Shown: in pieces, positions 1-35,035 of the stretch
How positions within the stretch are numbered: the first letter of the stretch is position 1
Layout: each line of letters begins with the position of its first letter
Source: Thermodesulfobacteriota bacterium
Lineage (GTDB): Bacteria > Desulfobacterota > Desulfobacteria > Desulfobacterales > JAUWMJ01
Length of the DNA: 35,035 bases
Direction of reading: 5' to 3'
Assembly: GCA_034189135.1 (NCBI GenBank)
Contig: JAXHVO010000132.1
Location: 1-35,035 of the forward strand
Translations under genes and position numbers: made by a program
The notes under the pieces: model-generated
The model's input: the letters and a program-made list of their open reading frames with translations, nothing else
The model's database searches: none
Told to the model about the DNA's origin: nothing

Positions 1-126
1 ACCTTTAACGAGTTGCCAATGCAAGTAAATTATGCATTTTCTGGAAAATCTTCGTTTTACTTCTATGCGATTTTACATCGTAAATTCAAACAGTTTTCAA
101 TTGTCGTTCAGACACTATTTAGTGCT
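1..126 (+). promoter_or_regulatory. CRISPR leader (partial, at window edge)
   Basis: AT-rich, non-repetitive sequence directly left of the first CRISPR repeat. It is taken as the leader because the opposite end of the array carries the decayed repeat, which normally marks the oldest, leader-distal end, and because the repeats end in ATTGAAAC in this orientation, as in crRNA 5' handles. The leader ends in CTATTTAGTGCT at 115-126. Any cas genes would lie left of the window. No promoter was assigned. Confidence 0.5.
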
Positions 127-885
127 ACTGAAGAGAGAAATCCATTAAAACAAGGATTGAAACCTATTACCGCGAGAGGCTCGCATAAATGGTTTAACTG
201 AAGAGAGAAATCCATTAAAACAAGGATTGAAACCGCATATATCTTTGCTATTACCCCTGGAGGCTCGCAACTGAAGAGAGAAATCCATTAAAACAAGGAT
301 TGAAACTGCCTACTCGCTTGGTATGGGATGATTGGGAGGAAACTGAAGAGAGAAATCCATTAAAACAAGGATTGAAACGATCAGGTGGAGTTATTTCAGG
401 CTGATCAATAGGTACTGAAGAGAGAAATCCATTAAAACAAGGATTGAAACTTGGATTGCATGTGATGAAAGAGCTATTTAGTGCTGACTGAAGAGAGAAA
501 TCCATTAAAACAAGGATTGAAACCCTGCTCTACCTCAGTGCAATATGGCTCCGGTGGTACTGAAGAGAGAAATCCATTAAAACAAGGATTGAAACACTTT
601 TAGAGTGTCTTAAATGATCGTATCTGTTTTGCTGAAGAGAGAAATCCATTAAAACAAGGATTGAAACCCGGCGATCCTGCTTTAAACAGCAGCTTTATTA
701 CAACTGAAGAGAGAAATCCATTAAAACAAGGATTGAAACTTTCTTTGGTGCCATGTGTTACCTCCTGTGGGTTTATACTGAAGAGAGAAATCCATTAAAA
801 CAAGGATTGAAACTTCCCCGTAATGTAGAAGGAAGTGTCTTGTTTCATACTGAAGAGAGAATTCCATCAAAATCGGTAACCCTCA
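127..885 (+). CRISPR. CRISPR array, 10 intact repeats plus one degenerate, 10 spacers
   Basis: Intact 37-bp repeats start at 127, 197, 270, 342, 414, 487, 559, 631, 703 and 777. Each begins ACTGAAGAGAG and ends GGATTGAAAC; the copy at 631 has G instead of A at its first base. Spacers are 33-37 bp. The eleventh copy at 849-885 keeps the first part (ACTGAAGAGAGAATTCCATC) but has lost the 3' part, so the array runs left to right. The ATTGAAAC end fits the 5' handle of type I (such as I-B) and type III systems; without cas genes the type stays open. Reverse translation gives a repeated NPCFNGFLSSV peptide, a well-known false ORF. Confidence 0.97.
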
Positions 886-943
886 ATTTTTCAAGTGCGT
901 TGTCAGATTTAGTCTGAACTGAACTAATTCAGCATAATATGCT

Positions 944-1831
944 TTAAATCGTCCTCCCATTAATTCTGCGTTTCACATTATCTTTCAGTCGTTTTGATTT
1001 CAAATTGATAACCGTATAGCCATATTTTAGATTCTTTTCCACAAGATCCGGATAATTTTTAAGACCTGTTCTGATTTTTCGGCCGTTGGATGTCATCTTT
1101 CTGAGCATGTTAATCTCTTTTCCGATGACTTTGTTCTTTCTTTTACTTACAGTATCCAGAAAGGCTTTCCTGGTATTTTTGCATTGAGCATAACTGACCA
1201 CCTTACCTAAACAGACCAGGGTGTGGCCATCACTTCCGCCGGTAATGGCTTTATTCAGATTAAAACCAAGCAAAGCGCATTTTAAGTTCCATTTTTTGAG
1301 ATTGCCTGAATTGATCACTTCAACCCCGTCAATCACTTTAAACAATCGGTCCAATCGTTCTTCCGGAAAATATGAGTTGTAAATTCCGGTAAAAACAGGG
1401 GAATAAGGATGTGGAAAAACCGTAACCGTTTTATATGCCCGGGCGCGTTTAATTATTTCTTCCATTTTCAGAGAAGTTGAGCTCATAATGGTATCACCCA
1501 GAAATGGTTTCACGTCGTGTTGATAAAAACGCTTCAGGCTGTTCACATCGTAAAAGTAGACCAGGATATGGGTCCCTTCTTTGGATGTGATTTCAATACC
1601 TGGAATGCTTAGAACATCTTTATAAGAATCGATTTCAACCGCCCCTTTGATTTCATTATGGTCGGTGATGGCGACTCCTATGCCCAGTTTTCCGGCCTGT
1701 TTAGCGATTTCTTTAATTGAGTTGTTCCCATCTGAATAATGGGTGTGAAAATGAAGGTCAACCACCGTATATTTCTTGGTTAGCTCAGAAAGATTTGGTT
1801 TTTTAAACTGAATTCTATTGCTCGTATCCAT
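944..1831 (-). CDS. PHP-domain metal-dependent phosphoesterase
   Basis: A 295-residue protein of the PHP (polymerase and histidinol phosphatase) superfamily, whose trinuclear metal site hydrolyses phosphoesters. Metal-ligand motifs are in order: DLHFHTHYSDG (25-35), TDHNE (56-60), GIEIT (78-82) with H88, FPHPYSP (139-145) and GGSDGH (198-203). The layout matches stand-alone PHP proteins such as the YciV/RNase AM and nucleotide phosphatase groups, but the substrate cannot be told from sequence. It is cytosolic, with no signal peptide. The C-terminal 90 residues are basic and could contact nucleic acid, which is inference. The gene lies between the CRISPR array and a SLOG-fold gene, 142 bp downstream of the latter with a terminator between, so it is probably transcribed separately. 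Confidence 0.85.
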   Translation of the reverse strand: MDTSNRIQFKKPNLSELTKKYTVVDLHFHTHYSDGNNSIKEIAKQAGKLGIGVAITDHNEIKGAVEIDSYKDVLSIPGIEITSKEGTHILVYFYDVNSLKRFYQHDVKPFLGDTIMSSTSLKMEEIIKRARAYKTVTVFPHPYSPVFTGIYNSYFPEERLDRLFKVIDGVEVINSGNLKKWNLKCALLGFNLNKAITGGSDGHTLVCLGKVVSYAQCKNTRKAFLDTVSKRKNKVIGKEINMLRKMTSNGRKIRTGLKNYPDLVEKNLKYGYTVINLKSKRLKDNVKRRINGRTI

Positions 1832-1944
1832 TGTTAAGTTTCTCGCAAAGGCTAAAGGTTCTCAAATAATAACCGCAACCAGCTGCTTTCTCCAGATTTT
1901 ATTTTCGCTCTCGATGATGCCTGGTTTAATATCGGTAAAACAAC

Positions 1945-1969
1945 CAAAAAACTTTAATCCTTTAAAGTT
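1945..1969 (-). terminator. Intrinsic terminator after the MoCo-carrier-like gene
   Basis: On the minus strand a perfect 8-bp stem (AACTTTAA / TTAAAGTT) with a 4-nt loop is followed by a run of T. It sits 5 bp beyond the stop codon of the gene at 1974-2795. Confidence 0.6.
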
Positions 1970-1973
1970 ATCA

Positions 1974-2795
1974 TTATTTCACGATTCGCAACACGTTTGC
2001 TTTTTTTTTCAGCTTTTTCCATAATTCTTTTATAATGATTAAAGCGGCATCCTCTTCCCTGAACCTGCCGGTTTGTGAAAGAAATCTACAGGATTTCAGA
2101 AGGTCCTGGTTTTCCTCTCCCAATTTAAATGTATCTTTGATACTTTTGCCAAGGGATAGTCTTAGATCGTTTAACTTTTCTTCCGGCATGTTCACCAATC
2201 TTGTTTTTTCCTTAAAGGAAAGCTCGGAAAGAAGTATATTCACTGCCCTGTCTACTGTCCTGGGAAGGTTGGATGTGGATAAGCTGCGACCATCATCGGT
2301 AGGAAATGGATCCGCCATGGAAAAGTCGATAATATCAAGATGTAAAACGGTTTCCAGAACTTCTCCAGCAGCCTGATAAATATTTGGATCATTGCTTTCT
2401 CTTGGGCCCGCAATATTCAACACCTCAATTTTATGTGTGTCGATCCAGCTTTTGATCTGTTCGGCGGCCTTAAAAGCAATGGTTTTATTCAAGTCTATAT
2501 GGAGACACGGGCGATCATTTTTTTCAGCAATTTCCCCGGTTAATTTTGATCCCCCGGTAAGTTTTCCGCGTGAAATGATCAACGTGCCGTCCGCATCAAT
2601 CACATTTTTTTCGGTTCTTTTAGAGTAACTTCTGTCAGGCAACTCCTGCAACAGGTATTTGCCAGGCAAAGGTCCCTTTTCAGTTTTTCGCCCTCTGGGC
2701 AACCAGCCTCCATACGGAATGCCCATTTTAATGGCCACATCAATCGCTGCCTGATCAACCCCTGTTTGCCCCCCTGAAATTATCTTTTTAATCAT
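1974..2795 (-). CDS. SLOG-fold putative molybdenum-cofactor carrier-like protein
   Basis: A 273-residue protein whose first 150 residues match the MoCo_carrier (YpsA/SLOG) group of Rossmann-like nucleotide-binding proteins. Motifs are ISGGQTGVDQAAID (6-19), YGGWLPRGR (28-36), RTEKNV (60-65), DGTLII (69-74) and NIAGPRES (127-134). The last 120 residues are a mostly helical extension that I do not recognise. The ATG has GGAG about 5 nt upstream, which supports this start. Family names stress molybdopterin binding, but SLOG domains also occur in nucleotide-signalling and anti-phage proteins, so the function is open. It is the upstream neighbour of the PHP gene and lies near a CRISPR array. Cytosolic. 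Confidence 0.8.
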   Translation of the reverse strand: MIKKIISGGQTGVDQAAIDVAIKMGIPYGGWLPRGRKTEKGPLPGKYLLQELPDRSYSKRTEKNVIDADGTLIISRGKLTGGSKLTGEIAEKNDRPCLHIDLNKTIAFKAAEQIKSWIDTHKIEVLNIAGPRESNDPNIYQAAGEVLETVLHLDIIDFSMADPFPTDDGRSLSTSNLPRTVDRAVNILLSELSFKEKTRLVNMPEEKLNDLRLSLGKSIKDTFKLGEENQDLLKSCRFLSQTGRFREEDAALIIIKELWKKLKKKANVLRIVK

Positions 2796-2940
2796 TCACA
2801 CTCCGTACCAAATTTGACCGCCTATTATAATATTATTATATTCATTAAGCAACACAAAGATTTGTGATAATAAACCAGCAGCCCTCTTTTTAAACCAAAA
2901 CTTGTTGTGTTTAGCAAAAGGATTATTTATGGTTGATGGC

Positions 2941-3059
2941 GTCGTAAAAAGTCGAATTTACCACAGAGAACACGGAGCTCACAGAGGTAACCAGTTAATA
3001 AAATAAGCTATTCTCTGTGCTCTCTGCGAGCTCTGTGGTGAAAAATGACATTTTACAAC
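2941..3059. repeat. Imperfect inverted repeat, dispersed intergenic type
   Basis: Arms at about 2941-2987 and 3013-3059 pair imperfectly. Both ends carry GT(C/T)GTAAAA and both carry CACCACAGAG or a close variant (ACCACAGAGAACACGG on the left, CTCTGTGGTG on the right). A related GTAAAAAGTC motif recurs near 27309. The gap from 2796 to 3410 contains no gene; it holds this repeat and the larger foldback that follows. Confidence 0.65.
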
Positions 3060-3084
3060 CCATTAAACGCTTATTAAAATACTT

Positions 3085-3390
3085 TTTACTCAAGTTTTGC
3101 ACCCCTGATTTTTATTGCTGTTAAGACGGTAAGGGGTAAAAATAACATTTTTAAAGCGACATCAATTTCTTATATTTTGGAAATGGCACCCGGCGGGTCA
3201 TCCAATAGGATCAGGCGCAAACAAGATATAACATATTCGATTGAATAAGGTATCAACCATCAATCTTATATTTATTAATTGGCGCCGTCGTTAAAATCAC
3301 CGGCAGTATATTTCGCTTTTAAAATTTATTTTTATCCCTTACCGTCAATGGCTTTTAATAAACGAAAAGGTGCCAAACTTGAGTTTTTAC
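3085..3390. repeat. Foldback element with about 75-80 bp inverted arms
   Basis: The left arm (about 3085-3160) and right arm (about 3311-3390) are imperfect reverse complements over most of their length. Shared blocks include ACTCAAGTTT, GACGGTAAGGG and TAAAAATAA, and a (T/A)AAAGCGA block. The central 150 bp contains a short direct repeat (CTTATATTT at 3170 and 3265, the first copy with one mismatch). It ends about 20 bp before the rhomboid gene and contains no ORF. It may be a MITE-like element or a long-stem transcript. Confidence 0.6.
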
Positions 3391-3419
3391 TAATTCATCA
3401 ATGTTAAGGTATGTCTATA

Positions 3420-4259
3420 ATGAATCAAAAACGAAAATCGATCCTGTGTCCCAACTGCGGAAAGTTGATCAGCACGGATGAACTCAGGTGCCCTTATTGT
3501 GATATTCGCCGACCCGGTTCATGGCGGGCAAATAATTTTTTAACTAGGGGGCTGTTGAATACAGATCAACTCATCAAAATGGTTATCTATGTCAACGTCG
3601 GGATGTATGTCATTTCTCTGTTATTCAATCCGCTGTTAACCGGTTTTTCTCTCAACCCGCTCAGTTTTTTATCACCGGACAATAAAAGCCTTTTTCTTTT
3701 AGGCGCAACCGGAGCTTACCCGGTTGACCGGCTTGATCGCTGGTGGACACTCCTTTCGGCGAATTATCTCCACGGCGGAATTCTTCATATTCTTTTCAAT
3801 ATGTTTGCCTTCAAGCAGCTGGCTCCGCTGGTTGCACGGGAATTCGGTATCAGTCGCATGTTTATCATTTATACGGCAAGTGGAGTCATCGGTTACTGGA
3901 TATCCTGCTTTTTCAATGTGTTATTTACTATCGGCGCTTCTGCATCGATATGCGGTTTGATCGGCGCCATGCTTTTCTACGGCAAAAGCAGGGGCGGGGT
4001 ATACGGACAGGCCATTTACCGGCAGGTAGCTGGATGGGTAATTGGACTTTTTCTTTTCGGGTTCATTATTCCAGGCATAAACAACTGGGGACATGGCGGT
4101 GGAATTCTGGCAGGCATTCTGTTTGGCTTCATTCTGGGTTATCAGGAGAAAAAACCCGAACGCTCCGTTCATAAAACAATGGCAGTGATCTGTATCATCT
4201 TAACTATTGCTGTCCTAGTGTGGGCAATTGCTTCGGGTATTTACTACCGGTTTCAGTAA
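3420..4259 (+). CDS. Rhomboid-family intramembrane serine protease with N-terminal zinc ribbon
   Basis: A 279-residue membrane protein. The N-terminus holds a zinc ribbon of two CxxC pairs (C10/C13 and C24/C27), followed by a rhomboid core of about six transmembrane helices. Rhomboid signatures are HGGILHILFN (118-127), GASAS with the predicted catalytic serine at 174 and NWGHGGG with the catalytic histidine at 225, so the enzyme should be active on transmembrane substrates. The usual GASG reads GASA here. The second ATG (3420) was chosen because AAGG lies 10 nt upstream; the ATG at 3411 is almost on top of that site. The gene is convergent with thiD, with only 5 bp between the stop codons. 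No partner substrate gene is evident. Confidence 0.88.
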   Translation: MNQKRKSILCPNCGKLISTDELRCPYCDIRRPGSWRANNFLTRGLLNTDQLIKMVIYVNVGMYVISLLFNPLLTGFSLNPLSFLSPDNKSLFLLGATGAYPVDRLDRWWTLLSANYLHGGILHILFNMFAFKQLAPLVAREFGISRMFIIYTASGVIGYWISCFFNVLFTIGASASICGLIGAMLFYGKSRGGVYGQAIYRQVAGWVIGLFLFGFIIPGINNWGHGGGILAGILFGFILGYQEKKPERSVHKTMAVICIILTIAVLVWAIASGIYYRFQ

Positions 4260-4264
4260 AAACG

Positions 4265-5107
4265 CTACTCCCAGAATTTATGGAAGTGGTGTACAGGACC
4301 ATGGCCGTGGCCTATTTTATACTTTGAACCGGCACGAATGGCTTCATTGATATATGCTTTGGCCTTTCTCACAGCTTCTTCAATTCCACACCCTTTTGCC
4401 ATACAGGAGGCAATGGCCGAAGAGAGTGTGCAGCCGGTTCCATGATTGTTTTTGGTCTTTATACGCTTTCCTTTCAGTACAACAAACCTGTCTTCTTTGG
4501 CAAGATACAGAAAATCACTACTGTCGTTGTCTTCAAGATGCCCGCCTTTTATAAGTACACTTCGGCTTCCGTATTCGGACAGATCTTTGGCTCCATTTTT
4601 TATATCCTTGAAATCGTGCAATTTACAATCCAGCAAAACCGATGCTTCAGGAAGGTTGGGCGTGACCACACTGGAAAGCGGCATCAGGTGTTTCTTAATC
4701 GCTTCAATTGCATTGTCTTTTAGCAGTTTATCACCACTTTGGGCCACCATTACAGGGTCCAAAACAATTTTATCGATCTTATACTGTTTCAATACCCGTG
4801 CGACTGTCTCGATCAATTCTGCGGAGTAAAGCATTCCGATCTTCACCGCATCCACACCGATATCAGAAAAAACAGCCTCCATCTGCTTTTCGGCAAAATC
4901 GGGCGGAACGGGTTGGATTCCTGTCACCCCTTTGGTATTTTGTGCGGTCAGGGCCGTAATCACAGACATGCCAAAGCAACCCATTGCGGCTATGGTTTTC
5001 AAATCCGCCTGTATGCCTGCCCCGCCTCCGCTGTCTGATCCGGCAATGGTGAGCACTTTGCGATATGTGCGACTTGTATTCTGATTATTGGAGTCTTTTT
5101 TATTCAT
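4265..5107 (-). CDS. thiD: Hydroxymethylpyrimidine / phosphomethylpyrimidine kinase
   Basis: A 280-residue cytosolic kinase that phosphorylates HMP and HMP-P to HMP-PP, the pyrimidine half of thiamin. It shows the ribokinase-fold ThiD signatures [17 protein letters not shown] (about 22-38), ALTAQNT, an [11 protein letters not shown] block and the anion hole [12 protein letters not shown] near residue 225. Length is normal for a single-domain ThiD. AGGAAGGA lies 7 nt before the ATG. It follows thiL in the same direction but is separated from it by 380 bp holding a large palindromic element, so co-transcription from the riboswitch is uncertain. The downstream gene is convergent rhomboid. Confidence 0.95.
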
Positions 5108-5150
5108 TTGGCTATCCTTCCTACTCTTTTGGAGATAATCCCAATTAATT

Positions 5151-5487
5151 GAGGGGCCGGGAAGTTTTTTATCAAAAACTTTTTTAGTGACCTGTTTGTG
5201 TTTTAATGATTGTCAGCGGTTCGTCTGGGGAATAGCCCATTCGCCCGTACAAGACTTAACAATAATATCGAGAAACTGATGTACGGCAGCTATCTCGCTG
5301 AGATTAGATCTGAGCTAGCCCCAGTAGATAGATTTCCACGGCGGCGACGATCGTCTCTGCCTGTATGAGCTTCGCAGAGAATAGGGGGCGCGTACAAAGG
5401 ACTATAATCATTTGTTAAGGTTTGTACGGGCGAATGGGCTATTCCCCAGACGAACGGTGCAGAAATTGAAAAACTCCCCGACCCCTC
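5151..5487. repeat. Outer inverted repeat enclosing structured element A
   Basis: Between thiL and thiD, 5151-5169 (GAGGGGCCGGGAAG then T-run) and 5469-5487 are reverse complements at 17 of 19 positions. They form an outer stem around the inner 34-bp stem of element A. The right arm starts directly after the thiL stop codon. The gap 5108-5487 contains no ORF of note and is almost entirely this nested palindrome. Confidence 0.7.
5219..5455 (+). repeat. Structured palindromic element, copy A (candidate ncRNA or mobile element)
   Basis: A 34-bp perfect inverted repeat (5219-5252 with 5422-5455), extended after a 2-bp mismatch by CTTAACAA / TTGTTAAG, closes a core of about 150 nt. The same arrangement occurs at 13859-14099. 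Core blocks identical in both copies are GTACGGCAGCTATCTCGCT (5281-5299), CCACGGCGGCG (5336-5346), GATCGTCTCTGCCTGTATG (5349-5367) and TCATTTGTTAAG (5408-5419). The core can pair GGCAG 5285-5289 with CTGCC 5357-5361, and GCCCC 5318-5322 with GGGGC 5385-5389, which cross as a pseudoknot. No coding frame runs through it. I do not recognise the family. The plus orientation is arbitrary. Confidence 0.8.
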
Positions 5488-6498
5488 TTATTTTGATTTA
5501 AAATGATCCCACCCTTTTGGTTTAAATTTTTTTGCTCGGCCTGACGAATCGATGATTTCCATTTTCCCCGGGTCTGTGATCTTTCCGATTGAATAAAGGG
5601 GGCGGTTAAAGGCTTTTAGATATTTTTGGGCCACTGTATCGGCATGATCCGGAGACACGGTGCATAACAAAATATAATCTTCGCCGCCGGCAAGGGCAAA
5701 TTCAACGGGATCAAACTCAAATCGGTTACAAAAATATTTCAGATTTGTTGAAACAGGGATTTTTTCAGCGTACAGGCTTACACCGACGTTGCTTTCCGTT
5801 GCGATGTGACCGATGTCGGAAGAAAGCCCGTCACTGACGTCTATTGCTGCATGCACACCGGTTTGAGATGCCAGAAAACGGCCCTCGCTTAAAAAAGGCC
5901 TTGGGAGAATATGCGAATGAAAAAGTTGTTTGAATTCCTTAGAATCAGCCGTTATATGATTCAGTATCAGATGCAGTCCTGCACGGCTGTCACCCAGAAA
6001 GCCGGTAGCGAAAATGATATCTCCGCGCCGTGCTGCATTTCTCAGGAGCAGTTCCTCCTTTGGAACACTCCCTGAAACAGAAATATTTATAATCAAGTCC
6101 TTCATGGAAAGAGTGGTATCGCCGCCAAGAATGTTGACATTAAATTTACCGGCCAAGTCTTTTATCCCACGGTAAACCTCTTCAAGAAAGTCGGTGGCGC
6201 AATCTTCAGGAATGGCAACACTGACAAACGCCTCTCTTGCGGTTGCCCCCATGGCGGCAATATCGCTCAAATTTACAGCCAGGGATTTATACCCCAGATT
6301 AAAACCGGTGGTGGCGTCGCGTATAAAATGGACCCGTTCAACCAGCAAGTCTGTGGTTACCACCGAAACAAGTCCGGTATCTGTAAAAAAGGCGGCCGCA
6401 TCATCACCGATTGCCCTGATTACACGGTCAGGACGGATTAAACAGCCCTGACTGATCTTTTCGATAAAACCGAACTCTCCGATATCTTTTAACTTCAT
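5488..6498 (-). CDS. thiL: Thiamine-monophosphate kinase
   Basis: A 336-residue ATP-dependent kinase converting thiamin phosphate to thiamin diphosphate, the last step of the pathway. It shows the PurM/AIR-synthase-like fold signatures of ThiL: GDDAAAF (about 32-38), TTDLLVERVHF (48-58), LGYKSLAVNLSDIAAMGA (about 69-86), ILGGDTT (about 122-128) and DVSDGLSSDIGH (about 220-231). Length is normal. The ATG overlaps the thiE stop by four bases (ATGA), which indicates translational coupling in the thiM-thiE-thiL unit. The stop codon abuts the outer arm of the palindromic element. Confidence 0.96.
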   Translation of the reverse strand: MKLKDIGEFGFIEKISQGCLIRPDRVIRAIGDDAAAFFTDTGLVSVVTTDLLVERVHFIRDATTGFNLGYKSLAVNLSDIAAMGATAREAFVSVAIPEDCATDFLEEVYRGIKDLAGKFNVNILGGDTTLSMKDLIINISVSGSVPKEELLLRNAARRGDIIFATGFLGDSRAGLHLILNHITADSKEFKQLFHSHILPRPFLSEGRFLASQTGVHAAIDVSDGLSSDIGHIATESNVGVSLYAEKIPVSTNLKYFCNRFEFDPVEFALAGGEDYILLCTVSPDHADTVAQKYLKAFNRPLYSIGKITDPGKMEIIDSSGRAKKFKPKGWDHFKSK

Positions 6499-7139
6499 GG
6501 GATACGTGCCTGCTTGATAATATCACTTAATTCCTCAGCGGCTTTGCGAGGATCAGCTGCGGAAACAATGGCTGATACCACGGCAATTCCGCTGGCACCA
6601 TTGATGATGACTTGGCCTGCGTTTTTTCTGTTAAGGCCACCGATGGCAACCTTGGGGATCTTTACCGCCAGGCTTATTTCCTTTAATCCCTCAAGACCAA
6701 GGGGTGGGGCTGTATCGGTTTTTGTCGGGGTTGAAAAAATCGGACTGACACCGATATAATCCGCACTGCCTTTTTCAGCTAAAATTGCATCCTCAACCGA
6801 TTCGGCGGATATTCCGATAATCATTGAACCTTGCAGAATATCTCTTGCCATGGTCAATGGCATATCTGTCTGGCCAAGATGTACCCCGTCTGCTCCAATG
6901 GCCTGTGCCACATCCACCCGGTCATTAATGATCAGCGGTATATTATGTTTTTTTAGATACTGTTTGATGGATAAGGCTTCATGGATATATTCAAGCGTAG
7001 AACAGTTTTTTTCCCGCAACTGAACACAGGTGACTCCTCCGGCAACACCGGCTTTGACAATCTCAAGGGTGGATCTTCCCCGGGAAAGACCTCTGTCGGT
7101 GACAAGGTATAAAGAATAATCGATTGAGGCAATTTTCAT
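6495..7139 (-). CDS. thiE: Thiamine-phosphate synthase
   Basis: A 214-residue TIM-barrel enzyme joining HMP-PP and thiazole phosphate into thiamin phosphate. Signatures are LYLVTDR near the N-terminus, GVTCVQLREKN, LIINDRVDVAQAIGADGVHL, HLGQTDMP, DYIGVSPIFSTPTKTD and VAIGGLNRKN. The ATG at 7139 has GAGGA about 9 nt upstream. A TTG at 7154, directly after the thiM stop, is possible but has no ribosome binding site at the right distance. It lies between thiM (15 bp upstream) and thiL (overlapping by four bases), and is expected to be under the TPP riboswitch. Confidence 0.95.
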   Translation of the reverse strand: MKIASIDYSLYLVTDRGLSRGRSTLEIVKAGVAGGVTCVQLREKNCSTLEYIHEALSIKQYLKKHNIPLIINDRVDVAQAIGADGVHLGQTDMPLTMARDILQGSMIIGISAESVEDAILAEKGSADYIGVSPIFSTPTKTDTAPPLGLEGLKEISLAVKIPKVAIGGLNRKNAGQVIINGASGIAVVSAIVSAADPRKAAEELSDIIKQARIP

Positions 7140-7154
7140 TTTAATATTCCTCAA

Positions 7155-7958
7155 TCATTCCTCAATTTGGCAGCCGGATTGCAGTTTTTCCGGGGTAATG
7201 AGATACAAGGCATCAAGCATCTTAATCATAAAACTCCCCGGTGCTTCTGCTTTTTCACCTGCTATCTCCCCTGCCATACCAAAGAAAGCCAGTGCGGTTG
7301 CCGTCGCGCTGAACGGGTCATCGTCCACCGCTAAAAATGCCCCGATCACTGCGGTTGCCGTGCATCCGGTTCCGGTCACACAGGACATAAGCGGGTGACC
7401 ATTGGAAACACGTACTATACGGTCCCCATCGGTAATCAAGTCAACAGAACCTGTAATGGCTAAAGTGGTTTGCAAATCTTCGGCCAAGGTTTTGGCAGCA
7501 TAAGAAGCATCTTCCACGCTGTGGATGGAATCAACGCCTTTGGTTTTTGATTCACTGTTTTTGAGTGATAGAATTTCCGATGCGTTTCCCCTGATCACGC
7601 TGATTTTGGTTTGATCAATAATTTTTTTGGCAGAGCTCGTCCTCAGTGATGTCGCTCCGGACCCAACCGGGTCGAGAACGATAGGCGTTTTCAGCGCGGT
7701 TGCTTTTCTCCCGGCTACAATCATTGAATCAATCCACTCATCGGTAAGTGTGCCGATATTGAGTACAAGTGCACCGGCAAAGGAGACCATTTGTTCGACT
7801 TCATTTGGGGCATGCGCCATCACCGGCGATGCACCCATGGCAAGAAGTACATTTGCCGTATAATTCATTACCACATAGTTGGTAATGTTGTGAATAAGCG
7901 GTTTTTTGTTTCTCACGGCATCCAGGTTTTTAGCCGCATTTAAAGCCAAGTTTTCCAT
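7155..7958 (-). CDS. thiM: Hydroxyethylthiazole kinase
   Basis: A 267-residue salvage kinase phosphorylating hydroxyethylthiazole. Family features are an N-terminal KPLIHNITNYVVMN block, the ANVLLAMGASPVMAHAPNEV region, LDPVGSGATSLRT and SCVTGTGCTATAVIGAF, which holds the catalytic cysteine region. The ATG at 7958 follows AGGAGA by 6 nt. A longer frame to 8033 exists but would run back toward the riboswitch terminator, so it was rejected. First gene of the thiM-thiE-thiL unit. Presence of thiM and absence of thiG/thiC/thiS here points to salvage, with de novo genes possibly elsewhere. Confidence 0.95.
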   Translation of the reverse strand: MENLALNAAKNLDAVRNKKPLIHNITNYVVMNYTANVLLAMGASPVMAHAPNEVEQMVSFAGALVLNIGTLTDEWIDSMIVAGRKATALKTPIVLDPVGSGATSLRTSSAKKIIDQTKISVIRGNASEILSLKNSESKTKGVDSIHSVEDASYAAKTLAEDLQTTLAITGSVDLITDGDRIVRVSNGHPLMSCVTGTGCTATAVIGAFLAVDDDPFSATATALAFFGMAGEIAGEKAEAPGSFMIKMLDALYLITPEKLQSGCQIEE

Positions 7959-8013
7959 GATTTTTCTCCTATCTTCTTTTACCGAGGAGAGACTGTAGAT
8001 AGAATTTAGACCA

Positions 8014-8046
8014 CAAAAAAAGCCGTTTTGCAAGGAAACGGCTTTG
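8014..8046 (-). terminator. Riboswitch-associated intrinsic terminator upstream of thiM
   Basis: On the minus strand AAAGCCGTTT pairs with AAACGGCTTT around a short loop, followed by a run of T. It lies between the TPP aptamer and the thiM ribosome binding site, so ligand-bound aptamer is expected to favour termination. This is the standard arrangement of a transcriptional OFF switch. Confidence 0.85.
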
Positions 8047-8073
8047 GGTGAATTTAGAAAATTCGTATGTGTC

Positions 8074-8146
8074 GTTTCCCTACGCTGGAATTATCCAGAT
8101 CAGGTTCAAAGGGTGTAATCTCAGGCGTCTTGCAGCCACCCCGCTA
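8074..8146 (-). promoter_or_regulatory. TPP (THI-box) riboswitch
   Basis: Read on the minus strand, the aptamer has the 5' GCGGGGTGGCTGC helix, the CTGAGAT motif followed by ACCC, then GAACCTGATCTGGATAAT and CCAGCGTAGGGAA, which are the conserved TPP-binding and closing segments. A terminator hairpin follows within 30 nt, then thiM. It controls the thiamin salvage genes. Confidence 0.97.
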
Positions 8147-8369
8147 GTTAAATTTTCTTTTTATATATCTCAAGCCCTAGCAAACCGGCACGTATAAGTC
8201 AAGAACTAAAATAACCGTTGGCACCATGTTGAAAAAGGAGAATCAAAGCATGACTGGAAGAGTTTATCCTTACGGATAATAAATATTCCTGCCAGCCGGT
8301 AATAAATCTTTACCAATACCCTGAAAACATACTACCTCCATATGTAACCAGAATCTGAAGCTGCTGGTT

Positions 8370-9281
8370 TTAATCCTCATCTTCATCTCTGTACTGATGT
8401 TTTTTAATTAAAAATCGGATAAACCCAATGACCGTTAACAATGCGCCGGAAAGAAACAGAAACTCATAAATATGGCCGGTCAGAAAAATAAACCAGGTGG
8501 TCGGCCTGTGTTGTCGCCTAATCCATTGATCTTCGATTTCTTCCGGTGAAGTATTCAGAGTTTCAGCAAATGCGGTGTGAATTTCATTTCCTTTTTGGAG
8601 ATGGTGTAAAATTTCAAATATGCTGTGGTCGCCATACCGGTCTGAGATAAAATCCACCACACTCCGGCTTTCGGCATACGCCAGCATAAGGTTCTTTTTA
8701 TCGGCGGGGAAGCGGTGATTTAGATCTCTCAAAGGTATATGGTTTCCCGACAGCAACGCCTCCTCAAAAATATACCGTTGCGGTGCTTCCAGCAACTCGG
8801 CCACGCCTTCACTAAGCCATTGAGCCACACCTTCGTCAAGCCACCGTGGCAGATGGGCACTCCTGATATGCCGGTGAAGAATCAGGTGGACCATTTCGTG
8901 CTTCAGGATTTGATCCAGCCGATGGGGGCGGATGTGCAGCCTGGAGCAGTCAATCACCATAAGATTTTCCGCCGGTGCTGCAAAGGCAACGATAAGCTTA
9001 TTCCCGCTGAGTCGTTGAAAATATTCTTTATGCTGAATCAGGAACACGGTCGGTCTGAAAGGCATCTTCCAGCCAAAAGTTTTTTCCAAATTCGATTTGA
9101 TAGGTGGATATATATGGACCACATCTTCGGCCATGCCTTTCAGCGGAGGTTCAAACCGGACCACCAATTCAGGGATAGATAGAAACTCCAGCTGAACCGC
9201 AAAAAGGGGTTGGGGCACCGGAGAACAAAAGATGATTAAAGAAATAAATAAAATTTTCTTTAGTTTATAGCTAGTTGTCAT
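8370..9281 (-). CDS. Membrane-anchored peptidase MA family metallopeptidase
   Basis: A 303-residue exported protein. The N-terminus is a signal peptide with a hydrophobic stretch around residues 9-28. The gluzincin zinc motif HEMVH sits near residues 128-132, followed by WLDEGVAQW (147-155), whose glutamate is the expected third ligand, as in the peptidase MA family. A transmembrane helix near residues 265-288 and a charged tail (YRDEDED) anchor the C-terminus. The catalytic domain should therefore face the periplasm. The ATG at 9281 was taken over a TTG one codon upstream; no clear Shine-Dalgarno is visible. Substrate unknown. It follows the SLC12-like gene in the same direction with a 126-bp gap. 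Confidence 0.8.
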   Translation of the reverse strand: MTTSYKLKKILFISLIIFCSPVPQPLFAVQLEFLSIPELVVRFEPPLKGMAEDVVHIYPPIKSNLEKTFGWKMPFRPTVFLIQHKEYFQRLSGNKLIVAFAAPAENLMVIDCSRLHIRPHRLDQILKHEMVHLILHRHIRSAHLPRWLDEGVAQWLSEGVAELLEAPQRYIFEEALLSGNHIPLRDLNHRFPADKKNLMLAYAESRSVVDFISDRYGDHSIFEILHHLQKGNEIHTAFAETLNTSPEEIEDQWIRRQHRPTTWFIFLTGHIYEFLFLSGALLTVIGFIRFLIKKHQYRDEDED

Positions 9282-9407
9282 CAAGCAAAAATGTTAAATT
9301 TTTTTGGATTTTTTCACCACGTCTAACGGGTGACATTTTCATAAAAAATTGCGTCTCTGGCTTAGTGAAATGCTTTAGCCTTTGGCACCTCGAACCATCT
9401 TCTTCAA

Positions 9408-12005
9408 CTAATCGGGAGAAGCGTCTTTCTTGTTGGGTTTTTCCACTTCAGGTTTTTCCGGCAAGACTCCGGCGGCTTCGGCTTCCAAAGCGGCTGTTTC
9501 GGCTTTAGCGGCCGCTTTGGCTGCTTTACGTGACATTTTGTTTGCCTGTTTTTCAGCATCTCTGGCTGTTTTTTCCGCTTTTGCTTGGAGATCTTCATTC
9601 ACCCCGGCGGGATCCGCCATCAGATTTTCCGCATTGTCTTTTGCCCTTTCAGCAGATTCAATCGCTTTCTCGGCCTCTTTTTCAGCCGCCTGCGCCTTTT
9701 TCTCGGCGTCTTCCAGTGCATCTGACGCTTGTGCCATCTCAGCAGCTTTGCCTTCCTCCGGCTCGGCATCCAGATCGATGTCTTCGGCAGCCATAACCAT
9801 CGCCACCACCGGCAAAAGAAAAATCGTACTCTCCATCGAATTGCCCAAAGGGTCCACCACCTGATTGTTCTTGATGCGAAATGGAAGAAAAACCACCGAA
9901 GAACCTGCTGAATACTCCGCGATGGTTTCGGCGCTGACATCCTCAACTATCTCCGGCTCAGCTTCAATACGTACTTCCTCCAGCATGGCCTTGAGGCTTT
10001 CAACTGATTGGTCGGCTTTTTGGTTGATATCGGCAGCCAGCAATCTGATCTTGGCTTCGTTCCACAGTTCATGCCGTGTCATCAAATAAGCAATCAGGAG
10101 CATCAGGCGACTGGTCGCATCACCCCACCACCAAATATCAATTTGCTTGGCGCTATCATCGGTTTCCTCAAGGGAAGTCCATTTATCTGTTTTCGCATCA
10201 AGAATGACAATATTGCAGCCATAAAAATGTGCCCAGCGAAGATTTTTACCAAAGTCCTCGTCAGTTAAGCTTAGAATTTTTTTAGCTACCTGGCCAAGCC
10301 AGTTGAGAATAATCGTGTTGGCTTTTAAAGATCCCACCCCGTATGCTTGAACCACAGCCTGGATACCGATTTGATGATTTGGGGCTGCAACCACAAGGGG
10401 AAACGCACGGGCACCGTGTTGAATAATATCCCGTTGAAGCTGTGCCTGAGCTTCCTCTTTCATCTTTCGCATTTTCAATCCCTGGCCTTCAAGAATTCGC
10501 ACGGCGGTGGTTATCCCGCTGCCACCTTCAATCCAGGAGGAAAAGCGAAGAAGTTGAGCACGGCGCTCAGGATTATTTGAAAAAGCCAGGATCTGTGGAC
10601 GCCAGTAGCGCGGATGTTCCGGCTCTTCGGCGGCAGCCAACAAATGCTCCCTGGCAAGCTGAAGGTGATATGATCTGCGGCTGTCTGCCCAACGTGAAGG
10701 GCCGGCGGTTCGCTTAAGGTATTGAAAAATAGCAAACAACACTGCAACGGCGACGATTCCGGCATAAAGACCAACCGCCAGCATGGTGCCCAGGCACGCC
10801 AATGCCCCGACCAAACTGATCCATTTATTAAAATAGCGAAACCGGGGACGAAACGATGGGCTGGCCGAACGCGCCTCATAATAGGTGGCATAATTTAAAA
10901 GACCGTAGGAAATTAAAAAAAACATGGAAACGACCGGAGCAATCAGATTAAGACGCCCGTAAGCGATGGTTATGTAAGCAATACAGGCAGCCAGTAAAAC
11001 GCCTCGTCTCGGATTTTCGGCAGGTCCTGAGCCTTTTGCAAACATTACCAGAAATGGAAAAGTCCGGTCACCGGCCAGTGATTGCAGAATACGCGGAGCA
11101 CCCAGGAAAGAAGCCATGGCAGAAGACAAAGTGGCCGCAATCACACCGGCGGTAACAAGGAAGTCTATAACGGCCACCTTTTTCATTGCACCGTAATCGC
11201 TCATCATGATATCAGCCGGCAGTGCAGCAGCAAATATCACTGCGGATAGAATATAAACGACGATGGATACACCCACGGCCGTGAATGTACCACGTGGCAA
11301 GCTTTTCCCCGGATCCCTTAAATCTCCGGACATGCTCACCCCCTGGGTAAAGCCGGTGACCGCCGGGAAAAAAATAGCAAACAATACCCAGAAACCCAGG
11401 TTCGATTGCGGTGAAGCCCAGTTTTGGATCAACCGGGCAGTATCCCATCTGACAAATCCGCCGATAAAGAATGAAAGGATGGCTGCAGCCAGGATACCCA
11501 TAACCACATATTGAAATTTTGTTGCCCAATCCGCTCCCAGCCAGGCGAAGATAAATAAAAAAGAAACCGCCAAGGCGGCAATAATTTGAGGAAGAATACT
11601 GGAATTATTCGGCAGCAATGCGGCCAAGGCCTCGCCGAATCCGAGGCAATAAAACGCAATGGAGACCGCCTGGGCCAGAAAAACAACAATGCCGATGGCA
11701 CCGCCGAATTCAAGCCCGAGGGTACGGGAAATCAGGTAATAATCGCCACCGCCTTTAACTTTAAGATTGGTGGAAATGGCGGAAAGGGAAACGCTGGTCA
11801 ATACTGAAATACCATTGGCCAAAAGCAATATAACCAGGGTAAGGCCCAGACCGGCATTACCGACCACATAACCCAGTCGAAGAAATAGAATGATACCCAG
11901 GATAGTTAAAATGCTTGGGGTGAATACACCGGCAAATGTACCCAGCGTGCCTTTGGTTCCAGAAGTGCCGGATTTGTTATTCGGGATTGCAACATTGGTT
12001 TTCAT
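9408..12005 (-). CDS. SLC12-like (cation-chloride cotransporter type) APC permease with Ala-rich coiled-coil tail
   Basis: An 865-residue integral membrane protein. Residues about 20-445 hold roughly twelve transmembrane helices of the APC superfamily, with the N-terminal GTFAGVFTPSILTILGIILF segment typical of Na-K-Cl cotransporter relatives and a GGDYYLISRTLGLEFGGAIG block. A soluble region (about 450-740) resembles the SLC12 cytoplasmic domain. The last 120 residues (from about 744) are rich in Ala, Glu and Lys with heptad-like spacing, predicted as a coiled coil, followed by a Pro/Lys-rich end. The transported ion or amino acid cannot be read from sequence. It stands alone; the upstream TPR gene is 126 bp away in the same direction. 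Confidence 0.82.
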   Translation of the reverse strand: MKTNVAIPNNKSGTSGTKGTLGTFAGVFTPSILTILGIILFLRLGYVVGNAGLGLTLVILLLANGISVLTSVSLSAISTNLKVKGGGDYYLISRTLGLEFGGAIGIVVFLAQAVSIAFYCLGFGEALAALLPNNSSILPQIIAALAVSFLFIFAWLGADWATKFQYVVMGILAAAILSFFIGGFVRWDTARLIQNWASPQSNLGFWVLFAIFFPAVTGFTQGVSMSGDLRDPGKSLPRGTFTAVGVSIVVYILSAVIFAAALPADIMMSDYGAMKKVAVIDFLVTAGVIAATLSSAMASFLGAPRILQSLAGDRTFPFLVMFAKGSGPAENPRRGVLLAACIAYITIAYGRLNLIAPVVSMFFLISYGLLNYATYYEARSASPSFRPRFRYFNKWISLVGALACLGTMLAVGLYAGIVAVAVLFAIFQYLKRTAGPSRWADSRRSYHLQLAREHLLAAAEEPEHPRYWRPQILAFSNNPERRAQLLRFSSWIEGGSGITTAVRILEGQGLKMRKMKEEAQAQLQRDIIQHGARAFPLVVAAPNHQIGIQAVVQAYGVGSLKANTIILNWLGQVAKKILSLTDEDFGKNLRWAHFYGCNIVILDAKTDKWTSLEETDDSAKQIDIWWWGDATSRLMLLIAYLMTRHELWNEAKIRLLAADINQKADQSVESLKAMLEEVRIEAEPEIVEDVSAETIAEYSAGSSVVFLPFRIKNNQVVDPLGNSMESTIFLLPVVAMVMAAEDIDLDAEPEEGKAAEMAQASDALEDAEKKAQAAEKEAEKAIESAERAKDNAENLMADPAGVNEDLQAKAEKTARDAEKQANKMSRKAAKAAAKAETAALEAEAAGVLPEKPEVEKPNKKDASPD

Positions 12006-12131
12006 AACTGGTTAGAAAGTAGCTCCTCTGTCAAGTCTTGAGATTAGAGGGTTCGGATTGGGTAAGCCGACCATGAGCTCTCTTTGTATTTTGTTATTTG
12101 AAATTACCGTTTTAAGTGATGTGTTTTTCAG

Positions 12132-13748
12132 CTATAATCTTGCTTTCAAACTTTCATATCGTCTACAAGCCTCTTTGTTTCCCAAACCACAGGATTTTTC
12201 CAAATCGTGCAATGCTCTTTCAAAATCTTTATTATGATAGTACGTACCGGCTCTTTCAAGATATGCTGTGGCATGATCGGGTTCCAGTTCAAGAAATCTG
12301 TTCCAGTACTCGATTATTCTACTCCACTGTTTTTCTTTGGCGAGGATATAATCCACCATTCGATATGACTCAAAATGATGAGGATTAATTTCTATGACAC
12401 GATTAAAATCTGATAATGCGGATTGGAAATCTTCTAATTGAAAAAAGGCAACACCTCGCCAGTAATAGGATTCAAAATTGTCATTATCGAAATCAATGGA
12501 CAAGTTATAATTCTCAAAAGCCGCATCATTATCTGTTTTAATCAGCCTATAACCTTTATTTAATAGTTTTTTAGATGCCCACTCTTTCCATTTTATGGTT
12601 GAAGGATCACCGGGTCTTAAAAGCTCCGCTGTACGCAGATCTTCCAAGGAATCACTATAGTTACCCTTGGCAAAATATATTCTGGACCGCATTCGATAAA
12701 TTTTATCTATTACAGGGCGAAGTTCAATACATCGATTAATATCTTCAAGAGCACTATCATACTCCTTTAAGTCAAAATGATAAATCTTTACCCGCTCATA
12801 ATAAATCGACCATTGGTCACCAAATGTAAGGGCTTTCGTTAATAGATCTATTGCTCTTTTATATCTCTTATTGCGTCTATTCATTCTACTTCTATCGTAG
12901 TATATTAAGCCATATAACGCGGTGAGTTCCGGATTAATAGCGGAATATTTTTCAGCTTGTTTTGCGATGTCTTCCATATCTTTATAGCTTCCACCCCATC
13001 GCGGTTGTTTCGCCCAGGCACCGACATATCTGACAAGAAAAGAATGGGGAAATAACGCTGTGGCGTTTTCAATCGTTTCGTCTTCAGCCGCATCATTTCC
13101 GGTAGCGTTATAGATATTTATTAATAGATTATAGCCTACCATTAAATCAGGGTTGATTTTAAGTGCTATTTTAAGATTTTCCTCCGCCTTTGAGAAATAG
13201 AATCGCATCCCTTCAAATTGTTCTTTCGATGTCTCTTTTTTAAATTTATACCCCCTGCTCTCCCAGCCTTTTGCACAATAATAATTTGCAAGAGCAAGGT
13301 AGGGCTGATATTTGTCAGGGGAATTGTTTATCCACTTTACAAAGAGTGCTTCGTACAAAGAATCAGTCAAATAAAAGGTGCGATAGGCATCATAAACCTT
13401 ATATTCATCGGTTTGATCTTCTGTAAAACAATGCTGATATTTTTTCAAAACAGCATTGAGCCGCTCAAACTCATGATTTTGGAGCATATCTCTCAGGTTA
13501 ATTATTTGTGCTATGTCGATGGTTTCTTTTGCTTCTGTTAGGATGGGAAGGTCTTTCAATGGCTTTGTTACTTCATAACCTTTACTGCCGAATACCTGTT
13601 TTAAATATGACCGCGGGTTAATATATTTAACGGCCACAATGGTAGAAAATACCAGCACCCCGATAACAATCATACTTAAAAATATAGAGCCGAAAATACT
13701 GTTCTCATTTTTATCAAACTGATTTTGATGGTCATCAACAGGTTGCAT
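12132..13748 (-). CDS. Membrane-anchored TPR-repeat protein
   Basis: A 538-residue protein with a short cytosolic N-terminus, one transmembrane helix (about 20-42, IFGSIFLSMIVIGVLVFSTI) and a long domain of tetratricopeptide repeats. Clear repeat units have the pattern ALxDxxxxIExxPxxxxxYxxR, for example SALEDINRCIELRPVIDKIY, DSLEDLRTAELLRPGDPS and SALSDFNRVIEINPHHFES. The topology places the repeats in the periplasm. It is likely a scaffold or assembly factor, without an assignable partner. AAGGAT lies 9 nt before the ATG. The gene looks more AT-rich than its neighbours. It is transcribed away from the perR gene, with element B between them. Confidence 0.75.
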   Translation of the reverse strand: MQPVDDHQNQFDKNENSIFGSIFLSMIVIGVLVFSTIVAVKYINPRSYLKQVFGSKGYEVTKPLKDLPILTEAKETIDIAQIINLRDMLQNHEFERLNAVLKKYQHCFTEDQTDEYKVYDAYRTFYLTDSLYEALFVKWINNSPDKYQPYLALANYYCAKGWESRGYKFKKETSKEQFEGMRFYFSKAEENLKIALKINPDLMVGYNLLINIYNATGNDAAEDETIENATALFPHSFLVRYVGAWAKQPRWGGSYKDMEDIAKQAEKYSAINPELTALYGLIYYDRSRMNRRNKRYKRAIDLLTKALTFGDQWSIYYERVKIYHFDLKEYDSALEDINRCIELRPVIDKIYRMRSRIYFAKGNYSDSLEDLRTAELLRPGDPSTIKWKEWASKKLLNKGYRLIKTDNDAAFENYNLSIDFDNDNFESYYWRGVAFFQLEDFQSALSDFNRVIEINPHHFESYRMVDYILAKEKQWSRIIEYWNRFLELEPDHATAYLERAGTYYHNKDFERALHDLEKSCGLGNKEACRRYESLKARL

Positions 13749-13858
13749 GTTTTTATTATCCTTTTTTTATTGCCTGAATTCAATACCTATTTAGATACAA
13801 AAATAGATTTTTTATAAATTTTCATGTCTGACTGGGCACAACCAAGCATGAAACCTAA

Positions 13859-14099
13859 GGTTCAACCGGGGAATAGCCTATTGGCCCGTTACCAGACATA
13901 CCAATCTTATCTAGAAATGAAGGTACGGCAGCTATCTCGCTTCAATTAGATTTGAGCCAGCCCCAGGGGACAGAATCCCACGGCGGCGTTGATCGTCTCT
14001 GCCTGTATGGATTTAACTGAGAAGATAGGGGGTGTGTCACATACCGCTCTCATTTGTTAAGTCTGGTAACGGGCCAATAGGCTATTCCCCGGTTGAACC
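13859..14099 (+). repeat. Structured palindromic element, copy B (candidate ncRNA or mobile element)
   Basis: A perfect 39-bp inverted repeat (13859-13897 with 14061-14099) closes a core homologous to 5219-5455. Identical core blocks lie at 13923-13941, 13978-13988, 13991-14009 and 14050-14061. Arm bases differ from copy A at 13864, 13865, 13867, 13879 and 13883, and each change is matched on the other arm. Similarity continues past the right arm (ATTGAAAAAC in both). It fills most of the 13749-14280 gap between the divergent TPR and perR genes, upstream of the perR promoter. Confidence 0.8.
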
Positions 14100-14154
14100 G
14101 AGCTAAGATTGAAAAACGATTGTTTGTTTCTAATGAATATTGATAAAAATTTGC

Positions 14155-14183
14155 TTGACAAGTGATAGTGAATATTTTATTTT
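14155..14183 (+). promoter_or_regulatory. Sigma-70 promoter for perR-like gene
   Basis: TTGACA (14155-14160) and TATTTT (14178-14183) are separated by 17 nt, close to the sigma-70 consensus. It lies about 100 bp before the chosen start codon and just upstream of a Fur-family-like palindrome. Confidence 0.6.
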
Positions 14184-14189
14184 TCATTG

Positions 14190-14202
14190 GAAAATGATTC
14201 TC
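14190..14202 (+). promoter_or_regulatory. Candidate Fur/PerR box upstream of perR
   Basis: GAAAATGATTCTC is a 6-1-6 palindrome with five of six pairs matching, A/T-rich with the ATGATT core seen in Fur-family operators. It sits immediately downstream of the -10 element, which would allow autorepression. Confidence 0.5.
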
Positions 14203-14280
14203 TATTAATACTGAATATCTAATTCTAGCTAAAAGCGCTTAACTGTGAAAAATCTTTGCTCCGAGCTGAAAAGAGTATCC

Positions 14281-14721
14281 ATGGCTGATCCCAAAATCCG
14301 TCTCAATCAGATGCTTGCCAAGTTAAGAAAACAGGACTATCGGATCACCCCGCAGCGGTTGGCCGTGCTTAAGATTCTTGCCAGCAGCAAAGGTCACCCC
14401 GGAGTGGAACAAATCTATGAGCAAGTAGTCAAGGATTTTCCTACAACAAGTTTAGCCACTGTTTATAAAACATTAACGCTTATGAAAGAAATAGGGGAGG
14501 TATGGGAAATCGGCTTTCCCGAAGGCAGTAACCGCTATGATGGCAATAAACCATATCCTCACCCGCATTTGATTTGCGTTAAATGCAAGAAAATTATCGA
14601 TCCGGACCTTGCCACCTTAAGCGATATGACCCAGGAATTGGAGCAAGATACCGACTTTCGTATTTTAAACCACCGCCTTGATTTTTTTGGCATCTGCCCT
14701 GGCTGCCGGAAGAGAAAGTAG
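14281..14721 (+). CDS. Fur-family transcriptional regulator, PerR type
   Basis: A 146-residue metal-dependent regulator. It has a winged-helix N-terminus (YRITPQRLAVLKIL, then TTSLATVYKTLTLM as recognition region) and a dimerisation domain with HPHLICVKCKK and CPGC, giving the structural zinc site C99/C102/C139/C142. The residue five after the second cysteine is Asp107, the position that is Asp in PerR and Glu in Fur, which favours peroxide sensing by metal-catalysed oxidation. H94 and H96 fit the regulatory site. An upstream GTG at 14245 is possible; the ATG at 14281 gives the usual family length. A catalase follows downstream, with Fur-like boxes before both genes, so it probably represses peroxide defence. 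Confidence 0.88.
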   Translation: MADPKIRLNQMLAKLRKQDYRITPQRLAVLKILASSKGHPGVEQIYEQVVKDFPTTSLATVYKTLTLMKEIGEVWEIGFPEGSNRYDGNKPYPHPHLICVKCKKIIDPDLATLSDMTQELEQDTDFRILNHRLDFFGICPGCRKRK

Positions 14722-14751
14722 TTTTAGACAGATAAATTTTTTTGGCCTTTA

Positions 14752-14770
14752 ATAAATAATCATTATTAAT
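14752..14770 (+). promoter_or_regulatory. Candidate PerR/Fur box upstream of catalase
   Basis: A 19-bp near-perfect palindrome centred on C14761, with AATAAT-C-ATTATT as its exact core and eight of nine pairs matching overall. Length and composition agree with Fur/PerR operators. It lies between perR and the catalase region. Confidence 0.55.
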
Positions 14771-15022
14771 AGATAAAATATATTTTTAAAAAATTTTAGT
14801 GCACAGGGTAATCAGAAATAGCCACAAGAATACATTGAGTATGCCGAAGTATAAAATTTGCGTCTGTCGGAGAAAAACGTACATCCCACTCATTGGGGAC
14901 CCAGATATCGGGAAAATAAGCACAGGCTTTGAAAGGGAACGTTTTGAAATGGGTGCAGAAAACTTTCATCAGATTTGAGGCATAAAGATCAATACTCACA
15001 CTTTAAATAGGAGGAATTGAAC

Positions 15023-15160
15023 ATGAATCCTATCAAACGCAAAGAAAAAAAGAATTGAGAAAATATAACATTTACCACCGTCTTTGGAATACCGGTCGGT
15101 GACGATCAGAACAGTCAGACCGACGGTGAACGCAGGCCTATCCTTATACAAGATGTTTAA
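15023..15160 (+). pseudogene. Truncated catalase N-terminus (broken gene start)
   Basis: A strong ribosome binding site (AGGAGG) precedes an ATG at 15023 that encodes MNPIKRKEKKN and then a TGA at 15056. In the same frame the sequence goes on as [20 protein letters not shown] and RRPILIQDV before a TAA at 15158. This matches the conserved start of clade 3 catalases (LTT.FG.PV.DDQNS.TAG.RGP.L.QDV) and parallels residues 8-36 of the intact catalase 36 bp downstream. It ends exactly where the next conserved block should begin. It is most likely the remnant of a second catalase gene replaced or deleted at this locus. The rest of the gap (14722-15022) holds a Fur-like box and no convincing gene. 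Confidence 0.7.
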
Positions 15161-15195
15161 CGTTACAAAACAAAAATTTGAAAGGAGAAAAAATC

Positions 15196-16656
15196 ATGAA
15201 AGACAAAAACAAGAAATTGACCACCAATGCAGGTGCTCCCGTACCTGACAATCAGAATGTGATGACTGCCGGGCATCGCGGCCCGCAGTTGCTTCAAGAT
15301 GTCTGGTTCCTGGAAAAACTCGCCCACTTTGATCGTGAGGTCATCCCTGAAAGACGCATGCATGCCAAAGGATCCGGGGCTTATGGAACCTTCACTGTCA
15401 CTCACGACATCACCCAATACACCAAGGCAAAAATTTTCTCTGAAATCGGAAAGAAGACCGAACTTTTCACACGTTTCTCAACGGTGGCAGGTGAACGTGG
15501 CGCGGCAGACGCGGAGCGTGATATCCGTGGATTTGCCGTAAAATTCTACACCGAAGAGGGCAACTGGGACCTGGTGGGTAATAACACGCCCGTCTTTTTC
15601 CTGCGCGATCCACTCAAATTCCCAGACCTCAACCACGCAGTGAAGCGAGATCCTCGAACTAACCTGCGCAGCGCCCTCAATAACTGGGACTTTTGGACAT
15701 CACTCCCGGAGGCACTGCACCAAGTCACAATAACCATGAGCGACCGCGGTATTCCCTGCTCCTATCGCCACATGCACGGCTTTGGTAGTCATACTTTCAG
15801 CCTCATCAACGCGCAAAAAGATAGGTACTGGGTCAAATTCCATTTCGTCTGTCAACAGGGCATCAAGAACCTTACCGATGCTGAGGCCGAGGCCATCATA
15901 GGCAAGTGCCGGGAAAGCCACCAGCGCGATCTCTATGAAAGCATTGAAAAGAAAGACTTTCCGAAGTGGAAGCTTTTCATCCAGGTCATGCCGGAGAAAG
16001 AAGCGGCTAACTGCCCATACAATCCGTTCGACCTCACAAAGGTATGGCTCAAAAAGGACTACCCGCTAATTGAGGTCGGTATTATGGAGCTGAATCGCAA
16101 CCCTGAAAACTATTTTGCTGAAGTCGAACAGTCCGCCTTCAACCCGGCCAACAACGTACCAGGTATTGGTTTTTCACCCGATAAAATGTTACAGGGCCGC
16201 CTGTTCTCGTACGGTGATGCCCAGCGTTATCGGCTCGGGGTGAACCACCACCTGATTCCGGTCAATGCATCGCGCTGCCCATTCCACAGTTACCACCGTG
16301 ATGGCGCCATGCGAGTTGATGGCAACCATGGCAGCTCTCTCGGCTATGAGCCTAATAGCTACGGTGAATGGGAACAGCAGCCAGAGTTTTCAGAACCACC
16401 TCTCAGTCTGGATGGGGCTGCCGATCATTGGAACCATCGTGAGGACGACGATTACTACTCCCAGCCCGGCTTACTTTTCCGCCTGATGAGCCCTGAACAG
16501 CAAGAAGCTCTCTTTGCCAACACCGGCCGTGCCATGGACGATGCTCCCGATGAGATTAAGATCCGCCATATTGGTAACTGCATGAAAGCCGATCCGGCTT
16601 ATGGAAAGGGCGTGGCCGACGCTTTGGGCATTTCGCTTGATGATATACCCAAATAG
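15196..16656 (+). CDS. katA: Monofunctional haem catalase (small-subunit type)
   Basis: A 486-residue enzyme that dismutates hydrogen peroxide. Catalytic His56 lies in [12 protein letters not shown], the distal Asn129 in [11 protein letters not shown], and the proximal haem ligand Tyr339 in [14 protein letters not shown]. Other family blocks ([36 protein letters not shown]) are intact. Length and lack of a C-terminal flavodoxin-like domain fit small-subunit clade 3 catalases. There is no signal peptide, so it is cytosolic. The ATG at 15196 has AAAGGAG 8 nt upstream; a TTG at 15178 would lie before that site and was rejected. A PerR-like gene and a broken catalase start lie just upstream, indicating peroxide-inducible control. 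The symbol is by family, not by orthology. Confidence 0.95.
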
Positions 16657-16667
16657 TAATTGAGGCG

Positions 16668-16805
16668 TTGAACCTTAAAGTCAATGGTGTGGATTGTTTG
16701 GCCTGGATGAGCCCGGAAGAAAGGGCCGTGCAGCAAGAAAATAATGCAATGACTATTGCCATGCCTGGCTTCCATGAAAATAGCATGGCTGACATTAATC
16801 AGTAA
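16668..16805 (+). CDS. Possible small ORF or gene remnant after catalase
   Basis: A 45-codon frame starting at TTG (or later at GTG/ATG codons) and ending with TAA at 16803. It encodes a peptide with balanced composition (LNLKVNGVDCLAWMSPEERA at its start). Codon use looks protein-like and the reading frame extends slightly upstream of the TTG. No good ribosome binding site is seen and I do not recognise the sequence; it may be the tail of a lost gene. The remaining gap to 17196 holds a hairpin at 16902 and the mscS promoter. Confidence 0.25.
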   Translation: MNLKVNGVDCLAWMSPEERAVQQENNAMTIAMPGFHENSMADINQ

Positions 16806-16901
16806 AAGCCTTTCCTTTGATCAAAGTCGTTTCTTTCACAGCGAAAGTCTTTATTCAAAGGCTACATAATAGATTAAATAAAATTTTCTATATTCTGATG
16901 G

Positions 16902-16937
16902 TGAGACCTTTGAAAATAGTAACTTTCAAAGGTCTCA
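16902..16937. repeat. Perfect 14-bp inverted repeat in catalase-mscS gap
   Basis: TGAGACCTTTGAAA (16902-16915) and its exact reverse complement (16924-16937) surround an 8-nt loop. No T-run follows on either strand, so it is not a typical intrinsic terminator. It could be a transcript-end stabilising hairpin or a protein-binding site. Confidence 0.55.
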
Positions 16938-17121
16938 TACCGTTACTCACCCAAAAGCCTTATGCAGTCTTTGTTTTTTTCCTCAACCGCTTCCCACAGC
17001 TTCTTGACCTTTATCCATTTGGTAAGGTTCGCTTCCTAAAAGTGGCTTGTTAGCCTTTCTTATATTTGATTGCCCATATTCCGGGATGCCAATTATAATT
17101 CAAGTTCCCCATTAAACTTCA

Positions 17122-17149
17122 TTGACATACAATTTGTATGGTTTAGTAT
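17122..17149 (+). promoter_or_regulatory. Candidate promoter of mscS
   Basis: TTGACA (17122-17127) followed after 16 nt by TAGTAT (17144-17149); an overlapping TATAAA at 17147 is an alternative -10 with longer spacing. It lies 48 bp before the mscS start. Confidence 0.45.
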
Positions 17150-17196
17150 AAAGAAACTTTAACAGTTAAACGACATAAAGTTAAAAGGAGGAGCAA

Positions 17197-18009
17197 ATGG
17201 ACAACATTGTAAATCAACTCATATCTTTTATAACCACCTATGGAATAAAGGTGATCGGTGCAATTATCATTCTGATTGCCGGACGTATTGCTGCCGGAAT
17301 TGGACAAAAGGCGGTAACAAAGGTGCTGGAGAAATCCAAAACAGATTCTGCAGTGGTCTCGTTCGTTGGGAGCATGATCTATTTCCTTATTTTAACCTTT
17401 GCAGTGCTTGCCGCGTTAGCAAAATTCGGCATCCAGACTGCATCCTTTGTGGCGATTCTTGGTGCGGCAGGTTTTGCCATTGGATTTGCCCTGCAGGGAT
17501 CGCTGGCTAATTTTGCTGCAGGCGTCCTTATTTTAGTACTGCGCCCTTTTAAAGTGGGAGATTACATTGATGGTGCAGGAGTGGCCGGCACGGTTAAAGA
17601 TATTCAGCTCTTTACCACTGTTTTGGCTACTCCGGATAATATTAAAATTATGGTACCCAACGGCAAACTCTTCGGGGACACCATCAAAAACGTTTCCGCC
17701 TTTGACACCAGAAGGGTAGACATGGTAATCGGTATTGGGTATACCTCGGACATTCAAAAAGCCTATGATTTGCTGATGGATCTGATGAATGAAGATACCC
17801 GTGTACTTTCCGACCCCCCTGTCACTGTTGCGGTTTCAGAGCTGGCCGATTCGAGTGTTAATTTTGTCGTACGTCCCTGGGTAAAAAAAGAAGAGTACTG
17901 GGGTGTTAAATTTGATCTGACACGCAGGATTAAAGAATCCTTTGATGAAAACGGAATTGAGATTCCTTTTCCCCAGCAGGTGGTACATATGATGACAGAA
18001 ACTGTGTAA
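17197..18009 (+). CDS. mscS: Small-conductance mechanosensitive channel, MscS family
   Basis: A 270-residue inner-membrane channel that opens under membrane tension to release solutes. It has three transmembrane helices: about 14-36, 52-78 and the pore-lining TM3 with GAAGFAIGFALQGSLANFAA (about 92-111). The MscS beta domain follows (VGDYIDGAGVAGTVKDIQLF, ATPDNIKIMVPNGKL) and then the alpha/beta domain ending in GIEIPFPQ. Length is that of classical MscS. AAAGGAGG lies 7 nt before the ATG. It stands alone, downstream of the catalase region and upstream of a sensory cassette. Confidence 0.95.
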   Translation: MDNIVNQLISFITTYGIKVIGAIIILIAGRIAAGIGQKAVTKVLEKSKTDSAVVSFVGSMIYFLILTFAVLAALAKFGIQTASFVAILGAAGFAIGFALQGSLANFAAGVLILVLRPFKVGDYIDGAGVAGTVKDIQLFTTVLATPDNIKIMVPNGKLFGDTIKNVSAFDTRRVDMVIGIGYTSDIQKAYDLLMDLMNEDTRVLSDPPVTVAVSELADSSVNFVVRPWVKKEEYWGVKFDLTRRIKESFDENGIEIPFPQQVVHMMTETV

Positions 18010-18141
18010 TAATAAGAAAAACCGTAGCGAAAGTCGATTAGAGTTACTTCTTTTGTTTGAATATTTCAGGCGTCTGAAGAATAGGTTCAACATTCATTAT
18101 AAATCTTTTCGCATTAAGCTGATTTTAAGGAGGGATATTCA

Positions 18142-19290
18142 ATGGGTAGATATTTCAAAGGAATGTTCCTGAATAAGCTGTCACTTGGATGCCTTTTGTT
18201 TTTTTTAATCGCTCCCTGTGCTTCGAAAGCATCCCAACCGATTAAGCTGGCGGTTATTATGTCCCAAACCGGCATAGCCATTGACCAAAACCAGCCAGCA
18301 ATCAGAGGTGCACGGTTGGCCATTGATGAAATCAACGACCGGGGAGGCGTTATCGGCCACCCGGTGGAAATGATTTTAATAGACAACCAGAGTTCACCGC
18401 TTCGATCAAAAGTAGCCGCACAGGAAGCTGTAAAACGCAATGTCACGGCAGTAATCGGTGCGATATGGAGCTCCCACTCACTGGCCATGGCCGATGTTTT
18501 GCAAAAAGCAAAAATACCGATGATCACGCCGGCTTCCACTAAACCGGAAGTCACCCGGAAAGCCGATTATATCTTTCGCGCCTGTTTTATTGATTCCTTC
18601 CAGGGAAAGGTCATGGCAAAATTCGCCTATGCGGACCTGGAAGCCCGTGCCTGCGTTGTAATGGGAAACCTTAATGAAGAATATAGCCTGACATTGATGA
18701 AATACTTCGAAACTTTTTTTAAACATATGGGCGGAAAGGTTCTTTACCATGCAACCTATAAAGGAAAGGCCGTTGATTTTAAAGACATTTTAAGAAAGGC
18801 AAAAAGATTCCACCCGGATGTTTTCTTTATTCCGGGCTACGCCAGAGATTCCGGATTGCTGATCAGACAGGCAGTCAAAATGGGTATCAAGACGACCTTT
18901 TTGGGTTGTGATGGATGGGATGGCCCCATATATAAGTATGCAGGGCACACCATAAATGAGAGCTATTTTTCAAACCATTGGCATCCTGAGGCTCGATTTG
19001 CCAACAGCCGACATTTTTTAAAGCTCTATCAGGACAAGTATGGCATTAAAGATGTCATGGTAACTGCCCCATTGACTTATGATGCGGTTATGCTTTTAGC
19101 CGATGCAATCGGTCGTGCCGACTGTTTGGAAAGAGAAAAAATTCGAAATGCACTGGCCGAAACAAAAAACTTTCAAGGATCCACCGGTACCATCACCTTT
19201 GACCAAAACGGAGATCCAAAGAATAAGGAGGCCAGCATTATCAAATGTGAAAAGGGAAAGTTTGTTTTTGTGAAACCGGTGAAACCGTAA
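18142..19290 (+). CDS. Periplasmic ligand-binding protein, LIV-BP type (first paralogue)
   Basis: A 382-residue exported protein of the type I periplasmic binding fold (Peripla_BP_6, branched-chain amino acid type). A signal peptide covers about residues 1-31 with probable cleavage after ASKA. The fold signatures are IKLAVIMSQTG at the mature N-terminus, GARLAIDEINDRGGVIG, VTAVIGAIWSSHSLAMADVL and GTITFDQNGDP near the end. AAGGAGGG precedes the ATG. The next gene is a paralogue in the same direction, followed by a hybrid kinase, and no ABC permease or ATPase genes are nearby. It may therefore present a ligand to the kinase and not act in import. The ligand is unknown. Confidence 0.88.
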   Translation: MGRYFKGMFLNKLSLGCLLFFLIAPCASKASQPIKLAVIMSQTGIAIDQNQPAIRGARLAIDEINDRGGVIGHPVEMILIDNQSSPLRSKVAAQEAVKRNVTAVIGAIWSSHSLAMADVLQKAKIPMITPASTKPEVTRKADYIFRACFIDSFQGKVMAKFAYADLEARACVVMGNLNEEYSLTLMKYFETFFKHMGGKVLYHATYKGKAVDFKDILRKAKRFHPDVFFIPGYARDSGLLIRQAVKMGIKTTFLGCDGWDGPIYKYAGHTINESYFSNHWHPEARFANSRHFLKLYQDKYGIKDVMVTAPLTYDAVMLLADAIGRADCLEREKIRNALAETKNFQGSTGTITFDQNGDPKNKEASIIKCEKGKFVFVKPVKP

Positions 19291-19361
19291 GCTTTATTTA
19301 AAAACAGTTCGTTGGGCAAAATTTTGAGACCAATTACTCCTTTTTCGACTCTTTTTTATAA

Positions 19362-20507
19362 ATGAAAACACAAACATTTTTAAAGTTAACATATATACTC
19401 ACCCTTATTTTTTCTATATTGCCTATGGCTCAGGTACAGGCGGAAGAAAAAATCAAGCTGGCATCGATCTATGCATTTAGTGGCGTGGCAGCTCAGACAA
19501 ACACGCATTCAATAAGAGGCGTGCGACATGGTGTTCAGGAAGTAAACCGCAGCGGCGGGGTGTTAGGGAAAAAAATAGAGTTGATTGAGCTTGATAACAA
19601 AAGCACACCGATCGGTTCAAAAGTGGCGGCAGACATGGCTGTACAGGCCAATGTTTCAGCGATTATTGGGGCAGTCTATAGCTCACACACCCTGGCTATT
19701 GCAAAGGTTGCCCAGGCCAATCATATTCCCATGATTACCAGTGCCTCAACCCACACAAAGATAACCCCCATTGGAGAGTATATTTTTCGGGTCTGTTATA
19801 GTGATCTATTCCAGGGAGAGGTGATGGCGGCGTTTTGTACAAAAGAGTTAAAGGTATCAACGGTGGTGATATTCGTTGACCTAACGAGCGACTACAGCAT
19901 GGAGCTGTCCAATGAGTTCCAGCGTAATTTTCAGAAAAGGGGCGGAAAAATCCTAGCCCGGATCAACTATAAGCAAAACCAGAAAAGTTTCCGTCCTATG
20001 GTTCTGCAGGCAAAGAAAATAAACCCCGATGCCCTTTTTATCCCCGGTTATTTTGAAAGCGCCCTTATCATAAAAGATGCCATAGATGCCGGTATCAAGG
20101 CTATCCCATTAGGCGGAGATGGATGGGGAAGTACTGCTTTTTTTAATAAAGGTGGTGCAGCACTCAAAAGAGGATATTACTGCACCCATTGGGCGGAAGA
20201 GGTGGGAAATCACTTTTCCCGGCGGTATATTAAAAAATATAAAAAAGATGCGCCCATCCATGCCTCGGAGGTTCTTGCCTATGATGCGGTTTTACTTTTA
20301 GCAGAGGCAATTCAGCGGGTAGGCTCGACTGATCGAAGAAAAACTCGCGCTGCCCTGGCAAAAACCAAAGGGTTTAAAGGCGTCACCGGCACAATCACCT
20401 TCAACGGTAACCGGGACCCGATAAAGAATGCCGTGATCATGAAGATAACAGACGGCCGAAAATATTTTTTTAAAAGCTATACCCCTGTAAAAAATAATTG
20501 TAAATAA
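19362..20507 (+). CDS. Periplasmic ligand-binding protein, LIV-BP type (second paralogue)
   Basis: A 381-residue paralogue of the preceding protein, colinear over its whole length: IKLASIYAFSG, GVLGKKIELIELDNKSTPIG, VSAIIGAVYSSHTLAIAKVA, PGYFESALIIKDAIDAGIKA and GTITFNGNRDP. The signal peptide covers about residues 1-27 with likely cleavage after VQA. Both paralogues conserve a GCDGWDG/GGDGWGS motif in the hinge region. The intergenic space is 71 bp; no strong ribosome binding site is seen, so translation may be weak. The divergence between the pair suggests two different ligands, or a heteromeric input to the kinase downstream. Confidence 0.87.
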   Translation: MKTQTFLKLTYILTLIFSILPMAQVQAEEKIKLASIYAFSGVAAQTNTHSIRGVRHGVQEVNRSGGVLGKKIELIELDNKSTPIGSKVAADMAVQANVSAIIGAVYSSHTLAIAKVAQANHIPMITSASTHTKITPIGEYIFRVCYSDLFQGEVMAAFCTKELKVSTVVIFVDLTSDYSMELSNEFQRNFQKRGGKILARINYKQNQKSFRPMVLQAKKINPDALFIPGYFESALIIKDAIDAGIKAIPLGGDGWGSTAFFNKGGAALKRGYYCTHWAEEVGNHFSRRYIKKYKKDAPIHASEVLAYDAVLLLAEAIQRVGSTDRRKTRAALAKTKGFKGVTGTITFNGNRDPIKNAVIMKITDGRKYFFKSYTPVKNNCK

Positions 20508-20558
20508 AGCCGGTTTCAAATCGTCTTGCTTTGCCCGACCATCTATGGATAAATTCTT

Positions 20559-22637
20559 ATGAAATTTCATAGTTTCCGATTTAAAATAAATACAGCCATA
20601 CTTCTTACCTGTATTGTTATCGCATTATTTTTCAGCGCCATTTTTTACCCCTTTGAGGTCAATCGTCGCCAATCCCGTTTGGAAAGAATTCAACTCCTGT
20701 TAAACACCATTTTTGAACAGAAAAAAGAGGAGCTTGCCAACGAAATTTTCGCTGATCAAAAGGATGCCCTTGCCCGTTCCCTTAAAGACGTTCAAAGCCT
20801 GAAGGATATTAGCGAGGTAAGTATCTACGGAATTGACGGCCGACTTGTACTTTCTACCAACGATAAACTCACTGCCCCCCTTTCCCCTTCAGAAAAAAAG
20901 GCCCTCAAGCAAGCCCCCTTAGTAAATATAATAAACAAAACAGACCTTTCCTTTGTCGAATATTCCTCAATGATTGAGATTATTGGAGAGCGAGTGGGGT
21001 ATTTTAAGATACACTTCGACCTGTCAGAAATGGAAAAGGAATCATTTTCCTACATCCTCTTTTTTTCACTGCTTATGTTTTCTATTTTGCTCATCACCGC
21101 CTTCCTGCTCAACCTTCTGCTCTCACGCTCTTTGATTCAGCCGGCGAGCAAGCTGCGGGATGGCATCAGGAAGGTAAAGCTTGGCCAATTTGGAGAGCAG
21201 GTCAATATCTCTTCTATGGATGAGATCGGAGAGATTGCCGATGACTTCAATGAAATGTCCACCAAACTTAAAGAACAACATGCAGAACTGATCAGCGCCA
21301 TCGAGGAAAAGGATTCTTATGCCTATAAGATAAAAAAAACCAATGAGAAACTTGAAGATCTGAATAACAGACTGGAAGATATGGTGGTCGAGCGCACGAA
21401 TGCGTTAAGAACAAGCTATGAAAAACTCAAACTGGAAATTCAAGAACGACAACGTACGGATAAGGAAAACAGAGATCTGGAAGAAAGGCTCGCCCGTTCT
21501 CAGAAAATGGAGGCACTGGGGCTTCTTGCCGGAGGTGTGGCCCATGACTTAAACAATGTGCTGTCAGGCATCGTCAGCTACCCAGACCTGATTTTAATGG
21601 ACCTCGATGAACAAAGCCCGTTGAAGCAATCGATTGCCACCATTAAAGATTCCGGACAGAAAGCTGCTGCTATTGTTCAGGATTTGTTAACATTGGCCAG
21701 GAGGGGGGTCACCAATACTGAGGTGCTAAATTTTAATGATGATATTATACATGAGTACTTAAGATCCCCTGAACATGAAAAGCTTAAAACCTACTACCCG
21801 CATATTCACATAGACACCCATCTCGAACCGGATCTAATGAATATTAAAGGATCACCGGTTCATCTTAGAAAAACGCTGATGAACCTGGTGTCCAATGCGG
21901 CCGAAGCCCAGCCGAGTGGGGGGAAAGTGGCCATTTATACAAGGAATCAGTATGTTGACAGACCGATAAGGGGATACGACCATGTCCAGGAAGGGGATTA
22001 TATTGTGCTGAAAATCGAAGATAACGGCGGCGGAATCGCCCCGGATGATCTCAACAAAATATTCGAGCCCTTTTATACCAAAAAAATTATGGGTAGAAGT
22101 GGCACCGGTCTGGGTATGGCCGTTGTATGGGGTACGGTACAGGATCATCATGGGTATATCCATGTTGAGAGCTCTGAAGGAAAAGGAACCACCATTGAAC
22201 TCTATTTTCCCATTACAAGGGAAGGGATTAAAAAAGAGGACGCCCTGGTGCCCATTGAAGACTATAAGGGCAACGGAGAATTAATCCTGGTGGTGGATGA
22301 TGTAAAAGAGCAGCGGGAAATTGCCACCCACATTCTGACAAAATTGGGTTATTCGGTGACATGCGTTTCAAGCGGTATGGAGGCCATCGAATATATTAAG
22401 CAAAACATCGTTGACATGCTGGTGCTGGACATGATTATGGACCCCGGCATTGACGGACTGGATACCTATAAAGAAATAATAAAAATATCCTCCGGGCAAA
22501 AGGCCATTATTGCCAGCGGATTTGCTGAAAATGAACGCGTCAGGGAAGCCCAGCGGTTAGGGGCGGGTCAATATATAAAAAAACCATATACCCTGGAAAA
22601 GATAGGTCTTGCCATCAAACGTGAACTTTCAAGATAG
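20559..22637 (+). CDS. Hybrid sensor histidine kinase with receiver domain
   Basis: A 692-residue membrane sensor. Transmembrane helix 1 is about 11-30, the periplasmic sensor domain about 31-163, helix 2 about 165-188, HAMP about 190-245 and a coiled coil about 245-315. The dimerisation domain has the phospho-acceptor H329 in LLAGGVAHDLNNVLSGI. The ATPase domain shows the N box NLVSNAAEA, DNGGGIAPDDLNKIFEPF and GRSGTGLGMAVV. A receiver domain (about 573-692) has acidic residues in VVDDVKE, the phospho-acceptor region LVLDMIMDPGIDG and the lysine in KKPY. No separate output regulator is adjacent, so phosphotransfer to a distant partner is likely. It lies 51 bp after two binding-protein genes, which may supply its signal. 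Confidence 0.93.
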   Translation: MKFHSFRFKINTAILLTCIVIALFFSAIFYPFEVNRRQSRLERIQLLLNTIFEQKKEELANEIFADQKDALARSLKDVQSLKDISEVSIYGIDGRLVLSTNDKLTAPLSPSEKKALKQAPLVNIINKTDLSFVEYSSMIEIIGERVGYFKIHFDLSEMEKESFSYILFFSLLMFSILLITAFLLNLLLSRSLIQPASKLRDGIRKVKLGQFGEQVNISSMDEIGEIADDFNEMSTKLKEQHAELISAIEEKDSYAYKIKKTNEKLEDLNNRLEDMVVERTNALRTSYEKLKLEIQERQRTDKENRDLEERLARSQKMEALGLLAGGVAHDLNNVLSGIVSYPDLILMDLDEQSPLKQSIATIKDSGQKAAAIVQDLLTLARRGVTNTEVLNFNDDIIHEYLRSPEHEKLKTYYPHIHIDTHLEPDLMNIKGSPVHLRKTLMNLVSNAAEAQPSGGKVAIYTRNQYVDRPIRGYDHVQEGDYIVLKIEDNGGGIAPDDLNKIFEPFYTKKIMGRSGTGLGMAVVWGTVQDHHGYIHVESSEGKGTTIELYFPITREGIKKEDALVPIEDYKGNGELILVVDDVKEQREIATHILTKLGYSVTCVSSGMEAIEYIKQNIVDMLVLDMIMDPGIDGLDTYKEIIKISSGQKAIIASGFAENERVREAQRLGAGQYIKKPYTLEKIGLAIKRELSR

Positions 22638-22755
22638 CTTTTTCTTCATTAGAGAGTCCTTGTTCAATATTCCAATAATGGCCTCTTCATATGATAAATG
22701 AGTTATTTTCTGTTGCAGCGATGCCAAGCAGCATATTCTATCTTTTTCCCAGCCA

Positions 22756-23619
22756 TCAATATTGCCTGCGACGGGAAAAGCCTTTGCCGATGACGTTAAA
22801 GGTGTTTTCAGTGATAAAGAAGGCGCCCGAATCGATGTTAAAGACCGCTTCTTCCAGACGTTTGAGCTGATAATTGTTTACCACCGTCATAATCACCTTT
22901 TTTCGCCGGCCGGTATAGGCACCGCGTCCGAATAAATAGGTGCTCCCCCGGCTCAGTTTTTCAAAGATTGCTTCGGCAATTGAATCGGGCCGGTCGGAAA
23001 TAATGATCACCATTTTGCGCTGGTTGAACATACTGAGGAAGTAATCCGTTACCTGGGAGACAATAAAAGAAAGTATTAGTGAAAAAAGAATAATATCAAT
23101 ATCCAGAAAACCGAAACTGAGACTAAACAGAGCCAGATTAAAATAGAAGTAGAACCTACCGATTCGGATATTGAATTTCTGGTTGAGAATAATTGCAATA
23201 ATATCTGTTCCCCCTGCTGACCCAAAAGAATGAAGGTAAGTCCCGGCACCGGCACCAATGAGAGTACCGGCAGCAAGGGCTGCGAGCAATTTGTCGTGGA
23301 TGGGGATTGCAAACGGTATCAGATCGATGGCCACGGCCAACACCACCGCACCAAACAGGCTGTAAAAAAAGAATCGCCTGCTGAGAAAAATCCAGCCGGC
23401 GATAAACAACGGTATGTTCAGTACAAAATACCAGATCCCGGGTGATAAACCTCCAAAAACATAGTAAATCAGCAGACTCAGCCCTGAAAACCCTCCGGTA
23501 ATAAAGCCATGGGGAATGGCGATGGCTTTGATGCCGATGGCCAAAACAACCGCACCGGTTGTGAGAAGAATTAGATTCCGGGCCACCGAAAAGAATACTT
23601 CCCTTTTTTTTGCAGACAT
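22756..23619 (-). CDS. YitT-family (DUF161/DUF2179) membrane protein
   Basis: A 287-residue inner-membrane protein with about five to six transmembrane helices in the first 190 residues (ILLTTGAVVLAIGIKAIAIP; GFSGLSLLIYYVFGGLSPG) and a soluble C-terminal DUF2179 domain starting near residue 200 (MVIIISDRPDSIAEAIFEKL; KVIMTVVNNYQLKRLEEAVF). The family is widespread with no settled function. The ATG is 3 bp after the stop of the upstream oxidoreductase, so it is the last gene of the minus-strand operon. Whether it serves the biosynthetic pathway or is a passenger cannot be told. Confidence 0.88.
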   Translation of the reverse strand: MSAKKREVFFSVARNLILLTTGAVVLAIGIKAIAIPHGFITGGFSGLSLLIYYVFGGLSPGIWYFVLNIPLFIAGWIFLSRRFFFYSLFGAVVLAVAIDLIPFAIPIHDKLLAALAAGTLIGAGAGTYLHSFGSAGGTDIIAIILNQKFNIRIGRFYFYFNLALFSLSFGFLDIDIILFSLILSFIVSQVTDYFLSMFNQRKMVIIISDRPDSIAEAIFEKLSRGSTYLFGRGAYTGRRKKVIMTVVNNYQLKRLEEAVFNIDSGAFFITENTFNVIGKGFSRRRQY

Positions 23620-23622
23620 TTT

Positions 23623-25125
23623 TTAACCCACCACTACTTTTTTATTAAATTGTTCAGTACCGATAATCGTCTTAACTGTTCTGAAAGACCCCATTATGGT
23701 CCCGATGATTCCCGGTGCCACCACATTCTGACCTGCAATAAATAAGCCCTTTACTGAGGTACGATTCAGCAGGGCGGTCGCAAGCAGTTGCCGGGAAGAA
23801 CGAAGAACGCCATATGCGCTTCCTTCGGGACTGTTTACCCAGTCCCGCAGAGTCAGGGGTGTATAAACATCAATTATCTTCAGACCGTTAAAAGACCCTA
23901 ATATTTCCTGTGCCTCATTTACCAGCCGAATGGCGTGTTTATTTTTTTCCTTGAGATAATCCGTGCCGCGGTGCCCTGTGATGCTGTCTTCCCATTTGTT
24001 CCACAGTTCAGATTTACCTGATGTCAGACCTGATGTCAGGATAGATAAAAGATTTTTTTGCTTTTTTTCGCTGTTTCGAATCTGATAAAATTTTATATCA
24101 GGAATATTCCCGTATCTATCCGTATCTACTTTAAAGATATTATACGGTATTTCTTCATGATAAGCGGCATCCAGCTCGGCATGAACACAAAAAATTCCGA
24201 ATGTATTTCTTAATTTTGAAATCCTTTTTCGGTATGAAGGTTTTACCGCTCCATCCGGCAATAGATCGAGAACAACTTGCGGATGAACTGCCCCGATAAC
24301 AAGGGGCGCCTCCAATACCCGGCCGGATTTCAGGCCAACCCCTTTTACCACACGCGATTTAACCAGAATTTCTTTTACTCTGTTGCTTTGAATAATGCTG
24401 CCTCCCAGAGATTCCAAACGCTGGGCAAAAACATTCGCCATATGCGAACCGCTGCATTTCAATCTCCAGGACGAGGATAAATAGGACACCAGCGCCATGT
24501 TATGATAAAAGGCCGGGCATTCTTCCGGTTGAACGCCTATCCAGCATGACGGAACACCCAGAACACTTTTTAATCCCGGTGAACAATTTAATTGGGCTAA
24601 AATGTCTCCCAACGGTTTGTACTGGTCGAGAGATAATAAATCATTCTCGGTTGAATACAGGAGATCGAGTGAATGCAATTTTTCGCTGGCCTGTCGTATC
24701 GGTTTCATTATGACTGAAATCTGTTTTTGTTCCTCAGGAAACATGCATTTTAAATTATGTTCGTATGCATCACACCCTTCGGGAAAATCGAAAATTCCTG
24801 ATTTGATAAAACCGGTATCAAAAAGATATCTGTCAATGATACCGTTTAGCCCCATTCTTTCCACTGGAATTTTCGAGGTCACCTCAAAATAATCAAAAAA
24901 TTTTCTCAGAACCTGTCCTTTGGCGAGAGATCCCAAGTAATGAACCCCGGTGGCGCATTCAATCCCGTTACGTGTATAGCTTCGTGTGAGTCCACCGGGA
25001 TGACTGTTTTTTTCTATCACTGTGACATCATAACCAAGTTTGACCAAGATAATAGCGGTAGTCAGTCCGCCGATACCCGACCCGATGATCAAAACTTTAT
25101 TTACCGAAGACGAATTTGGTTTCAT
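23623..25125 (-). CDS. FAD-dependent phytoene desaturase / carotenoid isomerase-like oxidoreductase
   Basis: A 500-residue flavoprotein of the CrtI/CrtISO/retinol saturase group. The N-terminal dinucleotide-binding motif is VLIIGSGIGGLTTAIILVKL with VIEKNSHPGGL (about 11-46), followed by a GVHYLG segment. The C-terminal FAD motif GLFIAGQNVVAPGIIGTIMG lies near residue 465. Members of this group act on conjugated polyenes. There are no carotenoid genes such as crtB here, so with ketosynthase, ACP and acyltransferases next to it a role on a polyketide-type polyene or fatty acyl chain is more likely. AAGGA precedes the ATG by 5 nt. Confidence 0.85.
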   Translation of the reverse strand: MKPNSSSVNKVLIIGSGIGGLTTAIILVKLGYDVTVIEKNSHPGGLTRSYTRNGIECATGVHYLGSLAKGQVLRKFFDYFEVTSKIPVERMGLNGIIDRYLFDTGFIKSGIFDFPEGCDAYEHNLKCMFPEEQKQISVIMKPIRQASEKLHSLDLLYSTENDLLSLDQYKPLGDILAQLNCSPGLKSVLGVPSCWIGVQPEECPAFYHNMALVSYLSSSWRLKCSGSHMANVFAQRLESLGGSIIQSNRVKEILVKSRVVKGVGLKSGRVLEAPLVIGAVHPQVVLDLLPDGAVKPSYRKRISKLRNTFGIFCVHAELDAAYHEEIPYNIFKVDTDRYGNIPDIKFYQIRNSEKKQKNLLSILTSGLTSGKSELWNKWEDSITGHRGTDYLKEKNKHAIRLVNEAQEILGSFNGLKIIDVYTPLTLRDWVNSPEGSAYGVLRSSRQLLATALLNRTSVKGLFIAGQNVVAPGIIGTIMGSFRTVKTIIGTEQFNKKVVVG

Positions 25126-25243
25126 TTTATCCTTAATGCTTGCATTAATCTAACACTACTACCTTTACAGTCAGCACCAATACCCCAAGTTTTGGGTGAC
25201 GACGCACCCTCTGGTCCACAAAAGCCTTCAATCTTCAACCTAC

Positions 25244-26017
25244 TCATCCGGGTGGTCGCCCCTTTTCAAATAATATGCGTGCCTGGCGCATTAGTTCTGC
25301 AACAGAAATCCTGTGACCGTTAACGTCCGGTTCAATGCTGCCGATCAGTTTGATTTCGATGGGTTCCCTGATATCTGTATTAAGCAGGCTGGTCTTCGGT
25401 CTGTATAGCTCATTTGTATTTTTTATCAAACATACTTTTAAAGGTGCTTTAAAGCGCCTGGCTATTTTAAAAGCCCCTTCATTTAACGTACCGATAGAAC
25501 CGTCTATGCTTCTTGTCCCTTCAGGAAAAATAAAAATATTCCCCCCTGAAGACAAAAACTCACCCATTTTCTCCACCCGCTCAATCATTAGGGAAGAAAA
25601 CGCCCCTGCGGATGTTGAAGGTATATATCCCGATGCTTTTAATATTGACCCAAATACCGGAACTCTAAAAAAAGTACTTTTTACAATGGTTTTTTGCTTT
25701 TCGAAAAGAGAAACAAAAAGAAGCGGATCAAAATAAGACAGGTGGTTACATACTATCACGCCAGACCGGATAGAGCGGACTTCGTCTGAAATATTAAACG
25801 TCAGTGTTGGGATCAGCAGCCTGGACAGTAAAAAAAAACTTCTAAAAAAAAGATGGTTTAACTTTTGAAAAGCACTCTCGCGATGGGTTGAAAATATTAA
25901 TGCTCCCAGGTAAAAAGGCGAAAAAAATACAGCAAATCCAAATATTAAATATATCCAGTGGAGCAAAGTAACTGTAAAATCAAAGGCAGGTTTGAGGAAT
26001 ATGAAAGAAGGCCGCAT
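25244..26017 (-). CDS. PlsC-like 1-acyl-glycerophosphate acyltransferase family protein
   Basis: A 257-residue membrane-associated acyltransferase. The catalytic HX4D motif is in CNHLSYFDPLLF (about 86-97), and the substrate-binding block FPEGTRSIDGSIG lies near residue 163. An N-terminal hydrophobic region (about 10-45) anchors it to the membrane. The ATG at 26017 is 7 bp after the ketosynthase stop. A TTG at 26044 would overlap the ketosynthase and was not chosen, although neither has a strong ribosome binding site. It probably transfers the cluster's acyl product to a glycerol or sugar acceptor, which is inferred from context. Confidence 0.87.
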   Translation of the reverse strand: MRPSFIFLKPAFDFTVTLLHWIYLIFGFAVFFSPFYLGALIFSTHRESAFQKLNHLFFRSFFLLSRLLIPTLTFNISDEVRSIRSGVIVCNHLSYFDPLLFVSLFEKQKTIVKSTFFRVPVFGSILKASGYIPSTSAGAFSSLMIERVEKMGEFLSSGGNIFIFPEGTRSIDGSIGTLNEGAFKIARRFKAPLKVCLIKNTNELYRPKTSLLNTDIREPIEIKLIGSIEPDVNGHRISVAELMRQARILFEKGRPPG

Positions 26018-26024
26018 GTTGTGA

Positions 26025-27260
26025 TTATTCAAATTTCTTAACAATCAAACCGGTATTTACACCGCCAAAGGCAAAATTTTGTATTGCGGCAATTCGTACA
26101 TCTTCTTCAATCACCCGCGTCACATGCCTGATCATGGAACATCTTTCATCCACTTCATCCAGATTTAAGGTGGGTGCGATAATACCATTTTCCATCATGT
26201 ATAAGGTTAACACCGTTTCTATCACACCGCACGGCGCCATGGTATGCCCCATATAGCTTTTCAGCCCGGTCACAAACGGTATGTCTTTATATATTTTATG
26301 AATCGCCTGGGCTTCAATTACGTCTCCCATTTTTGTTGCGGTGGCATGGGCGCTGATAAAGTCAACCTCGTCCGGGTTGATTTTTGCATTTTCAAGGCAT
26401 AGCCTGATTGTCTCAGTTATTCCAAGAATGTTCGGCAGTATAAGGTCCCCACCATTATTGTTGGATGAAAATCCGATGATCTCACCCAATATGTTGGCTC
26501 CCCTGCTTTTAGCATGCTCATACTCTTCCAGCATTAACGCCCCGGCTCCTTCTCCCACCACGAGACCGTCCCTCCTCGCATCAAACGGGCGGGGCGTATT
26601 GGCCGGAGTATCATTAAAATCTGTTGAACAGGCCAGAAGGTTATCAAAAACAGCGACAGTGGTGGTATCATATTCATCGGCTCCGCCGCAAATCATGGCA
26701 TCCTGCATACCGAATTTAATCATTTCATATCCATAACCGATTGACTGACTGCTGGTGGTGCATGCGGTTGAGGAAGAAATCACCCGGCCGGTTATTTCAA
26801 ACATCTTGGTGATATTAACCGCCGTGGTATGAACCATTGACTTAAGGTAATCGACCGCACCTATAGCTGAAAATTTTGAACGTTCACCGCTGAAAAAGTT
26901 TTTATATATGTCTCTCTGAACGGTGGGGCTTCCGTGAATTGAACCAAAAGCGACTCCAAGCCGGCCTGAAGAAAGCAATTGCCTGTCAAACCCGGCCTGT
27001 TCAATCACTTCCTTGGCCACCTGGCAGGCATAATATGCGACCGGCCCCATCGTCTTCCGATATTTTCTTTTAAAATCATACTCAACGGGGTAATCGACTG
27101 TTCCGAAAACTTTAGAGTGGATAAAACCGGATAAAAGGCCATCTTCCCGCAGTTCTTTCACTCCTGAAACGCCATGGATCAGGTTGTTAAGAATTTCTTC
27201 TTTGGTATGACCAATGGGTGTAATGGCGGAAGCCGCCGTGATGACAACTCGTCTTTCCAT
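26025..27260 (-). CDS. Beta-ketoacyl-ACP synthase (FabF/KAS II type, cluster-associated)
   Basis: A 411-residue condensing enzyme. The active-site triad is complete: Cys167 in STACTTSSQS, His305 in SAHATATKMGD and His339 in KSYMGHTMAPCG with Lys334. It is therefore a chain-elongating ketosynthase and not a chain-length factor. It resembles the ketosynthases of aryl-polyene and related iterative type II polyketide clusters, where FabF-like enzymes are duplicated outside primary metabolism. The ATG at 27260 (MERRVVITAASAI) was chosen; a longer frame to 27341 only translates the intergenic repeat upstream. ACP lies 201 bp upstream. Confidence 0.92.
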   Translation of the reverse strand: MERRVVITAASAITPIGHTKEEILNNLIHGVSGVKELREDGLLSGFIHSKVFGTVDYPVEYDFKRKYRKTMGPVAYYACQVAKEVIEQAGFDRQLLSSGRLGVAFGSIHGSPTVQRDIYKNFFSGERSKFSAIGAVDYLKSMVHTTAVNITKMFEITGRVISSSTACTTSSQSIGYGYEMIKFGMQDAMICGGADEYDTTTVAVFDNLLACSTDFNDTPANTPRPFDARRDGLVVGEGAGALMLEEYEHAKSRGANILGEIIGFSSNNNGGDLILPNILGITETIRLCLENAKINPDEVDFISAHATATKMGDVIEAQAIHKIYKDIPFVTGLKSYMGHTMAPCGVIETVLTLYMMENGIIAPTLNLDEVDERCSMIRHVTRVIEEDVRIAAIQNFAFGGVNTGLIVKKFE

Positions 27261-27461
27261 AATATTTTCATCCGGTTTAAGCTTGATGGCGTCGCAACAA
27301 CTCTGATTTACACGGTTTCGTAAAAAGTCCAAATTCAACACATGTCCCGCGAAAGCGGAATAATCATGAGGCTACCAATCGTACCTTGAATGATTACGAA
27401 ATGCAGCACAGCGTCCCGCTGAACTGAAGAGGGAGGCTTCTTAGCAAACCGTCAATCGGCC
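27261..27461. repeat. Intergenic repeat sequence between ACP and ketosynthase
   Basis: This gap carries a CGTAAAAAGTC motif (near 27309) and a TTGATGGCGTCG motif (near 27283), both also present at 2933-2953, plus CCCGCGAAAGCGG. It looks like a degenerate copy of a dispersed intergenic repeat inserted within the operon. It would supply the spurious 27-residue extension of the ketosynthase frame. Confidence 0.5.
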
Positions 27462-27722
27462 CTATGAGTGAGCCTGCGCCATAGACTCAACATAATCACA
27501 TATCTGATTTATGGTTCTAATCTCCATGGCTTGTCTTTTTTCATCATGGGTAAGTTCCGAATTCAATAATGATTCAATCTCTCCCAAAAGTTCAATGGCA
27601 TCAATGCTGTCAAATTCATGCACTTCTCTTAAGTTGTCATCCAGACCGGGATTTTCTATTTCGAATTCTTCGGAAAATATCCGCAGGATTTCACTTAGTA
27701 TTTTTTTACGCGTCAGTGTCAT
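27462..27722 (-). CDS. Acyl carrier protein
   Basis: An 86-residue acidic four-helix carrier. The phosphopantetheine attachment serine is in EFDSIDAIELLGEIE; the usual DSL reads DSI. Length and acidity fit ACPs. The ATG at 27722 gives the normal length; a TTG at 27746 would add eight residues. It should carry the growing chain for the ketosynthase encoded next. It sits 177 bp after the LpxL-like gene and 201 bp before the ketosynthase; both gaps are longer than the rest of this tightly packed operon, so internal promoters are possible. Confidence 0.88.
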   Translation of the reverse strand: MTLTRKKILSEILRIFSEEFEIENPGLDDNLREVHEFDSIDAIELLGEIESLLNSELTHDEKRQAMEIRTINQICDYVESMAQAHS

Positions 27723-27899
27723 ATGATCAACTTTTATGTTTTTCAACTTTTTATGAGATTTTCAATTTTACTTAGCAACTCTTATAACCGCTATATATAA
27801 CAAATTCAAAATAAATAAACAATTATTTTGACACCCGGACACTCAGTTGACAGGAATTTATCATTTGGTCATGTCCCCAAGCTTTGGTGACATAGGCGT

Positions 27900-28790
27900 C
27901 TAAGTGCCTAATTTTCTGCCAAGAAAAGGTTCAAAATGATACCATTGAAGGGGGTGTGCACGAAGGTTCCGCTCAATGAGGTCTGCGTATTTCTGGGCGG
28001 ATCTTTGTATGGCTTTCTGTCTGTCGGCACGGGAGGCGGCGCGAACGTATATCGGCTCGGATATTCTAAAATGGTATTTTTTTGGGCCACTACGAAATGA
28101 AAAAAATATAAATAAAGGTGATCCGGAAAGCAAGGCAAAAAGATGCGGTGCTTCCGGAAGATGGACCTGATGATCTAAAAATTTAACCGCCACGGTTCTT
28201 TCATTGCCACTCCAGATACGATCTCCTGTCAGCGAAACCAGCCCCCCTTCCCTTAAAAATTTTATGCCTTCAAGAATATCAAAAGGACTTCCCCCATCCT
28301 GATCTACGGCAACAATCCGGACGCCTCCTTTAGAAAGACTTTCCTTTTGCATTTTCTCAATCTGTTCCTTGGCCTTGATCCCCATGTAAAGCAAAAGGCG
28401 CATACCATATTCTTTCCGGCTTAACAAATGTGCGGCTGTTTCCCAGTTCCCCATATGGGACATAAGTATGATAGCGCCCTTCTTTTTTTCAACCGTTTCT
28501 TTAAGACGCTCCCAACCTTCGGATGTATGGGTGACACCCTCAGAACCCGCAATCAAAAACCGATCCATAAAAACATGAGTGAAATTGTGATACTGCTTCC
28601 AGGTGCACCAGATATGGTACAATTTATTTTTGTCTGGAAAAAGCGCTTGATAAAATCGTACACTCACCGCTACTTTTAATGGCGCAAACAAAAAAAAGCC
28701 GGTGGCAATCGGCCAGGCAAATAAGGTAAAAACCCATGGGCCCAACTTTTTGGTAAGCGTTATCAGAAGTTTGTAAAATAATTTTCTCAT
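27900..28790 (-). CDS. LpxL/HtrB-like lipid acyltransferase
   Basis: A 296-residue inner-membrane acyltransferase of the lipid A lauroyl/myristoyl transferase family. The catalytic HMGNWE motif is at 112-117, preceded by ILMS, and a hydrophobic N-terminus (about 15-45) anchors it. A further family block is ALLSGSPLFIFFSFR. Its ATG overlaps the MMPL-methyltransferase stop by four bases (ATGA). In aryl-polyene-type clusters such an enzyme joins the acyl chain to its lipid anchor; that role here is inferred. A housekeeping lipid A enzyme would not be expected in this operon. Confidence 0.88.
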   Translation of the reverse strand: MRKLFYKLLITLTKKLGPWVFTLFAWPIATGFFLFAPLKVAVSVRFYQALFPDKNKLYHIWCTWKQYHNFTHVFMDRFLIAGSEGVTHTSEGWERLKETVEKKKGAIILMSHMGNWETAAHLLSRKEYGMRLLLYMGIKAKEQIEKMQKESLSKGGVRIVAVDQDGGSPFDILEGIKFLREGGLVSLTGDRIWSGNERTVAVKFLDHQVHLPEAPHLFALLSGSPLFIFFSFRSGPKKYHFRISEPIYVRAASRADRQKAIQRSAQKYADLIERNLRAHPLQWYHFEPFLGRKLGT

Positions 28791-31700
28791 GTTATAGCTG
28801 TTTTGTCAGCATGGTGTTGAATATTTCTCAATCTGGCAAAAAACCACTGTCCTTTGCCTCCGGCAGCCGAAGGCGCCACAGCCTGGATTTCAAAACCAGA
28901 CCGTACTAGCACCTGCTTAATTTCGTCTTCTGATCGATACAAGGGTTTTATTCCCATAATCTTGCGCCATATGTTTTCACACCATAATATGGGAAAAACC
29001 GCTTTTTGATTAGGAAACGCTGCCCTAATGAGCAAGCTGCCTCCCGGACAAAGCTGCAGGTTGAGTCTTTTTAACGTCAGTTTCAATTCATCATCCGTTA
29101 AATGTTGTATGGTATCGATCATCACCGCGCAATCGACCGGATCTGTGGGTTGCGGAAGTTCCGGCGTCTTTGCGCACTTAATAAATCCTCTTTGTCCGGT
29201 GACGATTGATGCGATCCTTGCTTTCTGGCTGTCAGGCTCAATTCCGTAAACTTTGGCTTTTGGATATATTTCAAGCAGACAGACCGCACCAAGTCCGTAT
29301 CCACTATTTAGTTCTATAATTTTTTGGGGGGACTCAATAAAATTAAACAGTTCGGTAAACATCGGATCAAATGCCAGTTTATAACGAACAAACAGGCGTA
29401 CCAGTGCTTCCCGATGCCGGTATTGTTTTAAGATTCTGTATAAGTGTTTTTTAGAACCCGGCTTAACTGTCTCAGCGGGAAGTTGTTTTTGCGCAAACAG
29501 GTACTTTAGAACCGGCGGCAATATGGCAAAAGTGCCTATCAGACAGTAAGCGATGCCGGTGAATGAAGTCAGGCCGGCACCTTTAAGCATTGAATGGTCA
29601 GCGGTATTTAGCACGCCGAATCCTATTAAAGTGGAGGCTGATGCCAGAAAAACCGCCATCCGGATAATTCCCAGGGATGGATGATGTTCGTCTAAATAGC
29701 GCTGATATGACCGGACAAAGAAAAGCGAATAATCAATACCCATGCCCATGACTACGATTGAGAGCATAAGTCCGGGTATATCAAGTGGGTGACCCAAAAG
29801 CTTAAGCGTTCCGAGAGTACATACAAAAGCAAATACAACCGGCGCCAATGCAACAAGGGCTAATATAACGTCAAAAAAGAAAAAAAGACAAAGTAGGGCC
29901 ACACTTAAACCGATGATGAGCACCATTTTTATAAAGGTGAAAGACAAAAGCTCCCCAAGCCTTTTGGAAAAAAATTTGGGGTCAAACAGCTTTACCGTTG
30001 GTCCTGATGCATATTTTGTATAAAAAGCTTCCGCTTGATAAGCACTGCCGGGAGTCAATGTTAATAGCTGGATCCATTTGGGTCCATCGGGGTTTTTATT
30101 TTCCAATATCCCCAGAATCGAATAAAATTTTTTGGGGATGCCCCCGTAATGGGGGTCTGGCTGATAAATTGTCTCATAGAAAGGGTCAAAGGCATTTGGT
30201 GCAAAGCCTAAATCAGCAGAGACTTTCTCTACTGCGCCTTTTAACTCTTTTACCCTTTTTGAGTCCCAAAATCTCGTCCAGGCGGAAAAATTTTCTCTCG
30301 CCCGTTCCTCCCCGGGGAAAATCATGGACGGCACAAATGCAGCGTCCAAAACCCCTGAAATCTTATCATGTTCCAGCATTTTTAGCAGGGTATCCCCCTT
30401 TTGCTGAAGCCGGCTCACATTTGCTTCTTCAGTAAGTAAAAATATTTTTGAAAAAACATCACCCCATACCCTTGTCACCAAGTGTTCAGCAGCCTTTGTT
30501 TCTTTGCTTATGGTATTCATTGACCTGAGGTCCGCCTGGAAAACTGGTTTTGCAAACCAAACCATAACCATGGCAAAGACAAGTGCGCCCCAGGCTTTGT
30601 ATTTTCCACCGCTTAAGGCAACTTTTTTGACCACATGCATAAGTGGCAGGGTTCTGTTCTTTTTTGCAGCTGGCATTGAGGGAAATATCAAGGGGAAAAT
30701 GGTATGCACAAATAAAAAAGAACAGGCGATACCAAATGCGGCAAACTGACCGACTTGGGCCAAAATTGGAAAACCACTGATGCAAAGGACTAAAAAGGCA
30801 CCCACAGTTGTTAGCGTTGACAGTAAGCCAACCGCCCAGACCTCTTTGGAGGCATCTCTCCCGCTGGTTTGATGGTGGCGATCAAGAAACAGAAGATAAG
30901 CAATCCCGTGATCCACTGTAATTGAAATAATTGCCCCTCCAAAGCCGATGGTCAAAGCAGAAATGGATTTATTAAAAAGAGAAAACAAAAAGAATGCCAC
31001 CATGGTTCCCGCCACTGCCGGTAAAAATGAGAGCAAACCCACATAAGGTCTCGGAAAAGCGATAATAAGCAAAACAGCTATTCCGATCATGGAAAATATA
31101 ATCGCCTTTTTGATATCCCTTTTGGCTAACATTTCATTATCAAGTGCCGCCCTGTATGCCCCTACAGGGGTCAGGGTAAATTGATTTTCCTGCCCAGAAT
31201 ATTTTTCATCCAGCATGAGAGATATTTTTTTTATCAGCTTGGTCGCTTCCCTGGCAAAGTCGGTATCGGTTCCTGAAGTGATCGGCCTGGCAGTTAATAG
31301 AAGATGTCTGCCATCGGATGACAAAAGTTGTCCCCGGTAGACCTTTGCCTTCTGCGATGGAAAAAGATGTAATAATTCAGCCAGAATAATATTTCTTAAC
31401 CCGACAGGATCTGCCGCCATGAGTTCAGACTGACCGATGCCATCGAGATGAAGCAGGCGGGAATAATTTTCCTCAAGTTTGCTGGCAACCTGCCCTGGTT
31501 CAAGAAGTGGTTTTACCTTGTTATTTAAATCTCCTTCAGTAAAGAGTACCGGTAGATTCTTTAAGATATAAAAAATCAGCTCAGGCACCATATTTTGAAT
31601 CTCTTTCATCCCTGTGCTTTTAAAAAGCCCGCTCGCCATCAGTTTTTTTTCAATAAACTGACCGGCTTCAACAAGCACATCAGAATCCTGACTTTCACAA

Positions 31701-31903
31701 AATAGATCAATCACCAGTTGGTCTCTTGCAGGGTGGTTCATTAAGATATATCCCGCATCTGATATTACAGGGTCACTTTCCGGAAGGGTTTTAATGATAT
31801 CGGTGTCGATTTTCAGCCGGTAAAAGCCGATACAAAAGAGAGCTGAGACTGCCGCAGCAACCAGAATGATGGTAGGGAAATAAAAAGAGGGGGTTTTTTT
31901 CAT
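28787..31903 (-). CDS. MMPL/RND-family lipid exporter fused to a C-terminal SAM methyltransferase
   Basis: A 1038-residue fusion. Residues 1 to about 830 form an MMPL-type RND transporter: TM1 at about 8-28, a periplasmic loop to about 255, a block of five to six helices (about 262-415), a second periplasmic loop (about 455-640) and a second helix block (about 650-815) with GMGIDYSLFFVRSYQRYLDE, the GXXXDY motif of the family. From about 850 to the end is a class I methyltransferase with IIELNSGYGLGAV as motif I, YGIEPD as motif II and LCPGGSLLIRAAFP. The transporter should move the lipid product across the inner membrane. The methyltransferase faces the cytosol. ATG 31903 lies 6 bp after the GT2 stop. 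Confidence 0.88.
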   Translation of the reverse strand: MKKTPSFYFPTIILVAAAVSALFCIGFYRLKIDTDIIKTLPESDPVISDAGYILMNHPARDQLVIDLFCESQDSDVLVEAGQFIEKKLMASGLFKSTGMKEIQNMVPELIFYILKNLPVLFTEGDLNNKVKPLLEPGQVASKLEENYSRLLHLDGIGQSELMAADPVGLRNIILAELLHLFPSQKAKVYRGQLLSSDGRHLLLTARPITSGTDTDFAREATKLIKKISLMLDEKYSGQENQFTLTPVGAYRAALDNEMLAKRDIKKAIIFSMIGIAVLLIIAFPRPYVGLLSFLPAVAGTMVAFFLFSLFNKSISALTIGFGGAIISITVDHGIAYLLFLDRHHQTSGRDASKEVWAVGLLSTLTTVGAFLVLCISGFPILAQVGQFAAFGIACSFLFVHTIFPLIFPSMPAAKKNRTLPLMHVVKKVALSGGKYKAWGALVFAMVMVWFAKPVFQADLRSMNTISKETKAAEHLVTRVWGDVFSKIFLLTEEANVSRLQQKGDTLLKMLEHDKISGVLDAAFVPSMIFPGEERARENFSAWTRFWDSKRVKELKGAVEKVSADLGFAPNAFDPFYETIYQPDPHYGGIPKKFYSILGILENKNPDGPKWIQLLTLTPGSAYQAEAFYTKYASGPTVKLFDPKFFSKRLGELLSFTFIKMVLIIGLSVALLCLFFFFDVILALVALAPVVFAFVCTLGTLKLLGHPLDIPGLMLSIVVMGMGIDYSLFFVRSYQRYLDEHHPSLGIIRMAVFLASASTLIGFGVLNTADHSMLKGAGLTSFTGIAYCLIGTFAILPPVLKYLFAQKQLPAETVKPGSKKHLYRILKQYRHREALVRLFVRYKLAFDPMFTELFNFIESPQKIIELNSGYGLGAVCLLEIYPKAKVYGIEPDSQKARIASIVTGQRGFIKCAKTPELPQPTDPVDCAVMIDTIQHLTDDELKLTLKRLNLQLCPGGSLLIRAAFPNQKAVFPILWCENIWRKIMGIKPLYRSEDEIKQVLVRSGFEIQAVAPSAAGGKGQWFFARLRNIQHHADKTAIT

Positions 31904-31909
31904 ATAAGA

Positions 31910-32650
31910 TTATAACCGTTTTCTGATAAACGACGGAATAAATATTCTTTGTATGATAAGCCTCGAAAATGTTTGAGCATTTCGCAAAAAATCGACAAAT
32001 CCACGATAGTGGGAAACCCGTTGTTCTCCAGGTTGATACGTTACTCCAACGGGTGTTTCCAGTATGGGAATTTTTTTCCATCCGGCCTTTGCCAGAATTT
32101 CAACTTCAAACTGGAATCTTTTGGATCTGACATTTAAATTTATCGATTCAGGCAGGGGATATAGGCGAAATCCGCTCTGAGAATCATTCATTTTGGGACC
32201 GCCAGCAAGCCGCACCCAGAAATTTGAAAACTTACGCCCGAACCGGCTTGTCCATCGGACATTTTCCCCTGACATTCCTTTCCTTATTCCAACCACGATC
32301 GGTCTTACGCCATGGGGGATCGTCCTTATTAAATGTATCGCGTCTTCCGGGTTATGTTGTCCATCCGCGTCTATCGTTATGGCCCAATCGGCAATTTTAG
32401 CCGCTTCGACCCATCCTGTCATGAGGGCCGACCCCTTACCCGTATTTACCTTATGCCGAAACAGGTTTATTTCTTTAATTTTATTTATTTTTTCAAATGT
32501 TGAATCCGTGGATCCGTCATCTACAACAAAAACCGGGATCTTTAATTCCAAGGCTTTTCTAATCACATGGCACACTTCCTGTGCGTGATTATAAACGGGA
32601 ATGACCAAGCAAAATCTTCCCTTTTTATGAATTTCCGGTAATAGAGACAT
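31910..32650 (-). CDS. Family 2 glycosyltransferase (dolichyl-phosphate mannose synthase-like)
   Basis: A 246-residue GT-A-fold enzyme. FCLVIPVYNHA (about 13-23) starts the nucleotide-binding fold; VVDDGSTDST and TIDADGQHNPEDA supply the metal- and sugar-nucleotide-binding aspartates. There are no C-terminal transmembrane helices, so it acts at the cytosolic membrane face. It likely adds a sugar to a lipid carrier or product. The ATG (32650) overlaps the upstream stop by one base (TGATG); a TTG one codon earlier is an alternative. It is tightly embedded in the operon. Confidence 0.9.
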   Translation of the reverse strand: MSLLPEIHKKGRFCLVIPVYNHAQEVCHVIRKALELKIPVFVVDDGSTDSTFEKINKIKEINLFRHKVNTGKGSALMTGWVEAAKIADWAITIDADGQHNPEDAIHLIRTIPHGVRPIVVGIRKGMSGENVRWTSRFGRKFSNFWVRLAGGPKMNDSQSGFRLYPLPESINLNVRSKRFQFEVEILAKAGWKKIPILETPVGVTYQPGEQRVSHYRGFVDFLRNAQTFSRLIIQRIFIPSFIRKRL

Positions 32651-34365
32651 CAAGGTTCAGGTAAAAAAGCCAGCGCCCATGTTCCAGGACCGGTATGAAC
32701 GCTCGTGGTTAAAGAAAGAGGTTGCAGTATGATCTCACATGAAGGCAGGAGTTTTATTATTTCTTCTTTAACAGTATGATCTACCCAGGATTGATTGTCC
32801 GTATATTGCAGCATAATAAGAGGCGATGAGTCCGGATTGATGGTTTTTATTATCTTATCAAGGGCAAATTTCAACTGCCCTTTTCTATTGCGCACGGCTG
32901 CGACCTTTTTTACGCCTTCGGATGTCGGCCGGACGATTGGCTTGACCTTAAACATATCGCCAAAAACCGCATTCGTTTTGGACAGCCTTCCCCCCGCAGC
33001 CAGGTATTTAAGTCTGTCCAAAAAGATATACTCATCGCAAAGATCAACTGCTCTTTTGGCATACCGGATAACGGAATCCGAATCATCAGACTTGTTGGCA
33101 TACCTTGCCGTGGCAATGGCAATCATGCCCAGACGACCGGAAGCAACGCCGGTATCAATCACCGTCATTCTGTGATCAGGATCATTTTTTTTCTTCCATT
33201 CCATAACAATATCATAGTTTCCGGTATAAACAGACCCGACACAAATATATAATACCTGTTGATACTGGGCTAAAATTCGTTGATAGTACTGATGACGTTC
33301 AAATACTGACGCCTGGGATGTCGAGACCTTTACTCCGTCTCTCATGGATTTATAAAGTTCTGCTGAAGGAAAATATGTTTCCGGCAGCGATTTATCACCG
33401 GCAATGATATAGCTGTCTAGAAGGGTAAATTTAAGCTGGTTGGAGTCCTGCCGGGTCACAGAACCGGCAGCATCCGTCATAATATGGATGGGGTGGGGCT
33501 TGCTTTGTCGCTTGAATCTTTTAATCTGGTGGTCCATATTATCATCCGTCCAGCTCACCACCTTGCCTATTGATTCGATTTTCTTTCTGGCTTCCTCCCG
33601 GTTGTCCGTATGCAGATGAACCTTTATACAATCTTCATGTTCAATGACGACCACGCTTTGGCCCCATTCCGAAAGGCTGCTGATATTCCCCGGTTTATTA
33701 TTATCAAACCGGACGGTTGTATCCACACAATAGCCTGCTTCGCTTTCTTCCTCAAATGAGGATGAAATCTGGAGAAAACCTTTGAATTTTTTAGTAATCG
33801 GCACTAATTTTTCCTGTCGGCCGACAAGACGGTTAAAAAAGCTTTCCAGAAATATATACATCCCGAGAGCACCGGAATCGACAACGCCTGCCCGCTTCAA
33901 TTTTGGAAGCAGATTGTGGGTGGACAAGGTGGCCTTTTCCAGATGAACAATTACCTGTGACACATATTCATATTTATCTTCAATGGTATCCTTTTTTAAA
34001 AATTCAGCCAGTTCATCAAAAACCGTAAGCATGGTTCCGGCCACAGGCTTATGAACGGCCTGCCACGCCCTGCCTCTTCCCAATTCGACGGCATCGGGAA
34101 GCCCTGCAAATGAATCGGCTTTGAGAAATCCTGAAAAAAACTGAGCGGCAATATTTCCTGAATTTCCCCGGGCGGAAAGTAAAAGCCGGTTAATAGTATC
34201 TTCAGGATCCTGATTAAGCTGCCTGAGCGGAGTCATGCTGATCATCAAATTTCGCCCTGTATCTCCATCAGCCACAGGGAAAACATTAATTTCATCCAAA
34301 ACATCAGACCAGGCAGCTACCCGTTCAACTCCTGAGATAAATGCTTTCTTAAAATCATGTGTCAT
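32650..34365 (-). CDS. DAK2 (DhaL)-FakA middle-DegV fusion, probable cis-acting fatty acid kinase
   Basis: A 571-residue fusion. Residues 1 to about 180 are a DhaL/DAK2 ATP-binding domain with the metal-binding VADGDTGRN (31-39), ARGNSGN (65-71) and GVVDSGALGMY (160-170). Residues about 211-255 match the FakA middle domain, ending in IKVHLHTDN. From about 292 to the end is a DegV/FakB fatty-acid-binding domain (IMTDAAGSVT, KVSTSQAS, LAAGGRLSKTNAVFG, VHTGPGTWALAF). In known systems FakA phosphorylates a fatty acid held by separate FakB; here both are on one chain. It should make acyl-phosphate, plausibly to feed the acyltransferases or ACP of this operon. It lies 3 bp after the thioesterase. 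Confidence 0.87.
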   Translation of the reverse strand: MTHDFKKAFISGVERVAAWSDVLDEINVFPVADGDTGRNLMISMTPLRQLNQDPEDTINRLLLSARGNSGNIAAQFFSGFLKADSFAGLPDAVELGRGRAWQAVHKPVAGTMLTVFDELAEFLKKDTIEDKYEYVSQVIVHLEKATLSTHNLLPKLKRAGVVDSGALGMYIFLESFFNRLVGRQEKLVPITKKFKGFLQISSSFEEESEAGYCVDTTVRFDNNKPGNISSLSEWGQSVVVIEHEDCIKVHLHTDNREEARKKIESIGKVVSWTDDNMDHQIKRFKRQSKPHPIHIMTDAAGSVTRQDSNQLKFTLLDSYIIAGDKSLPETYFPSAELYKSMRDGVKVSTSQASVFERHQYYQRILAQYQQVLYICVGSVYTGNYDIVMEWKKKNDPDHRMTVIDTGVASGRLGMIAIATARYANKSDDSDSVIRYAKRAVDLCDEYIFLDRLKYLAAGGRLSKTNAVFGDMFKVKPIVRPTSEGVKKVAAVRNRKGQLKFALDKIIKTINPDSSPLIMLQYTDNQSWVDHTVKEEIIKLLPSCEIILQPLSLTTSVHTGPGTWALAFLPEP

Positions 34366-34368
34366 AGG

Positions 34369-34788
34369 CTAAAACCCCAACGCCCTGCGAATTTTTCCGG
34401 GAATTTCAAACATAATTTCCATTTCGGGATATTTCACTGCAACCTGCTCCCCTCTTCCCTTGGTACACACCTCGCCACTGTCAATCCGCCTTATCTCAAA
34501 ATCGATCACAATCTTTATTTGAGCTTCGATCACTGTCGCCTTACAGATAAAAGTATCATTGTACTTAAGGGGTATAATATGCTTGGTTGCTGTTTTGGTA
34601 AGGGGAAACAGATAATTTGTTTTTTTAAAAAACTCATACAGATCAATGCCCGCACTACTGAACAGTCCGAATCTTGCAATATCAAAGTATTTCATATAAT
34701 TACCATGCCAGACAATATGCATGGGATCCAGATCGTGAAAAGGAACCGTCAGCTTTGCTTCATAACTTATTTGTTTATTGGTTTCCAT
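34369..34788 (-). CDS. 4-hydroxybenzoyl-CoA thioesterase-like hotdog protein
   Basis: A 139-residue single hotdog-domain thioesterase. The active-site region FHDLDPMHIVWHGNYMKYFD holds the aspartate and the WHGNY segment of the 4HBT/YbgC group. It hydrolyses acyl-CoA or acyl-ACP; aryl-polyene clusters carry a similar enzyme. The ATG at 34788 gives the usual length; a TTG at 34809 has AGGA about 6 nt upstream and cannot be excluded. It is the first gene visible in the operon, and its product, a free acid, would be a natural substrate for the fatty acid kinase that follows. Confidence 0.87.
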   Translation of the reverse strand: METNKQISYEAKLTVPFHDLDPMHIVWHGNYMKYFDIARFGLFSSAGIDLYEFFKKTNYLFPLTKTATKHIIPLKYNDTFICKATVIEAQIKIVIDFEIRRIDSGEVCTKGRGEQVAVKYPEMEIMFEIPGKIRRALGF

Positions 34789-34977
34789 CGTATCGAAAAA
34801 TAATTCCAAGTGTTTCCTGCATGTCCGTAGATAATAAAATGGCCTTTTGCCAGCATCTCAAAAATGGATATTTAAAACTTATTTTTATAAAAAATCAACA
34901 AATAATGATAAAATTCAGGGTAACCGCATTTGGTTTTTTAAGGATTTAGCCGAGCTAGATTAAATTGCGTAAGAAAA

Positions 34978-34997
34978 CAGTATGTTATAACATGCTG
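34978..34997. promoter_or_regulatory. Candidate operator palindrome upstream of the lipid/polyene operon
   Basis: A 20-bp palindrome matching at 18 of 20 positions, with the perfect centre ATGTTATAACAT. It lies about 190 bp before the thioesterase start in an otherwise featureless AT-rich stretch (34789-35035). It could be a regulator site for this operon or for a divergent gene beyond the window. Confidence 0.4.
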
Positions 34998-35035
34998 AAA
35001 TGATAAGAAATATCTAGACTTTTGTCTTAAAGTAT

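What the first reader, a model, noticed from the sequence alone, without database searches (positions are those of the whole stretch)
5219..14099. Two copies of an unrecognised ~240-bp structured element with compensatory base changes
The intervals 5219-5455 and 13859-14099 share a layout: long perfect terminal stem, conserved core, same orientation. Five stem positions differ between the copies (5223, 5224, 5226, 5238 and 5242 in A; 13864, 13865, 13867, 13879 and 13883 in B), and every change is compensated on the opposite arm, so pairing stays perfect. Core blocks of 11-19 nt are identical, while linkers differ. Neither copy contains an ORF. This points to selection on a folded RNA or ssDNA, or to a non-autonomous mobile element copied in hairpin form. 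I know no family with these sequences.
Basis: seen in the sequence. Interest (0 to 1): 0.85.

Follow-up and report, generated by a model that had tools for sequence, protein, structure and literature searches.

The report
Invertible palindromic core of a MITE
The two "structured elements" are the inner part of a small mobile DNA element present in dozens of copies in this bacterium; their matching stem changes most likely arise because the two DNA arms copy each other, not because an RNA is folded, so this is a good warning case for RNA-hunting by covariation.

Summary
In detail: all five compensated stem differences check out. The interpretation changes. The 237-bp unit is the interior of a ~337-bp non-autonomous transposon (MITE). 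This genome holds at least 40 copies; over 80 distinct modules were collected in all. Copy A spans 5151-5487 and has imperfect terminal repeats GAGGGGTCGGGGAGTTTTTC. The same repeat bounds MITEs with unrelated interiors in 38 of 291 genomes of the order and in none sampled elsewhere in the phylum. Of 104 repeat-bounded elements, 33 have identical 8-bp flanking duplications (0.9 expected). A same-genus genome lacks copy A: thiD and thiL are adjacent there.

The stem is a ~44-bp inner inverted repeat, on average 94% identical within a copy, while arms differ ~22% between copies. Mismatches show no G·U excess (G·T 32, A·C 38), the core folds no better than shuffles, and all double changes lie in the arms. 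The stem-core-stem block sits in both orientations relative to the outer ends (31 vs 40; nearly random on a tree). This fits DNA-level arm homogenisation plus spacer inversion (recombination or template switching), not RNA selection. Copy B shares the module but has other outer ends, unresolved. No transposase was found.

The parts
5151..5487 (+). Copy A: whole type-A MITE, 337 bp, inserted between thiD (5107..4265, -) and thiL (6498..5488, -)
   Evidence: TIR hits at 5151-5170 (+, 3 mismatches) and 5468-5487 (-, 0 mismatches); element boundaries and length; thiD and thiL adjacent without it in G001
5151..5170 (+). Left outer terminal inverted repeat GAGGGGCCGGGAAGTTTTTT
5171..5218 (+). Left outer segment (asymmetric, conserved among type-A copies)
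   Evidence: flank alignment; 40 scored matches in the genome
5219..5262 (+).
   Evidence: 42 of 44 Watson-Crick with 5412-5455
5263..5411 (+). Core (spacer) of the inner inverted repeat, copy A
   Evidence: alignment; no core covariation
5412..5455 (+). 3' inner inverted-repeat arm, copy A
5456..5467 (+). Right outer segment
   Evidence: flank alignment
5468..5487 (-). Right outer terminal inverted repeat GAGGGGTCGGGGAGTTTTTC (exact), ending directly at the thiL stop codon
13815..14140 (+). Copy B: same inner module in a type-B context; outer limits inferred from where the type-B copies stop being alike; no type-A TIR and no TSD found
13859..13904 (+). 5' inner inverted-repeat arm, copy B
13905..14053 (+). 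Core, copy B
14054..14099 (+). 3' inner inverted-repeat arm, copy B

Best explanation
[quoted passage not shown] A transposase encoded elsewhere (not found) presumably recognises the outer repeat GAGGGGTCGGGGAGTTTTTC and inserts the element into AT-rich sites, duplicating 8 bp. TIRs, duplications and the empty allele are shown; the transposition chemistry is inferred. Inside lies a second, ~44-bp inverted repeat around a ~150-bp core. Recombination or polymerase template switching between these arms inverts the core and copies one arm onto the other. That keeps the arms nearly identical within a copy while they drift apart between copies, which produces the compensated changes. The two orientations and the arm identity are shown; that they come from one process, and the choice between recombination and template switching, are inferred.
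For: At least 40 full copies in the genome and 85 module records overall. TIR with up to 3 mismatches: 68 hits vs 0 for the reversed control. TSD: 33 of 104 elements identical over 8/8 flanking bases vs 0.9 expected on shuffled pairing; at least 7/8 in 46 vs about 5. Empty site: thiD and thiL adjacent in same-genus genome G001. Orientation of the module relative to outer ends: type A 31 forward, 40 reverse, both in G000 (23/26) and G001 (6/10); at least 20 changes on the core tree vs 23.5 for shuffled labels; also one flip in the distant genome G026 (L078). Arm divergence 0.062 within a copy vs 0.224 between copies; core 0.195. Mismatch symmetry G.T 32, A.C 38, transversions 51. Both effects, arm homogenisation and spacer inversion, are described for template switching in PMC8604942 (see also PMC8794818), and IS inversion by TIR-TIR recombination in PMC3004938.
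Against: No autonomous element or transposase carrying these TIRs was found. Copy A itself has no recognisable TSD (AATTAATT vs TTATTTTG). Copy B and the other type-B copies lack the type-A TIRs and no TSD was seen. Arms are also kept paired in G026 after strong divergence, which selection on pairing would predict too.
Confidence: 0.85

Rival explanations
1. The stem is a functional RNA (or dsRNA processing) structure: copies are kept because their transcript folds, and compensatory mutations were selected.
For: Very stable predicted stem; 33 of 52 consensus pairs have changes on both sides; one core hairpin CAGCTATCTCGCTG is replaced in many copies by another hairpin GTCCGCC(N)GGCGGAC.
Against: No G.U excess: 32 G.T vs 38 A.C mismatches. 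All two-sided changes lie in the terminal arms, none in the core helices. Core alone folds no better than shuffles, z = +1.1. Module orientation relative to flanks is near random. No Rfam match.
Confidence: 0.06
2. Pairing is selected at the DNA level: the inner hairpin or cruciform is needed for transposition, replication or local gene regulation, so mutations that break it are lost.
For: Symmetric G.T and A.C mismatches fit DNA pairing as well as conversion. Arms stay paired in G026 although their sequences have diverged. Several unrelated interiors with the same TIR also contain sub-terminal inverted repeats.
Against: Elements with deleted core or arm are found with perfect TSDs (L121 core deleted; L129 one arm and core deleted, 9-bp flank identity), although the deletions may postdate insertion. 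Frequent inversion already supplies a mechanism that homogenises arms without selection.
Confidence: 0.12
3. The 237-bp module is itself an independent mobile or invertible cassette that inserts in either orientation into hosts A and B (for example by a site-specific recombinase).
For: The same module sits in type-A and type-B contexts and in both orientations in each. In G026 the homologous core lies in the same TIR background.
Against: No module was seen outside these contexts. The junction with the outer segments is constant, as inversion in place predicts, and no duplicated bases appear at the module's own ends.
Confidence: 0.06

Closest known systems
Bacterial MITEs in general (review PMC10969869)
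   Same: 50-500 bp, non-coding, outer TIRs, short TSDs, high copy number, no transposase of their own.
   Different: TIR sequence GAGGGGTCGGGGAGTTTTTC was found in no paper held; autonomous partner unknown; a second, inner 44-bp inverted repeat with an invertible core.
Correia repeat enclosed elements of Neisseria
   Same: Small palindromic intergenic elements with conserved core that are reported to invert (PMC10969869, PMC2649163).
   Different: Sequences were not compared here; different hosts; here the inverting part is internal and the outer ends stay fixed. Promoter, IHF or RNase III functions were not tested.
IS inversions by TIR-TIR recombination in Wolbachia (PMC3004938)
   Same: Recombination between inverted repeats flips the interior of a transposon in place.
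   Different: There 9% of IS loci and the terminal repeats; here about half of the copies and an internal repeat of a MITE.
Template-switch homogenisation of inverted repeats (PMC8604942, PMC8794818)
   Same: Arms are made identical and the spacer may be inverted, giving apparent compensatory mutations.
   Different: Described there in yeast coding genes and in RNA genes; here in a high-copy bacterial element where both outcomes are seen side by side.

Membership tests
MITE (non-autonomous DNA transposon) | Outer terminal inverted repeats | tested here: met
   Copy A: 5151-5170 and 5468-5487; 68 TIR hits vs 0 control genome-wide
MITE (non-autonomous DNA transposon) | Target-site duplication of fixed length | tested here: met
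   8 bp; 33 of 104 perfect vs 0.9 expected. Copy A itself: not recognisable
MITE (non-autonomous DNA transposon) | Empty site in a relative | tested here: met
   thiD-thiL adjacent in G001, one locus
MITE (non-autonomous DNA transposon) | No coding capacity, 50-500 bp | tested here: met
   337 bp, no ORF of 80 aa or more
MITE (non-autonomous DNA transposon) | Autonomous partner with the same TIRs (usual, not required) | tested here: inconclusive
   None seen between TIR pairs in G000, G001, G002, G026, G067 and others; the search was not exhaustive
MITE, type B (window copy B) | TIRs and TSD | tested here: inconclusive
   About nine copies with shared limits but no type-A TIR and no clear TSD
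Structured non-coding RNA family | Covariation beyond what DNA processes give, with G.U intermediates | tested here: not met
   G.T 32 vs A.C 38; no core covariation
Structured non-coding RNA family | Match to a known Rfam family | tested here: not met
Structured non-coding RNA family | Transcription as a defined RNA | not testable with these tools
   no RNA data

The most novel reading that the evidence does not exclude
The inner hairpin and its conserved core are selected, as a DNA cruciform or as a regulatory switch flipped by inversion near gene ends, so that the family is a genome-wide set of invertible intergenic elements with a function for the host or for transposition.
Probability: 0.12. 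Interest if true: 0.75.

Novelty: new member of a known kind. Interest (0 to 1): 0.42.

Why it matters
It shows on a large natural sample that nearly perfect compensatory covariation can arise without RNA selection, most likely through arm-to-arm copying in a mobile palindrome whose core also flips. That is a direct warning for covariation-based RNA discovery, and the mismatch symmetry plus the inversion count offer a simple test. It also defines an apparently undescribed transposon end shared by many unrelated MITEs across one bacterial order, with about 180 ends in one genome, whose transposase remains to be found.

Tried and rejected
Rfam at gathering and at E <= 1: nothing for the element. 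Core as stable RNA: z = +1.1. Search for an autonomous element: unpaired TIRs in the own genome are degraded or deleted copies or chance matches; a 3.1-kb TIR pair in G067 proved to be two separate MITEs with host genes between; a 6.3-kb pair likewise encloses ordinary genes. Viral contigs: no TIR and no core match. Literature: no paper contains the TIR. Empty site for copy B in G001/G002: flanking genes not syntenic. Outward promoter at the right end of type B: consensus matches only, not pursued. Covariance model R1 was built but not needed once the element limits were clear. attC/integron-like and retron-like readings were considered and dropped because of the TIR and TSD evidence.

Full report
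1. The observation. The two intervals fold as described: uninterrupted terminal stems of 34 bp (A) and 39 bp (B), energies far below shuffled sequence. Every one of the five compensated differences was confirmed base by base, and there are at least two more, one of them a compensated one-base insertion. No ORF of 80 aa or more and no Rfam family overlaps them.

2. It is a high-copy repeat. A search of the window's own genome (4.6 Mb, 140 contigs) with copy A gave 40 scored full or near-full places at 74-100% identity, out of 101 raw candidates. A profile over all loci fetched gave 85 module records (a few listed twice, once per strand), mostly from this genome and from G001 of the same genus. 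A core about 75-78% alike is present in G026, a genome of another family of the same order, with strongly diverged arms that still pair. A scan of about 85,000 genomes with a core pattern found only MAG CSMAG_1936 and Desulfobacterales bacterium S5133MH16 (the window's own genome may be left out there).

3. Flanks are conserved too. Type-A copies begin with ...GAGGGRTCGGGGAGTTTCTTATCAATGGCC... and end with ...GAGATTGAAAAACTCCCCGACCCCTC. These are terminal inverted repeats: 68 hits at up to 3 mismatches in the own genome against 0 for the reversed control. Copy A therefore runs from 5151 to 5487, ending next to the thiL stop codon. Over 104 repeat-bounded elements, from this and other genomes, 33 have identical 8-bp flanks where 0.9 is expected after shuffling the pairing, and 46 match in at least 7 of 8; the set includes a few alternative end pairings of the same element, which can only dilute the result. 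In G001 the genes thiD and thiL, which flank copy A here, are adjacent with no element between them. Copy A itself has no clear duplication.

4. The terminal repeat marks a wider superfamily. With at most one mismatch it occurs in 38 of 291 genomes of the order and in no sampled genome of other orders of the phylum. One complete chromosome (G067) has 183 ends at up to 2 mismatches of a 19-base version, against 2 for the control. These elements are about 110-360 bp long with unrelated interiors, several of which hold their own sub-terminal inverted repeats, and many have perfect 8-bp duplications. No transposase was found between any repeat pair examined.

5. The inner block flips. Relative to the asymmetric outer segments, the arm-core-arm block lies in one orientation in 31 type-A copies and in the other in 40; both genomes with many copies show the mixture (G000 23/26, G001 6/10), and in G026 one copy (L078) is flipped relative to the others. 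On a tree of cores the orientation needs at least 20 changes, against a mean of 23.5 for shuffled labels (10% of shuffles reach 20 or fewer), so it carries little history. Inversion between the arms is the simplest account.

6. Why the stem covaries. Within a copy the arms differ by 6% on average (median 4.5%), between copies by 22%, and cores by 20% between copies. Selection on RNA pairing should leave G.U as the commonest departure on one strand. Over the 85 module records there are 32 G.T, 38 A.C and 51 other mismatches among about 3600 aligned positions: no excess on either strand (p = 0.55). All pairs with two-sided changes lie in the arms; the two core helices that RNAalifold proposes have none, and the core folds no better than its shuffles. 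Arm copying by recombination or template switching, which also inverts the spacer, explains both facts with one process. Such effects are published for yeast genes and RNA genes (PMC8604942, PMC8794818), and inversion between terminal repeats for Wolbachia IS (PMC3004938). Which of the two processes acts here is not shown, and DNA-level selection for a cruciform is not excluded.

7. Copy B. It has the same inner module but different outer ends, shared by about nine copies: left ...CATAAATTTTCATGCCCGACTGGGCACAACGAAGCATGAAACC, right ...GATTGAAAAACGACTGTTTGTTTCTAATGAATAT. One locus (L003) has a type-A left end followed by the type-B left segment, so type B probably derives from type A by a nested insertion or replacement; this is inference. 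Its duplication and empty site remain unknown.

8. Limits. The genomes are mostly metagenome assemblies; copy numbers are lower bounds and orientation could in principle be misassembled, although the arms (44 bp) are shorter than a typical read. The tree rests on about 150 columns. Only one empty site was examined. Transposition by an outside transposase is inferred from TIR and TSD, not shown.

Noticed in passing
window 127-813: CRISPR array, nine or more direct repeats matching Rfam CRISPR-DR7 on the + strand.
   Followed up: no
window 8060-8153 (-): TPP riboswitch upstream of a thiamine cluster (thiM/thiE/thiL/thiD-like ORFs 8033..4265, all on the minus strand); copy A sits inside this cluster.
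   Followed up: no
L041 and L067 (left part of the element), L156 (in the core): A second small repeat family (ends like ATACYGYTTGCCATAAATATGTTCCG, with a CGTTTCGATAACGGAACG hairpin) is nested inside copies of this MITE; its ends resemble the left end of type-B copies.
   Followed up: partly
L002, L027, L040, L062 and others, in the core; also L179, L203 and L235: A core hairpin CAGCTATCTCGCTG is swapped for GTCCGCCT(N)GGCGGAC in many copies, and similar GC-rich hairpins sit in unrelated MITEs with the same TIR; in the own genome most of the exact sites lie in these elements.
   Followed up: partly
L121 (G002): Element whose core is deleted so that the two arms form an almost loopless hairpin, with TIRs and a perfect 8-bp duplication ATTTAACT.
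   Followed up: no
L019, L022, L025 (type-B copies): At least three type-B copies lie just upstream of a gene start in the same orientation (a Fur-like gene in the window, an Mrp-like ATPase, another ORF), so the right end could affect expression.
   Followed up: no
L169, L211 (G249): A 128-bp element with the same TIR has an interior GTCATTCCTGCGAAGGCGGGAATCCAG, which resembles (from memory) the neisserial dRS3-type palindrome ATTCCC...GGGAAT.
   Followed up: no
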